Positions 1-64,000 of a DNA stretch of 64,000 nt are shown here, in pieces. Made by a program: the position numbers and the translations under genes. The stretch is from NCBI RefSeq assembly GCF_019312595.1, contig NZ_JAHWDQ010000001.1, forward strand, positions 1 to 64,000, in the 5' to 3' direction. Every line of letters begins with the position of its first letter. The stretch's first letter is position 1. Source of the stretch: Zhongshania aquimaris. GTDB taxonomy: Bacteria > Pseudomonadota > Gammaproteobacteria > Pseudomonadales > Spongiibacteraceae. The notes beneath the pieces are model-generated. The model was given only the letters and a program-made list of their open reading frames with translations, did not search any database and had not been told where the DNA came from.

Positions 1-66
1 ACGCCAATGGCAACTTTACTTGATGGTAAAACGATCTGGGCTGAGAAAAATTTAGCTCAGATCTAA
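1..66 (+). other. Short open frame ending at a stop, unidentified fragment
   Basis: The window opens in a frame that stays open to a TAA at 64-66, with an ATG at 7-9 giving 19 codons. The peptide is too short to assign. Its LDGKTI string recalls the N-terminus of FolD-type proteins, but nothing downstream continues that family. It could equally be the tail of a gene lying to the left. It sits just before the helicase remnant and may be another piece of decayed DNA. Confidence 0.15.
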
Positions 67-78
67 ACTGGCAGACAC

Positions 79-597
79 CGGTAAAAAACGGGTAACTGTC
101 AGATCAAGTCTGAGCTACTACAGATTAGCGAAGGTACCGACATACCGAGACTAAAAGTGTGCTGTCACCTTACTAGGGTTAAAACCGAGTTGTATTTCAG
201 GCAAATTTTAGGCCGTATATTACGCTCTACGGGTATTGAAAATGATGAAGGCTTTCTATTCATGCCCGCCGAACCAAATCTAGTCGAATACGCCGAACGA
301 ATTATTGAAGATATACCCAACGCGAATACCGTTGCCATTGAACAGATGATCGGAAGCATCACCACAAGCGATAATTCAACTCAAGTACTGACGCTACCGG
401 AGATAGGGAACGATCCTAAGCCAATTGTAAACGTCAATTTTTCTAACGAGCTATTTTCAGGTGAAAAAGGGGTTGAACTTTCAGCATTAACTACACCAAC
501 GCTTGCTGAAACTTACGACACGTCGGTTGGCCTATTTGGACGATTTAAGCAAGAAATAATAAATTTTGCGATACAAGACATTGCCTTTAATCGTTAA
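79..597 (+). pseudogene. C-terminal remnant of a superfamily II (DEAD/DEAH) helicase
   Basis: The frame from 79 to the TAA at 595-597 reads as the last third of a DEAD/DEAH helicase of the restriction/defence type. A segment around 127-150 encodes SEGTDIP, the usual motif V (SEG.DIP), and about 190-225 encodes FRQILGRILRSTG, the motif VI arginine-finger region. No start codon precedes motif V in this frame because TAA stops lie at 64-66 and 76-78. The DEAD motif and the N-terminal RecA domain are absent. An ATG-like start at 157 would leave a 146-residue protein without motif V, so translation of a working helicase is unlikely. I read it as the 3' stub of a lost gene at the edge of the accessory region. 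Confidence 0.65.
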
Positions 598-674
598 GAA
601 AGTGGACATCAATACGGCGCCACTGAACGCAAACTTAAAGCGAATCAGACCTCCGATCTTAAAAACCCTCTCAT

Positions 675-2300
675 TTACGGAGAATTAGCTATAGAATTTG
701 GTAACTTCAAGTAAGCTTGATAATTTTCAGATGACTTCATCATATAGCTTCGCCCTTCAATCACAAAACCGTCCAAGCCATGCTCTATCGTATAAGCTGC
801 GAGATCTGCTATGTTGTTTATAAACCCTCTTCCATTGAAATTTAGAGAGGTATTACACAAAACACCATAACCTGTACGTAACTTGAATGCATCGAGCAGC
901 TCATACATTTTACAATTAGAATCAGGAGTTACAGTTTGAATGCGCGCCGTCCCATTAACATGTGTCACGGCTTCTAGTGCACCGGTCGAAACGGGCCGCG
1001 TATAAAGCATAAATGGGCTTGGGTGAAAGCAGTCAAACCATTTTTCGGCATCTTCTTCGAGACAGAGCGGCGCTATCGGACGAAACTGCTCGCGTTGCTT
1101 AATCACATTCAATCGCGCCTTAGTGCTATTTTGAAACGGCGACGCAAGGATGGACCGGTTTCCCAGTGCGCGTGGTCCAATTTCGTATTTTCCATTAACC
1201 CACCCAATGATCATGTTATTAGCCAGCATGTCGGCAATCATTGCGATGTTCGCATTACACTCATCAAATAAAGAAGCATCAAATGTGCCATTAGTTTCAA
1301 ATTCAAGACCCGAATAAACACTCCAATTTATCTTGGGATTTCCTGTGAAGTAAAATTGCGCGTCAATAGCTGTGCCTATCGCCGATCCTGAATCGTTGGC
1401 AACGGGCGGTATGAATACCTCTGGGAAGAGATTGGATTCCCGCCACTTTGTGTTCCAATCACAATTTAATCCGCACCCACCAGAAATTAACAATGGCAAG
1501 CCTTTCTTCATATTCGATTTAGCAAATTGATAAAAGCGATCGAAAATTCTATCGCTAACAATACCTGCGAAGTTACGAAATTCTTGATCATCTAAGCCAA
1601 CATTGTAGTGACTACAATGCCTTAAACTCTCACAATCCTTCGCCCTGAGGTGTAAGCAGTCCTGCATTAAAAAAGTGATTATTTCTTCCTCTTCATCCGT
1701 AGGCAGACTTCGCTTCGAAAATGATGCTAGAGCCATCAGCTTTCCTGCGTCAGAAAACCGGGAGAATTCCGCAACACTCTTATCAAAGGTTGGATCCGCT
1801 AGGCCGTAGAGCAAGGCATACCGATGTCCAGGTTCAGGCATGACATCGCCTAGCTTTGTTATATTCAACTCGGAATCAATTTCGTAGAACGATCCGATTA
1901 CGCCTTCCCAAAGCAGCGCATAGCATGGTGTTCCTTTAGGTAGATTTGACATTCCAAAAGCACAAAGAAGATGTGATCGTTCGTGAGAAGATGAAAAGTA
2001 TTCAACAGTCTTCCCGAATAGACGACTTTTGCTAACTATAATACCGCTGTTATGCACACCACGGTAACCAGCAATACTTGGCTGTTCAGGTAGATGCGAG
2101 TCGCTCGGCCACCAGCCACCTCTACATAGAACATCGGGAACCTCTTTGAGTTTACTAAAAACATTGAACGCATCCGGAACTGCCAGAGGTGAATAGCGAT
2201 AACCGGAGTTCTTTTCAGACTCAACCGACGCCACTAGCTGTCCATCTTCAAGATAAGCGAATGCACCATCGTGGCCCGGATTGTAAGATAGGATAATCAT
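675..2300 (-). CDS. Carbamoyltransferase, NodU/CmcH/TobZ family
   Basis: The 541-residue protein should move a carbamoyl group from carbamoyl phosphate, via a carbamoyl-adenylate, to a hydroxyl of a sugar or other acceptor in the cytoplasm. The N-terminal Kae1-like domain shows NPGHDGA (residues 7-13), the metal-binding HxxxH pair H106/H110 and NDSGSAIG around 302-309. The C-terminal YrdC-like domain has EIGPRALGNRS near 373, KQREQFRPIAP near 401, HVNGTARIQ near 447 and NTSLNFNGRG near 483. Length and motif order fit the family. At residues 132-133 the protein has EG where many relatives have DG. Its ATG overlaps the stop of the upstream gene by four bases (ATGA), so the two are translationally coupled. 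The natural acceptor cannot be read from sequence; the neighbouring glycan enzymes suggest a surface sugar. Confidence 0.9.
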   Translation of the reverse strand: MIILSYNPGHDGAFAYLEDGQLVASVESEKNSGYRYSPLAVPDAFNVFSKLKEVPDVLCRGGWWPSDSHLPEQPSIAGYRGVHNSGIIVSKSRLFGKTVEYFSSSHERSHLLCAFGMSNLPKGTPCYALLWEGVIGSFYEIDSELNITKLGDVMPEPGHRYALLYGLADPTFDKSVAEFSRFSDAGKLMALASFSKRSLPTDEEEEIITFLMQDCLHLRAKDCESLRHCSHYNVGLDDQEFRNFAGIVSDRIFDRFYQFAKSNMKKGLPLLISGGCGLNCDWNTKWRESNLFPEVFIPPVANDSGSAIGTAIDAQFYFTGNPKINWSVYSGLEFETNGTFDASLFDECNANIAMIADMLANNMIIGWVNGKYEIGPRALGNRSILASPFQNSTKARLNVIKQREQFRPIAPLCLEEDAEKWFDCFHPSPFMLYTRPVSTGALEAVTHVNGTARIQTVTPDSNCKMYELLDAFKLRTGYGVLCNTSLNFNGRGFINNIADLAAYTIEHGLDGFVIEGRSYMMKSSENYQAYLKLPNSIANSP

Positions 2301-4525
2301 AGAGTGGCCAATCCATCGTGAAGTATTTTAGCCTTTGTCTGGAGCATATCGTCAGCATTAGATACGGGCGTTGAGGTAACGGAATTCGCTTTGATAACAA
2401 TGGATTCTAATATCGCAGCTCCTGGAAGCCTTCGCTTATTGATTCGCCCAGCAAGTTGAGTAGAGCGAGTTGGCCAGCTGTTAACGTGTAAGGTCATTGG
2501 AAGATGTGGTATTGGCGTCGGATCCCACATCACGCGTCTATGGACAAGATGCCCGTCTACTTTCCAAAGTATCTCGCAGGGAGTCCATTCAATTGTGAAG
2601 CGATGACTCGCTTTGGATGCATCAAAACCGAGGTCGATATAACTTGGAGCACCTCTATAACCATAGTCAAAATTTGCTCCTTCACCACCGGGGTTGTAGA
2701 AGACATTGACCATTAGCCGATCTGGCCTATTCCCGGCGATTTCGATATCTATCTCCTGTCGTGGAGAGTTTCGGTGAAGGAAAAAACCTGTGACTACGCC
2801 GGGTACATTGGAGGCTTGAAGAGTCGCTTCGAATGTTCCAAACAAATATTGGTCCCGGCTGCATATCGACGCTGCGCTGTACTCGCGAACACCCAGAGGC
2901 TCACTTCTGACGAAAAGCTCGGCCCCAACTCCCGGTTTAATCATGAAGTTTGAGGGGCGAAACAATGCTAAATTATCTGTGAAGGTGTCATTTCTCAGAA
3001 GCCAGCGCTTTGTGTCGAGAGTTTCATAACAATCGGTGAAGCTAACGAGCTTTACATCCCCAGCCATCTCATCCTCTTTCATGGCGGAGCGAATGCCTTG
3101 CCACCATTTACGAGACTCAACGACCCATGGCGACTTATCCCACTTTGGCTTCTTGGAAATTGGGAGTTGGTCCTTTCCCATTTCGCCTTGTGGGGTGGGT
3201 CGTTGACCAAGGTCCTCCAGCTCGGGAAAAGAGCTGGTGGGAGGCGCGCATCTGAGGTGCTCACAAATAACTTGCCATTTATTAGGTTCCTCTGTGTGAA
3301 GCACCGCGATGTGGGCACCATTAAGTTCGTCCGTAATGCTTTCAAAAATATCATCTGAAGCGATACCTTTGGCAGCAGTAAAAATAAATTTTGCTTTCGG
3401 ATAGAGACTTCTGAGCTTTCTTACGTTTGAACCTAAAGACCCGATATTTACATATGCATCAAAAACACGGCCCTCCCTTCCGTCAAGAAGCCGTTCTAAT
3501 TCAGGCGCCGGTAATCCCTCAAGATCACTGCAGCATTTATATCCGAGCATACACAAAGCCATTGCTAACGATGAATGACCAGAGCCTTCAGGTCCAAAAG
3601 TGAACACAGGGTGCTCAATTGGGCGAATATTGAATAAAGATGCTGCTTCACTATTGATCGCGCCAATTGTTGTAAGCGTGGGAAGAATTGAATAAGAGTT
3701 ACTCGATTTAACATCGCGCCGCTGGCTAACAATTGGTTGTTTAGCGGCACTAACATTCAGTGCCTCAAACATGTGATTTATCCAGAGGTCAATGGGGCCG
3801 CGGCAAGGAAGCATTTGAAGAAGTTTTTCAGCCCCTTCGCGAGAGACGATGTATCCGGAAAGGTGCCAGAGTCCGCGTAATGGACTGAATACGGTGTTTG
3901 AAATAGAGACCTTTGGCGCACCATGCTTTGCTTCGAGATACGATAGATAAAGAACATCGAATGTTCCACTCTTATCACATTCCCCCATGACCTCCTCCCA
4001 CACTTGGTCTAGGTGTTTTGCAAATCCATTATGAAACCAAACATCGTCCTCTAGAATCATTACGTAGGCGTGATTACTCGCTGCAATCTGCCTCCAAACA
4101 TTAATATGTGAACGAGCTACTGCAATCTCAGCCCGGCTCATTCGAATTGGAGTGTTTAGTTCAAACTTTGTGGGAACAACCAATGGCTGGGGTTCTACAA
4201 AAAGCTGATCTCCGAGGGTATAAAACGGATCGATATCGGCATTTTCGGGCGGAACTCCCAAGAATGCCTTGGCGTCAACGGCGACGTATCGATCGGTCAA
4301 ATTTAAGAGATGGTTCCCAGACGAATCCAATAGTCGCCGTAGTTCTTGCTGCATATTGGACCAACGAATCGTTTCACGATCGAGATTGATAACATAGATT
4401 TTCTCAATCTGAGCGCCTTGCATACCGAATGTTTGGCATGTCTGCTTTGGCAGGAGCCTCCGGAGAGCTAACCAGAACTGAAATACGTAGCTGACAACTT
4501 TTAGTGATGGACGCGCTAAGTTCAT
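2297..4525 (-). CDS. Three-domain fusion: GT25 glycosyltransferase, sulfotransferase-like P-loop domain, GH16 domain
   Basis: Three domains lie in this 742-residue protein. Residues about 40-270 match glycosyltransferase family 25 (LPS-type transferases): KIYVINLDRE near 42, SRAEIAVARSH near 130, and the acidic ILEDDVWF at 157-164. Residues about 303-435 look like a sulfotransferase-type P-loop domain, with FGPEGSGHSS at 310-319 as the likely PAPS-binding loop, PKAKFIF near 376 and a W..ICEHL helix near 417. Residues about 515-712 match glycoside hydrolase family 16, with an intact catalytic E-x-D-x-E at E591, D593 and E595. There is no cleavable signal peptide; residues 10-26 form a hydrophobic or amphipathic stretch that might hold the protein at the membrane. 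The gene starts two bases after the upstream glycosyltransferase and overlaps the carbamoyltransferase. GT25 and GH16 assignments are firm, the sulfotransferase one less so. The acceptor is unknown. Confidence 0.85.
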   Translation of the reverse strand: MNLARPSLKVVSYVFQFWLALRRLLPKQTCQTFGMQGAQIEKIYVINLDRETIRWSNMQQELRRLLDSSGNHLLNLTDRYVAVDAKAFLGVPPENADIDPFYTLGDQLFVEPQPLVVPTKFELNTPIRMSRAEIAVARSHINVWRQIAASNHAYVMILEDDVWFHNGFAKHLDQVWEEVMGECDKSGTFDVLYLSYLEAKHGAPKVSISNTVFSPLRGLWHLSGYIVSREGAEKLLQMLPCRGPIDLWINHMFEALNVSAAKQPIVSQRRDVKSSNSYSILPTLTTIGAINSEAASLFNIRPIEHPVFTFGPEGSGHSSLAMALCMLGYKCCSDLEGLPAPELERLLDGREGRVFDAYVNIGSLGSNVRKLRSLYPKAKFIFTAAKGIASDDIFESITDELNGAHIAVLHTEEPNKWQVICEHLRCAPPTSSFPELEDLGQRPTPQGEMGKDQLPISKKPKWDKSPWVVESRKWWQGIRSAMKEDEMAGDVKLVSFTDCYETLDTKRWLLRNDTFTDNLALFRPSNFMIKPGVGAELFVRSEPLGVREYSAASICSRDQYLFGTFEATLQASNVPGVVTGFFLHRNSPRQEIDIEIAGNRPDRLMVNVFYNPGGEGANFDYGYRGAPSYIDLGFDASKASHRFTIEWTPCEILWKVDGHLVHRRVMWDPTPIPHLPMTLHVNSWPTRSTQLAGRINKRRLPGAAILESIVIKANSVTSTPVSNADDMLQTKAKILHDGLATL

Positions 4526-4527
4526 AG

Positions 4528-5385
4528 CTACTCCGCGCGCGACAAGGATCGATAGGCTTGCTGGTTCGATAGCCTCCAGTTTCTCTTATCGCTTCGGTAA
4601 CTGAGTGGCCATTTACTTGTGGATATCTCCTCCCAATCATGGACAACAAGTAGCTCCATCTCAGGACAACTTTCTTCAACAAGCATCTCGAATACTGATC
4701 TTGTCAGGTTGCCAGGGCCAGTAGATGCTTGGACTTCAGGTAATTCCCCCGTAATTTCCTGTTCAAGTGATATCGTCGAATTTAGCAGTGCGCGCTCTAC
4801 AATGGGGTGATTGCGAGCCGCGATCAAAGGTGTCGTATTAAAGTAGAAAATCCAACTCAATTGATTTGCTCCCAGATTTACGAATTCTGAGGGTGGAACC
4901 ATCTGAGCTGTCGAAATATCGTAGCAGAAAGGTTGCAGCTTCAATCGACCATCTGAAAAAAGGTGATCAATTTCCGTTCCATGATAAACATCGTCTGCGT
5001 CAATGTAGAAACCGCCCTCCACAAAGATGTAAGAATAGCGGAAGTAGTCTGATTTCATCGAGGGGTGGTAGCACTTTTCAAAAGCATTCTCATAACGCGT
5101 GCCCAAATGGGTTCGGATAAAATCCCTTGCCGCGCTTTCATCGAAAACCTGAATTTCGAAGCCTGATTGTTCGAGCACCGTCCAAGAACTCATACACTCC
5201 CTAACATCCGGCGGTAATCGATCAAGATCATCCCAGAACTGCACTATTCGTTTTGGAGGCATGGTTGTAAGGCGTGCGTTACGCCCCTGCTGTGAATCGT
5301 TAGTTCGCTGTACAAAGTCACGAACAAAATTAGAGCGACTACGCTCGTCTTTACTTAATGGATCCGCTTCACTAAATTCACTCAT
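4528..5385 (-). CDS. Glycosyltransferase with DXD motif (GT32/OCH1-like sugar-binding region)
   Basis: This protein resembles the Gly_transf_sug group, which transfers nucleotide-sugar residues and includes OCH1-like and capsule or LPS enzymes. It has PKRIVQFWDD near the start, SDYFRYSYIFVEGG in the middle, and a YIDADD acidic motif that supplies the metal-binding DXD. I chose the ATG at 5385 (285 residues). An in-frame TTG at 5445 would add 20 residues, but the longer start lacks a good ribosome site at the right distance. Its stop lies two bases before the ATG of the three-domain gene, so it is the first gene of a three-gene operon. The donor and acceptor sugars cannot be inferred. Confidence 0.8.
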   Translation of the reverse strand: MSEFSEADPLSKDERSRSNFVRDFVQRTNDSQQGRNARLTTMPPKRIVQFWDDLDRLPPDVRECMSSWTVLEQSGFEIQVFDESAARDFIRTHLGTRYENAFEKCYHPSMKSDYFRYSYIFVEGGFYIDADDVYHGTEIDHLFSDGRLKLQPFCYDISTAQMVPPSEFVNLGANQLSWIFYFNTTPLIAARNHPIVERALLNSTISLEQEITGELPEVQASTGPGNLTRSVFEMLVEESCPEMELLVVHDWEEISTSKWPLSYRSDKRNWRLSNQQAYRSLSRAE

Positions 5386-5498
5386 ATTATATTTGGTCAC
5401 CCTTGCTGTAGGTAGATTCCACAATCGAATAGTTAAAATAACCAAAATCCGTTAACGTCCTGCGGATTGAGGTAGTAAAGAAAACGTGTCACTGATTA

Positions 5499-5532
5499 GG
5501 CGTAAATAACGCCGCCGTTGCCTATAAGGCAA
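5499..5532. repeat. Two adjacent small hairpins upstream of the glycan operon
   Basis: GGCGT-AAATA-ACGCC (5499-5513) is followed four bases later by TTGCC-TATAA-GGCAA (5518-5532). Each has five-base arms and a five-base A/T loop. They lie in the gap between the glycan operon and the GC-rich recombinase. They could be protein-binding or recombination sites; neither is followed by a clear T-run. Confidence 0.4.
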
Positions 5533-5662
5533 TGTTTGATCTTAGTATCTGATATTTATCTCCGGCGCTAAGAATTCATTTCAGTCCTTACGTCCTAGTA
5601 AAGCTGCAGTAATGTTAATCTTGGCCATTCTTTTGTGACCGCATTCAGTTAATAACGATGTT

Positions 5663-6457
5663 TTAATGAAAATCCACCCCGTCCAAAAAATGCCCCCCAT
5701 CCACGGTGAGCACATTGGTGTAGACCTCGGTACTTTCTATCGATTTATGCCCAAGGAGCTGACTGACGATCTTCAGCGGCCGTCCGTGCAGCAATAGGTG
5801 TATTGCGAAGCTGTTCCGAAAGGTATGGCAGGTAATATTGATCGGCGCGCCCCCTACTCGGTCCACTAAATCATGGATATGCCGGTTCACCGTCTGGCTG
5901 GCCATGGTGAAGATCCGCTCGTCCCTCCTGAAATGTCCCGCGTACAGGTAGCTCTGTATGCGATCCTGAAGAATGGGGTCGACGATGAGCACGGCGCGCT
6001 TGGGGCTGCGGGCGAGTTGTACGTTGGTCGGTCGCCCCGGCCGCTGTTTGAGTGTGCGGAGCACCACCATGAAATCGTAGCCGTCATCGATGAAGTGACT
6101 CGGAGTGAGGGCCAGAACCTCAGAAATCCGGGCGCCGGCAGTCCACATAAGGTCAAGGATCAGGCGGTAAGTTGGGTGTTTTTCGGCGTCGAGAAAGTCC
6201 AGGACTTCGGGCTTGAGTAAGTACGTGGGCATCGCGTCCACGGTATCCAACACGAGTTCGCGCTTGGCCATGAGGCGCTGCCAGTCGATTTGCACATGCT
6301 GAATCGGGAACGTATCGAGGCGCGGCTCTTTCGGGGTGAAGCGTCGTTTCGGCCGGGATGCGGGAAATGCCCCGCGGCTGTCCTGAATCCGTTCCATTTC
6401 ACCCAATCCTTGGTGCACATTTGCTACCTTTATACGCTCAGGTTTGAGGCGTTGCAA
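5663..6457 (-). CDS. Tyrosine recombinase/integrase, plasmid or ICE type
   Basis: This 264-residue protein has the catalytic set of tyrosine recombinases: R110 in GARISEVL, H211 and R214 in HTFRNSF, H237 in LLGHKS and the nucleophile Y246 in EVYTN. It lacks a long N-terminal arm-binding domain, like a set of compact recombinases found on proteobacterial plasmids and integrative elements. The start shown is a TTG; an ATG at 6397 would give 244 residues and keep every catalytic residue. The gene is visibly richer in GC than its neighbours: a sampled line at 5881-5940 is 38/60 GC, against 23/60 for 3361-3420 in the glycan operon. That suggests a separate origin. No tRNA or obvious att repeat was found next to it. 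Confidence 0.88.
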   Translation of the reverse strand: MQRLKPERIKVANVHQGLGEMERIQDSRGAFPASRPKRRFTPKEPRLDTFPIQHVQIDWQRLMAKRELVLDTVDAMPTYLLKPEVLDFLDAEKHPTYRLILDLMWTAGARISEVLALTPSHFIDDGYDFMVVLRTLKQRPGRPTNVQLARSPKRAVLIVDPILQDRIQSYLYAGHFRRDERIFTMASQTVNRHIHDLVDRVGGAPINITCHTFRNSFAIHLLLHGRPLKIVSQLLGHKSIESTEVYTNVLTVDGGHFLDGVDFH

Positions 6458-6972
6458 GCCGCAATAGTCGAGGGAGAATGCGCTGCAGACCGGTACACCG
6501 AAATAGGTAATAACGGTGCAAACTAGGGTCTTTTAACCAATGCGGAAACACGTTAAGTATCGCAGTCCATTCCTTAGTTGCGGCAGAATCCTTCGTGCCC
6601 TACCTAGTCCCAACCTAAAAACAATTACGCGTTAGCAGTCATTGCCATGAGCAGCGCTTTGTGGAGAATATGTTTATTGTTACGTTACATAGCTACAGTG
6701 AGTTCCTCTATGGGCCTGCTGGAGGGCGATCTAAAGGTCCCCCTCTCACTACCGTTTGGAGTTATCACATCTCCAGAACGAAATTATTTGTTCTTTAATT
6801 TTAGTCAGTTATCGAGTCTTTCAAGAATTTACCCCCTTAAGTCGTCAGCCACCGATCCCCCTGACGTGGGAGAATGCATCCTGATATCGAGAGTAAGAAG
6901 CACATATAATTAGATTATCCGAAAGCATCGAAGCGTTCCACGAATATGTTTCACGGAATAATGTGATAAGAA
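6458..6972. other. 515-base gap without a convincing gene
   Basis: The region lies between the two recombinase genes. Short open frames are present, such as 6647-6913 on the plus strand (88 codons), but their products look like no known family and they lack good ribosome sites. A plus-strand frame from 6897 to 6980 encodes a helix-like peptide (SIEAFHEYVSRN) that resembles the N-terminal core-binding part of an integrase and may belong to the truncated gene that follows. Nothing else could be supported. Confidence 0.4.
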
Positions 6973-7905
6973 GTGGCTAGTACCCCGATATGCTTTAACA
7001 ATGTCGAAAAATTCACTCTCAAAGGTGGTCTTTACACAAGTAACACTGAATGGGCACCTTTCAGGCTGATGGTCGCCAAGGGTGATGAATCCAAGCCCGA
7101 TAAGAAAAAATACCGACCCTCGCAGGAAACCTTGCAAGCGACGTTTACGGCTATTAACGCCTTCTACAAACATCTAACCGATGAAGAATACTGCTATGGA
7201 AATCCGGTTCAAATAGCTAAAAAGGATTGTCGGTATTTGATCAAAGATGCCCAGGTCAAAGATGTAAAGCGGTTAACGGAAGACCAGTGGAATTTCTTGC
7301 TGGAGGTTGCTCATAGCATGGCGGATGACGACTCACGTTACGAGAGAAGCTTATTTCTGATTGCATCGTTAAAAACGCTTTTCCTTCGCATTTCCGAATA
7401 CTCTGACCGGCCGGAATGGTCACCTACAATGAGTCATTTTTGGAAAGATAATGGCAATAACTGGTGGTTAAAGATCTATGGAAAAGGCAGAAAAGTCCGC
7501 GATATTACGGTGCCGCCAAGCTTTCTTAGTTATTTAAGCCGATACCGACTCTATCGAGGCCTAAATAAACTCCCTGTTGCAGGTGAAAACCACCCTATTA
7601 TTGAAAAAATCCGCGGCCGTGGCGGAATGACAGCGCGACAATTATCAAGATTGGTGCAAGAAGTATTTGATATGGCGTACGAGAGAATGAAAGCCCGTTA
7701 TGGCGAAGAAAATGCCAGTAACTTTAAAGAAGCGACGTCACACTGGCTGCGTCATACCGGAGCCAGTTTAGAGATTGAACGCGGTCGTGCGCTAAAAGAT
7801 GTATCAGAGGATCTTGGTCATGCCAGTATGTCCACAACAGATACGGTGTACGTGCAGACAGATGATAAAAAACGGGCTGCTAGCGGTAAGGAAAGAAAAG
7901 TTTAG
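6973..7905 (+). CDS. Tyrosine recombinase, probably N-terminally truncated
   Basis: The 310-residue product has R139 in FLRISEYSDR, H257 and R260 in HWLRHTGAS, H283 in DLGHAS and Y293 in TVYVQTD, so the catalytic domain looks complete. It is not closely similar to the neighbouring recombinase. The only in-frame start is a GTG at 6973, six bases after a TAA, and the protein begins directly in a segment (NTEWAPF) that in longer relatives follows an N-terminal SAM-like domain. An integrase-like N-terminal peptide is visible just upstream in another frame (6897-6980). A frameshift or deletion has therefore probably removed the DNA-binding half, and activity is doubtful. A convergent pseudopilin gene follows. 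Confidence 0.75.
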   Translation: MASTPICFNNVEKFTLKGGLYTSNTEWAPFRLMVAKGDESKPDKKKYRPSQETLQATFTAINAFYKHLTDEEYCYGNPVQIAKKDCRYLIKDAQVKDVKRLTEDQWNFLLEVAHSMADDDSRYERSLFLIASLKTLFLRISEYSDRPEWSPTMSHFWKDNGNNWWLKIYGKGRKVRDITVPPSFLSYLSRYRLYRGLNKLPVAGENHPIIEKIRGRGGMTARQLSRLVQEVFDMAYERMKARYGEENASNFKEATSHWLRHTGASLEIERGRALKDVSEDLGHASMSTTDTVYVQTDDKKRAASGKERKV

Positions 7906-7976
7906 CGAGATAGCAATCTACGCAATAAAAAATGCCAATCGGGCCCTTTTTACGGTTCTTTTTAAGCGCCCGCCAC

Positions 7977-8477
7977 TTATTCGAAATAACCTTCATCACT
8001 TTGAAACCGCATCGATATATCAGTATTTAGATCTTCTCCGCCCGGCTTACCGTCAGCACCCAGGGTGGTTAATTCAAAAGCTGGCGGCGCATCTGAACTT
8101 TCGTAAAGATAGGCATTTTTCCACGGATCATGGATGAGGGTTTCGCGGTTTATATACGGACCCTTCCAGAAGTGAGCTAGGGGCTTGATTTGCGGCCTTT
8201 CCAAAAGCGCCAATAGATTTTGCTCGGTGGTCGGATAGCGCTTGTTATCGAGTTTGTATTGGTGCAAGGCAACAGAGATTCGACGAATATCGCTCTCTAC
8301 TTGCTCAACCATTGCGGAACCAATGCGCTTTTTTACGATAACGCCAATACCCATAGCAATCGCGACAGAGATAAGTAAAACAAGCATCAACTCCCAGCGT
8401 TTAATACCCCGCTGTTTTTGTTTTAACTTAATTACTTCGCGCTTGGCGACGCGGGCTTGGTACGGTTTAATCAACAT
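7977..8477 (-). CDS. GspG-like type II secretion pseudopilin (lone gene)
   Basis: The 166-residue protein resembles the major pseudopilin GspG. A basic N-terminus leads into RGIKRWELMLVLLISVAIAMG, trimmed here as the prepilin-type segment. In it a glycine precedes the cleavage point and the glutamate at mature position 5 is kept, but FTLIE is replaced by IKRWE. The C-terminal domain has the GspG features YPTTEQNL, GPYI, DPW and TLGADGKPGGE, the last fitting the calcium-binding loop. No other gsp genes lie nearby, so it must work with a distant secretion system or have another role. The basic tract before the hydrophobic helix is longer than in most prepilins. Confidence 0.8.
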   Translation of the reverse strand: MLIKPYQARVAKREVIKLKQKQRGIKRWELMLVLLISVAIAMGIGVIVKKRIGSAMVEQVESDIRRISVALHQYKLDNKRYPTTEQNLLALLERPQIKPLAHFWKGPYINRETLIHDPWKNAYLYESSDAPPAFELTTLGADGKPGGEDLNTDISMRFQSDEGYFE

Positions 8478-8577
8478 TTATCGCTCTTAAATCTCTACCC
8501 ATTCCGCACGCTACTTACTATCGATGCTTTTGTCTCTTTTGAATCAAAGCGACAGTGAATCAGTCGCTCGTCAGCAA

Positions 8578-9612
8578 TTATCCCCAGTACCGATTTTGCG
8601 TCAATTTACCTAATAAATTGCTAACACCGCGGTTTAATGCCGTTTCCGCCGCAAAACCCAAGCGCTCTGGCAAGCTACGTTTTTGACGATATTTAACGGA
8701 ATACAGGTCTGTATCAAGACGTTTACTTAGCAAATAATCATCACTGGTACGTACTTCATCGATAAGCTTTTGATCCAATGCACGCGTTCCATACCAAACT
8801 TCACCCGTTGCGATTTGGTCGATATCGAGCTGCGGCCGGTTCTCGCTCACAAACTCTTTAAACAGTACGTGAGTGTCTTCCAGCTCTTCTTTGAACTTCT
8901 GCCGGCCTTCTTCGGTGTTTTCACCCACCATGGTCAAGGTTCGTTTGTGCGCACCCGCAGTGTGAAGCTCAATGTCGACATCATGCTTTTTTAACAGGCG
9001 ATTAAAATTAGGCAGTTGAGCTACCACGCCGATGGAGCCGATTACGGCAAAAGGCGCAGCGAGAATACGGCTGCCGATACACGCCATCATATAACCGCCA
9101 CTAGCGGCCACGCGATCGATCGAAATGGTGAGGGGAATTCCGTGACGTCTAATTCGCTGTAATTGCGATGAGGCAAGACCGTAACTATGCACCATGCCGC
9201 CGGGGCTTTCTAAGCGCAGCAGTACTTCGTCTTCAGGTTTGGCGACAGTTAGAACTGCGGATATTTCATGCCGCAGAAATTCTACATCGGAGGCGCTCAT
9301 ATCACCGTCAAAATCCAGTACGAAAAGGCGTTTACGGGTTTCGTCACTGCCCTTCTTGCGATCCTGCTTTTCTTGCTTTTTCTTTGCCTTACGATCTTTT
9401 TTAAACTCGGCTTCGTCTAGTATTTCAAACTTTAGCATGTCTTCCCAATCCTCAAACTTGTGGTTTAAGGTGGTAACTTCTATATGACCGTCACTGCTCT
9501 CACGCTTATTTCGCTGACTTGCGACTGCAATAGCACTAACGATAACAATAACGGCGATGACAACAGTGACCGATTTGGCCAAAAATAAGCCGTATTCCAG
9601 TAAGAATTCCAA
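8578..9612 (-). CDS. sohB: Inner-membrane serine protease SohB (S49 family)
   Basis: SohB is a membrane-anchored S49 peptidase related to signal peptide peptidase SppA, with its active site in the periplasm. The 344-residue protein has a membrane helix at about residues 10-30, a charged Lys/Arg/Asp-rich region at 60-95, and the protease domain. The likely nucleophile is S171 (AASGGY) and the likely general base is K223 (AGAHKR). The start is a TTG preceded by GGGAG at a suitable distance. The gene stands alone, separated from the upstream gene by a terminator-like hairpin. Confidence 0.93.
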   Translation of the reverse strand: MEFLLEYGLFLAKSVTVVIAVIVIVSAIAVASQRNKRESSDGHIEVTTLNHKFEDWEDMLKFEILDEAEFKKDRKAKKKQEKQDRKKGSDETRKRLFVLDFDGDMSASDVEFLRHEISAVLTVAKPEDEVLLRLESPGGMVHSYGLASSQLQRIRRHGIPLTISIDRVAASGGYMMACIGSRILAAPFAVIGSIGVVAQLPNFNRLLKKHDVDIELHTAGAHKRTLTMVGENTEEGRQKFKEELEDTHVLFKEFVSENRPQLDIDQIATGEVWYGTRALDQKLIDEVRTSDDYLLSKRLDTDLYSVKYRQKRSLPERLGFAAETALNRGVSNLLGKLTQNRYWG

Positions 9613-9630
9613 CTACGTACTCCCAAAGGT

Positions 9631-9657
9631 AAAAAAGTGCCACATAGTGGTATGTGG
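9631..9657 (-). terminator. Rho-independent terminator after the 218-residue membrane protein
   Basis: On the minus strand CCACATA-CCAC-TATGTGG (seven-base perfect stem) is followed by GCACTTTTTT. It lies between the stop of the gene at 9670 and the start of sohB, so it would end the fimL-hypothetical transcript. Confidence 0.6.
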
Positions 9658-9669
9658 ATGTGGTTTAAG

Positions 9670-10326
9670 TCAAGTTGGCCAATTGCCTAAGGCCTTGACT
9701 GCTATGGGGTTTCCCGCCCGAATAAACAAGCCATCGCGGCCTAAATAAACATTGAATTGAGCGCCATCGACCATAGGCGCGAAAACGGCGTTGCCGTAAT
9801 CTGCTTCAACCCACTTAATTAAATAGCTGTTGCTGTGCAACCAGGCCCAAATATCCACAGGTTCGGAAAGGCTGATAAGGTAGATAGTGCGCGCCATATT
9901 GCGCTCTTCTTCAATGCTTTGATAGCGACCGGAAACGCGCTCTAATCGATATAAATTATCAAAACCAAGCCGCGCGATTGGGAAGTTCCAGCGAATCACC
10001 CTGCTGTCTAATTGCCACTGATCCCCCATGATCAGAAATGTCTGTAAGGGGTCATCGTTAACAGTGTCAACGCTGACTATATATTGTTGCTTAGCTTTAC
10101 CCGCGACAAAGATCCTGGCGACAAGTTGTTCGTCTGCTAAATGGCGATAGCTGTAAACGTCTTTGGTAATGACTAGCGCTGCACCGGTAAAGCTTAACGA
10201 TAACAGTACTGCAACGAGACCAGTAAACACATGGCGGCGAAGCCTTATAAACGCCAAAAAACACAGCAATACGCCCACACTACAGATGATGAGCAAGGCT
10301 TGATCTAATCCGACAAACGTATCCAT
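9670..10326 (-). CDS. Conserved hypothetical membrane protein
   Basis: I do not recognise a named family in this 218-residue protein. Two hydrophobic helices lie at about residues 8-27 and 33-55, followed by a soluble part of about 160 residues rich in aromatic and acidic residues, probably on the periplasmic side. It starts with ATG four bases after the stop of the FimL-like gene, so the two are surely cotranscribed. Any role in pilus or surface control is guilt by association only. Confidence 0.7.
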   Translation of the reverse strand: MDTFVGLDQALLIICSVGVLLCFLAFIRLRRHVFTGLVAVLLSLSFTGAALVITKDVYSYRHLADEQLVARIFVAGKAKQQYIVSVDTVNDDPLQTFLIMGDQWQLDSRVIRWNFPIARLGFDNLYRLERVSGRYQSIEEERNMARTIYLISLSEPVDIWAWLHSNSYLIKWVEADYGNAVFAPMVDGAQFNVYLGRDGLFIRAGNPIAVKALGNWPT

Positions 10327-10330
10327 ATAT

Positions 10331-12034
10331 TTAATTAAAAGCCTGAAGCGTTGCGATACTGTCTTCTGCCACTAGTAAGATGCGCTCGTCGGCGATATGA
10401 CGGCGACCTAGTTCATTGAGATAGTATTCGATACTGATCATGGCGTCCGCCAGAGTTTCTAGCGCTTGCACATCTGAAGCTGGATTTACTGCCTCTCGGC
10501 CGACAAAACGACGCATAAACTCGGTTGCCCCTAGTGTCACAGCCGGGAGCTTGTTGGCATTTATCATTTGAAATGCGCCGCGCACAGAATCGAGCAACTG
10601 AGGTAGGTTGGCGATATGTGTACTGTCAAAACCGGAGTCTATATAGGCCGAAATAGCTCTTTTCACTAGGCCGATTGCCGCTTTCGACTCTTCAATGACA
10701 ATACTCCGGGCTTCACTAACTTGGTTGTCGGCGCTGATGGCATCACGGCGCTCAAGCGAAATTTCGCCCAGGTCTTCATAGTTTAATTTGCGGCGATCAA
10801 TTTGCGCCAAACTGCCATCTATAAATAGAAGGGTGTCTGCCAGATCTTCAAGTCGGCCGCGCTCCTTACTCAAATCACAACCCACTAATTGATGCAGGGC
10901 GTCAGCGTGACTGGTAAGCGTGCCCGCAAGGGCTGGTAAATTAAGCACAGCTAGAATATCTGCGCTTTGCTTTAGGACTGAAGTCAGCGGCAATAATTCT
11001 TCACTTTCACTGCGCTGGTGCTGAGCAAGTAACTCCAATACATCTTTGGCATGCCGCAATTCCGTCCGCAATTCATGAATCACCGACGACACAGTGTCGT
11101 AACTCAGGCCGAGCATGATGCCGCGCAAATTTTTGAGCTGGCCGTCATCAATCTCCGCTGCCTGAAGTTTCGCTGCTTTCATAACTTTGCCGACAAAACC
11201 GTCGCGGTAAGCGCTGACACAAAGTAGAAAAACGAGCTCGCGCTCAAGCACTTCATTAAGCACCAGTCGATTTTTCAAGCGCGCCCGCATTTGCCCTTCC
11301 AGGCTGGCTAGAACACGCTTTCGGTAGGGATTTATTTCCAGCCCTTGATTAACAAAGGCGTCTAAAACCGCATCGGCTAACAGCCAAAATCGCTGCTGCG
11401 GCCCCGGCTCTAAACTGCTGCGCAAACGCCTGACTGCCCTCGACATAATGACCAGCTGCATCGGACTATGTGCGTCTTTTAACAAGCCTAACAGGCCGCT
11501 TTGATAGAGATGACTGGCTCGCTTTAAGCCCGCAATAAACTCTGCTTCAGCGAGCGACTTGCCGCGCAAACCAAGATTAGAGTCGCGACTGAAAAGAAAT
11601 TCGTCGGCGGCGGCGAAGTAGCTATCTGGTAACAATAGCTGGTTGTGAGCGGCGCGTAATTCGTTGACGTGAGAAATCACCAGATCTGCAATCTCGGACT
11701 GCCTAGATTGCACAAATTCTAAATATCTAGGCAGGACAAAGAACGCCGTACTGAGGGCATTGAGTTGACCTTCTGGAACAGCAGCGGTGCTTTTTAAAAT
11801 GGCACTACACAGTGCCCGCATTTCGTCCGCGAGCAAGGCCCCGCCGGGAATCTGCAACAAGCGCAGAGTTCCCCCTACCTGGCGCAAGTTTGCTTCGCAT
11901 TGTTCTAACAGAGATAAATTGTGACGTTCAGACAGGAATGTTTCAAAAACATTAGTGGCCTGCTGCAATGTCTTACCTAACTCATCCGCAACCATGGCAT
12001 ATGAGCTGGTATTAATTTCTACTTTCAGTCCCAC
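10331..12034 (-). CDS. fimL: FimL-like Hpt-related regulator
   Basis: This 567-residue, mostly helical protein resembles FimL of Pseudomonas, a paralogue of the N-terminal Hpt-type part of the ChpA/PilL kinase. FimL affects type IV pilus assembly, twitching and cAMP-linked virulence control. Helical repeats begin with a segment of the kind seen in Hpt domains (LEQCEANLRQVGGTLRLL, residues about 42-59), but no phosphorylatable histidine motif of the XHXXKG type is evident, as in FimL. No kinase or receiver domain is present. Translation starts at a GTG with AAGGA seven bases upstream. The PilZ gene near the right end of the window fits a piliated organism. Confidence 0.75.
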   Translation of the reverse strand: MGLKVEINTSSYAMVADELGKTLQQATNVFETFLSERHNLSLLEQCEANLRQVGGTLRLLQIPGGALLADEMRALCSAILKSTAAVPEGQLNALSTAFFVLPRYLEFVQSRQSEIADLVISHVNELRAAHNQLLLPDSYFAAADEFLFSRDSNLGLRGKSLAEAEFIAGLKRASHLYQSGLLGLLKDAHSPMQLVIMSRAVRRLRSSLEPGPQQRFWLLADAVLDAFVNQGLEINPYRKRVLASLEGQMRARLKNRLVLNEVLERELVFLLCVSAYRDGFVGKVMKAAKLQAAEIDDGQLKNLRGIMLGLSYDTVSSVIHELRTELRHAKDVLELLAQHQRSESEELLPLTSVLKQSADILAVLNLPALAGTLTSHADALHQLVGCDLSKERGRLEDLADTLLFIDGSLAQIDRRKLNYEDLGEISLERRDAISADNQVSEARSIVIEESKAAIGLVKRAISAYIDSGFDSTHIANLPQLLDSVRGAFQMINANKLPAVTLGATEFMRRFVGREAVNPASDVQALETLADAMISIEYYLNELGRRHIADERILLVAEDSIATLQAFN

Positions 12035-12296
12035 ACAGCATCCTTATAACCCATTGGGCTTGCCATCAAATATCACTCTAATGTTGATAAACCGCTAAAT
12101 TTTGTTTCGTGTTTACTACCTTAGCAAAACAGGGGGTATCACAAACACATTACAAATTTTTTCAGAATCAGCCTTAACTAACGGTTATTTATAGACTATT
12201 TAGCACTAAAAAGGCATGAAGCACAGCATTATTATTCGATATAAACCGCAATTATGTGATTCTTACCCGATGTACTAACGAGTTTGATTCGCTATT

Positions 12297-13022
12297 TTAT
12301 TCTTGTGATATTCGCTGCCAGAGGCAATTCCCGCCGCTGGCCTTATCGACTTCGGCCAACTGCTGCTGATGCTGGGAAAGTTCTTCGCTAGTGGCGCGAA
12401 TGACTCTTAATTTTCGCGGTGAGCTGTCTAAGCGCCGGTGCTCACTGGCCGCCCCACCCTCATTCTGCTGGGAACCATCATCCCCAGCCAATGCTAGCGC
12501 GGTCTGGCCGCCAGTCATCATTAAATACACATCGGCAAGGATTTCTGCGTCTAGTAGTGCGCCGTGTAAATCCCGTTGCGAATTGTCAACATAGTAGCGT
12601 TGGCAAAGTGCATCGAGACTATTCCGCTGCCCAGGATGCTTTTGCCGCGCCATAATAAGGGTATCGACAACCCCACAAATGGACTTTACTTTGGGTATTT
12701 TACGCCCGAGCAAGGCAAACTCAGCGTCGATAAACCCCACATCGAAGGGGGCATTGTGAATGATCAGCTCAGCGCCCTTAATAAACTCAAAAAACTCATC
12801 GGCGATTTGGGCAAAACGGGGTTTGTCTTTTAGCATCTCATTCGTTATGCCGTGAACTTCAATAGCGCCCGCCTCAACCTCGCGATCTGGGTTGATATAT
12901 TGATGGTAATGTCGACCTGTCAATTTGCGATTGACCAGCTCTACGCAACCGATTTCGATAATACGGTGGCCGGACGCATGCTCTAGGCCAGTAGTTTCTG
13001 TGTCGAGTACTATTTGTCGCAT
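12297..13022 (-). CDS. dnaQ: DNA polymerase III epsilon subunit (3'-5' proofreading exonuclease)
   Basis: DnaQ proofreads newly made DNA within the Pol III core. The 241-residue protein shows the DEDDh exonuclease motifs: DTETTG (Exo I) at residues 7-12, HNAPFDVGF (Exo II) near 90, and HGALLDAE (Exo III) near 155. The C-terminal tail, which binds the alpha subunit, is of normal length. Its ATG overlaps the rnhA stop by one base (TAATG). The dnaQ-rnhA adjacency is common in gammaproteobacteria, though here they share a strand rather than being divergent as in E. coli. Confidence 0.95.
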   Translation of the reverse strand: MRQIVLDTETTGLEHASGHRIIEIGCVELVNRKLTGRHYHQYINPDREVEAGAIEVHGITNEMLKDKPRFAQIADEFFEFIKGAELIIHNAPFDVGFIDAEFALLGRKIPKVKSICGVVDTLIMARQKHPGQRNSLDALCQRYYVDNSQRDLHGALLDAEILADVYLMMTGGQTALALAGDDGSQQNEGGAASEHRRLDSSPRKLRVIRATSEELSQHQQQLAEVDKASGGNCLWQRISQE

Positions 13023-13474
13023 TAGGCTTTCTCTAATTCATCGATACCGCGATTGGCTAAAGTGTCCGCAATCTCATTTTCTCTGTGGCCGCTATGCCCC
13101 TTTACCCAGCGCCAGTCAATCTGATGCCCCTGCGTTGCAGCGTCAAGCTGCTGCCAAAGATCCGCATTTTTAACAGGCTGTTTTGCCGCCGTCTTCCAGC
13201 CGCGCTTCTTCCAATTGACCATCCACTCTGTAATACCTTGCCGCACATATTGGGAGTCAGTAGTCAATATAACCTCGCAGGGCCGCTTTAGTGCGCGCAA
13301 GGCTTCAATCGCCGCCATTAATTCCATGCGATTGTTTGTCGTCGCCGGTTCGCCCCCAAATAAACTGCGCTCCTTGCCTTGGCAGCGCATTAAGGCACCC
13401 CAGCCGCCTGGGCCGGGGTTTCCGCGACAAGCGCCGTCGGTAAAAATCTCAACTTTCTCTTGGGTTTTGCTCAT
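13022..13474 (-). CDS. rnhA: Ribonuclease HI
   Basis: RNase HI cuts the RNA strand of RNA-DNA hybrids. The 150-residue protein has the expected [16 protein letters not shown] start (first catalytic Asp), [10 protein letters not shown] (catalytic Glu), TDSQYV (second Asp) and a final Asp in the ENEIADTLA helix. The length is that of the E. coli enzyme. It overlaps the end of the upstream methyltransferase gene by 26 bases, which implies coupled expression. Confidence 0.96.
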
Positions 13475-14246
13475 AGTCAGCTCGTGATTTTATGGTGCGT
13501 GTGGCGCCCGCCATTGCGGGGTGGCGAAGTATCTTCGCGCGGCGCGCCAAGTTTTGAGCCGAAGGGCTTAAGGGCGCGCGGTATTTTGTCGCGCTGAGGA
13601 TGAAAACACCACCCATAGGGACGTTTTTTGCCACTATTTTATGCGACATGAAGTAACTCGGGCTGCTTACCGGCAGGCGATGGAAACCGTAATCGACCAC
13701 ACTGACTTCAAACCCTAAAAGTGACAGCCAGTCTTGTAAGCGATGGATTGGCAATCGGTGGTTTTGCCACATGGGGCTGCGCTTCACTCGGCCAAGCAAT
13801 CCGCGCACAGCTAATAGTGAATACGGATTTATGCCGCAAATCACGACTTTGCCGTGGGGCACAATGACGCGCTCTACCTCACGCAGTACCTTATGTGGGT
13901 TGTCGACAAACTCTAAAAGGTGGTGCAAGACCACCACATCTTGTGACTCACTCGCGACCGGTAAATTTTCAAAATCGCAGATAACATCTAGGACTTGGCT
14001 CAAACCGTAATGCTGCATACCGCCGAGACAAAACTGCCGCTGGAACACATCGCTCGCAATTGGGCAGCGCTCGGGAATAACGCTAAGGTTTAGCAGGTTG
14101 TACTTCGCGGTCGATGAATCGCTTATGGCATCGGCGATTAAAGGCCGCTCCTCCGCCAAAACAGTTCGTCCAACCGGCCCTTGAAACCATCGCCTGAGAG
14201 CCGGTAACAGGACTTCTGGTGAATGCTGTGTGCGCCATTTTGCCAT
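13449..14246 (-). CDS. Class I SAM-dependent methyltransferase
   Basis: This 265-residue protein belongs to the Methyltransf_11-like group that often lies between rnhA and gloB (YafS position in enterobacteria). [20 protein letters not shown] (about residues 105-124) is the typical post-motif region, and [10 protein letters not shown] follows. The usual glycine-rich SAM motif I is poorly conserved, as in related proteins. The substrate is unknown. It is divergent from gloB across an 81-base gap that must hold both promoters. Confidence 0.75.
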
Positions 14247-14327
14247 AATTCTTCCTAACGATTTTCCTGTTTCGCCACTTGCGGCAAGATAAAGGAATGT
14301 TTATGCTTCGCTGTCCACATTAAAATA

Positions 14328-15107
14328 ATGATTATGCTGTCAATATCACCCATATCTGCTTTTAGCGACAACTATATTTGGTGCGTCGCACGCGACGGAG
14401 AGGCAATCATTGTCGATCCTGGCGATGCCACGCCGGTGCTTAATCATCTAGACAAAAATGGCTTAACCCTCTCGGCAATCATTATTACCCATCACCATTA
14501 CGACCACGTAAATGGTATCGAATTACTCTGTGAACGCTTCCCCAATATTCCGGTGTACGGTCCAGAAAATCAATGCGAAAGTATCAATCAGCGCCTCAAA
14601 CACGGCGATAAAATCACCCTGCTCGATCACACATTTAGCGTGTTTGCCGTTCCAGGTCATACTCTAGACCATATTGCATACTATATAGACAGCGCCACTT
14701 CTGCGCCTGCCCTATTCTGCGGTGACACCCTTTTTGCAGGTGGCTGCGGTCGACTTTTTGAGGGTACGCCGGAACAAATGTTGCGGTCTCTTGGACTAAT
14801 CCAAGCTTTACCTGCAAATACTGCGGTGTACTGCGCACATGAGTACACGTTAAACAATCTGCGTTTTGCGCTCGCGGTGGAACCTGACAACAGCGAATTA
14901 CGCGAGAGAATGGCGAATACCGCAGACCTACGAGAGAAAAATTTACCAACGGTCCCCTCTATACTGGCACTTGAATTGCTGACGAATCCCTTCATGCGAA
15001 CGGACAACTTAGCTGTGCAGCAGCAAGTTGCGGCACATGCAGAGCTTAAGTATTGGAATCAAAACGATATTTTTGCCGAATTACGGGCATGGAAGGATGA
15101 CTTTTGA
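14328..15107 (+). CDS. gloB: Hydroxyacylglutathione hydrolase (glyoxalase II)
   Basis: Glyoxalase II hydrolyses S-lactoylglutathione to lactate and glutathione, completing methylglyoxal detoxification. The metallo-beta-lactamase fold is clear: HHHYDHVNG near residues 56-64 binds the two metals, with further ligands in VPGHTLDH and FCGDTLFAGGCGR, and CAHEYT near the C-terminal domain. The 259-residue length is usual. Two starts are possible, ATG at 14328 and ATG at 14334; neither has a strong ribosome site. mltD follows after 25 bases. Confidence 0.94.
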   Translation: MIMLSISPISAFSDNYIWCVARDGEAIIVDPGDATPVLNHLDKNGLTLSAIIITHHHYDHVNGIELLCERFPNIPVYGPENQCESINQRLKHGDKITLLDHTFSVFAVPGHTLDHIAYYIDSATSAPALFCGDTLFAGGCGRLFEGTPEQMLRSLGLIQALPANTAVYCAHEYTLNNLRFALAVEPDNSELRERMANTADLREKNLPTVPSILALELLTNPFMRTDNLAVQQQVAAHAELKYWNQNDIFAELRAWKDDF

Positions 15108-15132
15108 ATGATGTTAGCGAAATTATTTTATA

Positions 15133-16854
15133 ATGACGACACTCAGTAGTTACCTAAATAAGGTCATTTTTAGTGCAGTGCTATTGTCACTGCTGGTCGC
15201 GTGTGCCCAAACACCCAGCCAGCGCAGCGTGCGAAATAAAACTGACCAACTGTATTGTGAGCGATCGGAAAACCGAAACTCCAGACTGTGCAAATATCAA
15301 GAAGTGGTTGAACGACGAAAAGACGGTGGTGATCCCGCGAGAGACACACTTGAAGGCCTAAAATATAAACCAAAGCCAAGCGTACAGACCGCGAAAGCAA
15401 AGCCAGCCCATGTCGCAGAGCGCTCCGCAGCACAAAAAATAACAGCGGCTCAAAAATCACCAAAGGCGGCAAGAAAAGTCAAACAGATTTGGCCTCGCTT
15501 AGCCTCAGATCTGCAGTTTGATGCCTTAACTGGCCATGCTAGCGTTGAGGAGCGGGAAGAATGGTATGCCGAACATTCCTATTACCTCGCTAACGTCAGC
15601 AAGCGCGCATCGCGCTATATATACTACATACTTGAAAGTTTAGAAGAGCGGGATATGCCAGCCGATTTGGCATTACTACCCTTTGTTGAAAGTGCCTATG
15701 ACCCTTTTGCGTACTCTCATGGTCGAGCGTCTGGTTTGTGGCAGTTTGTACCTAACACCGCTAAGCATTTAGGGATCGATCAGAATTGGTGGTACGACGG
15801 TCGCCGCGATGTCATTGTCGCCACTAACTCGGCTCTCGATTACCTTACCGAACTCAATAAGCGTTTTGACGGTGATTGGCTGCTGACTTTGGCGGCCTAC
15901 AACGCTGGCGCAGGCACGGTAAATAAGGCAATAACAAAAAACAAGAAGAAAGGATTGCCTACTGATTTTTGGTCGCTAAAACTACCCAAAGAAACCAGAA
16001 ATTACATTCCCAAAATGCTGGCGCTGGTGAAAATATTCAAAAATCCCGCCTCGTATAACCTAACCTTACCTTCAGTGCCTAATGAACCCCACTTTATGGC
16101 AGTGAATACAGGTAGCCAGCTCGACTTAGCGCAAGCCGCTAAACTGGCCGATATCAGTGTTGATGAACTCTATCGTTTAAACCCCGGTTTCAATCGATGG
16201 GTGACCGCACCTGAAGGGCCGCATCGCTTATTAATTCCCAGTGCGAAGGCGAAAACATTTTCATCGCGCTTATTGAAAATTCCAGCCCGCGATCGCCTGC
16301 GCTGGCAGCAGTACAAAATTCAGCGTGGCGATAACTTGGTTACGATTGCACGTCGCCATCACGTCGATGTGGCAACCCTGCGGGCCAGCAACCAGCTAGA
16401 TAGCGACATTCTCAAAATAGGTCACGTGCTACTAATTCCAGATGCCGGAAATGGAATATCGCCTCTTCACGGTGCGAATCGTGGTTTGGCTTCAACAGAA
16501 GCCTCGCGTATCGAGTACAAAGTGAATAGCGGCGACACCGTGAGTGGCATAGCCAAGAAATATGGCGTAAGCACCAAGCAAATATACGCTTGGAACAAAT
16601 TAAAGTCAGATTCAATTATCAAGACGGGTCAAAAGCTTGTGGTATGGGGTAAAACACCACAACAATCAGATCAAGGCATTATTCGCAAAGTGGGTTATAA
16701 AGTGCGCAACGGTGATTCTTTATCGCTGATTGCCAGCCGGTTTAATCTGCGCATTCGCGACATTATCGAGTGGAATTCGATTAAAGCTAGCCAGTACTTG
16801 CGCCCCGGCCAGTCATTAACTTTATATGTAGATATCACACACGCCGATCTTTAA
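15133..16854 (+). CDS. mltD: Membrane-bound lytic murein transglycosylase D with LysM repeats
   Basis: MltD cleaves the glycan strands of peptidoglycan with formation of 1,6-anhydromuramic ends. The 573-residue precursor has a lipoprotein signal ending in LLVAC (lipidated Cys at about residue 24), a linker, and an SLT domain with the catalytic glutamate E186 in FVESAYDP followed by GLWQFVP and AAYNAG. Three C-terminal LysM repeats lie at about 394-436, 462-504 and 522-565. A degenerate LysM-like unit at 320-369 is also usual for the family. It probably shares a transcript with gloB. Confidence 0.93.
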   Translation: MTTLSSYLNKVIFSAVLLSLLVACAQTPSQRSVRNKTDQLYCERSENRNSRLCKYQEVVERRKDGGDPARDTLEGLKYKPKPSVQTAKAKPAHVAERSAAQKITAAQKSPKAARKVKQIWPRLASDLQFDALTGHASVEEREEWYAEHSYYLANVSKRASRYIYYILESLEERDMPADLALLPFVESAYDPFAYSHGRASGLWQFVPNTAKHLGIDQNWWYDGRRDVIVATNSALDYLTELNKRFDGDWLLTLAAYNAGAGTVNKAITKNKKKGLPTDFWSLKLPKETRNYIPKMLALVKIFKNPASYNLTLPSVPNEPHFMAVNTGSQLDLAQAAKLADISVDELYRLNPGFNRWVTAPEGPHRLLIPSAKAKTFSSRLLKIPARDRLRWQQYKIQRGDNLVTIARRHHVDVATLRASNQLDSDILKIGHVLLIPDAGNGISPLHGANRGLASTEASRIEYKVNSGDTVSGIAKKYGVSTKQIYAWNKLKSDSIIKTGQKLVVWGKTPQQSDQGIIRKVGYKVRNGDSLSLIASRFNLRIRDIIEWNSIKASQYLRPGQSLTLYVDITHADL

Positions 16855-16908
16855 CGGCGTTTTGATATAGTATAGCCTCTTCGCTTTGCCCAGGTTGTTA
16901 TCGCGTTT

Positions 16909-17940
16909 ATGACAGGCTATTTTGTTCGCCGTTTTTTATTAATTATCCCCACCTTTATTGGCATTACCTTATTGGTTTTTGCCATCACCCGCGTTGTACC
17001 CGGAGGGCCGATTGAGCGTCTTATGACGCAAATTCAATTGGGCGGTGAGACCGGCGCTTTGCATCGCAGTCAGGGCGGCGGAACGCTATCAGATGAGCAA
17101 TTAGACGAACTAAAGCGATATTACGGTTTTGATAAGCCCATGCTGAGTAGCTATGCAATTTGGCTAAAAAAGGTCGTTCAATTTGATTTAGGTTTATCAA
17201 CTCGCTATCAAGATCCCGTCTGGCAAATTATTAAAGAACGCTTCCCTATTTCGATTTTCTACGGATTAACAACACTTATTTTAACGTATGTGGTCTGTAT
17301 TCCCCTCGGGCTTGCCAAAGGAATGTACCACGGCAGTGCGTTAGATAGCTGGTCATCCGCTGTGGTGTTTTTAGGCTATGCCCTGCCCAGCTATGTGATT
17401 GGTATCGCACTCATTTCACTATTTGCCGGCTATTGGGATATCTTTCCCCTCGGCGGGTTTATCAGCGACAACTACGACGACCTGAGCACCTTCGGCAAAG
17501 CTGCCGACATTTTCCATCACTCGGTATTACCCCTAATTGCTTACTTAGCGGGTAGCTTTGCAGTAACTACCCTAATGATGAAAAACTCACTAATGGATAA
17601 TTTGTCCTCTGACTATATGCGAACTGCGACCGCAAAAGGCCTGAGTCGCGGCGAAAGTGTTCGCGGTCATGCCCTGCGCAACAGCCTCATACCGGTTGCG
17701 ACCTCATTCGGAAATAATATCTCGCTGTTACTTGGCGGCTCATTTTTGATTGAAACCATTTTTAACATCGACGGCATTGGTTTACTGGGCTACGAAGCCA
17801 TTATCGAGCGTGACTACCCGATTGTGATGGGGATACTTGTGATTTCATCATTGCTGTATTTGATCGGTAATATTCTATCTGATATTTGTGTGGCCTTAGT
17901 TGACCCACGAATCCGCTTTGGCGGTCGAGGTGCCGCATGA
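16909..17940 (+). CDS. yejB: Peptide ABC transporter permease, YejB type
   Basis: YejB is one of two inner-membrane permeases of a microcin C/peptide-type importer. The 343-residue protein has the DppB-family N-terminal helix (FVRRFLLIIPTF), about six membrane segments and the EAA-like cytoplasmic loop near RTATAKGLSRGES. It is long for DppB but typical of YejB, with an extra insertion at about 40-70. Its stop overlaps the next start as ATGA. It opens a five-gene operon (yejB, yejE, yejA, two ATPases). Confidence 0.9.
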   Translation: MTGYFVRRFLLIIPTFIGITLLVFAITRVVPGGPIERLMTQIQLGGETGALHRSQGGGTLSDEQLDELKRYYGFDKPMLSSYAIWLKKVVQFDLGLSTRYQDPVWQIIKERFPISIFYGLTTLILTYVVCIPLGLAKGMYHGSALDSWSSAVVFLGYALPSYVIGIALISLFAGYWDIFPLGGFISDNYDDLSTFGKAADIFHHSVLPLIAYLAGSFAVTTLMMKNSLMDNLSSDYMRTATAKGLSRGESVRGHALRNSLIPVATSFGNNISLLLGGSFLIETIFNIDGIGLLGYEAIIERDYPIVMGILVISSLLYLIGNILSDICVALVDPRIRFGGRGAA

Positions 17941-18983
17941 GCTTGTTTAACAACCCGGTTGCCAGAAAACGCTGGCAGCGTTTTCGAGAGTCTCGGCGTG
18001 GCTATTTTTCTGCGTGGATTCTACTCGCACTTACCCTGTGCAGTTTTGGCGCGGAAATGCTAGCCAATAATCGTGCGTTAGTCGTAATCCATAATGGAGA
18101 GTGGCACTTTCCTACCTATGGTGATGTGCTTTCTGGTAAGGATTTTGGCCTAGACTATAGCTATGAAGTTAATTACCGAGAGTTAAAATCGCAATCGGCT
18201 GGTTCAGACGGAAGTTGGGTGCTAATGCCCCCTATCCCTTTTAGCCCACTAGAGACTGATTTGATAGCCGGTGACTTCCCCCCACACGCGCCCTCGTTGG
18301 ATTCCCGTCATTATTTAGGCACGGATACCAGCGGCAGAGATGTAGCGGCACGCTTAATTTATGGCTTTCGCACGGCAATCACGTTTTCACTGCTACTGCT
18401 GTTTTTTAATTATGCGGTGGGTGTGGCGATCGGTTGCATGATGGGGTTTTGGGGCGGTGCTTTTGACCTTGTGTTTCAACGCATCATCGAAATTTGGTCA
18501 AACATCCCCTTTCTTTATGTGATCATGATCGTCGCCTCAGTCATTACCCCGGGTTTCTGGACCTTACTCTTTATTATGGCCTTTTTCGGCTGGACCAGTA
18601 TGACCTGGTATATGCGAACCGCGACCTACAAAGAAGTGGCGAGAGACTACGTTATGGCGGCCCGAGCGTTGGGGGCATCCGGACCGCGCATTGTCTTTCG
18701 ACATATATTGCCGAATAGCGTTTCGACCTTAGTTACCTTTGTGCCGTTTTCGGTAGCCTCCGGCATCACCTCGTTAACCGCGCTCGACTATTTAGGTTTT
18801 GGCCTGCCGCCGCCGGTATCAAGCTGGGGTGAACTACTTAAACAAGGCACTGAAAATCTTGAATCACTTTGGCTGGTGGGCTCTGTTGTCGTCGCGATGA
18901 CCGTCATCCTGATGCTTGTTGCGTATATTGGCGAAGCGATACGAGACGCCTACGATCCCAGAAAATTCAGCTTTTATGAATAA
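17937..18983 (+). CDS. yejE: Peptide ABC transporter permease, YejE type
   Basis: The second permease has 348 residues and the DppC-family layout. A short N-terminal cytoplasmic part (RKRWQRFRESRRGYFSAW) leads to a first membrane helix, and a large periplasmic loop at about 40-125 ends in LGTDTSGRDVAARL, the family signature. The remaining helices carry the EAA loop (ARDYVMAARALGA). It overlaps yejB by four bases and yejA starts eight bases downstream. It pairs with YejB to form the channel. Confidence 0.92.
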   Translation: MSLFNNPVARKRWQRFRESRRGYFSAWILLALTLCSFGAEMLANNRALVVIHNGEWHFPTYGDVLSGKDFGLDYSYEVNYRELKSQSAGSDGSWVLMPPIPFSPLETDLIAGDFPPHAPSLDSRHYLGTDTSGRDVAARLIYGFRTAITFSLLLLFFNYAVGVAIGCMMGFWGGAFDLVFQRIIEIWSNIPFLYVIMIVASVITPGFWTLLFIMAFFGWTSMTWYMRTATYKEVARDYVMAARALGASGPRIVFRHILPNSVSTLVTFVPFSVASGITSLTALDYLGFGLPPPVSSWGELLKQGTENLESLWLVGSVVVAMTVILMLVAYIGEAIRDAYDPRKFSFYE

Positions 18984-18991
18984 ACCACATT

Positions 18992-20800
18992 ATGCGTAAT
19001 CTGATCTTATTTTTGCTCGGCATCACTCTCGGCTCACTGAGCCTTAACACGCTGGCGCTGCCCGAAAAGCTGCCTGCAGATTTGGTTTGGCAAACCAATC
19101 ACAGCGACCCTGTTTTCGCAGACCCAAACGCGCAGCGGGGCGGTCGATTTAGGACCTTTGTATCCACCTTTCCTCTGACACTGCGCCTGGTTGGTCCAGA
19201 TTCCAATGGCAGTTTTGCAGGCTATATGCGGGCCAACAATTTGAGCTTGGTCGGCATACACCCGAATACCCTTAAACCGATTCCCGAGCTGGCGACGGAG
19301 TGGGCATTTGGAACAGATGGCCACAGTATTTACTTTCGCTTAGACCCAGAGGCACGTTGGTCTGATGGCACACCGGTTACCGCAGACGACTATGTATTTG
19401 GTCTGGAATTTATGCGCTCGAAGTTTATTTTGGCGCCTTGGTACAACAATTATTTCAGCGAAATTATCACTGATCTCGTCAAATACGATGACCACACGAT
19501 AGGCATTGAAGGCGCGACACCGAAGCCAGACGACGAAATGTTATTTGAGTACAGTGTGTCGCCAGTGCCTAAACATTTCCACAAGCTCGACGAAAATTGG
19601 GTAAGGGACTATAACTGGCGTATTGAGCCCAATACGGGGCCGTATATCATTACGGAAATACGCAAAGGTAAATATGTTGAGCTCTCCCGAAAGCAAGATT
19701 GGTGGGCTAACGAAAAGCGCTATTTTAAGCACCGCTACAATCCCGACCATATTCGCGTCAAACTCATCCGCGACCTGAACATTGCCTATCAGTATTTTCG
19801 AAAAGGTGAGCTAGATACCTTCCCGCTGCTAATGCCCCGCTTTTGGCATAAAAAAGCTCAGGGCGACATCTATGAAAAGGGCTATGTTGGCAAAATCAAA
19901 TTTTACAACGATGTCCCCCAACCCATTAGCGGACTTTTTTTAAACGAGGATGCCCCGCCGCTGGACGACATCAATGTTCGTTACGCGATTGCGCACGCCT
20001 TGAATGTCGACAAAGTCATTAACACGGTTTTACACGGTGATTACGAGCGCTTACAAACTGCGCATGATGGCTATGGCGATTACTCCAACACCAGCATTCG
20101 CGCCCGCGAGTTCGATTTAAAAAAAGCAGCGAGCTACCTAGAGAAAGCGGGCTGGGATAAGCGCGGCAACGAAGGTATTCGGGTAAAAGACGGTAAACCA
20201 CTGAGCGTTCGTATTACCTATTACAACAGTGGTCACAATGATCGCTTGGTAATTTTGGCGCAGGAAGCCCGCAAAGCGGGTATCGATTTCCAGTTACAAC
20301 TACTGGATATGTCTGCTGCATTTAAACAGATTATGGAAAATAAGCATCAAGCTGCGTGGATGGGCTGGGCCGGTGGTGGACTATCGCCCCGTTATTGGGA
20401 ATTCTATCATTCCGACAACGCCCACAAGTCACAAACCAATAATGTCACCAATACCGACAATAAAATCCTAGACGAAAAAATAATGGCCTATCGCACCGCC
20501 ACCGAAAAAAGCACCCGCGTCACGCTCGCTCATGAATTAGAGCAAATGGTGCATGATCAAGGCTCTTTCATCCCAACCTTCAAAGTGCCTTATACCCGGG
20601 AAGCGTTTTGGCGCTGGATAAGGCTGCCAGCCAGTTACGGAACCCGCACCAGCGACGCCCTATTTGATCCTCTTGGCGGCAGTGGCGGCCTTTTTTGGAT
20701 TGACAAAGATGAGCAACAAAAAACTTTGGACGCCAAACAATATGGCGAGGCACTCCCCACTATTATGATCATCGACAGAGACTGGGCGGTGGCACCATGA
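18992..20800 (+). CDS. yejA: Extracellular solute-binding protein, YejA type
   Basis: This periplasmic binding protein delivers peptides to the YejBE channel. Its 602 residues begin with a signal peptide of about 23 residues ending near LNTLA, followed by the SBP family 5 fold. Segments such as GHSIYFRLDPEARWSDGTPVTADD, shown here only by its core WSDGTPVTADD near residue 120, are diagnostic. In E. coli yejA comes first in the operon; here it lies third, after the permeases. The stop overlaps the first ATPase start as ATGA. The ligand cannot be told from sequence. Confidence 0.9.
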   Translation: MRNLILFLLGITLGSLSLNTLALPEKLPADLVWQTNHSDPVFADPNAQRGGRFRTFVSTFPLTLRLVGPDSNGSFAGYMRANNLSLVGIHPNTLKPIPELATEWAFGTDGHSIYFRLDPEARWSDGTPVTADDYVFGLEFMRSKFILAPWYNNYFSEIITDLVKYDDHTIGIEGATPKPDDEMLFEYSVSPVPKHFHKLDENWVRDYNWRIEPNTGPYIITEIRKGKYVELSRKQDWWANEKRYFKHRYNPDHIRVKLIRDLNIAYQYFRKGELDTFPLLMPRFWHKKAQGDIYEKGYVGKIKFYNDVPQPISGLFLNEDAPPLDDINVRYAIAHALNVDKVINTVLHGDYERLQTAHDGYGDYSNTSIRAREFDLKKAASYLEKAGWDKRGNEGIRVKDGKPLSVRITYYNSGHNDRLVILAQEARKAGIDFQLQLLDMSAAFKQIMENKHQAAWMGWAGGGLSPRYWEFYHSDNAHKSQTNNVTNTDNKILDEKIMAYRTATEKSTRVTLAHELEQMVHDQGSFIPTFKVPYTREAFWRWIRLPASYGTRTSDALFDPLGGSGGLFWIDKDEQQKTLDAKQYGEALPTIMIIDRDWAVAP

Positions 20801-21780
20801 GCCTGTTGTCGGTACAGGGATTGTCGGTCGCGATTCGTGGCGACGACGGAGTGCTCCATGAACTGGTGAGTGCGGTGTCTTTCGACATAGCCGCCGGCGA
20901 AACCATGGGGCTCGTGGGAGAATCTGGCTGCGGCAAGAGCCTAACGGCCATGTCTATTTTAGATTTACTGCCAAAACCGCAAGCGCTTCGCAGTGCTGGA
21001 ACACTATCCTTCAAGGGCGAAAGTATTAGCTCAGCCAGCCCACGCCGCCTGCGTGAAATACGCGGTAAAAACATTGCCGTTATTTTTCAGGACCCGATGA
21101 CGGCGTTGAATCCCGTGCAAACCGTCTCACAGCAAATAAGTGAAGTACTCGCAATTCATTTTCCTGAACAGTCGAAAAAATGTCGCGCGGATCGCGTGTT
21201 ATCGCTATTACATGAAGTCGGCATACCCGCCCCACAAGAGCGTTTATCTGCCTATCCGCACCAACTTTCCGGGGGAATGCGGCAGCGGGTTATGATCGCA
21301 ATGGCGCTAGCCTGTGAACCCGATTTATTGATTGCGGATGAGCCAACCACCGCGCTCGACGTGACAATACAGGCGCAAATTGTTCGGCTTTTGAAAGGTC
21401 TACAGGCAAAAAATGGCATGGCCATGTTGTTCATTACCCACGACCTCGCCCTGGTATCCCAAGTAAGCGACAAGATTGCGGTTATGTATGCAGGAAAAAT
21501 CGCTGAATACGGATCGGCGCAACAGGTTTTTGCTAAACCACATCACCCCTACACACAAAGTTTACTCGCGGCGCTACCGGGTGCTCACCACCCACCAAAG
21601 TCGCCCTTGCTCGCGCTCGAAGGTCAGGTACCCGCCATTCAAGACATGCCCAAAGGCTGCCGTTTTGTAAACCGCTGCCCTCACGCCGCCGATATCTGCC
21701 GCGAGGAAATACCTCCACAAGATATCACTACAGACGCCACGGTCGTCGCCTGCCATCGCTGGAAGGAGATTGCACAATGA
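20797..21780 (+). CDS. Peptide ABC transporter ATP-binding protein, DppD-like (first half of YejF)
   Basis: This 327-residue ATPase has Walker A GESGCGKS, the signature LSGGMRQR, Walker [13 protein letters not shown], and the C-terminal oligopeptide-transport domain with the conserved cysteines ([14 protein letters not shown]) seen in DppD/OppD, which in some relatives bind an iron-sulfur cluster. E. coli YejF fuses two ATPases in one chain; here the two halves are separate genes. It overlaps both neighbours by four bases, so the operon is fully coupled. Confidence 0.92.
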
Positions 21781-22760
21781 GCGATCTGATTCTAGATGTT
21801 CAAAACCTGCAGCTGCACTTCTCACAGCGACGCGGTATTTTCGGCCGTGAGCGCGCGGTGGTTCGCGCAGTAGATAACGTCAGCTTTCAACTTAGAGCGG
21901 GTGAAACACTGGGCTTGGTTGGCGAGTCCGGCTGCGGCAAAAGTAGTCTTGGCAAGGCGATTCTGAATTTACACCGCCCTACCAATGGCCGCGTGATCTA
22001 CCAAGGTAAAGATATAGCAGGACTCACAGATCGCGCGATGCGTGAATATCGCCGCTCCTTGCAGATCATTTTTCAAGATCCCTTCGAGTCGCTTAACAGC
22101 CGCCACACCGTATCTGCAATATTAGAAGAACCGCTTTTAATACATGGTATTGGCGATCGGGATAGTCGACGCAAGCGTGTGGACGCGTTGTTAGATATGG
22201 TGGGTTTGCCGAGTTCAGCAAGCAGCAAATATCCCCACGAGTTTTCTGGCGGGCAACGCCAGCGGATCGGGATTGCACGCGCCATCGCGCTCAAGCCCAC
22301 GGTGTTGATTTGCGATGAGGCGGTCTCTGCGCTTGATGTTTCTGTTCAGGCGCAAATATTGAATCTGTTGCTAGATATTCAGCGTGAACTCCATCTTAGT
22401 ATGCTATTTATTTCCCACGACCTGGGTGTCGTTCGTCATATGAGCGACCGCATCGCGGTGATGTATTTAGGTCAGATTGTTGAAATTGGCGACGCCCAAG
22501 CGATCTATCAACAAGCTCGCCATCCCTATACACAAGGTCTACTCGCAGCAATACCCAAGATTGGACATACGCCTGAGGAAACCAGTCAAATCGGGGGAGA
22601 TATCCCCTCACCAATGGCGCCACCATCGGGATGCCGCTTTCACACCCGCTGCGCCTATGCCCAAGAAAAATGTAAAGCGGAAGTGCCATCATTGACCGCC
22701 AAGGACGATAGGCATTTCACGGCCTGCCACTTTTGGGAAGAACTCATCCACAGCGCCTAA
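21777..22760 (+). CDS. Peptide ABC transporter ATP-binding protein, DppF-like (second half of YejF)
   Basis: The second ATPase, 327 residues, shows Walker [10 protein letters not shown], signature FSGGQRQR, Walker B VLICDEAVSALD, and a C-terminal CRFHTRCAYAQEKC cysteine cluster. It would pair with the upstream ATPase to energise import through the YejBE channel. It is the last gene of the operon; a 134-base gap with no obvious strong terminator separates it from the AraC-type gene. Confidence 0.92.
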   Translation: MSDLILDVQNLQLHFSQRRGIFGRERAVVRAVDNVSFQLRAGETLGLVGESGCGKSSLGKAILNLHRPTNGRVIYQGKDIAGLTDRAMREYRRSLQIIFQDPFESLNSRHTVSAILEEPLLIHGIGDRDSRRKRVDALLDMVGLPSSASSKYPHEFSGGQRQRIGIARAIALKPTVLICDEAVSALDVSVQAQILNLLLDIQRELHLSMLFISHDLGVVRHMSDRIAVMYLGQIVEIGDAQAIYQQARHPYTQGLLAAIPKIGHTPEETSQIGGDIPSPMAPPSGCRFHTRCAYAQEKCKAEVPSLTAKDDRHFTACHFWEELIHSA

Positions 22761-22894
22761 ATATCGTTTAATCGGACGTCCTTTTTGTCGCCAATACGAG
22801 GTAAACTTCGGAGCTCGTGTAAAATGCAACTCAGACATCGAGCGCTCTGTTAACTAAGAGCCCATTAAGTGAATCATATCGTTAAGGTTTTCGC

Positions 22895-23983
22895 GTGCGT
22901 AGCAATTACCCATCACATAAAGATCTTGTTCCGCTTAAATATGCGCGGAGTATGCTTCAGGTAGCTGAAGCTCAGGGTTACAGCGGTGCAGAGTTGTTAC
23001 GGTCGCTAGACTTACCCATTGATCCACTCGCTGCCAACGCCAATTTAGACACCATGATCGACGGCCGTTACTACAGCCAAATATATCGTCGGGTAATGTG
23101 GTTACTACAGGATGAGTCCTTTGGCTTGGGCCTGGATCGGCGTACACCAGCCGGCAGTTTCCGCATGCTCTGCTTATTTATCATTCACTGCGAAACCCTT
23201 GAGCAAGCCTTGCGTCGCGCCGCAGAATTTATCAATTATTGTCGCACGCTGACTGACGCACCTAGCAGTTACAGAAGGCCTGTCGAGCGTCTATCCGACG
23301 GCACAGCACTCTACCGCTTCCCTGAAAACACCGACTTAGTTGGTGCCACCGATATAAATTCTGCCAGCACGACGATCGCCCAAACAATGGCAATTTGGCG
23401 TCGCTTTTGCCAATGGTTAATTGGTAAGCCCTTAGATTTAATAGCGGTTCACCTGCAAGCCGATGCACCGGCGCGGCTTGGGTATTTTGAGCAGTTGTTC
23501 GGCTGCGAGGTTCATTTTGGTAGTGAACACAACGCATTTTTGTTGGCCGAATACTGCCTTGACTGCCCGCTTATTCACACCGAAGAATCACTGCAAAAAT
23601 TCCTTCGCAATGCGCCCTATCATTTACTGGTATCGCAAGAAGACGACGATAGCTCCCTACTCTCTCAAATGAAGAGAATCGTGGGCAGCGATCTCAGCCA
23701 TGAATTCCCAAGCGTTGTGGTGATGGCCGAACAACTAAACATGTCAGTGCGAACATTACGTCGTCGCTTAAAAGATTTAGACACCACCTACCAGCGCTTT
23801 AAAGATGAATTGCGTCAAGAACACGCGACCCGCTGGCTGAATCAACCCGAGTTAAAAGTGAATGCCGTGTCAGCCTTACTCGGCTTTGATGAACCCAGTG
23901 CATTCCACCGCTCCTTTAAAAAATGGACGGGAATGACGCCAGGTGAATATCGCGCCAGTCGGCAACCTCATGCAAAAGACTAG
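22895..23983 (+). CDS. AraC-family transcriptional regulator (OruR/ArgR-like layout)
   Basis: The 362-residue protein has the Arabinose_bd-type N-terminal domain (about 20-205), common in AraC regulators of gammaproteobacteria that control amino acid or fatty acid degradation. The C-terminal HTH_18 domain at about 265-355 includes LNMSVRTLRRRLK and the family signature FDEPSAFHRSFKKWTGMTP. The start is a GTG with AAGG upstream. It could regulate the transporter operon before it or the phosphatase after it, but nothing in the sequence decides this. Confidence 0.88.
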   Translation: MRSNYPSHKDLVPLKYARSMLQVAEAQGYSGAELLRSLDLPIDPLAANANLDTMIDGRYYSQIYRRVMWLLQDESFGLGLDRRTPAGSFRMLCLFIIHCETLEQALRRAAEFINYCRTLTDAPSSYRRPVERLSDGTALYRFPENTDLVGATDINSASTTIAQTMAIWRRFCQWLIGKPLDLIAVHLQADAPARLGYFEQLFGCEVHFGSEHNAFLLAEYCLDCPLIHTEESLQKFLRNAPYHLLVSQEDDDSSLLSQMKRIVGSDLSHEFPSVVVMAEQLNMSVRTLRRRLKDLDTTYQRFKDELRQEHATRWLNQPELKVNAVSALLGFDEPSAFHRSFKKWTGMTPGEYRASRQPHAKD

Positions 23984-24027
23984 CGATTTATTTTTAAAAA
24001 ATTACATTAATATTAGAATCTAATTAT

Positions 24028-24921
24028 ATGAATACCATAGATTTAATACACACCACACCGCAATCTTCGGATCAATCTGTACCGGCTGAAATTCGCCCAA
24101 TCCCCGCGCTATTGCCGGCCTCACAGCGCCAGTCTGTCCGCAAGCTAGACTTTGACGGAATGTATAATTTTCGCGACCTCGGCGGGTATCGCACCACTGA
24201 CAATCGTCAGCTTAAATGGGGACAAGTCTATCGTGCAGATAAGCTATCCTCACTCACCTCAGAAGACCAGCAGTTTATTGTGCGCCTCGGAATTCGCCAA
24301 GTAAGCGACTTTCGATCTGAGGAAGAGCGCATAGAGTCACCTCATAAACTGCCAGCCAGCACTGGAATTACGGTAAAAGAGCTACCGATTACAGTCGATG
24401 CAGCACAGATTGAGCATATAACCGCCAGGCTCCAAGAAGAAAATGTAACTGCAGACGACATGGCGCACTTTTTAATCGAAGCCAACCGCGAAATGGTTGA
24501 GCGCTTTACCCCAACCTACCGTGAGTGGCTGCAAAATCTATTGGACGAAAGCAGCTACCCCCAGGTTTTTCATTGCACAGCTGGCAAAGATCGCACCGGT
24601 CTAGGCGCAGCCTTGCTGATGAGCATACTGGGTGTACCTTACGACACGATTTTGGAAGATTATCTTTCAACCAATACTTTCACTGCAGAGCGGGTTGAAC
24701 ATATTGTCCATTACGTGCATGAAAAAACCATGCACCAAGTGAATCAAGACGTTATTCGAACCTTATTTACAGTTCAAGAGCAGTATTTAGGCGAAGCCTT
24801 TAAAGCCATCACCGAAGAATACGGCGACGTCGATAACTACATCGAGACCGCTTTAGGTTTTGGGCAAACTGAGCGCTTAGCAATACAGGCCCTACTTCTT
24901 GAACCTGTTAGCGATCTCTAA
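24028..24921 (+). CDS. Tyrosine/serine protein phosphatase (Tyr_phosphatase 3 family)
   Basis: The 297-residue protein carries NFRDLGGYRT near 47, SDFRSEEER near 93 and the CX5R active-site loop HCTAGKDRTG with C183 and R189. These match the secreted or cytosolic dual-specificity phosphatases of the LipA/PtpB kind, which act on phosphotyrosine, phosphoserine or phosphoinositides. No signal peptide is visible, so it is probably cytoplasmic. Its stop overlaps the rlmG start by one base (TAATG), so the two genes are cotranscribed. The substrate is unknown. Confidence 0.87.
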   Translation: MNTIDLIHTTPQSSDQSVPAEIRPIPALLPASQRQSVRKLDFDGMYNFRDLGGYRTTDNRQLKWGQVYRADKLSSLTSEDQQFIVRLGIRQVSDFRSEEERIESPHKLPASTGITVKELPITVDAAQIEHITARLQEENVTADDMAHFLIEANREMVERFTPTYREWLQNLLDESSYPQVFHCTAGKDRTGLGAALLMSILGVPYDTILEDYLSTNTFTAERVEHIVHYVHEKTMHQVNQDVIRTLFTVQEQYLGEAFKAITEEYGDVDNYIETALGFGQTERLAIQALLLEPVSDL

Positions 24922-26063
24922 TGCCCCACACCGCCATCTTTGCTACGCCATTTAATAGCCTGCAACTTAGCCGCCGGCCGCACCGCGAACGCGAAACCTT
25001 GCAAGCTTGGGATGCGGCTGATGAATATTTATTACACCACATCGCCGAGCTAAATATTGCCGACGACAGTCGCCTGCTAATTGTTAACGACAGTCAGGGT
25101 GCATTAAGTACCGCACTTTCCGCCTATAACTGCACCCTGTGGGCAGATTCGGCAATAAGCGCGCTGTCCACTACCGAGAATTGCACTCGCAATGGCGTAA
25201 GGCCGCCGGTATTTATGCCTGCCACTGATCAGCCGGAAGGCCGTTTTGACTACATATTGTACAAACTGCCCAAAAGTCGCTCTCTACTTCAATACCAGCT
25301 ACAGCATTTAGCGTCCTTGGTTTTGCAACCGGAACAATTTATTGCTGCGGCAATGGCTCGCCATATTGACCACCATGTTGTCGCCGCGTTTGCTAAAAAC
25401 CATGCTCCCGCCAGACCGAGTTTAGCGCGCAAAAAAGCGCGACTGATTCAATTACAGGCTGCGCCGCAAGATATCGCGATTAACGACGACACCAAAGTCA
25501 TTACCCTGACTGAATTCGATTTAACACTGCATAACCGCGCCAATGTCTTTTCGAGGGATAAGTTAGATATAGGTAGCCGGCTCATGCTGCGGGCAATGGA
25601 TAAATTGGCAGCGCCCAGTCACATCGCAGATTTAGCCTGCGGCAATGGCTTGCTGGGTATTTATGCTGGCCGTAAATGGCCGCAGGCGCGACTCCACTTC
25701 TTTGATGATTCGTTTTTAGCGCTAGATTCTGCCCGTAAAAACTGCCAAGCCAACCTAGCACAAGTCTCGCAAATCGACACCGACGACCTTTCTTTTAGTG
25801 CTGACGACTGTTTGTCCAACTACCAGGGCGCGGCCTTTGATTTGATTTTATGCAATCCGCCATTCCATCAAGATCACCATGTCGGCGACCACATTGCCCA
25901 AACCATGTTTCGCGATTGCCAAAAACACCTTGCGGATAACGGCCGACTTTGCGTTGTCGGCAACCGCCACTTGGGCTATCACGTCACACTAAAAAAACTA
26001 TTTGGACGCTGCGACGTGATCGAGTCTGATTCGAAATTTGTTGTGCTCTTGGCCTATCGCTAA
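24921..26063 (+). CDS. rlmG: 23S rRNA guanine-N2 methyltransferase RlmG-like
   Basis: RlmG methylates G1835 of 23S rRNA. The 380-residue protein has the expected two-part layout: a degenerate N-terminal methyltransferase-like domain and an active C-terminal one with IADLACGNGLLGIYAG (SAM motif I) near 234 and the catalytic NPPFHQDH near 311. Family members use NPPFH at this place. The gene starts inside the stop of the phosphatase gene. RsmC is the main alternative but is usually shorter with different linkers. Confidence 0.87.
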   Translation: MPHTAIFATPFNSLQLSRRPHRERETLQAWDAADEYLLHHIAELNIADDSRLLIVNDSQGALSTALSAYNCTLWADSAISALSTTENCTRNGVRPPVFMPATDQPEGRFDYILYKLPKSRSLLQYQLQHLASLVLQPEQFIAAAMARHIDHHVVAAFAKNHAPARPSLARKKARLIQLQAAPQDIAINDDTKVITLTEFDLTLHNRANVFSRDKLDIGSRLMLRAMDKLAAPSHIADLACGNGLLGIYAGRKWPQARLHFFDDSFLALDSARKNCQANLAQVSQIDTDDLSFSADDCLSNYQGAAFDLILCNPPFHQDHHVGDHIAQTMFRDCQKHLADNGRLCVVGNRHLGYHVTLKKLFGRCDVIESDSKFVVLLAYR

Positions 26064-26165
26064 AACTGCTATAGCTGGTGACTCCCCACCAAACGGATGA
26101 TGTCACACAGGAGCAGGAATGCTACTTTAGACCCAGTATTCATCGATTGGAAAGCCTGCGCTGTA

Positions 26166-26666
26166 ATGTCAATTCATGTGGTTTTTGTTTGTCTGGGTAA
26201 TATCTGCCGCTCCCCTGCAGCACAGGGTGTGTTTGAAGAGCTACTAAAACAAAACGGTTTAACAACCGCGATAAGCGTAGATTCTTGCGGCACTGCAGCG
26301 TTCAATATCGGTAAATCCCCAGACACCCGGTCGGTGCAGGCAGCGCTGAAGCGCGGCTATCGCATTGATCATCAAATAGCGCGACAAATTGACGATAGCG
26401 ACTACGAGCGCGCGGATTACGTGGTAGCAATGGACCGCATGAACCTGACCAATATTGTCGCGTGGGCACCTGCGGGCTACAGCGGTGAATTAAAGTTGTT
26501 AATGGATTACTGCGGCAACGCCGGCAACACCCAAATTCCAGACCCCTACTATGGCGATGACTCGGCGTTTGATCTTGTTATTGCACAAATTGAGAATGCC
26601 GCTGCGGGTTTGTTGACATATATTTGTGAAAAACATGAGTTAAAGCCTGCCGACAAGGCGGTTTAA
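26166..26666 (+). CDS. Low-molecular-weight protein-tyrosine phosphatase
   Basis: With the ATG at 26166 the protein has 166 residues and begins right at the catalytic P-loop, VCLGNICRSP (C9 nucleophile, R15), as family members do. The general acid lies in DPYYGDD near the C-terminus. An upstream in-frame ATG at 26097 would add 23 unrelated residues and is unlikely. Such enzymes remove phosphate from tyrosines, often of exopolysaccharide kinases of the Wzc kind, but no such kinase is in the window. Confidence 0.92.
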   Translation: MSIHVVFVCLGNICRSPAAQGVFEELLKQNGLTTAISVDSCGTAAFNIGKSPDTRSVQAALKRGYRIDHQIARQIDDSDYERADYVVAMDRMNLTNIVAWAPAGYSGELKLLMDYCGNAGNTQIPDPYYGDDSAFDLVIAQIENAAAGLLTYICEKHELKPADKAV

Positions 26667-26699
26667 TATTCAAACCAATAACAATAATAGGAAATCGTC

Positions 26700-27572
26700 A
26701 TGCGATTTGTTTTATCGACGTCGTTTAGCAGCGTCGCAGATTTAAAAAAATTAGCTATTGCCGCAGATGACTGCGGCTGGGAAGCAATGTCATTCTCTGA
26801 TCACGTCGTGAATCCAGAAAAAATTACCACTCCCTACCCTTATACCGAAAACGGCGAGCGCCGCTGGCAAGCTTTTACTGACTGGCCTGACCCTTGGGTC
26901 ATGATCGGCGCCTTAGCCAGTATTACCCGCAATTTGAAATTCACCAATAATATATTTGTGTTGCCCATGCGGAACCCGTTTTTGGTCGCTAAGGCCATCA
27001 GCACAGCGGCGATCATATCTGATAATCGGGTGATCCCCGCAATCGGAGTGGGCTGGTCGAAGGATGAATTTCAGTTGTTACAACAGGATTTCCACTCCCG
27101 CGGCAAGCGCGCCGACGAGATGGTCGAGATAATGCGCCTGCTATGGACCGGTGAGCTGGTTGAGTATCAGGGTAAGCACTACCAATTCCCCCCCTTGGAA
27201 ATGAACCCAGCACCCAGCGCGTATATTCCCATATGGGTAGGCGGCATTAGCGAAGCGGCTATGCGCCGCGCAGCGAGAATGGCAGATGGCTGGGTAACGG
27301 ATTTGCAAACGAGCGATGATATTCTCGCCAGCATTGCAAAGATCAAGGAGTACCGCCGTGAATACGGCCGCGACCATTTGCCATTTTCTGTGATGGCAAC
27401 CCCTTCAGATGCGTTTACGATCGACGGCTACCGTCGCTTAGAGGAAGGGGGTGTAAGTCATATTTTGACTATGCCTTGGCCCTTTTATCACGGCGACACC
27501 CAGGATGTGGAGAAGAAGATCGACGGCATAAAACGCTATGCGGACGATTATATCAGCGCTTTTAACCGTTAG
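26700..27572 (+). CDS. LLM-class flavin/F420-type oxidoreductase
   Basis: This 290-residue protein belongs to the luciferase-like monooxygenase superfamily, in the Rv3093c-like group often labelled F420-dependent. Diagnostic parts are WEAMSFSDHV near 27, PWVMIGALASITRN near 64, GVGWSKDEF near 115 and PIWVGGISEAAMRRAAR near 175. Gammaproteobacteria generally lack F420, so FMN is the likelier cofactor. The substrate is unknown. Its coding sequence ends about 20 bases before the convergent rlmD stop. Confidence 0.85.
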   Translation: MRFVLSTSFSSVADLKKLAIAADDCGWEAMSFSDHVVNPEKITTPYPYTENGERRWQAFTDWPDPWVMIGALASITRNLKFTNNIFVLPMRNPFLVAKAISTAAIISDNRVIPAIGVGWSKDEFQLLQQDFHSRGKRADEMVEIMRLLWTGELVEYQGKHYQFPPLEMNPAPSAYIPIWVGGISEAAMRRAARMADGWVTDLQTSDDILASIAKIKEYRREYGRDHLPFSVMATPSDAFTIDGYRRLEEGGVSHILTMPWPFYHGDTQDVEKKIDGIKRYADDYISAFNR

Positions 27573-27591
27573 ATTTTAATGCCTCTGCACA

Positions 27592-28908
27592 TCAGCGCCT
27601 AAGAAAAACCGCACTTTCGACATGGTGGGTATGTGGAAACATATCCGCCATAGCCGCATCGTCGACCTTAAACCCCGCCTGCTTAAGGATCGCGAGATCC
27701 CGCGCCAAGCTTGCTGGGCCGCATGAAATATAGACAATGCAGTTAATTGCTTGGCAGGCCGCTAATTGTTCGCACAGCGTTTTTGCGCCGGCACGGGGTG
27801 GATCTAACACCACTTTACGACAGCCCACGGGAATCGTAATTGCATCGGGATCAAATAAATCTGCGCAAAAATAGGTGGCAGGCAGGCTCTTCTCCAGTGC
27901 TTGCTGATTTGCGCATTCGATCATGCCCGCGCCCGCATCGAAGCCCATCACTTGTACGCCAGATTGCGCCAGGGCAAGGCTGAAATTACCGAGACCACAA
28001 AAGTAGTCAGCAATTAGTTCATCCGCTTCTGGCGCCAGCCAAGCGATGCACTGGGCGATAGTCTGACGATTAATTGCTGTGTTCACCTGGGTAAAATCCC
28101 CAGGCTGATAACGCAATGTCAGTGAATCCGTAACTTGGTAAGACAGCGACGCCCCAGCCCCTCGCCACGACGGCCCCTTTGTACCTACTACGCTGTGCAA
28201 AAACGCTGGTGCGGCGATATTTTGGGCGAGCTGCTCGCTGCGCTTCACATCTACAAAGCCGTCTTTTTGAATACGTATGCCAACCCGACCGTCGCGATCT
28301 GCGCTAAACACCACTTCGCCACTGGCCTTGTGACCAAAATAACGTGCCAGTGAATCTCTGGACTTAGCTAATGCAGTATTGATGGCGTCTTCGAGCAAGG
28401 GACACTGTTCAACACCCACAATACTGTGACTTGATTTAGCTTTAAATCCAAGTTCACCATTGGCATAGGCTAAGCGCGCGCGATGGCGATAGCGGGTCGC
28501 GCTAGCCTGAATTATTGCAGGGCTAAATACGGGAGATTCTCCGCCATCAATAAGCTTGCTGAGTCTCGCCAGCTTGTAGTTAAGTTGTGCTTGGTAGTCC
28601 AGGTGCTGAAGCTGGCAACCACCGCACTGATCGTAGATGGCGCAAATCGGGGTCACCCGATCTGGTGATTGCGTGTTGATCTCAACCAGCTCTGCTTCGT
28701 CAAAGCGTTTGTGAGAGCGCGAAATTTTTGCCTTTACGTGTTCGCCAGGCAGCGCACCGCCAACAAAAACCACCTTGTTATTGTAGCGAGCAACGCCGCG
28801 ACCATCGTCAGCCAAACTTTCGATCTGCAAATCTAATAGCTGCGACGGTACTTTCGCCGGCGCTTTCTTAGCGGGCTTAAATGTATTAATGGCGCGATGT
28901 TTTGCCAT
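27592..28908 (-). CDS. rlmD: 23S rRNA uracil-1939 C5-methyltransferase RlmD
   Basis: RlmD (RumA) methylates U1939 of 23S rRNA using SAM. The 438-residue protein has an N-terminal TRAM domain (about 22-80), the 4Fe-4S cysteines C89, C95 and C98 (CAIYDQCGGC) with a fourth near 168 (VEQCPLL), SAM motif YFCGLGNFSLALA, DPPRAGA, and the nucleophile cysteine in YISCGPASLARD. Most relatives read SCNP at that place; here it is SCGP. The start overlaps the stop of the small gene upstream as TAATG. Confidence 0.93.
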   Translation of the reverse strand: MAKHRAINTFKPAKKAPAKVPSQLLDLQIESLADDGRGVARYNNKVVFVGGALPGEHVKAKISRSHKRFDEAELVEINTQSPDRVTPICAIYDQCGGCQLQHLDYQAQLNYKLARLSKLIDGGESPVFSPAIIQASATRYRHRARLAYANGELGFKAKSSHSIVGVEQCPLLEDAINTALAKSRDSLARYFGHKASGEVVFSADRDGRVGIRIQKDGFVDVKRSEQLAQNIAAPAFLHSVVGTKGPSWRGAGASLSYQVTDSLTLRYQPGDFTQVNTAINRQTIAQCIAWLAPEADELIADYFCGLGNFSLALAQSGVQVMGFDAGAGMIECANQQALEKSLPATYFCADLFDPDAITIPVGCRKVVLDPPRAGAKTLCEQLAACQAINCIVYISCGPASLARDLAILKQAGFKVDDAAMADMFPHTHHVESAVFLRR

Positions 28909-29228
28909 TATTTTAGCCCCTTATTGGGAATAAACTGCTGATAATGAGTAAGGCAGGCCTGCTTGCGCTCAGCCAAGATCCGTTGTTCAACGGCATTTTC
29001 CGCTGTCGTCTCAGCCAGTTCCTCGCAGGGCAGCTCAGTAAAGTCGCGATTTTGGCTGGGCTCAATACGGATTTGCGGTGTCAGTTTCACAACGGGCAAG
29101 TCAGCCTCTTCATTTGCATAGGCGGGTGTGACTAACAAAAAGCAAACTGAAAAACTGCAGATACCCGCCAGTCGACATATCGGGGCAACACCCGGAACGC
29201 ACTTAACTTGGAAACGATTTTGGCTCAC
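28908..29228 (-). CDS. Small secreted protein of unknown function
   Basis: The 106-residue product has a signal-peptide-like hydrophobic stretch (about 20-36) ending in TPAYA, then a short polar mature part with two cysteines that could form a disulfide bond. I do not recognise the family. It is the first gene of a two-gene unit with rlmD, overlapping it by one base, and is divergent from the DAHP synthase gene. Confidence 0.55.
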   Translation of the reverse strand: MSQNRFQVKCVPGVAPICRLAGICSFSVCFLLVTPAYANEEADLPVVKLTPQIRIEPSQNRDFTELPCEELAETTAENAVEQRILAERKQACLTHYQQFIPNKGLK

Positions 29229-29357
29229 TCGGTAATTTTCCCTGCAAATTCAGCGTATTTTACCTGCCTAAGGCGGTACTGGATATTTAATTGGCATACT
29301 TTTACGTTAGAATGGTGAGCTGAATTAAGTTTATAGGTCTCCGAAACCGGAAGTATT

Positions 29358-30431
29358 ATGTCTAACACCGTTATTGAAAACGTCAATGTCGATGCGCAGG
29401 AAATTCTTATCACCCCTGCTGCATTAAAAGCTGCTCTGCCAATGAGCGACGCCGCTAAAGAAGTTGTTTCACGTGGTCGCGATACTGTCAGAAATATCCT
29501 GGACGGCAAAGATCACCGCATGTTTGTGGTTGTGGGCCCATGCTCTATCCACGATGTGGACGCGGCAATGGACTATGCTCGGCGCTTAAAGAAATTAGCC
29601 GATGAAGTTAGTGACACGCTGGTTATAATCATGCGCGTGTATTTCGAAAAGCCCCGCACCACCGTAGGCTGGAAAGGCTTAATCAACGACCCTTATTTAA
29701 ATGACACCTTTAAAATTGAAGACGGTCTCCACATCGGTCGCAAATTGCTACTCGATATTAGCGAGCTGGGTTTGCCAACCTCAACCGAAGCATTAGACCC
29801 CATTTCGCCGCAGTATTTGCAAGATTGCATCTCTTGGTCGGCGATTGGTGCGCGCACCACCGAATCACAAACCCACCGAGAAATGGCCAGTGGCCTGTCC
29901 TCCGCCGTGGGCTTCAAAAATGGCACCGACGGCGGCTTAACCGTTGCACTAAACGCCATTGGTTCAGCGGTAAAACCACACCGGTTTCTGGGCATTAATG
30001 GCGAAGGGCAAGTTGCGGTCATCCATACCCGAGGGAACGCCTACACCCATATCGTTCTGCGCGGCGGCAGCCAAGGCCCCAATTACGATTCAGTGCATAT
30101 TAAGTTGTGCGAAGCAGAGTTGGATAAGTGCGGCATACCCTTGAATATTATGGTGGATACCAGTCACGCGAATTCCAGTAAGCAGCCATCGCTGCAGCCC
30201 CTGGTTATTGAAAACGTGACCAATCAGGTGATTGAAGGCAACACCTCTATTATTGGCCTAATGGTAGAAAGCAATATTAATGCTGGCAATCAAAGCATTC
30301 CGGAAGATCTGTCCAAGCTCGCTTACGGTGTGTCGGTCACTGACGGCTGTATTGGCTGGGAAGACACGGAAACCGCGCTGCGAACTATGCGCGAACGCTT
30401 AAAAGATGTACTGCCAAAGCGAAAACGCTAA
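29358..30431 (+). CDS. aroG: 3-deoxy-7-phosphoheptulonate (DAHP) synthase
   Basis: This class I DAHP synthase condenses phosphoenolpyruvate with erythrose 4-phosphate, the first step of aromatic amino acid synthesis. The 357-residue protein shows VVGPCSIHD (about 55-63), MRVYFEKPRTTVGWKG (91-106), the metal and substrate residues in GARTTESQTHREMASGLS, and VDTSHANSSKQ. The length matches the AroG/AroF/AroH group. Which amino acid inhibits it cannot be read with certainty. A strong terminator follows the stop. Confidence 0.94.
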   Translation: MSNTVIENVNVDAQEILITPAALKAALPMSDAAKEVVSRGRDTVRNILDGKDHRMFVVVGPCSIHDVDAAMDYARRLKKLADEVSDTLVIIMRVYFEKPRTTVGWKGLINDPYLNDTFKIEDGLHIGRKLLLDISELGLPTSTEALDPISPQYLQDCISWSAIGARTTESQTHREMASGLSSAVGFKNGTDGGLTVALNAIGSAVKPHRFLGINGEGQVAVIHTRGNAYTHIVLRGGSQGPNYDSVHIKLCEAELDKCGIPLNIMVDTSHANSSKQPSLQPLVIENVTNQVIEGNTSIIGLMVESNINAGNQSIPEDLSKLAYGVSVTDGCIGWEDTETALRTMRERLKDVLPKRKR

Positions 30432-30451
30432 GGTTTTTAGAGCCTGTGATT

Positions 30452-30476
30452 AAAGCGCCTGCGGGCGCTTTTTTTT
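30452..30476 (+). terminator. Rho-independent terminator after DAHP synthase
   Basis: AAGCGCC-TGCG-GGCGCTT is a perfect seven-base stem with a four-base loop, followed by a run of T. It begins about 20 bases after the aroG stop. Confidence 0.9.
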
Positions 30477-30484
30477 GCCTAAAC

Positions 30485-30587
30485 TTTTGGATAAGGAAAA
30501 TCCAATATGCTGCGCGGCACGTAAAGCCCATGCTTCACAACCATAATGCATGGTTTATTTGCCCCTAGCTTCTAGGGGCTTTTTTTC
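30485..30587 (+). ncRNA. Possible small RNA with its own terminator
   Basis: After the aroG terminator a second one occurs about 110 bases on. Between them lies a hairpin AACCAT-AATGC-ATGGTT (30539-30555), a U-rich single-stranded stretch (TTATTT) and then the terminator stem at 30561-30579. That order is the usual 3' half of an Hfq-binding small RNA. No open frame or strong promoter was found, so the 5' end is a guess. It matches no RNA family I can name. Confidence 0.35.
30561..30587 (+). terminator. Second strong terminator between aroG and the EEP gene
   Basis: GCCCCTAG-CTT-CTAGGGGC is an eight-base perfect stem with a three-base loop, followed by TTTTTTTT. It points along the plus strand although no plus-strand gene lies between it and the aroG terminator. 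Confidence 0.85.
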
Positions 30588-30616
30588 GCTATCTCTCAAA
30601 AGCCAGCCCAAAATAC

Positions 30617-31354
30617 TCACTTAATGAGCTCTAGTTCTGCGTAAAGAGCGCAGTGATCTGAGAGTGAGCGCCAAGGTTCACCACTAAGCCGCTTCGCCGT
30701 CACTGCAGTAAAACCTCTAAAATAAATTCTATCTAATCGCAGTACGGGACGCTTGGCCGGAAAGGTTTTGGCAAGCCTACCGTTCGCCTGCACAGATGCT
30801 TCGCACAAATTTAAGATACGCTTAAAGCGTGAATGCAGCGAGCCGCTCCAGTCGTTAAAGTCGCCGGCGATGATTAACGGTGCATCAGCAGGAATTTTCT
30901 CTGCTATAACCGCTTCCAAACGCTTGAATTGCCGGCGACGCTCCCAGCCCAGCAGGCCCATATGCACGCAAATCACATAGATACCAGGCTCAATGACACT
31001 GAGTAGCAAGCCGCGCTGTGAGCGTCGATACACAGAGACATCGATATTCTCGCTGTCGACAATCGGGTATTTGCTGAGAATGGCATTGCCGTGGTGACCG
31101 TGGTCATACACTGCATTTTTACCGTAGGAGAAATGCGGCCAAACCGTGTCAGCCAGAAACTCAAATTGACCCTCGTCAATCCAACCATCGATCTGCGAGG
31201 CGTGCTGGCTGTTTTCGCCAACGACTTCCTGAAGAAAAACCACTTCGGCATCGACACTACGAATACTTTCGCGAATTTGCTTGAGAAGGAATTGCCGATT
31301 TGCAGAACAAAAACCTTTGTGCACATTGTAGGAAAGGACGCGTAATACCGACAT
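30617..31354 (-). CDS. Endonuclease/exonuclease/phosphatase family protein
   Basis: The 245-residue protein has the EEP fold found in exonuclease III, DNase I and inositol phosphatases: SYNVHKG near 8, FLQEVVGE near 40 (catalytic Glu), IIAGDFNDW near 160, RLDRIYFRG near 211 and SDHCALYAEL at the end. It resembles the YbhP group, often next to cardiolipin synthase genes, though none is present here. Whether it acts on nucleic acid or lipid phosphate is unknown. It lies nine bases downstream of the YchJ gene. Confidence 0.85.
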   Translation of the reverse strand: MSVLRVLSYNVHKGFCSANRQFLLKQIRESIRSVDAEVVFLQEVVGENSQHASQIDGWIDEGQFEFLADTVWPHFSYGKNAVYDHGHHGNAILSKYPIVDSENIDVSVYRRSQRGLLLSVIEPGIYVICVHMGLLGWERRRQFKRLEAVIAEKIPADAPLIIAGDFNDWSGSLHSRFKRILNLCEASVQANGRLAKTFPAKRPVLRLDRIYFRGFTAVTAKRLSGEPWRSLSDHCALYAELELIK

Positions 31355-31362
31355 TCAAGCTC

Positions 31363-31827
31363 CTATTCGGGATGGCACTTCTTTATTTTCCGACCGCTAC
31401 CGCACCAGCAGGTTTCATTCCTGGCAAGTGAGATTGGCGGTAGCATATCACCATCCACATAAAACCATTGGCCGTCTTCAAAAAGAAATCGCGAGCGCTC
31501 ATGGAGTTGCCCGCTGGTATCGCCATCGATGTAAAATGCCGCGAACTCGACCTCGCCCTGTTGCTGACCATCCTTACCTTGCTGGCTGCGAATGACCTTG
31601 AGCGAGCGCCATTCGGTACTACCAAAGCTGCGCAGCAGCGCCTTCTTACTTTCCTTGGCCCGCTTATCTAAATGTAAAGTGGCAAGTAGGTAATCTGCAT
31701 TTTGAAGACAAAAAGCACTAAATCGGGAGCGCATTAGCGCTTCGGCACTTGGCGCCGCACTCTCACCACTTAAGTACTTATTACAACATTGGTCGAAATG
31801 AGTACCGCTGCCGCAGTAGCAAAGCAC
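31363..31827 (-). CDS. YchJ-family SEC-C metal-binding protein
   Basis: The 154-residue protein has SEC-C zinc-binding motifs at both ends: CYCGSGTHFDQCC near the N-terminus and CWCGSGRKIKKCH at the C-terminus, around an NTF2-like core. This is the layout of YchJ, whose function is unknown. I place the start at the GTG at 31827, six bases after AGG and just downstream of the thioesterase stop. A longer in-frame start at 31890 would overlap that gene. Confidence 0.85.
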   Translation of the reverse strand: MLCYCGSGTHFDQCCNKYLSGESAAPSAEALMRSRFSAFCLQNADYLLATLHLDKRAKESKKALLRSFGSTEWRSLKVIRSQQGKDGQQQGEVEFAAFYIDGDTSGQLHERSRFLFEDGQWFYVDGDMLPPISLARNETCWCGSGRKIKKCHPE

Positions 31828-31832
31828 GATAC

Positions 31833-32258
31833 CTAGGATTCGTTTGTCGTTTCTGGGGGAAGCACACCACTGATATCGGTCGCCTCCCATTCGGTTGGGA
31901 GTGCAGTGGACTTTCTGGTTTCGCGATCAAAGCCAACCAATACCGTTTGGCAGGTAGTCGCCAGCGCGCCATTAGCATAGATGTGATGCTCGATGGTCAT
32001 ACTCTTGGTACCCATTTTTGAGCACCAAGTGTCTACTATCACGGTGTTATCAAAGCAAATCTCGCGAAGCATATCCATTTTAACGCTGGCAACAACGTGC
32101 GACGGATTCGCGCGCTCGCTAATATTAGAAACGTTTCTAAAAAACGTGACCCGCGCCAAATCAAAATATTGAGCGTAGTAGCTGTTTGATACGTGCCCGA
32201 GGATATCAAGGTCGGAAAACCGCACCTGAATCTCTGTGCGCGAATGGGGTAACTGCAT
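31833..32258 (-). CDS. Acyl-CoA thioesterase, 4HBT hotdog family
   Basis: The 141-residue protein has the hotdog thioesterase pattern. VRFSDLDILGHVSNSYYAQYFD (quoted here as RFSDLDILGHV) near residue 13 holds the catalytic Asp, as in 4-hydroxybenzoyl-CoA thioesterase and YbgC. It would release free acids from acyl-CoA. The gene is followed closely by the YchJ and EEP genes, forming a likely three-gene unit. Confidence 0.87.
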   Translation of the reverse strand: MQLPHSRTEIQVRFSDLDILGHVSNSYYAQYFDLARVTFFRNVSNISERANPSHVVASVKMDMLREICFDNTVIVDTWCSKMGTKSMTIEHHIYANGALATTCQTVLVGFDRETRKSTALPTEWEATDISGVLPPETTNES

Positions 32259-32275
32259 AGTGTATTGTCCTAGAG

Positions 32276-32308
32276 AGCCAAGCCCTAAGCATAAGGGCTG
32301 GCTTTTTT
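32276..32308 (+). terminator. Plus-strand-oriented terminator hairpin between two minus-strand genes
   Basis: AGCC-A-AGCCCT pairs with AGGGCT-GGCT across a seven-base loop, with one bulged A, and six T follow on the plus strand. The minus-strand side has no T-run. It lies between nfuA and the thioesterase, both read leftwards, so it would stop only antisense transcripts. Confidence 0.5.
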
Positions 32309-32332
32309 GAGTGCGCTGGCGATCGCGCGTTA

Positions 32333-32932
32333 CTATTTGAAGTAAGCGTTCTCGGTATTGCTGTGGTCGGTAGAGTCCTTAACACCGGCTAAGCCAGGCA
32401 CTTTTTCTATTAAGGTTTTCTCAACACCTTCTTTAAGCGTGACATCGACCATGCCGCAACCTTGGCAGCCGCCGCCAAACTTCAAAATGGCAAACTTATC
32501 GTCAGTCAGCTCCTGGAGTGACACTTCTCCACCGTGCGCTGCCAATGAAGGGTTTACTTCGTTGTAAAGAACATAGTTAATTTGATCTTCTAACGGGCTA
32601 TTTGCATCGACGCGCGGTAACCGCGCATTAGGTGCCTTGATCGTTAGCTGCCCACCCATGCGATCCTTGGAGTAATCGATAAACGCTTCGTCCAAGAATG
32701 GGATGCTCCGCCCCTCAAAATAGGCTTTGAATTGCGGGTAGTCACGTATCACATCATGTTCAGTCATATCGCCTTCGCGGCAATAGGCGATGCAGGTTTC
32801 CGCTTTCGGTGTACCAGGTTGCGTAATGAACACCCGTACGCCAATCACATCATCCTGCTTTGTCAAAAGATCCGCGAGGTAGTCTTGGGCTGACTCTGTG
32901 ATCGTCAAATTAACGGCTGTTTGCTCTGTCGA
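32333..32932 (-). CDS. nfuA: Fe-S biogenesis protein NfuA
   Basis: NfuA carries and delivers 4Fe-4S clusters. With the ATG at 32932, preceded by AGAGG at a good distance, the protein has 199 residues. It has an N-terminal A-type-like domain without the usual cysteines (about 5-100) and a C-terminal Nfu domain with [12 protein letters not shown] (CxxC) near 155. An in-frame start at 32977 would add 15 residues and lacks the ribosome site. It stands alone, divergent from metH. Confidence 0.94.
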
Positions 32933-33085
32933 CATAATTACCTCTGTATATCTCGCTGTTTTGCCAAACAATTTCAATGCTGGGCCGTGTATCTGTTAGA
33001 ATTGCACAGTTTACCATGAAGCCCATTCCGGCCACAGCCCGAGACGCGCTTTAGCTATTTAATTGTTTTTAATATCAGGATATTC

Positions 33086-36000
33086 ATGAGCCAGCCCACG
33101 CATCGCATCGCCCAACTCACCCAAGCACTAAAAGATCGCATATTGATTATCGATGGTGCTATGGGCAGTTTGATTCAAAGCTATAAGCTTGAGGAGATGG
33201 ACTATCGCGGCTCTCGTTTTGCTGAATTCCATAAAGATTTAAAGGGTAATAATGATTTATTAACCCTCACTCGGCCAGACGTTATTCGAGAGATCCATCA
33301 AGCCTATTTAGATTCCGGTGCAGATGTCATCGAAACCAATACCTTTAATTCAACGGCTGTTGCCCAAGACGATTATGAGCTAGGCGAGATAGCTGAAGAG
33401 TTAAATCGTGCTGGCGCCGCGTTAGCGCGCGAAGTCTGCGATGCAGAAACGGCTAAGAATCCCGACAAACCGCGTTTCGTCGCCGGTGTCATCGGCCCCA
33501 CCCCGCGCACCGCGTCTATCTCACCAGACGTAAATGATCCCGGCGCCCGCAATATTAATTTTGATCAGCTCGTAGAAAATTACTATGCAGCGACTCGCGG
33601 CCTGATTGATGGCGGCGCCGATATTCTGATGATTGAGACGGTATTTGACAGTCTCAACGCCAAAGCAGCGGTCTACGCGGTATTGCAATACTTTGAAGAC
33701 AGCGGCAAAAAGCTGCCGATTATGATCTCCGTGACCTTCCCTGACACCAGTGGCCGAACCTTGTCTGGGCAGACCCCAACAGCTTTCTGGAATTCTATCG
33801 CCCACGCAAAGCCATTGATCATCGGTACAAATTGTGGCCGTAGATTCAGTGAGATACGACCATTTGTTGAAGAGCTTTGTGAAGCATCTGACTGCTATTT
33901 TAGCGGTCACTTTAATGCTGGCCTACCCAATGAGTTTGGTGAATACGACGAAACGCCTGAGGACATGCACGGCGAGTTAAAAGAGTTTGCACAGCGCGGC
34001 TTCTTGAATTTGGTCGGCGGTTGCTGCGGCACCACACCCGCACACATAAAAGCCATAGGCGAAGCGATGGACGGTATTGCACCTCGGCCACTGCCAATTC
34101 GTGAGCCCATATGCCGTTTAGCCGGTTTAGAGCCCTTTCATATTGGCCCCGACTCCCTGTTTGTGAATGTCGGCGAACGCTGCAACGTCACTGGCTCGGC
34201 TGCATTCAAACGCCTAATCCTGGAAAATGACTACGATGCAGCACTGTCGGTTGCCCGTCAGCAAGTGGAGAATGGTGCTCAGGTTATCGACATCAATATG
34301 GATGAAGGCATGCTCGATGCCGAGAAAGCCATCGTCACCTTCTTAAACTTGGTTGCCGCAGAGCCGGATATTTGCCGGGTTCCCATTATGGTCGACTCAT
34401 CCAAATGGGATGTGATCGAAGCGGGACTCAAGTGCATTCAGGGTAAGCCTGTCGTCAACTCCATCTCGCTAAAGGAAGGCGAGCAAGAATTTCGCGAGCG
34501 CGCCCGCTCCTGCTTAAAGTACGGCGCTGCGGTGGTCGTCATGGCTTTTGACGAAGACGGCCAAGCAGACACCTTTAAGCGCAAATCTGAAATCTGCAAG
34601 CGCAGCTACGATATCTTGGTTGATGAAATAGGCTTTCCGCCACAAGACATTATTTTTGACCCGAATATTTTTGCAGTCGCTACCGGCATAGATGAGCACA
34701 ACAATTACGCCGTCGACTTTATTGAAGCGACAGCTTATATCAAAAAAGAGCTTCCCTATGCGATGGTATCGGGCGGCGTTTCAAACGTGTCGTTCTCCTT
34801 TCGTGGCAACAATCCTGTGCGAGAGGCTATTCACTCCGTATTTCTATACCACGCCATTAAGGCCGGTATGGACATGGGGATTGTTAACGCCAGCCAGCTA
34901 GCTATTTACGACGACCTACCCGCTGAGCTGAAGGATCACGTAGAAGACGTTATTCTCAATCGCCGCAGCGACAGCACCGAGCGCCTGCTCAACATTGCCG
35001 ACAAATACAAAGGCGATGGCAGCACCGCCGAAAACAAAGAAGATCTGAGCTGGCGTGAGCTGCCAGTAAATAAGCGGATTGAGCATGCCTTGGTGAAAGG
35101 TATATCAACCTATATAGAAGAAGATGCAGAAGCTGCACGCGCCGCCGCCGTTAAACCCATAGATGTTATAGAAGGCGCATTAATGGACGGCATGAACGTG
35201 GTTGGAGATCTTTTCGGCGACGGTAAAATGTTTCTGCCGCAGGTGGTCAAATCCGCTCGGGTAATGAAACAGGCGGTCGCCTACCTCAACCCCTATATCG
35301 AGGCGGGTAAAGAAGTGGGCGCCAAAGCCAACGGCAAAGTACTGATGGCAACGGTCAAAGGCGATGTTCATGATATTGGCAAAAATATCGTCGGTGTTGT
35401 GCTGCAATGCAATAACTTCGAGGTGATAGATCTCGGCGTGATGGTCTCTTGTGAAAAAATACTAGAAACCGCGAAGCGCGAAAATGTCGACATAATCGGC
35501 CTGAGCGGCCTGATCACCCCTTCTTTAGACGAAATGGTTCATGTGGCAAGTGAGATGGAACGCCTTGGCTTCACGATTCCCCTCATGATTGGTGGCGCAA
35601 CAACATCAAAAGCACATACAGCCGTAAAAATTGAACCTAGATACAAGAATGATGCCACTGTATACGTCGCCGATGCCTCGCGCAGCGTTGCTGTAGCCAC
35701 ACAGCTCATTAGCCAAGATCTAAAGGCAGCTTTTGTTGCTGAGCGTAAAGACGAATATGAGCGCGTTCGCGCGCGCCGCGCCGGCAACCAAGGCAAAAAA
35801 CGGCTTCACAGCTACCAAGCAGCCTGCGATTTGGCCTATCAATGGGACTGGGCAAACTACACGCCCCCTACTCCAACATTTTTGGGCACACGGGCATTTA
35901 CCGACTACCCGCTAGAAGAGCTCAGAGAAACAATCGACTGGACCCCCTTCTTTATTTCGTGGGGCTTGGCGGGCAAATACCCGAAAATCCTCGATGATGA

Positions 36001-36784
36001 AACGGTTGGCGAAGCGGCGCGCAATCTGTTTAAAGACGCGCAGCAAATGCTGGACAAAATCATTAGCGAGAAATTGCTACAGGCAAACGGTGTAATCGGC
36101 TTTTGGCCCGCCAAGCGCTCTGGTAGCGATGATATTGCCGTGTTTAATCCGGCGGGCGGCAAGCAGCTGGCAACGCTGCATCATCTTCGCCAGCAGTCTC
36201 AAAAGCCAGATGATAAGCCTCAGATGAGCTTGGCTGACTACATTGCGCCAGAAGAAAGTGGTATTGCCGACTTCGTTGGTGGCTTTGCGGTAACAACCGG
36301 CTTGGGCGCTGATGAACTCGCGGCCCAATACGAGAAAGCGAACGACGATTACAATTCCATCATGGTCAAGGCGCTGGCTGACCGCTTAGCCGAGTCCTTT
36401 GCCGAGACGCTCCACCGCCGTGTTCGCAAAGAGTTCTGGCACTACGCGCCCGATGAAGAGCTAACAAATGAGCAGCTTATCAAGGAAAGCTACCAAGGAA
36501 TTCGGCCTGCACCGGGGTATCCCGCCTGCCCGGACCACACTGAAAAAACAACGCTGTTTGAGTTATTAGACGCCACCAATGAAACAGGTATTATTTTAAC
36601 AGAGCACTTGGCGATGCACCCCGCCGCGGCAGTCAGTGGATTTTATTACTCTCACCCGCAATCGCGTTATTTTGCTGTGGGCCGCATTGCGAAGGATCAG
36701 GTTGCCTCCATAGCCAAACGCAAGGGCATGGAAATGACCGCAATGGAGCGGTGGTTGTCGCCAATTTTGGATTACGATCCATAG
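33086..36784 (+). CDS. metH: Cobalamin-dependent methionine synthase
   Basis: MetH transfers methyl groups from methyltetrahydrofolate to homocysteine through methylcobalamin. The 1232-residue protein has all four modules: the homocysteine domain with zinc cysteines in GTNCG and GGCCGT (about 1-330), the pterin domain (about 350-615) with [10 protein letters not shown], the cobalamin domain with the cap and [11 protein letters not shown] (DxHxxG) near 755, and the C-terminal reactivation domain ending in RYFAVGRI. The length is typical. AGGA lies eight bases before the ATG. No riboswitch was seen upstream. The organism must obtain or make B12. Confidence 0.97.
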
Positions 36785-36834
36785 CCACTCGAACTAACCG
36801 CTGCGCACGAATTGAATATTGATAGGAGTTATAA

Positions 36835-37044
36835 ATGACAGATTCCGACGACGACACCAAGAAGCCTGGCCCAATTGCAGTTATTGGAAGCGTAATTTCG
36901 GCGGCTTTTGGTGTGCAGAGCAGTAAAAATCGAGAACGCGACTTCACCCATGGCCGCTTTAGAAACTACGTCATTACCGCGATTATTTTCGTTGGCGTCT
37001 TTATCGCCACCGTCTATACCATCGTGCAAATAGTCTTGAAATAA
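36835..37044 (+). CDS. DUF2970-family small membrane protein
   Basis: The 69-residue protein has the DUF2970 pattern: an N-terminal acidic part, VIGSVISAAFGVQS, then a basic stretch (SSKNRERD) and a single C-terminal membrane helix of about 20 residues. Function is unknown; the family is widespread in gamma- and betaproteobacteria. GATAGGAG before the ATG is a good ribosome site. It lies 50 bases after metH and ends before a bidirectional terminator. Confidence 0.8.
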   Translation: MTDSDDDTKKPGPIAVIGSVISAAFGVQSSKNRERDFTHGRFRNYVITAIIFVGVFIATVYTIVQIVLK

Positions 37045-37066
37045 GACTGCGTCTTGATATTCAGTC

Positions 37067-37097
37067 ATAAAAAAAGCCGCAAACGCGGCTTTTTTTA
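37067..37097. terminator. Bidirectional terminator
   Basis: AGCCGC-AAAC-GCGGCT is flanked by seven A on the left and seven T on the right, so it can act on both strands. It separates the DUF2970 gene from the convergent 39-residue gene. Confidence 0.88.
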
Positions 37098-37113
37098 TGA
37101 CGTCAACATGGTT

Positions 37114-37233
37114 CTAAGTCGGCATGCCTTGCAGCCAATATACAACAGTGCCGACAACGAGAACTAAAATAGCAACAGCGGCGCAGACATCAGCAAAATC
37201 GTCTTCACGCTGTTCTTGAGTTTGATCAGACAT
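37114..37233 (-). CDS. 39-residue single-helix membrane protein
   Basis: An ATG at 37233 preceded by GAGG gives a 39-residue peptide: a 15-residue acidic, Gln-rich start (MSDQTQEQREDDF) followed by one hydrophobic helix of about 19 residues and a short tail. The longer frame from 37335 has no ribosome site at its start. The family is unknown, but the clear SD sequence and the convergent terminator support a real gene. Confidence 0.6.
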   Translation of the reverse strand: MSDQTQEQREDDFADVCAAVAILVLVVGTVVYWLQGMPT

Positions 37234-37600
37234 GGGAGCCTCATAATACGAGTAAAAAGACGCCGAAGTTCGGCAGATAAATTCGACGACATTGTAGCAA
37301 AAAATACTTTCTTGGTTAGCTTTTATTCGCAGCAATAGGGATATTCGCAGATAATTAGGACTGCATGGGCAAATTAAATAGCGCCTGCCCCCTCCCGCAC
37401 TGCCGACTTACCAAGGGCTTACCTGAACACCGTATAAGCATTACCCACAAAATCAGTTAGCACATTGCCGCTTTACTCTTTACCATTACGGCCGTAAAAC
37501 GTGATCTCAGGTGATTTTCAGCGTAAAATGCGGAGCGTTTTTTTAAGCAGCGCAGCATAGCGCGCTACTACCCGCCAAAACTCTTTAGACAAAGGTTTCT
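37234..37600. other. 367-base intergenic region between divergent genes
   Basis: The gap separates the 39-residue gene from the sulfite reductase gene and should hold both promoters. A perfect hairpin GCCGAA-G-TTCGGC lies at 37262-37274, close to the small gene's leader. An A/T-rich promoter-like zone lies near 37495-37540. No frame of note, RNA gene or known operator was recognised. Confidence 0.4.
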
Positions 37601-39244
37601 ATGTACACTTACGACAACTTTGACCGTCAGATTGTCAGTCAGCGCGTCGCGCAGTTTCGCGATCAGACTCAGCGCTATCTCGATGGAAAAATAACGGATG
37701 AGCAATTTTTGCCACTGCGTTTGCAAAATGGCCTATACGTGCAGCGCCTTGCGCCCATGATGCGCATCGCTGTGCCCTATGGCACGTTAAACGCAAACCA
37801 ATTGCGTAAGCTTGCCCATATTAGCCGCAAATACGACAAAGGCTATGCGCATATCAGCACGCGTCAAAACGTGCAGTTAAACTGGCCAAAGCTGGAGGAA
37901 GTACCCGATATATTGGCTGAACTGCTCGAAGTTGAAATGCATGCCGTGCAAACCAGCGGTAATTGCATTCGCAATACGACTGCCGATCAATTTTCTGGCG
38001 TCGCGGCAGATGAGATTGAAGATGCCCGCCCGTATTGTGAAATCATTCGTCAGTGGTCAACCTTTCACCCCGAGTTTGCGTTCTTACCACGCAAATTTAA
38101 AATTGCGGTGTGCGGCTCAGAATCAGATCGCGCAGCTATAATGATGCACGACATCGGCTTGCAGATTACTCATGACGCTGAAGGCAAAACCGCGTTTAAG
38201 GTATTTGTCGGTGGCGGTTTGGGACGCACACCGGTTATCGGCAGCCTTATTCACGATAGTTTAGAACCTGAGCACCTGCTCACCTATCTCGAAGCCATAT
38301 TGCGGGTATACAATCAGCTCGGTCGTCGCGACAACAAATTTAAAGCTCGAATAAAAATCTTAGTGCGCGCGATGGGCGCCGAGGCGTTTAAAGCGGAAGT
38401 CGAAAAAGAGTGGGCACACATCAAGGATGGCGCGCTGAGCCTAACCGACGAAGAAATCGAGCGCGCCAAATCCTTTTTTGTACCGCCTAGCTACCAAACG
38501 CTAGCGCAAGAGGACATGCAGGCCCTCGCGCTAGAAAGTGCTGACTTTGCACGCTGGTTGCAACACAACACCCATGAACACAAGGTGTCTGGCTATCGTA
38601 TCGTTACCTTGGCGCTGAAGACCGTTGGCGTCGCACCAGGGGATATCACCGCTGAACAATTCGAAGCGGTTGCAGATCTATCTGAACGCTATGGCTTTGG
38701 TGAAATACGCAGCACCCACCAGCAAAACCTAGTATTGCCAGATGTAAAACAACGCGATCTTTTTGCACTCTGGAAAGAACTTGTCGCCCTAGAAGTTGCC
38801 TCTCCCACCGTAGGCACCCTAAATGACATTATTTGCTGCCCAGGCGGTGATTTCTGCTCTTTAGCCAATGCGAAATCGATACCTATCGCGGAAGCCATTC
38901 AGCGCCGCTTCGATGATATCGATTACGTATACGACCTCGGCGAGATTGAACTCAATATATCTGGATGCATGAACGCGTGTGGCCACCATCATATTGGAAA
39001 TATTGGAATATTGGGCGTAGACAAGAAAGGCCAAGAGTTTTATCAGGTGTCCCTTGGCGGTAGCCAAGGTTTAAATGCATCTATCGGTTCAATTCTCGGC
39101 CCATCCTTTGCGCAAGATCAAGTGCCGGATGTTATTGAAAAAGTATTGGAAACATATGTAAATCTACGCCAGCCAGAAGAACGCTTTTTAGATACATTCC
39201 GTCGCGTTGGCATTGACCCCTTCAAGGAGCGCGCCTATGCCTAA
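37601..39244 (+). CDS. cysI: Nitrite/sulfite reductase hemoprotein, CysI type
   Basis: This siroheme and 4Fe-4S enzyme of 547 residues reduces sulfite to sulfide for cysteine synthesis. The two ferredoxin-like half domains each begin with the expected sulfite-reductase pattern. The cofactor cysteines lie in CCPGGDFCSLANAKS and SGCMNACGHHH near 410-455. STRQNVQ (about 87) and STHQQNL (about 368) supply substrate- or siroheme-contact residues. The end overlaps the DUF934 gene by eight bases. No flavoprotein CysJ is nearby, as is usual for this ferredoxin- or NADPH-independent form. Confidence 0.9.
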   Translation: MYTYDNFDRQIVSQRVAQFRDQTQRYLDGKITDEQFLPLRLQNGLYVQRLAPMMRIAVPYGTLNANQLRKLAHISRKYDKGYAHISTRQNVQLNWPKLEEVPDILAELLEVEMHAVQTSGNCIRNTTADQFSGVAADEIEDARPYCEIIRQWSTFHPEFAFLPRKFKIAVCGSESDRAAIMMHDIGLQITHDAEGKTAFKVFVGGGLGRTPVIGSLIHDSLEPEHLLTYLEAILRVYNQLGRRDNKFKARIKILVRAMGAEAFKAEVEKEWAHIKDGALSLTDEEIERAKSFFVPPSYQTLAQEDMQALALESADFARWLQHNTHEHKVSGYRIVTLALKTVGVAPGDITAEQFEAVADLSERYGFGEIRSTHQQNLVLPDVKQRDLFALWKELVALEVASPTVGTLNDIICCPGGDFCSLANAKSIPIAEAIQRRFDDIDYVYDLGEIELNISGCMNACGHHHIGNIGILGVDKKGQEFYQVSLGGSQGLNASIGSILGPSFAQDQVPDVIEKVLETYVNLRQPEERFLDTFRRVGIDPFKERAYA

Positions 39245-39716
39245 GATTATTAAAGACCAACAAATTTGTGACGATAGTTGGCAAGTATGGCGCGACACTG
39301 AGACCCTTCCAGAAACCGCTGGGTACATTGTTCCTTTGAGCTTATGGCTGAGCAACAAGGAAGCCCTCAAGTCTATGGGTGATGTTGCTGTCTTTCTTGC
39401 CAGCGATGAATCACCAAAAGCGCTTGGCAATGACGTAAACGAGCTAGGCCTTATCGCAGTGGATTTTCCGAAATTTGCTGACGGCCGTGGCTTTTCCTAT
39501 GGCCGCGAATTGCGCGAGCAATTAGGTTTTACGGGCGACTTGCGAGCAATAGGCGACTTCATTCGCGATCAACTGTATTTCCTTAATCGCTGCGGCTTCA
39601 ATAGCTTTGCGTTGGAGACCGCTGACCTTGAAGAGTCGCTGGCAAGCTTCCAGGATTTTTCTGAGTCATACCAAGTGGGCATCGATCAAAAGCTGCCACT
39701 GTTTCGCCGCCGCTAA
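39237..39716 (+). CDS. DUF934 protein, sulfite reductase partner
   Basis: The 159-residue product (ATG at 39237, within the cysI stop region) belongs to DUF934, found almost always next to this type of cysI. The family motif DFPKFADGRGFSYGRELREQ, quoted here as FPKFADGRGFS near 75, is present. It is thought to help sulfite reduction, perhaps as an electron-transfer or assembly partner, but the mechanism is unproven. An earlier in-frame start at 39207 would overlap cysI more deeply. A terminator follows. Confidence 0.85.
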   Translation: MPKIIKDQQICDDSWQVWRDTETLPETAGYIVPLSLWLSNKEALKSMGDVAVFLASDESPKALGNDVNELGLIAVDFPKFADGRGFSYGRELREQLGFTGDLRAIGDFIRDQLYFLNRCGFNSFALETADLEESLASFQDFSESYQVGIDQKLPLFRRR

Positions 39717-39741
39717 ATACCCATATTGTAAGTGAAGCCAC

Positions 39742-39769
39742 AATGCCGTCTAAATGACGGCATTTTTTA
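39742..39769 (+). terminator. Rho-independent terminator after cysI-DUF934
   Basis: AATGCCGTC-TAAAT-GACGGCATT is a nine-base perfect stem followed by a T-rich run. It ends the cysI operon before the antiporter gene. Confidence 0.88.
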
Positions 39770-39840
39770 TTTCCAGTATTGTTTCGTAGCGCCAGCCTGT
39801 GTGATGATGCTTTTTCCGCCACACATTGAGGGAATCACGC

Positions 39841-41007
39841 GTGGACGCCAGCCTGACCTCATCTTTTTTTATGATATTCAGCGGTGCGGCGGTACTTGCG
39901 TCAATCGCCCTTTACACAAGACAACCGCTATTAATCGCCTACATTGCCTTGGGTGCCATCATCGGTCCCTATGGAACTGGCTGGGTCACTGATTTAAAGC
40001 TGCTCGCCGAAATTGCCGAATTTGGCATTATTTTTTTGCTGTTTCTGCTCGGCTTGGATATGCAACCCAAAGCCTTGCTAAGCACCCTGAAAAAAGCGAC
40101 GGTGGTTGCGCTTGCAAGCTCCCTCGCGTTTGCCGCCATTGGCTTTGTACTCGCCTACAATTTTGGCTTTAGCATGACAGAAAGCCTTATTGTCGGCGCA
40201 GCGATGATGTTTTCTAGCACCATCATCGGCATAAAACTCCTGCCAACAACTGCGCTTCATCATCGTCACACGGGCGAACTGATGGTGGGCTTACTACTAT
40301 TACAAGACATAATCGCGATTTTTGTGTTACTCGTTTTATTCAGTATGAGTCAGGGTGAATTTTCATTCACCAATTTACTGACCACGCTTGCCGCCCTTCC
40401 CGCAATGATTTTATTTGCCTTCGGTTCAGTTCGCTATGTGTTGTTACCAATGCTTATGCGCTTTGACCGGTTCCACGAATATATATTTCTACTGGCAATT
40501 GGCTGGTGCTTGGGTATGAGCGAGGCCGCACATGCGCTGGGACTATCTGCAGAAATTGGCGCTTTTTTGGCTGGTATCAGTTTGGCAACAAGTCCAATTT
40601 CACAATACATCGCAATCAGCCTAAAACCATTGAGGGACTTTTTCTTAATTTTATTTTTCTTTTCACTTGGTGCACGCTTCGACTTAAGTCTACTTTCCGC
40701 AATCCTTTTACCTGCGGTGATACTTGCCGGCCTCGTCCTCACCTTAAAACCGATCATTTTCCGCTACCTCATTCACGGTATGAGTGAGACTAAAAAACTA
40801 GCGTGGGATCTCGGGTTTCGCATGGGGCAGATTAGTGAGTTCTCATTGTTAATTGCCTATGTGGCAGCGGAAATGGTGTTAATTGGGCAGGAGGCATCAC
40901 ACTTAATTCAGGCCACCGCTATTATTAGCTTTGTCGTTTCCTCGTATATTGTGGTGTTTAACTACCCTACGCCCATCGGGATTTCAGATAAATTGCGGCG
41001 AGACTAA
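39841..41007 (+). CDS. Kef/CPA2-type monovalent cation:proton antiporter, membrane domain only
   Basis: With the GTG at 39841 (GAGGG nine bases upstream) the protein has 388 residues and about 12 membrane helices of the Na_H_exchanger fold. EFGIIFLLFLLGLDMQP near 60 and GLSAEIGAFLAGI near 235 are characteristic, the latter holding an acidic residue for ion exchange. The C-terminal RCK/TrkA-N domain of KefB/KefC is missing, so regulation by nucleotides or glutathione conjugates as in KefC is not expected. An in-frame TTG at 39826 is less likely. Confidence 0.85.
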   Translation: MDASLTSSFFMIFSGAAVLASIALYTRQPLLIAYIALGAIIGPYGTGWVTDLKLLAEIAEFGIIFLLFLLGLDMQPKALLSTLKKATVVALASSLAFAAIGFVLAYNFGFSMTESLIVGAAMMFSSTIIGIKLLPTTALHHRHTGELMVGLLLLQDIIAIFVLLVLFSMSQGEFSFTNLLTTLAALPAMILFAFGSVRYVLLPMLMRFDRFHEYIFLLAIGWCLGMSEAAHALGLSAEIGAFLAGISLATSPISQYIAISLKPLRDFFLILFFFSLGARFDLSLLSAILLPAVILAGLVLTLKPIIFRYLIHGMSETKKLAWDLGFRMGQISEFSLLIAYVAAEMVLIGQEASHLIQATAIISFVVSSYIVVFNYPTPIGISDKLRRD

Positions 41008-41025
41008 TCTCTCGCCGCGTATTTT

Positions 41026-41595
41026 TTACTGAAATACCACCGAGAAAGTGACGGGCACAACCAAATCAATATTTTGCAACCCAGCCAAACTGCGAAGCTT
41101 ACCGATACCAGGCGCTAGTTCGAAGCTATTGGCACTAATAAACGCTGGCGAGCTTGTTGCCGCATGGAAGCTTTCATCGCTACGCTTGGTGACAATCACC
41201 TCGAAAACGACAGGCGCCGTCTTACCGTGAAGCTTAAGCTCACCCCGTAATTCAATATTTTTTTGCTCCCCGACAGCCATGGCATTTAAGTTCGCCATTT
41301 CGACCGTTGCGCTATATGTCGCGCTTGGAAATTTATCAATCTGAAACAAGTGCTCGCGCATGCGATCGTTTCGAATATCGATACCAGTTTCTACGCTAGA
41401 CAAATCAACAATTAACTCTGCTTTACCGGTGGCGTCATCAATACTGCCGGTCAGTGATGAGAAACTCATCAACTCTGCTACCGCGTCGTTTTTGACCGTT
41501 ACAAAATTTAAAACCGACGCCTCTTTGACTAGTTCAAGTGCATTCAGCCCGCCCATCGGAAGTAATAAGGCTAAGGCACATACTAGTTTTTTCAT
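41026..41595 (-). CDS. YceI-family periplasmic protein
   Basis: The 189-residue precursor has a signal peptide (MKKLVCALALLLPMGGLNA) and a YceI-type lipocalin-like barrel, seen in segments such as IDIRNDRMREHLFQIDKFP (core MREHLFQIDKFP) and LRGELKLHGKTAPVVFEV. Family members bind polyisoprenoids or similar lipids and are often induced by stress or base. The gene is convergent with the antiporter. Confidence 0.88.
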   Translation of the reverse strand: MKKLVCALALLLPMGGLNALELVKEASVLNFVTVKNDAVAELMSFSSLTGSIDDATGKAELIVDLSSVETGIDIRNDRMREHLFQIDKFPSATYSATVEMANLNAMAVGEQKNIELRGELKLHGKTAPVVFEVIVTKRSDESFHAATSSPAFISANSFELAPGIGKLRSLAGLQNIDLVVPVTFSVVFQ

Positions 41596-41739
41596 GACTA
41601 ACTCCTTTTGCTTTTGCAGTGTTTAAATAACTTATAACAAATACTAAGCTCAAAACGGATAAATACAGAAATTTATTTTATATGAACAGTTGTGACCTTT
41701 GAGATCAAAAACTATTCCATAAAACAGCTTTAAACAGGC

Positions 41740-41770
41740 AAAAAAAAGCCCGGTTTTTATACCGGGCTTA
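41740..41770 (-). terminator. Terminator after etfA
   Basis: AAGCCCGGT-ATAAAA-ACCGGGCTT is a nine-base perfect stem with a six-base loop; on the minus strand a run of T follows it. It lies 20 bases beyond the etfA stop. Confidence 0.88.
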
Positions 41771-41793
41771 TTTCACTGCATGTTTGCAATTGT

Positions 41794-42723
41794 TTACAGG
41801 CTTGAATCTAGCTCTGGAACAGCGTCAAACAAATCTGCAACTAGACCGTAATCTGCAACCTGGAAGATCGGCGCATCTTCGTCTTTGTTAATAGCAACAA
41901 TGACTTTCGAGTCTTTCATACCGGCCAAATGCTGTATCGCGCCAGAAATACCAACGGCAATATACAAGCCAGGAGCAACGATTTTACCAGTCTGACCGAC
42001 CTGCATATCGTTAGGTACAAAGCCTGCATCAACAGCTGCGCGTGAAGCACCCACCGCTGCACCAAGCTTGTCAGCCAAAGAATACAACATAGCGAAGTTG
42101 TCGCCATTTTGCATGCCGCGACCACCAGATACGACAATGCCTGCTGCAGTCAGTTCTGGGCGATCGCTCTTAGCAACTTCTTCACGAACGTAGCTTGACT
42201 TACCAGCATCATGCGCGCTCGCAACTGCTTCTACCGATGCACTACCACCCTCTGCAGCAACTGCGTCGAAAGCAGTGGTACGAACAGTAATGACCTTAAT
42301 CGCATCAGAAGACTGGACGGTTGCAATTACGTTACCTGCGTAGATTGGACGCTTGAACGTGTCTGCGCTTTCAACCGAGATAATTTCAGAAATTTGCGCA
42401 ACATCTAGCAGTGCAGCAGCACGCGGTAAGGTGTTTTTACCGTTAGTCGTTGCTGGCGCTAAAATGTAGCCATAGTCTTTGCCAAGCTCAGCTACCAAAA
42501 GGCTCACATTTTCAGCGAGTTGGTGACCGTAGGCAGCATTGTCAGCAACTAGCACTTTGCTAACGCCTTCAATCTTAGCCGCCGCTTCCGCAGCAGCGCC
42601 ACAAGCCTCACCAGCAACAAGAACAGTAATGTCGCCACCAATTGCTTTTGCAGCAGCAACTGTATTTAACGTAGCGCCTTTAATAGAGGCGTTATCGTGT
42701 TCTGCAAGAATTAAAATACTCAT
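41794..42723 (-). CDS. etfA: Electron transfer flavoprotein alpha subunit
   Basis: EtfA holds most of the FAD-binding site of the ETF heterodimer, which takes electrons from acyl-CoA dehydrogenases. The 309-residue protein has an N-terminal ETF domain and the C-terminal FAD domain with VSGGRGMQ near 200, the SRAAVDAGF loop, [24 protein letters not shown] (core [12 protein letters not shown]) and [10 protein letters not shown]. It overlaps the etfB stop by one base and is its operon partner. Confidence 0.96.
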
Positions 42724-43472
42724 CAGATTACTTTCGCCTCGTTTTTCAGCTTATCAACAAGTTCAGCAACGTCTGCAACTTTAATACCCGCTTGACGTTC
42801 TGCAGGCGGCTCAACCTTCAAGGTGGTCACTCGAGGAGCCACTTCAACACCTAGCTCTTCTGGTGTCATAGTGTCTAAAGGCTTCTTCTTTGCCTTCATA
42901 ATATTTGGCAGCGATGCGTAACGTGGCTCATTCAAGCGCAGGTCAGTTGTTACAACCGCAGGCAATGCCAATTTAACAACCTGTGAGCCGCTATCAACTT
43001 CACGGGTAACAGTAACGCTATCGCCTTCAACAACGACTTCTGACGCAAATGTACCCTGCGACATGCCAGTTAATGCAGCCAGCATTTGTCCAGTTTGATT
43101 GTTATCGCCATCGATAGCCTGTTTGCCAAGAATAACCATTTTTGGCTCTTCTTTGTCGACAACGGCTTTCAGCAATTTAGCGATCGCTAAAGGCTGAACT
43201 TCAACGTCTGTCTCTACCAAAATACCGCGATCAGCGCCCAAGGCCAAAGCAGTACGAATCTGCTCTTGGCATACTTTAGCACCAATTGAGACAGCAACTA
43301 TTTCAGTTACCACGCCTTTTTCTTTCAGACGTACGGCCTCTTCAATGGCAATTTCGCAAAATGGATTAATAGCCATTTTTACATTATTCAGATCAACGCC
43401 AGTACCGTCCGATTTCGGACGTACTTTTACGTTGTAGTCAACTACTCGTTTGACAGCAACCAGAACCTTCAT
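42723..43472 (-). CDS. etfB: Electron transfer flavoprotein beta subunit
   Basis: EtfB carries AMP and the recognition loop that docks ETF to dehydrogenases. The 249-residue protein begins [15 protein letters not shown] and includes [12 protein letters not shown] near 36, [19 protein letters not shown] (core [10 protein letters not shown]) near 120 for AMP/FAD contact, and [21 protein letters not shown] (core [11 protein letters not shown]) near 178, the latter containing the recognition loop. It is the first gene of the etfBA operon. Confidence 0.96.
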
Positions 43473-43860
43473 GGATTCCCCAGTACACGCGTAAATTAAT
43501 AGGAATGGCTTTATATCCCTACGCTGTGGAACGATTAATCAGTCCCATCCGGATAAAGCCCCTTTTCAAAGCGCCGTTATATTGACGCTTATAAGACCTA
43601 AGGTCAATAAAAGCAGTATATTCACGACACGAATAACAACTATCCGAAAGCGAATCTTATTTTGATGCAAGCTTAATAAGGTTTTGTTTAAAAAAGGTTT
43701 TTTTTACTGTATCTACGGAAACAATAAGAAATAAGTAAGGAATTAAAGCAGTGCTAAAGTAGCGTTTTAAGGGCTCAAGTTTTATAATTCGCGCTTTCCA
43801 TCAGTGATTAATGCCCCAAAATAAGGGCAATGCTGGTAATGCATACAGAGGAGAGAGTCT
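43473..43860. other. 388-base divergent regulatory region of etfBA and ETF:quinone oxidoreductase
   Basis: Both ETF partners are transcribed away from this region. It contains a perfect small palindrome GACCT-A-AGGTC (43595-43605) inside a wider TTGAC...GTCAA inverted pair (43582-43607), placed where an etfB promoter could lie. A long A/T tract runs from about 43680 to 43720. A strong ribosome site (GAGGAGAG) precedes the GTG at 43861. No gene or RNA family was recognised. Confidence 0.45.
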
Positions 43861-45513
43861 GTGGAACGCGAATCAATGGAGTTTGACGTCCTAATCGTTG
43901 GGGCTGGTCCCGCCGGTTTAGCTGCGGCGTGTAAAATTCGTCAGTTAAGCGAAAGCACCGGAAAGGATATCAGCGTTTGCGTTGTAGAAAAAGGCTCAGA
44001 AGTCGGCGCCCATATCTTGTCAGGTGCGGTTTTTGAACCCACTGCTCTGAACGAGCTATTCCCAGACTGGAAAGAAAAAGGCGCCCCGCTCAATACGCCG
44101 GTCACTGGTGACGACATTTACTATATGACCAGTGCGGAGAAAGCGATCAAAGTTCCTGGTTTTGCCGTCCCTAAAACCATGCACAATGAAGGCAACTACA
44201 TTATTAGCCTTGGTAATTTGTGCCGCTGGATGGCAGAGCAAGCCGAGGGGATGGGTGCGGAAATATACCCTGGATTCGCAGCTGCAGATGTACTATTCCA
44301 TGAAGACGGCAGTGTAAAGGGTGTTGTTACTGGCGATATGGGTATTGCTGAAGATGGCAGCCATAAAGACAGCTATATGCCAGGCATGGAACTTCACGCC
44401 AAATACACACTATTCGCAGAAGGGTGCCGCGGCCACCTTGGCAAGCGCCTGATGGAAAAGTTTGACCTGAATGCCGGCAAAGACCCCCAGCATTACGGCA
44501 TTGGTATTAAAGAGCTTTGGAAAATCGATCCAGCCAAGCACGAAGAAGGCAAAGTAATGCATGCCGCAGGCTGGCCTCTTGCTGAAAATGGTGCGGCTGG
44601 TGGTAGCTTCCTTTACCACATTGAAGACAATCAAGTGTCGATTGGTTTGATTACCGATCTTTGCTACGACAACCCATACTTATCGCCCTTTGAAGAATTT
44701 CAACGCTTTAAAAAGCACCCTAAGGTAATGCAATACTTAGAAGGTGGTGAGCGTATTTCTTATGGCGCCCGCGCCATCGCCAAAGGTGGTTTGCAGTCAC
44801 TACCCAAAATGACCTTCCCCGGCGGCTTACTGATTGGCTGTGATGCCGGCACGCTGAACTTTGCCAAAATTAAAGGCAGCCACACGGCGATGAAATCAGG
44901 CATGATTGCCGCGGAAGTAGTTCACAAGGCAATCACCGAGAACGAAGCCACCGGCGCAGAATTAAGCGAATATACCACGGCCTTCGAAGCCTCGTCAGTT
45001 TACAAAGAGCTCTACGAGCAACGTAACTTTGGTCCAGCACAGCACAAATTGGGCAACTTTTTTGGCTCAGCTTACGCCTTCCTTGATCTTAATATCTTTG
45101 GTGGTAAGTTGCCGTGGACATTAAGTGACACCCACCCTGACCATGCAGAAATGAAGCCTGCGGCGGAATCGAAGAAGATTACTTATCCCAAGCCGGATAA
45201 TAAAATCACCTTTGACCGTTTAACCTCTGTCTTCTTGTCAAACACGAATCACGAAGAAGACCAGCCCTGCCATCTGACCCTGAAAGATCCAGCGCTACCT
45301 ATTCGTGACAATTTACCGAAATATGCCGAGCCCGCTCAACGCTACTGTCCGGCGGGCGTTTATGAAGTGATTGAAGATGAAAATGGACCGCGCTTTCAGA
45401 TCAACGGTCAAAACTGTGTCCACTGTAAAACCTGTGATATTAAAGACCCCGCTCAGAATATTGTGTGGGTCACACCTGAAGGTTTGGGTGGTCCCAACTA
45501 TCCCAATATGTAA
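43861..45513 (+). CDS. Electron transfer flavoprotein:ubiquinone oxidoreductase
   Basis: This inner-membrane enzyme passes electrons from ETF to ubiquinone. The 550-residue protein has an N-terminal FAD motif VGAGPAGLAAA near 15, further FAD contacts in GCDAGTLN near 322, membrane-associated segments, and a C-terminal 4Fe-4S domain with CPAGVYEV and CVHCKTCDIKDP. The GTG at 43861 follows GAGGAGAG; an internal ATG at 43876 would remove five residues. It is divergent from etfBA and links fatty-acid oxidation by FadBA to respiration. Confidence 0.95.
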   Translation: MERESMEFDVLIVGAGPAGLAAACKIRQLSESTGKDISVCVVEKGSEVGAHILSGAVFEPTALNELFPDWKEKGAPLNTPVTGDDIYYMTSAEKAIKVPGFAVPKTMHNEGNYIISLGNLCRWMAEQAEGMGAEIYPGFAAADVLFHEDGSVKGVVTGDMGIAEDGSHKDSYMPGMELHAKYTLFAEGCRGHLGKRLMEKFDLNAGKDPQHYGIGIKELWKIDPAKHEEGKVMHAAGWPLAENGAAGGSFLYHIEDNQVSIGLITDLCYDNPYLSPFEEFQRFKKHPKVMQYLEGGERISYGARAIAKGGLQSLPKMTFPGGLLIGCDAGTLNFAKIKGSHTAMKSGMIAAEVVHKAITENEATGAELSEYTTAFEASSVYKELYEQRNFGPAQHKLGNFFGSAYAFLDLNIFGGKLPWTLSDTHPDHAEMKPAAESKKITYPKPDNKITFDRLTSVFLSNTNHEEDQPCHLTLKDPALPIRDNLPKYAEPAQRYCPAGVYEVIEDENGPRFQINGQNCVHCKTCDIKDPAQNIVWVTPEGLGGPNYPNM

Positions 45514-45516
45514 TTA

Positions 45517-45547
45517 AAAAGGGCAGCTTAAGCTGCCCTTTTTTTAT
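45517..45547. terminator. Bidirectional terminator after ETF:quinone oxidoreductase
   Basis: AAGGGCAGCT-TA-AGCTGCCCTT has five A before and seven T after. It lies between convergent genes, so it can serve both. Confidence 0.9.
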
Positions 45548-45580
45548 TTTAAACCGTTCAAATATTGCGCTAAACCGGTT

Positions 45581-46120
45581 TTATACGCTACCAAGCTCAA
45601 ACTCAGCCCCACCTGCTTCCAACACTAAATACTCATTTTTACACTCAGCCATTTCTACTAATTTATAAAAACTGGCTCTATTAATTCTAGCTTGTAGGCC
45701 GTGGGACAAATGCACAGAGGGTTTAGGCTCCTGTGTAACAGGGTCAATATCCACCACTAAAGGATGCTCCGCACCAAGCTCGAACCAAGTATCCACATTA
45801 GTTTTCAGCACAATACGCTGGCCGGAGCTTAAATCACTACACTCAAAATCGATGATTAACAGGGGAAGGTCTTCAACCGTGACTCGCCATTTTTCAACAG
45901 GCGTTACTAAATAATATTCGCCATCATTTTCGCGGCGCAATATTGAGGAAAAAAGTTTGACTAATTTATGGCGCTTTATCTCACCACCCTCATGAATCCA
46001 GCGACCATCCGCTTTTATCACGATATCAATATCACCACTCAACTCCGGATGCCATTTATCAATAGGGGGCGCACCGCGTTGATCACGCAATAAGGTTTCT
46101 ATACTCGATAATGTCGCCAC
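45581..46120 (-). CDS. DUF1285-family protein
   Basis: The protein of about 179 residues matches DUF1285: PPIDKWHPELSGDIDI near 19, IKADGRWIHEGGEI, HKLVKLFSSILRRE and YYLVTPVEKWRV. The family has a solved fold but no known function; the residues recur in many proteobacteria. A TTG at 46123 and a GTG at 46120 are both possible starts behind GGAGGGGG; I favour the GTG by spacing. It follows serA by about 30 bases. Confidence 0.82.
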   Translation of the reverse strand: MATLSSIETLLRDQRGAPPIDKWHPELSGDIDIVIKADGRWIHEGGEIKRHKLVKLFSSILRRENDGEYYLVTPVEKWRVTVEDLPLLIIDFECSDLSSGQRIVLKTNVDTWFELGAEHPLVVDIDPVTQEPKPSVHLSHGLQARINRASFYKLVEMAECKNEYLVLEAGGAEFELGSV

Positions 46121-46150
46121 CAATCCCCCTCCTACTCTTATAAGTAGTAA

Positions 46151-47323
46151 TTAATAAATTACCCTCACATTAATCACACCTTCCAGAGCAGCGAGTTCGC
46201 CTACGAGTTCCGCACCGACATCGCCGCCCAGATCAATAAGGTTGTAGGCAATTTCGTCGCGACTCTTATTTAGCATATCCACAATATTGATATTAGCATC
46301 CGCCAATATACCTAAAATACTGCCTAGAATTTTAGGGACGTTGTGGTTGGCGATCGCCAATCTGCAGTGGCCGCTGCGCTCTAACTGAAGATTAGGAAAG
46401 TTAACAGAGTTCTTTATATTGCCATTCTGAAGAAAATCCGCGATTTGCTCTGCAGCCATCACCGCGCAATTATCTTCTGCCTCGTCAGTGCTCGCGCCAA
46501 TATGCGGCATCAATATGACGTCTTCGCGGCCGATTAAAGATGGAACGGGGAAATCAGTAATAAACTGACGGAGCTGACCTTTATCAAGCGCGGCGATCAC
46601 AGCATCGACGCTGACAATCTCCTCACGCGCAAAATTCAGCAGGCAAGCTCCTGGCTTACACGCAGCTAACAATTCAGCGTTCACCATGCCGCGTGTGGAA
46701 TCCAGCACCGGTAGGTGAAGCGTAATGTAATCCGCTTTAGCAAACAAACTAGTGATATTCTCCATCTTCTTTACGGAGCTAGGTAAACGCCAAGCTGCGT
46801 CTACAGAAAGCGCAGGATCATAGCCGACAACGTCCATATCCAAGCTCAGTGCAGCGTTTGCAATCATTGAACCTATCGCACCAAGGCCGACGACACCAAG
46901 TGTGCGGCCTGCAAGTTCATTCCCCTTGAAACGCTTTTTCTCTTTTTCGAGCAACTTGGCCATTTCGCTGGCATCAGTCATATGTCCAAGTGAATTGACA
47001 TAAGATACCCCTTGCATGATACCGCGCGAGCCCAACGCTAAACCTGCAATGACTAATTCTTTAACTGCATTCGCATTAGCACCCGGGCTATTGAATACAG
47101 GGATACCACGTTCCGTGCAGGCACCAACCGGAATATTATTTGTTCCCGCTCCGGCCCGACCAATTGCTTTAACAGTCGTAGCAATATCGTCCGCTTGTAA
47201 TTTATGGCTGCGAAGAAGAATAGCGTCTGGCGTAGTGAATTCACTGGCAATCTCATAGCTTTCGCGAGGTAAGCGCTGTAGGCCTTTTGTTGAAATTTGA
47301 TTAAGCGTTAAAACTTTATACAC
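46151..47323 (-). CDS. serA: D-3-phosphoglycerate dehydrogenase
   Basis: SerA oxidises 3-phosphoglycerate, the first step of serine synthesis. The 390-residue protein is the shorter ACT-containing type: GRAGAGTNNIPV near 52, the NAD motif LGVVGLGAIGS near 143, the HIGASTDEAE segment with the catalytic His near 275, and a C-terminal ACT domain (about 320-390) that probably senses serine. It is clustered with a phosphopantetheinyl transferase upstream and DUF1285 downstream. Confidence 0.92.
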   Translation of the reverse strand: MYKVLTLNQISTKGLQRLPRESYEIASEFTTPDAILLRSHKLQADDIATTVKAIGRAGAGTNNIPVGACTERGIPVFNSPGANANAVKELVIAGLALGSRGIMQGVSYVNSLGHMTDASEMAKLLEKEKKRFKGNELAGRTLGVVGLGAIGSMIANAALSLDMDVVGYDPALSVDAAWRLPSSVKKMENITSLFAKADYITLHLPVLDSTRGMVNAELLAACKPGACLLNFAREEIVSVDAVIAALDKGQLRQFITDFPVPSLIGREDVILMPHIGASTDEAEDNCAVMAAEQIADFLQNGNIKNSVNFPNLQLERSGHCRLAIANHNVPKILGSILGILADANINIVDMLNKSRDEIAYNLIDLGGDVGAELVGELAALEGVINVRVIY

Positions 47324-47341
47324 AAACTAATCCTCGATTTT

Positions 47342-48151
47342 TCACCCAATCATACGATTGCGTTGACCGCTACCGCTAACTGGAAAATTGTTAAACGCCT
47401 CCTCAGCACTTAGCTCCAATTGCTTTACCAATGGAATGCTATGGAAATACGTAATACTGTTTATTTTTCGGCCCAAAGCGATGGCCGCAGTGAAGTTCAA
47501 ATTTTTACAGACAATACTAAAATCCCATCGATCAGCTTCTGGGCCGACAAATTCGCTAAACGCACCCTGCTCATCTAATACGATTGAGAAATCGTGTAGC
47601 GGGATCGATAAACCCTCTCCGCGCGCTTTGATATACGCTTCTTTTAAAGTCCAATAGCGATAGAAGTAATCAAGCTGTTGATCATCTGCACGACTGTTCA
47701 ATGACTGTAATTCAGATGCTGAGAAATAATCATCGGCCATATTGAGAATGCCACGGTTTTCCGCAGGACTTTCAACATCGATTCCAATATCACTTTCTCG
47801 CGTAACAACACATACAGTTAGACCACTGGTGTGAGCGGTATTAAATTGGATTAACCCCAGCTCCTCACTATTGCTTAACTCCGGCTTCCCGTAAGCATTA
47901 ACACAGAAGCCAATATCTTCAGGAGCCAGATTGCAGTATTCCGACAACACAGTACGCAATAGCGCACGACTAACGAGATAATCTCTGTCATTACTGCCAT
48001 GCATCAACAATTGATACTGTTGCTGCTCCGCAGGGGACAACATAGCTTCATACTGAGCTAATTTACTATTGAGGCGCGCGTCATCGGTAAAGCAATACCA
48101 AACATCAACGTGTCCAGATAAGGACGATCTTTTTTCTACAGCGGAATTCAT
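47342..48151 (-). CDS. 4'-phosphopantetheinyl transferase, Sfp type
   Basis: The 269-residue protein should load the phosphopantetheine arm from coenzyme A onto carrier proteins. Motifs are DIGIDVES near 122 (magnesium Asp) and WTLKEAYIKARGEGL near 165 (Glu and Lys). The length and two-fold layout fit Sfp/Gsp rather than the short AcpS. No polyketide or peptide synthetase is in the window, so its carrier protein lies elsewhere. serA begins 18 bases downstream. Confidence 0.88.
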   Translation of the reverse strand: MNSAVEKRSSLSGHVDVWYCFTDDARLNSKLAQYEAMLSPAEQQQYQLLMHGSNDRDYLVSRALLRTVLSEYCNLAPEDIGFCVNAYGKPELSNSEELGLIQFNTAHTSGLTVCVVTRESDIGIDVESPAENRGILNMADDYFSASELQSLNSRADDQQLDYFYRYWTLKEAYIKARGEGLSIPLHDFSIVLDEQGAFSEFVGPEADRWDFSIVCKNLNFTAAIALGRKINSITYFHSIPLVKQLELSAEEAFNNFPVSGSGQRNRMIG

Positions 48152-48211
48152 TATTTTTATATATCCAGTTGCTTGCTACGCTCCATTTCCAAACGTGGCA
48201 AGCACATTACT

Positions 48212-50089
48212 TCAATTAATTTTAATCTCGGCGCTCTCCCACAGACTATTAAAGTAAGCGGAAAATTCCTGAGATGATTTATTACGATATGCGTTCTTTT
48301 TAGCTTCTAGAGCAACACTTTCATTTAATGCTGAAAGGTCTCCGTAGCGAACGTCCAGCAGTTGCAAAACTACCCGGTCGCCGTTGTTCTTTCGCAAGGT
48401 ACTAACGCTAGCATTAGAATCTGGGCGGGGCATTGCAAACGCCTGATTGCGGATTCCGGAATCGATATTTATATCACTGCGCTTTCCATCTAATACCGCG
48501 TTCCAGTTTAAACCCTGCTCCTTAGCAACAGCCTCGGCACGACCACCTGCAATCAATTCAGCTTGTATTTCACTTGCCTTAATCTCAGCAGCTGCCTCGG
48601 CCTTATTCTCAGACAATACGCTTTTAATTTCATTCCGCACTGATTCAAGCGCTTTTGGCTCGGGTGCTTTGTATTCTTCTATATGAATAACAACGTAACG
48701 TTCGGGCGAGAGCTCGATCACATCGCTATTTAACCCCTGGCTACGGAGCTCAGGATTAAACGCAGCTTGTTTCACACTGGGGAAACTGAATAGCCCCTCG
48801 TCTGAGTTCTTACTGAGCCATTCGCCTTGCTCGACACTTAAGTCCATTTCCTTGGCAGGCATTGCAAGACTTTCGGCATTGAATACCAAATCTTTTAAGG
48901 TATCTACCGCTCCGACTAATCGAGGCTGAGCCTTTTGTGCGCGAAGTTGCTCGGTTATATTTAAACGAGCCTCCTCGATACTTTGCACCTCAGGTTTACG
49001 GATACTGACGAGCTTAATTAGATGAAGCCCAGCCTCGGTTTCGACAACGGGCGACACTTCACCTACCGCCAAGTTAGCTAATGCCTCTTCAAACTCAGCG
49101 GGGAAACTTTCGCCACTAGTGAATCCCAATAAGCCTTCATTGCCGGCGGAGCCTGCATCTACTGAGATTTTTTTGGCTTCGACGCCAAAATCAGCACCAG
49201 CGACAATATCTGCGCGTATTTTTTGTAACGTCGCTAAAGCGTCTTCGCGACTACGCTCATCGTTTATGTCCAACAATATGTGCGCTGCTTCACGCTCTAC
49301 CTGAGCATCGCTAATATCGACCATCCGCTGATATTCAGCTTGAACTTGGTCTTCCGACACGGGTTCATAAAACTGTTGCTCAGTGAGTTCTATATAAGAA
49401 AAGCGCACCTGCTCTTCACTTAAAAAGGACTCTGCGTTATTAGCATAATAGCTAGCAACTTCTTCATCACTGACACTGACATCCTTGCTGTAATTCGCTA
49501 AGGGTACATTTATATAGTGAAAATCGCGTGATTCATAAAGCAAGCCAACCGATCTAGATAACTCTGCTTCACTAATAAAAGCTGAGCCGGCAACCGCCGT
49601 TGATAATTGTTGAATTGTTAAATCTGATTTCAAAAGTTGCTTAAAGAAACTGCTGTTATAGCCTTGCATACGCAACACTTGCTCGTAGCGCTCTTGAGAG
49701 AAACGGCCATCCTCCTCAAATTGCGGCATAGCCGCAATGGTGGCGTTGAGCTGAGCATTTGAAATTTCAATGTCTTCTGCTTGTGCAGCCTGCAGAAGTA
49801 ATTGCTGCTTTATTAGTGTATTTAAGGCAGGTTTACGAAGTATTGCATCGTCGAGCATAGCGGGATCAATTTGATCACCCATCATGCTTAATAGACGGCG
49901 CTTTTGCAGCGTTATGGCTTGCTGTAGCTCCGCCTCTGAAATCTTTTCACCATTGACGACCGCAGCCGCAGAAGGTGCTGAACTACTGAATAAGCTGTCA
50001 ATCCCGAAAAGTGCAAAAGGCACTATGATTATCGCGATGATGACTTTGGCCGCTGTACCCTGGATATTATTGCGAATATTTTGCAGCAT
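48212..50089 (-). CDS. ppiD: Periplasmic folding factor PpiD (SurA_N/parvulin family)
   Basis: PpiD is an inner-membrane-anchored chaperone at the exit of the Sec translocon. The 625-residue protein has an N-terminal membrane helix with VIIAIIIVPFALFGI near 16-30, a SurA_N-like domain, and a parvulin domain (about 265-365) with AAHILLDIND and GLLGFTSGESFPAEF. A C-terminal helical part follows. Its place next to hupB and lon is the usual gammaproteobacterial order. Confidence 0.94.
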   Translation of the reverse strand: MLQNIRNNIQGTAAKVIIAIIIVPFALFGIDSLFSSSAPSAAAVVNGEKISEAELQQAITLQKRRLLSMMGDQIDPAMLDDAILRKPALNTLIKQQLLLQAAQAEDIEISNAQLNATIAAMPQFEEDGRFSQERYEQVLRMQGYNSSFFKQLLKSDLTIQQLSTAVAGSAFISEAELSRSVGLLYESRDFHYINVPLANYSKDVSVSDEEVASYYANNAESFLSEEQVRFSYIELTEQQFYEPVSEDQVQAEYQRMVDISDAQVEREAAHILLDINDERSREDALATLQKIRADIVAGADFGVEAKKISVDAGSAGNEGLLGFTSGESFPAEFEEALANLAVGEVSPVVETEAGLHLIKLVSIRKPEVQSIEEARLNITEQLRAQKAQPRLVGAVDTLKDLVFNAESLAMPAKEMDLSVEQGEWLSKNSDEGLFSFPSVKQAAFNPELRSQGLNSDVIELSPERYVVIHIEEYKAPEPKALESVRNEIKSVLSENKAEAAAEIKASEIQAELIAGGRAEAVAKEQGLNWNAVLDGKRSDINIDSGIRNQAFAMPRPDSNASVSTLRKNNGDRVVLQLLDVRYGDLSALNESVALEAKKNAYRNKSSQEFSAYFNSLWESAEIKIN

Positions 50090-50111
50090 CTATGCTAAAC
50101 CTGACTCTGAA

Positions 50112-50142
50112 TCAAAAAAAAAGCGCACCTCTCGATGCGCCT
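50112..50142 (-). terminator. Terminator after hupB
   Basis: On the minus strand GCGCA-TCGAGAGG-TGCGC is followed by nine T. A second perfect hairpin AGAGGT-ACA-ACCTCT lies just upstream at 50149-50163. Together they separate hupB from ppiD. Confidence 0.7.
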
Positions 50143-50200
50143 TCTGTAAGAGGTTGTACCTCTACGGCCCCCGGAATTAACCGGAATGGCAATCTATACC

Positions 50201-50473
50201 CTAGTTGCAGGCATCTTTCAGCGCTTTACCCGCTTTGAAGCTTGGGATTTTTGCTGCTGAAATTTCAATTGGTGCGCCAGTTTGTGGATTGCGACCAGTA
50301 CGTGCTGCGCGGTCTTTAACACTAAACGTGCCGAAACCTACCAAAGAAACTGAATCATCTGATTTCAGTGCATTAGTAATAGCTTCTACGGCTGCATCCA
50401 ATGCGCGGCCTGCTGCGGCTTTAGACAAATCTGCAGATTCTGCGATAGCGTCGATTAGCTCAGATTTATTCAC
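50201..50473 (-). CDS. hupB: DNA-binding protein HU
   Basis: HU is a nucleoid protein that bends DNA. The 90-residue protein has [13 protein letters not shown] at the start and the family signature [18 protein letters not shown] (about 46-63) with the DNA-inserting arm, then the usual basic end. It is placed between lon and ppiD, as hupB is in E. coli and Pseudomonas. Confidence 0.95.
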
Positions 50474-50623
50474 TTATTCTTCCCCTTCAAATTGTTATAA
50501 AAAATATTTTTACATTAACTGACTGGTGACCGTCACAAACATACACATCGGCCGAAAAGGCCATATGCGTAAAGAGTGGGATTTATACCAACTGCGCCGT
50601 ATATGGTCAAGATATCTCTGCGC

Positions 50624-53050
50624 CTAGTGTGCGTTTGCACGCGACTCGCCAAGAATATCGCCGTTCCCATCTACGTTTTTATGACTTTCGTCAACACCTG
50701 CAAGGTACGCTTCTTCAGAAATTTCCTCTGGAAGACTTTCCAGCGCGATATCTAGAACCTCATCAATCCATTTTACTGGTCGAATTTCTAAATCGGCCTT
50801 TATATTTTCCGGAATTTCTTTCAGATCCCGCTCGTTTTCCAGCGGTATTATAACGGTTTTTATGCCGCCACGGTGAGCCGCAAGTAGCTTTTCTTTTAAA
50901 CCACCGATCGCTAAAACTTGACCGCGAAGGGTAATTTCACCCGTCATTGCCACATCGGAGCGCACGGGAATGCCGGTAATCACCGAAACCAGCGCCGTGC
51001 ACATACCAATACCCGCTGAAGGGCCGTCTTTAGGCGTAGCTCCCTCAGGCATATGGATATGTATGTCATGTCGGTCGTGATAACGAGCGGGGATACCTAG
51101 ACGCTTAGAACGGCTTCTAACGACCGTCGTTGCCGCCTGGATAGACTCCTGCATGACATCACCGAGCGAGCCCGTTTTAATGTGCCGCCCCTTACCAACC
51201 ACCGAAACCGCTTCAATAGTTAGGAGTTCACCGCCAACTTGAGTCCAAGCCAATCCGGTAACCTGCCCTACTTTGTTTTCTTCCTCAGCCTTGCCGAAGG
51301 TGTATCGACGCACACCGAGATAATCTTCTAGATTAGCGCTCGTGACAGAAATAATGCCGCTGTCGCCGTTTAAGGCCACACTTTTAACGACTTTGCGGCA
51401 AACTTTGGCGACCTGACGCTCTAAACCGCGCACACCCGCCTCACGGGTATAATAACGCACGATATCTTGCAGTGCTTCGTCGTCTATTTCAGCTTCGCTT
51501 ACTTTTAAACCGTTGTTTTTCAATTGCTTGGGAATGAGGTAACGCCTAGCAATATTAATTTTTTCATCTTCCGTATAGCCGGGAATCCGGATTACTTCCA
51601 TACGGTCCATTAGCGCCGGCGGAATATTCAAGGAGTTTGACGTACAGATAAACATTATATCTGACAAGTCGTAGTCCACCTCGAGATAGTGGTCGTTGAA
51701 AGCGTGATTCTGCTCCGGATCTAACACTTCCAGCAAGGCCGACGCTGGATCGCCTCGATGATCCATACCCATTTTGTCTATTTCATCTAACAGAAACAGT
51801 GGATTACGCACTGCTGTTTTTGACATTTTTTGGATAACTTTGCCAGGCATTGAGCCAATATACGTTCTGCGATGACCGCGAATCTCCGCTTCATCGCGAA
51901 CGCCACCCAAGGCCATACGTACAAATTTACGATTAGTTGCACGGGCAATCGACTCTCCCAGGGATGTCTTACCAACCCCCGGCGGACCAACTAAACAAAG
52001 CACCGGGCCCTTTACCTTTTTCACCCGCTTTTGTACCGCGAGATATTCAAGAATTCGGTCTTTAACCTCTTCGAGTCCGTAGTGATCTTCGTCTAATATT
52101 TCTTGAGCGCGCTTGAGATCGTGCTTAACCCGTGAACGCTTCTGCCAAGGAATATTAACTAACCAATCTATATAACCACGCACCACTGAAGCTTCCGCCG
52201 ACATCGGCGACATCATCTTAAGTTTCGCTAATTCAGCTTTCGCCTTTTCAAGCGCCTCTTTGCTCATCCCCGCCTTTTGAACGCGGTTCTCGAGCTCTTC
52301 AAGCTCGTTAACACCTTCTTCAGACTCTCCGAGCTCTCGCTGAATCGCCTTCATTTGTTCATTCAAGTAGTATTCGCGCTGACTTTTTTCCATCTGCTTT
52401 TTAACGCGACCGCGAATACGTTTTTCTACCTGAAACAGATCGATTTCGGCTTCCATTAAGCCCATTAAATGCTCGAGGCGCTCGCGCTCATTGGCCATTT
52501 CAAGCACAGCCTGCTTTTGTTCTAACTCCATGGCCATGTGGGCGGCAATCGTATCGCCCAGCCGACCAGGTTCATCTATACCTGATAGTGATGTTAAAAC
52601 TTCAGCGGGGATTTTTTTACTAAGATTAATGTATTTCTCAAACTGAGAGATAGCAGAACGAAGCATTACCTCGGACTCTTCTGCGGCAATTTGCTCACCA
52701 ACTATCTCGGTGATTTCTGCACTAAAATAGTCTTCTTCAGCCGTCACTGCATTCAATTGCGCGCGATAGCTACCCTCTACCAACACCTTAACGGTGCCGT
52801 CCGGGAGCTTTAACAACTGGAGAATGTTCGCAACAGTACCAATATCGTACAAATCATCGGTACCGGGCTCATCTAAGTCTGGGTTGCGTTGTGCCGCAAG
52901 TACAATTTCCTTATTGCTGGCCATAGCCAGCTCTAAGGCCCGAATCGATTTGTCACGACCGACAAAAAGCGGGATTACCATGTGGGGATAGACCACCACG
53001 TCGCGCAAAGGAAGCAGTGGCAATTCCAATGTGTCGTGTTTGTCAGCCAT
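50624..53050 (-). CDS. lon: ATP-dependent protease Lon
   Basis: Lon degrades misfolded and regulatory proteins. With the ATG at 53050 (AGAGGAAA seven bases upstream) it has 808 residues. It shows the N-terminal LON domain ([15 protein letters not shown]), a coiled-coil middle, the AAA+ module with Walker A GPPGVGKT near 355-362 and LLDEIDKMG, and the Ser-Lys protease domain with DGPSAGIGM and [14 protein letters not shown]. An in-frame start 19 codons upstream is not needed. An RpoH-type promoter lies about 80 bases upstream. Confidence 0.97.
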
Positions 53051-53128
53051 TACATTTCCTCTTAGTTGATCAGATGTGCAATCCACATATTGTGAATATA
53101 TGCCCACTATAAAGTCAGCTTAGTTCTA

Positions 53129-53157
53129 AGATGGGGATTTGGCGTGTTAAAAACAAG
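53129..53157 (-). promoter_or_regulatory. Heat-shock (sigma-32/RpoH) promoter of lon
   Basis: On the minus strand CTTGTTT (53157-53151) is separated by 14 bases from CCCCATCT (53136-53129). The RpoH consensus is CTTGAAA-N11-16-CCCCATNT, so the -10 box matches fully and the -35 box by its CTTG core. It lies 79 bases before the lon start codon, leaving a leader of roughly 70 bases. Confidence 0.7.
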
Positions 53158-53172
53158 ACTTGACTGTAAAGA

Positions 53173-53220
53173 AACGGAAAAAAAAGAAAACGCCGCGAAA
53201 ATTGACATTTCGCGGCGTTA
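53173..53220 (-). terminator. Strong terminator after clpX
   Basis: AACGCCGCGAAA-TGTCAAT-TTTCGCGGCGTT is a 12-base perfect stem, followed on the minus strand by a T-rich tract. It isolates clpX from the lon promoter just downstream. Confidence 0.92.
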
Positions 53221-53233
53221 GATAGCGCGGGGA

Positions 53234-54514
53234 TTACTCTTTAGGAGCCGCTTTGCGCTGCTCAGTGTTGTGATACACCAATATCGGCGCAGAATCACCC
53301 CTAATCACCGAATCATCGATAACGACCTTGCTGACGTTATCCATAGACGGTAAATCATACATAGTATCTAGCAATACCGACTCTAAAATGGAGCGCAGAC
53401 CGCGGGCGCCGGTTTTGCGCGTCATGGCCTTCTCTGCCACCGAGCGCAAACCATCTTCTCGGAAGTCTACTTCAACGCCCTCCATGTCAAACAGCTTCGC
53501 ATATTGCTTGGTTAAGGCATTCTTAGGTTCGGTTAAAATACTAACCAAAGCATCAACATCCAGCTCTTCGAGAGTCGCAATCACCGGTAAGCGGCCTACA
53601 AACTCTGGAATTAAGCCGTAGCGCACCAGATCATCAGGTTCGACGTCAGCGAGGATTTCGCCAACGTTACGCGCCTCATTCTTACTTTTAACCTCAGCAC
53701 TAAAACCGATGCCGCCCTTCTCCGACCGGTCGCGAATAACGCGATCCAAGCCCGCAAAGGCACCGCCGCAGATAAACAGGATATTTGAGGTATCAACCTG
53801 CAAAAACTCCTGCTGAGGGTGCTTGCGCCCACCCTGTGGCGGAACCGAAGCAACCGTGCCTTCAATTAATTTAAGCAGTGCCTGCTGTACGCCCTCACCA
53901 GATACGTCACGAGTAATTGACGGATTATCTGATTTGCGAGAAATCTTGTCGATTTCATCAATATAGACAATACCCATTTGAGCTTTTTCTACATCGTAAT
54001 CGCATTTTTGCAGCAACTTCTGAATGATGTTTTCAACATCTTCACCAACGTAACCCGCTTCGGTCAATGTTGTTGCATCCGCAATAGTGAAGGGAACATC
54101 AAGTAAGCGCGCCAGTGTTTCCGCTAGCAATGTCTTACCGCTGCCCGTTGGGCCCACTAGCAAAATATTGCTTTTACCCAGTTCGACGTCATCTTTGTGT
54201 TTATCGCCGTAACGCAGCCGCTTGTAATGGTTATAGACCGCGACCGCCAACACTTTTTTGGCGCGCGACTGGCCAATAACATATTGATCCAGCGTGCCAT
54301 TGATTTCCTGTGGCGTTGGCAGCTTGTCACGCCCTGCCTCGCTTGCCGCTTCCTGAACTTCCTCTCGAATGATGTCATTGCAAAGATCGACACACTCATC
54401 ACAGATGAAGACAGACGGCCCTGCAATTAGCTTGCGGACTTCGTGCTGGCTTTTACCACAGAAGGAACAGTACAGCAGTTTGCCGTTATCATCTGTGCCG
54501 TCTTTACTACTCAT
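53234..54514 (-). CDS. clpX: ATP-dependent Clp protease ATP-binding subunit ClpX
   Basis: ClpX unfolds substrates and feeds them to ClpP. The 426-residue protein has the zinc-binding domain with C16, C19, C38 and C41, Walker A GPTGSGKT at 121-128, Walker B DEID at 186-189, and the C-terminal lid domain. [12 protein letters not shown] segment near 368 is the sensor 2 region. The ClpP-binding loop lies near residue 270. It follows clpP by 125 bases. Confidence 0.97.
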
Positions 54515-54639
54515 TCATACCTACCTTGTTCGAATTTTGCGGGATGATCGAATCACCTTAAAGTAAAGATGACGCCTTTTACCCACTTTTGCAAGTTTGA
54601 ACTATTCCGATATCAAGTCGAATATCGCCCTAAACGCTA

Positions 54640-55272
54640 TTAAGCGCGGGTAGATAGTACTTCATCGACCAAACCATAATCACAAGACTGCTGCGCATTC
54701 ATAAAATTATCGCGCTCGGTATCGCGTGCGATAGTTTCGTATGTCTGACCAGTGTGCTCTGCCATTAAATGATTAAGCTTCTCACGAATAATCAAGATTT
54801 CTCTCGCTTGAATATCGATATCCGTGGCCTGTCCCTGCGCACCGCCACTCGGCTGGTGAATCATGGTGCGGGCATTTGGCACAATAAAGCGCTTACCTTT
54901 AGCGCCGCCACTCAGCAAAAACGCGCCCATACTCGCAGCTTGACCAATACACATGGTACTCACATCAGGCTTAATGAACTTCATGGTGTCATAAATTGAC
55001 AAACCCGCTGTCACCGAACCACCTGGCGAATTGATATAGAGGTGAATGTCTTTATCGGGATTCTCTGATTCAAGGAAAAGTAGCTGAGCCACAATGAGAT
55101 TGGCCATATGGTCTTCAACTTGACCAACGCAAAAAATTACGCGCTCTTTCAGCAAACGGGAATAAATATCGTAGGAACGTTCACCACGGGCCGTTTGCTC
55201 TACAACCATAGGCACTAAACCTAAATTGGTTACAGCATTACTGTTAAAACCATCAATCGAATTGCGCGACAT
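54640..55272 (-). CDS. clpP: ATP-dependent Clp protease proteolytic subunit ClpP
   Basis: ClpP forms the double-ring serine protease chamber that works with ClpX. The 210-residue protein has the catalytic triad S114 (GQAASMGA), H139 (MIHQPSGG) and D188 (DTERDNF). The short N-terminal propeptide is of usual length and is probably cleaved. It lies between tig and clpX in the standard order, with a strong terminator separating it from tig. Confidence 0.97.
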
Positions 55273-55322
55273 ATTGAATACTCTTCCGTACGTAATAAAT
55301 GTTTTAAATTTACGGCCAGCAG

Positions 55323-55361
55323 AAAAAAATCAAGCGACGGAACTTTCGTTCAGTCGCTTGA
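55323..55361 (-). terminator. Terminator between tig and clpP
   Basis: On the minus strand TCAAGCGAC and GTCGCTTGA pair (nine bases) around an inner GAAC-GAAA-GTTC hairpin, and seven T follow. It ends tig transcription; clpP must start its own transcript or read through. Confidence 0.9.
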
Positions 55362-55391
55362 GCGGAAAAAGCCAGAGTATCCTTATTCAAA

Positions 55392-56720
55392 TTAGGATTC
55401 TTCTGCCTCTTGCGCTGGCGGCGACATAATTTCTTCGTAGCTTAAAGTTTCTTCGCTAACCTTCGATTTTTCAAGCAATTTTTCAACCACTTCTTCTTCA
55501 ATAACCATACCTTCGATTTGTTGAAGCTGCTGTGGGTTACTCATATACCAATTAATAATTTCGTCTTTATCTTCAAAGCTTGCGGCCATTTCTTCAAGCG
55601 CAGCGCGTACTTTGTCTTCTTCCGCCTTAATACCTTCTATGCTGATCAGCTCGTTCAACACCAAGCCCAGCTTAACGCGACGCTCCGCATTCTCACGAAA
55701 AAGCTCATCTGGCAGGATATCGGCCGCATTCAGTTTTTCTGCCATGGCACCGAATTGCTGCATCTGCTGGTTGCGAAGCGCTTCGATTTCTTGAGAAACC
55801 AATGCTTTCGGCACTTGGAGATCTGCATGGATGGAAAGTACACCTTCCATCACTTGATTCTTAATGCGGGACTTTGTCGCGTTTTTCAACTCACGCGCCA
55901 TATTTTTTTCTACTTCTGCGCGAAAAGCCTCTTCACCACCCTCTTTTACACCAAAGGCTTCAAATAACTCAGCATCAAGCTCTGGCAGCTGCTTCTCGCT
56001 AACGCTATTTAGAGTGATTTTGAACTCAACCGCAGCGCCTTTAAGCTCTTCACTGTGGTAATCATCCGGGAAAGACAGAGCAACTACTTTTTCTTCGCCC
56101 GTAGACATACCGATTACGCCAGCTTCGAAGCCAGGAATCATTCGGCCAGAACCCAGCTCTAAATCACTACCTTCAGCCTTGCCGCCATCAAAAGGAACAC
56201 CGTCTTTGGTGCCAAGGTAATCAATATTTGCTTTATCGCCTTCAGCCGCGGCGCGCTCAACGGGTTGCCATTCGGCGCGTTGCTGACGGAGATTTTCAAT
56301 CATTTTGTCGATGTCAGCGGCAGTAATTTCGGTTACTGGCTTCTTAACCTCAATTGCGCTGTAATCCTTTGCTTCAACTTCTGGAAAAACCTCGAAAGTC
56401 GCAACAAACTCAACATCTTTGCCAGCTTCTAGACTTTTCGGCTCAATGCTTGGACGACCTGCGGGTTTTAAGCCCTGCTGTTGAATCGCTTCGTAAAAAC
56501 TTTCATTCATCACTTCGCCAAGTACTTCCATGCGGACCGATTCGCCAAAGCGCTGACGCACCACACGCATAGGGACTTTACCAGGACGGAAGCCGTCTAA
56601 TTTTACCGTGCGCGCAGCATTTTGCAGGCGAGAATCAACTGCACTATCAATACGCGCAGCAGGAACGCCTACTATCAGGCGACGCTCTAGGCCAGAAGTC
56701 GTTTCAACTGAGACTTGCAT
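55392..56720 (-). CDS. tig: Trigger factor
   Basis: Trigger factor is the ribosome-bound chaperone that meets nascent chains. The 442-residue protein has the N-terminal ribosome-binding domain with FRPGKVP near 45 (the GFRxGKxP signature), an FKBP-like PPIase domain (about 150-240), and a long helical C-terminal domain ending in an acidic tail. The start is an ATG preceded by a purine-rich stretch. A tRNA gene lies 80 bases upstream. Confidence 0.96.
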   Translation of the reverse strand: MQVSVETTSGLERRLIVGVPAARIDSAVDSRLQNAARTVKLDGFRPGKVPMRVVRQRFGESVRMEVLGEVMNESFYEAIQQQGLKPAGRPSIEPKSLEAGKDVEFVATFEVFPEVEAKDYSAIEVKKPVTEITAADIDKMIENLRQQRAEWQPVERAAAEGDKANIDYLGTKDGVPFDGGKAEGSDLELGSGRMIPGFEAGVIGMSTGEEKVVALSFPDDYHSEELKGAAVEFKITLNSVSEKQLPELDAELFEAFGVKEGGEEAFRAEVEKNMARELKNATKSRIKNQVMEGVLSIHADLQVPKALVSQEIEALRNQQMQQFGAMAEKLNAADILPDELFRENAERRVKLGLVLNELISIEGIKAEEDKVRAALEEMAASFEDKDEIINWYMSNPQQLQQIEGMVIEEEVVEKLLEKSKVSEETLSYEEIMSPPAQEAEES

Positions 56721-56800
56721 GGGGGGTCCTCAAAACAGGGCTGTTAAACATAAATGGCCACTATATCGTTAAAGCGGCCATTTAAAAGAATTCTATGAAA

Positions 56801-56885
56801 TGGTGCGGATGGAGAGACTCGAACTCTCACGCCTTGCGGCACCAGAACCTAAATCTGGCGTGTATACCAATTTCACCACATCCGC
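56801..56885 (-). tRNA. tRNA-Leu (anticodon UAG)
   Basis: The minus strand folds as a class II tRNA. The acceptor stem is GCGGATG/CATCCGC, the anticodon stem CCAGA/TCTGG encloses the loop TTTAGGT with anticodon TAG, a long variable arm follows, and the T arm contains GTTCGAGTC. The CCA end is encoded. The tRNA upstream of tig and clpP is a common order in gammaproteobacteria. Confidence 0.95.
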
Positions 56886-57026
56886 GTACTTGTAAAACCG
56901 TCTTAAGGTATTGAATTATCACGGTTTACAAATGATATCGCAGAACCATGGCTCCGCGAGGAACGAGATTGTGCCACAGCACATGGGCGCGATCAAGCAG
57001 ACCAGCAAACAATTATTGTTAAAGGC

Positions 57027-57059
57027 CGCTATTGTATAAATCTCGAGCAATAGCAGCCC
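57027..57059 (-). terminator. Possible terminator after fadA
   Basis: On the minus strand GGCTGCTATTG and CAATAGCGGCC can pair around a 13-base loop with one mismatch, followed by a short TTTAA tract. It is weaker than the others in the window, but it lies just beyond the fadA stop. Confidence 0.4.
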
Positions 57060-57070
57060 TTAACAGGGTA

Positions 57071-58264
<1,194 letters not shown>

Positions 58265-60412
58265 TTATTTGAAAAACGTAGTGCCATTGTTCGCCATTTG
58301 GCGAAGGCTTTCAGTTGGTTGGTATAGCGGCCCAAGATCCGCGTAGCGATCTGCCATTTCACAGAAGGCTTTCGCACCCATCTGATCGATGAAACGCAGG
58401 GCGCCGCCACGGAATACGGGGAAACCAATACCCATCACCAAGCCCATATCAGCATCAGCGGGATCACGTAAGATACCTTCATCTATACAGCGTACTGTTT
58501 CAATGCACATCGGGATCATCATGCGTGCAATGATATCGTCGTCAGACAATGTCACGGCAGCTTGCTTGGCAGACTCTGCCATAGAGAGCGCACTGTCATC
58601 TTCGCATTTTTTAGGCTTGCCTTTGGCATCCTCTTCGTAGCGGTAGAAACCGATGCCGTTTTTCTGACCGTAGCGCTTGGCCTCAAACATCATTTGCGAA
58701 ATGCCGGTAAAATCGTGACGCATACGATCAGGGAAACCTTCGGCCATGACTTCTGCGGCGTGGTAACCCGTGTCGATACCGACAACATCCATCAGATAAG
58801 CAGGCCCCATCGGCATGCCGAAACCTTCCATGACCTTATCGACTTTACGGAAATCCGCACCGTCGCGGACTAACATGTCAAAACCGGCAAAATACGGGAA
58901 TAAAACGCGGTTCACATAGAAGCCAGGGCAGTCGTTTACTACGATGGGTGTCTTGCCCATTTGCAGCGCGTATTTTACAACCCTTGCTACCGTACTATCG
59001 CTGGTCTTCTCACCGCGAATAACCTCGACCAAGGGCATAGCGTGCACTGGGTTAAAGAAATGCATTCCACAGAAATTCTCTGGCCTTTCAAGTGCTTCCG
59101 CAAGATAAGTAATAGAAATTGTCGAAGTGTTTGACGCCAAGACCGCATCGTTGCGAATATGCTTTTCTGTTTCCGCCAGCACTGCCCGCTTCACTTTGGG
59201 GTTCTCGACTACGGCTTCGACAATAACGTCTGCTTTATCAAACCCATCGTAATTTAAGGAGGGGCGAATACTGTTTAATACCGCGGACATTTTATCCGCC
59301 GTCATACGACCGCGCGACACGCGCTTAGCAAGCAGCTTGCCAGCTTCTTTCATACCGAGCTCTAGACCAGCGTCAGCAATATCTTTCATCAATATAGGCG
59401 TGCCCTTGTACGCCGATTGATAGGCGATACCACCGCCCATGATGCCAGCACCCAAAACCGCGGCCTGCTTAATATGGCCGCCAGCTTTTGCAAAACCGCG
59501 AGCCGCCTTGCTAACAGCCTGCTCACTTAAAAACAAACCGACTAATGCTGCCGACTGCGGCGTGCGAACCAGCTTGATAAAATGGTCAATCTCAACCTCA
59601 ATTGCCTCTGCACGCCCTAAGCCCGCATTGCGCTCCATAGACTTTGCAGCGGTTAATGGTGCCGGCATATTTCGTCCAGCTTGTTGTGCAACCATGGCCT
59701 TACCGGTAGTGAAAGACATCATACGTTCGATATCATTTAGCTTCACTGGTGACGTTTTCTCGGTGCGACGCGCCTGGTAGTCAAACTCGCCGGCGATTGC
59801 ATTTTTAAGTAAGTCTAACGACGCTTCATGCAGTACGTCCGGCGCAACGACCGCATCTACACCACCATCTTTAAGAGCTGCATCTGGCTTTTGCTGATTA
59901 CCCGTAGCAACCCAAAGCATTGCATTGTCGCAACCAATTACCCGCGGCAACCTTACTGTGCCACCGAAACCAGGGTTTATTCCCAACTTCACCTCGGGCA
60001 AGCCCACAATGGCGGCGGATGACATGACTCGAAAATCACAGGCTAAACACATTTCAAATCCGCCGCCAAGCGCTACACCATTAATAGCGGCAACGGTAGG
60101 GACCGGCAGATCTTCAAAAGCATTAAATATATCGTTGGCCTTGCTCGCCCACTCACGCAAATCAGCATCTGGCAGCTTAAATAGCTCGGTAAACTCAGTA
60201 ATGTCAGCGCCAACGATGAACACCGATTTGCCACTGGTAACGAGTACGCCTTTCAAACTCGCCTCAGCAGCTAGAGCTGCAGTGGCTTCACCCAACTCCT
60301 CTAGAGTCAGCCGATTAAATTTATTTACTGAGTCACCTTCCAGGTCGAAACACAGTTCCGCAATACCATCATCCAGGTACTTTGCAGTTAACGCCTTGCC
60401 TTGATAAATCAT
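58265..60412 (-). CDS. fadB: Fatty acid oxidation multifunctional alpha subunit FadB
   Basis: FadB hydrates enoyl-CoA and oxidises 3-hydroxyacyl-CoA in the FadBA complex. The 715-residue protein has an N-terminal crotonase domain (about 1-190) with [16 protein letters not shown], quoted as [11 protein letters not shown], and the [10 protein letters not shown] active-site Glu-like region, a linker, and the NAD-binding motif [12 protein letters not shown] near 313. The dehydrogenase His lies in [14 protein letters not shown] (core HFFNPVH). The length is typical. A palindromic operator candidate and a promoter lie just upstream. Confidence 0.96.
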
Positions 60413-60459
60413 TTTTGTTCCTCAAAGTGAGTGGTGGCGGCGGCATTTGCCATACTTTT

Positions 60460-60478
60460 ATGTTTACCATGTAAACAT
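60460..60478. promoter_or_regulatory. Palindromic operator candidate upstream of fadBA
   Basis: ATGTTTAC-CAT-GTAAACAT is a perfect inverted repeat with eight-base arms, 48 bases before the fadB start and just downstream of the predicted -10 box. TetR-type fatty-acid regulators such as PsrA bind GTTT/AAAC palindromes of this sort. That makes it the likely site for acyl-CoA-responsive repression. Confidence 0.6.
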
Positions 60479-60487
60479 TGGGTGCTA

Positions 60488-60516
60488 AAACTACCGTATT
60501 ACTAAAATCTTGGCAA
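60488..60516 (-). promoter_or_regulatory. Sigma-70-type promoter candidate of fadBA
   Basis: On the minus strand TTGCCA (60516-60511) is separated by 17 bases from TAGTTT (60493-60488). The expected start of transcription, near 60481, would fall next to the palindrome at 60460-60478, so a bound repressor would block transcription. Confidence 0.45.
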
Positions 60517-60529
60517 GCGCCGCAGTCAA

Positions 60530-61597
60530 TTAATCAGTTAAACACGCGGGGTCAAATTGGTAGCCCTCAGTTAGCCAATCGCAAACCTCTATCGCTACCG
60601 GATGCGCTATATTGCGATACTCATCCACTAGGCTAATTTTCTCCACAGACCCTATTCCGTCTAAACCCCGCTGCTGGAAAAGATTAGCATCCCGGGCAAT
60701 TAACTTTGCCAATTCGTCCGGCAAAACAGCAATTGCTCGCTCGAAAGCAAGCGCAGGGTCGTAGCTGGATTTTGAAGTATAGACGTCGGCCAGCGTTGGC
60801 AAGACCAAAGTGGACAAATGAAATTGATTCATTGGGTTTATCGCGTGGCCGCGGCACCAGCCAGCCATGTCCGGCGACCGCCCGCTAAAGGGGGCTAAAT
60901 GCAAAAACCGACTGGTTTTACGGCCATCATTAACGGGATAGTTATCCCAAATGAGCGGTTTTCTGCCAAGCAACGCCGCTGCCCGCCGACAATCGTCGCC
61001 GGAATACGCGTCGCTAATGACGCGATTCCCTGTCCACAATATATCAATATCTAGCGCGAGACCGGCGTTTAAATCTTGAAAGTAGTTCGCTGGACATGCC
61101 CCAAACAGCTCTTCGAGTATGGGATCAAAACTGTAATAGCTCGGGCACATGGCGAGCTGTATATCAGGTAGCTGCTGCTGTATATCGCCGACTACCGCAA
61201 CCTGATTTTCTGCCAGTCGTTTATTTCCAGCAGGCAAATCATCGAATAAAACCCATAAGATATCAGGCTTAAGCCTTTGTATTTCATTAATTTTATTTTT
61301 TAATTTCTTCCTTTCACTAACACCGTATTTCGCCTGCAAGCCGACCGGCGACCAGCCTAAGCCCCACGCGATATCCGCGGCATGACATGCCCTACCCAGC
61401 TTTTCAAAATTGGCGAACTGCTCACCAGAAAAGGCATGCGACCATTTATGCCGCAAACTAGTATCGCCTTTCGGCGCATAGACGTAGCTGCTGTATCCCC
61501 ATCTAGCAAGCATCTCTGGCAAAGCATAGCGCTGCTCCCAGCTCCACTGACGGCCGTAAAAACCTTCGATGATCGACGTCGTAAACGATTTGCGCAC
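60530..61597 (-). CDS. GH84 family glycosidase (O-GlcNAcase/beta-N-acetylglucosaminidase-like)
   Basis: The 355-residue protein (GTG at 61597 with AGAGG five bases upstream) carries the GH84 catalytic domain. GFYGRQWSWEQR near 12-23, YVYAPKGD near 38 and the adjacent catalytic aspartates D119 and D120 in VLFDDLPAG are its marks; the family uses a substrate-assisted mechanism on N-acetylglucosaminides. It consists of the catalytic domain alone, without carbohydrate-binding modules or a signal peptide. An in-frame frame upstream to 61705 would overlap gcvT by 80 bases and is unlikely. It starts 29 bases beyond the end of gcvT and is probably cotranscribed with it. Substrate unknown. Confidence 0.85.
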   Translation of the reverse strand: MRKSFTTSIIEGFYGRQWSWEQRYALPEMLARWGYSSYVYAPKGDTSLRHKWSHAFSGEQFANFEKLGRACHAADIAWGLGWSPVGLQAKYGVSERKKLKNKINEIQRLKPDILWVLFDDLPAGNKRLAENQVAVVGDIQQQLPDIQLAMCPSYYSFDPILEELFGACPANYFQDLNAGLALDIDILWTGNRVISDAYSGDDCRRAAALLGRKPLIWDNYPVNDGRKTSRFLHLAPFSGRSPDMAGWCRGHAINPMNQFHLSTLVLPTLADVYTSKSSYDPALAFERAIAVLPDELAKLIARDANLFQQRGLDGIGSVEKISLVDEYRNIAHPVAIEVCDWLTEGYQFDPACLTD

Positions 61598-61625
61598 GTG
61601 ACCTCTTTCGATTTTACCCAGTAAA

Positions 61626-62744
61626 TTATCCGCGATGATAGCGCTGCTCAACAAAGGATGACTGCCGGACAATAACAGGCAACTGTTTGCCTCTGACACT
61701 GGCAAATAATTCCTGCCCTGATTCTAAAGCTGCCGTTGCCACATAAGCCATCACCACGGGCCGTCCAATACTTGGCCCAAAACCACCGCTGCTCACCCAG
61801 CCCAACACCTGGTCGTCACCATTAACGATTTGCGCCCCTTCACGAACCGGTGCCCTGCCCTCAACATCAAGTAGCACCCGTTTTTCAGATACGCCATTGG
61901 CGAGCTGATCAGCAATCACTTCCGCCCCAGGATATCCGCCGTTGCGCTCACCGTTTGGCCGCCTAATCTTAGAAATAGACCACAGCAAATTAGCGGTAAT
62001 GGGGGTGATGGTGTCATCCATATCGTGGCCATATAAACATAGGCCCGCCTCAAGACGCAGCGAGTCGCGAGCGCCTAGGCCAATAAACTCAACCTCAGGC
62101 TGCGCCAATAAAATTCGCGCTAGTGAATCTGTATGCTCAGGCGCAACGGAAATCTCGAAGCCGTCTTCGCCGGTATAGCCCGAGCAACTAAGCCAACAGG
62201 GTATACCTTCGATTGTGCAATCGGCGGTATCCATAAAAATCATATTTGCAGTAGCTGGCGCCAAACGCGCAAGGACGTCGCGTGAGCTCGGCCCCTGCAA
62301 GGCTAATAATCCATAATCTGCGAGCAACTCCATTTCAATACTTGCCGGCAGATGTTTTCTCAACCAAGCAAAATCCTGGTCTTTACAGGCCGCATTTACA
62401 ATGAGCAAAAAGTAGTCACCACAATTTGCGAACATTAAATCGTCGAGAATACCGCCGCGGTCATTTGTGAGAAGACCATAGCGCTGTCGATTTAAAGGTA
62501 GCCCAAGTACATCCTGCGGCATCAATTTCTCCAGTTCGAGCGCCACATTGGGCCCTCGCACACGAATTTGACCCATATGGGAGACGTCGAATAAACCCGC
62601 AGCGCTGCGCACATGTAAGTGTTCTTTAAGTACGCCCATTGGATACTGTACCGGCATATCATAACCAGCAAAGGGCACCATTTTTGCTGACAGCTCGCGG
62701 TGCAAGCTATTCAAGGGCGTAGTCAATAAATTTTCTGTGCTCAA
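61626..62744 (-). CDS. gcvT: Aminomethyltransferase (glycine cleavage T protein)
   Basis: GcvT releases ammonia from the aminomethyl group on GcvH and passes the one-carbon unit to tetrahydrofolate. The 372-residue protein shows FAGYDMPVQYP near 22, FDVSHMGQIRV near 53, GYTGEDGFEIS near 197 and the catalytic Asp region in RDSLRLEAGLCLYGHDMD (core LRLEAGLCLYGHD). The start is a TTG after GAGGAGAAG. No gcvH or gcvP is next to it here. Confidence 0.93.
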   Translation of the reverse strand: MSTENLLTTPLNSLHRELSAKMVPFAGYDMPVQYPMGVLKEHLHVRSAAGLFDVSHMGQIRVRGPNVALELEKLMPQDVLGLPLNRQRYGLLTNDRGGILDDLMFANCGDYFLLIVNAACKDQDFAWLRKHLPASIEMELLADYGLLALQGPSSRDVLARLAPATANMIFMDTADCTIEGIPCWLSCSGYTGEDGFEISVAPEHTDSLARILLAQPEVEFIGLGARDSLRLEAGLCLYGHDMDDTITPITANLLWSISKIRRPNGERNGGYPGAEVIADQLANGVSEKRVLLDVEGRAPVREGAQIVNGDDQVLGWVSSGGFGPSIGRPVVMAYVATAALESGQELFASVRGKQLPVIVRQSSFVEQRYHRG

Positions 62745-62788
62745 TGGACTTCTCCTCGGCGGAATAGACCTGCCGCAATTTCGTTAAT

Positions 62789-63565
62789 TTACTTTGTTAA
62801 AGGGAAAAGCCGCTCGAAATTTTGAGTGGTGTGCTGCAATACGTCCTGATAAGAAAGACCCTTGAGATCAGCCACACACTCGGCAACCTCTACCACGTAC
62901 TTGGGCTCATTTTTTTTACCCCGATACGGCACTGGCGCCAAATATGGTGAATCAGTCTCCACCAACAAGCGCTCTATAGGAACACGTCGCACTACCTCGC
63001 GGAGCTCCTCAGCATTCTTAAAGGTGATGATGCCCGAGAAGGAAATGTAGTAACCCATTTCTATCGCGGCTTCTGCCATCTCCCAAGATTCAGTAAAACA
63101 GTGCAGAACCCCTCCAACGTCAGGAGAACCATGTTCAGCAATTATCGCCAAGGTATCTTCGCGAGCATCGCGGGTATGAACGATGGTGGGCTTACCGCAG
63201 GAAGCAGATACTTGAAGATGTTGGGCAAAACTCCACTGCTGATCGACTTTTCGTTCGCTACTGTAGTAATAATCTAACCCTGTTTCGCCAATAGCGACGA
63301 CCTTCGGGTGATTCGCCAATTCCGTGAGGGTTTGTATTGAACAAATTTCGTCGCTGATATCGAGCGGATGCACGCCGACCGAGGCATAGATCTGCGGAAA
63401 TCGCTCCGCGATCGCCACAACAGTTGGCGCATTTCCTAAATCGATTCCTATACACAGCATCTTCGAAACGCCGCGCTCTGTTGCGGCTTGTACCGCTAAA
63501 TCCAAGTTGCCGCCATAGGGTTTTAAGTCTATGCGGTCGAGATGACAATGGCTGTCTACGAGCAT
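62789..63565 (-). CDS. TatD-family metal-dependent hydrolase/deoxyribonuclease
   Basis: The 258-residue protein resembles YcfH/TatD. DSHCHLD at residues 4-10 binds metal, ETGLDYYYS near 93, IVHTRDARED near 128, LHCFTESWEMA and the catalytic Asp in ETDSPYLAPVPYRGKKN (core ETDSPYLAP) complete the TIM-barrel active site. Such enzymes act as 3'-5' exonucleases or DNases. It lies just after a PilZ gene, the usual order holB-pilZ-tatD, with holB presumably to the right of the window. Confidence 0.93.
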   Translation of the reverse strand: MLVDSHCHLDRIDLKPYGGNLDLAVQAATERGVSKMLCIGIDLGNAPTVVAIAERFPQIYASVGVHPLDISDEICSIQTLTELANHPKVVAIGETGLDYYYSSERKVDQQWSFAQHLQVSASCGKPTIVHTRDAREDTLAIIAEHGSPDVGGVLHCFTESWEMAEAAIEMGYYISFSGIITFKNAEELREVVRRVPIERLLVETDSPYLAPVPYRGKKNEPKYVVEVAECVADLKGLSYQDVLQHTTQNFERLFPLTK

Positions 63566-63622
63566 GGGATTTCCGTTTACAGTTTTTGTTTAACGACAGG
63601 CCGATGCCGGCCAGTTTTGCAC

Positions 63623-63973
63623 TTACATGGTATGTGTGGGCTTGTCCGACTCCATAATACCCGCTAGGTAGGACTCTATTTTTTTATTGGCAACGCCGTC
63701 GCCACCGATAAACTGTACGCCAATTCCAGCCGCACGATTACTTTGGGCACCACGCGGGGTGATCCAGACTACTTTTCCGGCAATGGGAAGTTTCTCGGGC
63801 TCATCCATCAAGGTCAAAAGCATAAATACCTCGTCCCCAACCTTATAAGGTTTAGTGGTTGGCACGAATAAGCCGCCATCGCGAATAAATGGCATATAGG
63901 CCGCGTATAATACCGCCTTGTCTCTGATGGTAAGGGACAAAATTCCGTTCCGTGCACCCTGCGCACCACTCAT
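63623..63973 (-). CDS. pilZ: Type IV pilus PilZ-domain protein
   Basis: The 116-residue protein is like PilZ of Pseudomonas: a single PilZ beta-barrel without the RxxxR c-di-GMP-binding motif and with YKVGDEVFMLLTLMDEPEK (core VGDEVFMLLTLMD), AGKVVWITPRG and GIGVQFIG. PilZ is needed for type IV pilus assembly, probably by contacting PilB and FimX. Its neighbour tatD and the FimL-like gene elsewhere in the window support this role. Confidence 0.9.
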   Translation of the reverse strand: MSGAQGARNGILSLTIRDKAVLYAAYMPFIRDGGLFVPTTKPYKVGDEVFMLLTLMDEPEKLPIAGKVVWITPRGAQSNRAAGIGVQFIGGDGVANKKIESYLAGIMESDKPTHTM

Positions 63974-64000
63974 ACACTCAACCCCAATAACCTAAACACT

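What the first reader, a model, noticed from the sequence alone, without database searches (positions are those of the whole stretch)
2297..4525. One polypeptide joins GT25, a sulfotransferase-like domain and GH16
The sequence shows three domains in a row with their key motifs: GT25 ILEDDVWF, a P-loop FGPEGSGHSS and the GH16 triad E591-D593-E595. I know of no described enzyme with this combination. It could add a sugar, sulfate it and then cut or remodel the chain within one protein.
Basis: partly seen in the sequence, partly recalled or inferred. Interest (0 to 1): 0.75.

Follow-up and report, generated by a model that had tools for sequence, protein, structure and literature searches.

The report
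Mobile sugar-enzyme operon near phage-defence genes
The gene does encode a sugar-adding enzyme fused to a sugar-cutting enzyme through what looks like a dead sulfotransferase linker, and it is part of a small operon that has moved between distant bacteria on plasmids, prophages and other mobile DNA, in many cases beside known anti-phage genes, so it may alter a sugar coat to keep phages out.

Summary
The fusion is real: window 2297-4525 (minus), 742 aa, GT25 + middle domain + GH16. It is not an assembly error: the architecture recurs at 36-59% identity in Acidovorax, a Hydrogenophaga and an alphaproteobacterial MAG, four viral contigs (one ends inside the gene), plasmids of Citrobacter, Klebsiella, Rhizorhabdus, Sphingobium, Rhizobium and Aliarcobacter, and complete E. 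coli chromosomes. GT25 EDD and GH16 ExDxE are present in 15 of 15 aligned proteins. The middle domain descends from a sulfotransferase, but neither PAPS-binding arginine is found in any of the 15 and its dN/dS is the highest of the three domains, so the sulfation step is unsupported. A GT32-type glycosyltransferase gene lies beside the fusion in 21 of 21 loci, a NodU/TobZ-type carbamoyltransferase in 12 of 21. Several loci adjoin Gabija, Septu, Shedu, Lit or AbiD genes, though the window shows no defence neighbour I could assign. Against matched controls the enrichment is suggestive, not conclusive. Best reading: a mobile glycan-modification cassette, probably changing a lipid-linked surface sugar and hence phage sensitivity. 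Target unknown, no phage test exists here, and structure prediction never ran (server full).

The parts
2297..4525 (-). Fusion gene: GT25 - degenerate sulfotransferase-like domain - GH16 (742 aa)
4448..4501 (-). N-terminal basic helix (about residues 9-26), proposed peripheral membrane contact
   Evidence: weak: in the window protein 221 of 2000 shuffles reach the same hydrophobic moment
3626..4408 (-). GT25 domain region (residues 40-300; Pfam match 41-239)
4043..4051 (-). GT25 EDD motif (residues 159-161), present in 15 of 15 aligned proteins
3191..3625 (-). Sulfotransferase-derived middle domain (residues 301-445), PAPS-binding arginines missing
3566..3601 (-). Former P-loop (residues 309-320, TFGPEGSGHSSL); no Arg/Lys at the PRTGT arginine position in any of 15
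2390..3010 (-). GH16 domain region, lichenase-like (residues 506-712; Pfam match 544-691)
2741..2755 (-). GH16 catalytic ExDxE (E591, D593, E595), present in 15 of 15
   Evidence: alignment to solved lichenase 3i4i
4528..5445 (-). GT32-type DXD glycosyltransferase (ORF start TTG; homologues suggest the true start is the ATG at about 5385); ends 2 nt before the fusion gene
   Evidence: the E. coli copy is annotated as glycosyltransferase family 32
675..2300 (-). NodU/TobZ-type O-carbamoyltransferase; overlaps the end of the fusion gene by 4 nt
5663..6457 (-). Tyrosine recombinase (Xer/integron-integrase-like), upstream of the operon, same strand
6973..7905 (+). Second, divergent tyrosine recombinase

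Best explanation
The finding is the central gene of a mobile sugar-modification cassette: GT32-type glycosyltransferase, GT25-(dead sulfotransferase)-GH16 fusion, and in many copies an O-carbamoyltransferase. Proposed mechanism: in the cytosol, probably at the inner face of the inner membrane, the GT32 and GT25 domains add sugars to a lipid-linked glycan that many Gram-negatives share (for example LPS core or undecaprenyl-linked units). The GH16 domain trims or transglycosylates that chain, the sulfotransferase remnant serves as a scaffold between the two active sites, and the carbamoyltransferase caps a hydroxyl. The altered surface glycan would change phage adsorption, which would explain carriage by prophages and plasmids beside defence genes. 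Shown here: domains, catalytic motifs, missing PAPS arginines, operon, mobility, neighbourhoods. Inferred: membrane location, substrate, order of reactions, scaffold role, the effect on phages.
For: GT25 EDD and GH16 ExDxE in 15 of 15 homologues; Arg/Lys at the two PAPS positions in 0 of 15 (two gapped at the second). dN/dS 0.15/0.20/0.11 (GT25/middle/GH16) for Acidovorax-Hydrogenophaga and 0.09/0.38/0.07 for Klebsiella-E. coli: all three constrained, the middle least. GT gene beside the fusion in 21 of 21 loci, carbamoyltransferase in 12 of 21. Full-length homologues on 9 of 72,556 plasmid records and in 4 of 5,426 E. coli genomes; in the 3 of 4 E. coli regions that I fetched it lies near T4SS genes. 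In L007 the operon lies past the portal gene of a contig with portal, terminase, scaffold and major head genes (that these are P2-type is my reading of gene order), on the side that PMC9122126 describes as the P2 defence hotspot between gpA and gpQ (passages). The tree groups the Citrobacter plasmid copy with Rhizorhabdus, alphaproteobacterial and Comamonadaceae copies (100/99), apart from Klebsiella and E. coli, which belong to its own family. Neighbours: GajA/GajB (L008, L003), PtuA/PtuB and PDC-S06 (L051), PDC-S06 and AbiD (L031), Lit and Shedu (L034), Orf5/HEC-06 (L036). Precedent: the putative carbamoyltransferase WapO is assigned the carbamoyl group of LPS core heptose in Pseudomonas (passages of PMC8005017).
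Against: No phage experiment and no known substrate. None of the three module proteins matches a PADLOC model. The matched control is only suggestive: 7 of 100 neighbour ORFs against 2 of 140, p=0.03, or against 4 of 140, p=0.12; regions 5 of 8 against 2 of 8, p=0.16. The genes (Gabija, Septu and others) were scanned because they looked like defence genes. The window shows no defence neighbour that I could assign to it, though its contig starts at position 1. No stretch looks like a transmembrane segment, and the N-terminal helix is unusual in only some homologues. gpA was not found in the L007 record. No match in 50,697 phage records. No structure model could be obtained.
Confidence: 0.45

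Rival explanations
1. A dedicated intracellular anti-phage system: the glycosyltransferase/hydrolase/carbamoyltransferase set acts on phage nucleic acid or protein, or on a host component after infection, rather than on the cell surface.
For: Defence-gene neighbours; no transmembrane-like stretch and no signal peptide by eye (no predictor was run), so the GH16 domain is probably cytosolic; copies in Alphaproteobacteria, Comamonadaceae, Enterobacteriaceae and Campylobacterota, wide for a system tied to one surface structure; PHROG 2835 (category moron, glucosyltransferase) matches the GT25 part at 5.7e-12.
Against: No nuclease, sensor or toxin domain matched in the module; GT25 and lichenase-type GH16 relatives known to me act on glycans (recalled); no PADLOC match.
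Confidence: 0.2
2. An exopolysaccharide/capsule or biofilm accessory module carried by mobile elements for other reasons; the defence neighbours only reflect shared mobile islands.
For: GT32 and carbamoyltransferase families occur in capsule, LPS and nodulation-factor pathways (recalled); region-level enrichment against controls is not significant; the module also lies among transposases and integrases.
Against: No gene named as a polysaccharide polymerase, flippase or exporter in the 12 annotated plasmid and E. coli stretches, whose plasmid annotation is incomplete; immediate adjacency to dedicated defence genes in several loci (PDC-S06 downstream in L031 and L051, PDC-S53 in L008, Orf5/HEC-06 in L036).
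Confidence: 0.22
3. One reading: one protein that glycosylates, sulfates and cuts the chain.
For: Sequence relation to Sulfotransfer_4 (10 of 12 members at E<=1, best 6.5e-8) and weak profile matches to solved sulfotransferases 9kf1 (5.5e-4) and 5tiz (6e-3). A Lys or Arg lies one or two positions from the expected site in some rows: first site in L034, L035, L036; second site in the window, L034, L037 and L051.
Against: No Arg/Lys at either aligned position in 15 proteins (two gapped at the second); loop lost in Aliarcobacter, Sphingobium and Rhizobium copies; lowest conservation and highest dN/dS of the three domains.
Confidence: 0.04
4. A small-molecule (antibiotic) modification module, by analogy with TobZ and novobiocin or geldanamycin carbamoyltransferases.
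For: The carbamoyltransferase is related to TobZ, GdmN and the decarbamoylnovobiocin enzyme; 2 of 12 annotated stretches show resistance genes in the flanks.
Against: GH16 and paired GTs make little sense for a small drug; the carbamoyltransferase is absent in 9 of 21 loci; 10 of 12 annotated stretches list no resistance gene.
Confidence: 0.04

Closest known systems
GT25 glycosyltransferases (Pfam PF01755; solved relative: procollagen galactosyltransferase 1)
   Same: Family match above Pfam cut-off in the window protein, 12 of 12 members matched at E<=1, EDD motif
   Different: Fused to two further domains; donor and acceptor unknown
GH16 lichenase-type glucanases (NCBIfam BglS, ExoK; PDB 3i4i)
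   Same: ExDxE catalytic triad and similarity over most of the domain
   Different: No transmembrane-like stretch and no signal peptide by eye; C-terminal in a fusion; far below the BglS and ExoK equivalog cut-offs (84 of 300 bits; 47.7 of 350)
Sulfotransferases (Pfam Sulfotransfer_4; PDB 9kf1, 5tiz)
   Same: Sequence relation over parts of the middle domain
   Different: PAPS-binding arginines missing in all 15 aligned proteins; about 145 aa only
NodU/TobZ O-carbamoyltransferases, including LPS enzyme WapO (WapO's membership recalled)
   Same: Both Pfam domains above cut-off; match to solved TobZ and GdmN
   Different: Operon with GT32 and the GT25-GH16 fusion; far below the NodU equivalog cut-off (250 of 1000 bits)
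Phage serotype-conversion cassettes (gtr type; recalled) and P2-type prophage defence hotspots (PMC9122126)
   Same: Mobile glycan-modifying genes in accessory loci of prophages; in L007 past the portal gene
   Different: Different enzymes, no flippase in the module; many copies on plasmids; phage effect untested

Membership tests
GT25 | Pfam PF01755 match above gathering score | tested here: met
   58.6 bits against 24
GT25 | Conserved acidic EDD motif | tested here: met
   15 of 15 aligned proteins
GH16 | Pfam PF00722 match above gathering score | tested here: met
   90.4 bits against 22
GH16 | Catalytic ExDxE | tested here: met
   15 of 15
GH16 | Hydrolase or transglycosylase activity | not testable with these tools
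   needs purified protein
PAPS sulfotransferase | Profile match above cut-off | tested here: inconclusive
   window protein 14 bits against 22.8; L037 at 22.8 bits; best member 6.5e-8, 10 of 12 members at E<=1
PAPS sulfotransferase | 5'-phosphosulfate loop with Arg/Lys and 3'-phosphate-binding Arg (roles recalled) | tested here: not met
   0 of 15 at both aligned positions, L030 and L034 gapped at the second; the loop stretch of the 5tiz alignment scores only -2.0 bits by itself
NodU/TobZ carbamoyltransferase | Carbam_trans_N and Carbam_trans_C domains | tested here: met
   2.3e-20 and 1.5e-54
Known anti-phage defence system | Match of module proteins to a defence model | tested here: not met
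   no PADLOC match for the three proteins at E<=0.01
Anti-phage defence system (unknown type) | Enrichment in defence islands over matched controls | tested here: inconclusive
   5 of 8 against 2 of 8 regions, p=0.16; ORFs p=0.03 or 0.12 depending on what counts
Anti-phage defence system (unknown type) | Protects cells from phage | not testable with these tools
   needs plaque assays

The most novel reading that the evidence does not exclude
This is the core of an undescribed, widely mobile phage-resistance system made only of sugar enzymes, in which one polypeptide builds and cuts the same cytosolic glycan, with a dead sulfotransferase domain as internal scaffold and a carbamoyl cap as an optional add-on.
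Probability: 0.3. Interest if true: 0.8.

Novelty: new variant of a known kind. Interest (0 to 1): 0.6.

Why it matters
It turns an isolated odd fusion into a defined, testable module: two core genes plus one accessory gene, with homologues in complete E. coli genomes and conjugative plasmids. If it protects against phages, it would add carbohydrate enzymes as a compact class to the defence repertoire and suggest a glycan target shared by proteobacteria and Campylobacterota. It is also an example of an enzyme domain that appears to be kept after its catalytic residues were lost.

Tried and rejected
Assembly artefact: rejected. Active sulfotransferase: rejected on residues. Second copy of the fusion, or another carbamoyltransferase, in the own genome: none. 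Phage-record homologues: none. Viral scans with the Aliarcobacter, Rhizobium and Klebsiella copies found none. Citrobacter-type copy in E. coli: none at DNA level. gpA in the L007 record: not found. tRNA near the module in the window: none, only a tRNA-Leu at 56801-56885. Solved relatives of the GT32-type protein: none at E<=0.1. L006 matched only through GH16 and is a different protein; it was dropped from all counts. L004 (5' part missing) and the cut-off L009 protein were left out of the protein alignments and tree; L004 was also left out of the 21 loci.

Dropped before the defence tally: DrmD matches of 4 ORFs (one, L030:4972-5715, is annotated as the IS21 helper ATPase IstB; the other three were not mapped), and mad3 matches of 2 case and 3 control ORFs, AriA matches of 2 and 2, HEC-05 matches of 2 case ORFs and mad8 matches of 2 control ORFs, as weak or generic and not mapped. 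In the control set the group II intron RT and the topoisomerase fragment (DpdF) are given both in and out. Only 25 of 69 (case) and 25 of 93 (control) matching families were displayed, so weaker hits may be missed. In one search the PDC-S48 and DEDDh matches were not traced to a locus.

Papers: nine searches were answered. Seven of them (40, 41, 66, 88, 89, 95, 127) aimed at this architecture or module; among the titles and abstract openings listed (10 of 50 papers, all in the others) I saw nothing that describes it. The library lacks most subscription papers, and supplementary tables could not be read, so prior mention in a screen is possible. Two papers were opened for passages only (PMC8005017, PMC9122126).

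The tree warns that the long branches L008 and L034 join each other, which may be false. The label Gamma that I gave the window row there is a guess; no call names the window's organism.
Full report
Check of the observation. The ORF at 2297-4525 on the minus strand codes for 742 aa without interruption. Pfam places GT25 at 41-239 and GH16 at 544-691, both well above curated cut-offs; Sulfotransfer_4 at 307-383 is below its cut-off in this protein. Across the 12 proteins of alignment A2 the three families match 12, 12 and 10 members at E<=1, the last with a best E-value of 6.5e-8.

What the domains still can do. In an alignment of 15 fusion proteins the GT25 EDD and the GH16 ExDxE are present in 15 of 15. 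A profile of the middle domain finds solved sulfotransferases weakly (9kf1, 5.5e-4; 5tiz, 6e-3); the printed alignments show where the PAPS-binding residues fall, namely the arginine of PRTGT (5tiz, a stretch that scores only -2.0 bits by itself) and the arginine of TVRD/TIRD (9kf1, 5tiz) (the roles of these residues are recalled). Neither aligned position holds Arg or Lys in any of the 15; L030 and L034 are gapped at the second. Against this, a Lys or Arg lies one or two positions away in L034, L035 and L036 at the first site and one position away, or next to the gap, in the window, L034, L037 and L051 at the second, but the loop itself is gone in L034, L035 and L036. Invariant columns are 20% (GT25), 6% (middle) and 29% (GH16). 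dN/dS by domain is 0.15, 0.20 and 0.11 for the Acidovorax-Hydrogenophaga pair and 0.09, 0.38 and 0.07 for the Klebsiella-E. coli pair, with approximate domain bounds. The middle domain is therefore best seen as a constrained but catalytically dead remnant. GH16 is lichenase-like (NCBIfam BglS 1.1e-23, PDB 3i4i 8.7e-15).

Location in the cell. No stretch of 19 residues exceeds a Kyte-Doolittle mean of 1.65 in 12 proteins. I see no signal peptide by eye; no predictor was run. The N-terminus carries a basic helix (net charge +2 to +5 in the best 18 residues) whose hydrophobic moment is unusual in some members (L003 9, L030 28, L005 31 of 2000 shuffles as high) and not in others (window 221, L007 379, L008 806 of 2000). 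Membrane-surface contact is an inference.

The operon. Upstream lies a GT32-type DXD glycosyltransferase (Gly_transf_sug 3.5e-7), downstream a carbamoyltransferase with both family domains. The genes are 2 nt apart and overlap by 4 nt respectively. By tblastn over 21 loci, window included and with near-identical strains counted separately (four Aliarcobacter, three E. coli), the GT gene lies beside the fusion in 21 (in two pieces in L033) and the carbamoyltransferase in 12 (window, L002, L003, L005, L007, L009, L030, L031, L035, L036, L037, L051); it has no match in L008, L032, the four Aliarcobacter and the three E. coli loci. The core is thus GT + fusion.

Distribution. Found in 5 genome-collection loci (three complete, one lacking the 5' part, one sharing GH16 only), 9 of 72,556 plasmid records with at least 80% of the query in one place, four viral contigs, of which L009 ends inside the gene, and 4 of 5,426 E. 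coli genomes (two of the four records name the same strain). In overlapping species samples full-length copies occur in 2 of 398 (phylum), 1 of 369 (class, the own genome) and 2 of 385 (class of G205) genomes; G826 has a contig of the same length as L003's and is probably the same genome. None in 50,697 phage records. The tree groups the Citrobacter plasmid copy with Rhizorhabdus, alphaproteobacterial and Comamonadaceae copies (fork 100/99), apart from the window and, at the next fork (96/99), from the Klebsiella and E. coli copies, although those two belong to Citrobacter's own family: horizontal transfer.

Neighbourhoods. The window operon lies beside two tyrosine recombinase genes. Elsewhere there are IS21, IS4 and IS91 elements and integrases, a head-gene cluster (portal, terminase, scaffold, major head; P2-type by my reading) with the operon past the portal gene (L007), two further viral contigs with terminase genes (L037, L009), and in the three fetched E. 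coli regions T4SS genes and an annotated ABC-three-component system. PMC9122126 states that the P2 cos-proximal defence hotspot lies between gpA and the portal gpQ (passages); gpA was not found in the L007 record. PADLOC in the matched set of 8 replicons gave NsnA in L030, PDC-S06 and AbiD in L031, Lit and SduA in L034, SoFic in L035 and Orf5/HEC-06 in L036, that is 7 of 100 neighbour ORFs and 5 of 8 regions at E<=1e-20. Same-replicon controls gave MTase_II and PDC-S33, plus a group II intron RT and a topoisomerase fragment: 2 (or 4) of 140 ORFs, 2 of 8 regions. One-sided Fisher p is 0.03 (or 0.12) for ORFs and 0.16 for regions. Outside the matched set, ten genes picked because they looked like defence genes gave GajA/GajB and PDC-S53 (L008), GajA/GajB and a type III restriction subunit (L003), PDC-S06 with PtuA/PtuB (L051) and a Lit domain (L037). 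A pooled scan of 40 ORFs from six further loci, the window among them, gave only methyltransferases, Lit (traced to L037), and untraced PDC-S48 and DEDDh matches. The association is striking by eye, moderate by the controlled count.

Mechanism. The most economical reading is remodelling of a lipid-linked glycan from the cytosolic side: GT32 and GT25 add sugars, GH16 trims or transfers, and the carbamoyltransferase caps. A putative carbamoyltransferase is assigned to LPS inner-core heptose in Pseudomonas (WapO; passages of PMC8005017). Changed receptors would affect phage adsorption, which fits carriage on prophages and plasmids.

Novelty. Nine answered literature searches, seven of them aimed at this, did not turn up the architecture or module in the titles and abstract openings listed. 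In the records, 8 of 9 full-length plasmid copies and 4 of 4 E. coli copies are annotated as 'family 16 glycosylhydrolase', the ninth as 'glycoside hydrolase, family 16'. The parts are known families; the fusion and the mobile operon appear undescribed within what could be searched.

Noticed in passing
L032:6646-11984 (K. michiganensis pKmfe267-2): A GFA-family gene and the module are bracketed by two tyrosine recombinase genes with a 300-nt stretch 97% identical, and a 39-nt palindromic sequence beside each: a possible recombinase-bounded mobile unit.
   Followed up: partly
L031:14051-16756 and L051:14132-16798: The candidate defence gene PDC-S06 lies directly downstream of the carbamoyltransferase in two different hosts, suggesting joint transfer.
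   Followed up: partly
L031:11220-13781: The Rhizorhabdus carbamoyltransferase gene is interrupted by an IS4-family transposase gene.
   Followed up: no
L033:8110-8917: The glycosyltransferase gene of the A. butzleri plasmid copy is in two pieces, annotated as two hypothetical genes.
   Followed up: no
L006:3-1742: A different fusion: a membrane-protein region (glycosyltransferase-2-like by eye only) followed by a related GH16 domain (39% identity).
   Followed up: no
window:157-597: Orphan ORF at the contig start, helicase-like by eye, no Pfam or PADLOC match; the left end of the island is not visible.
   Followed up: partly
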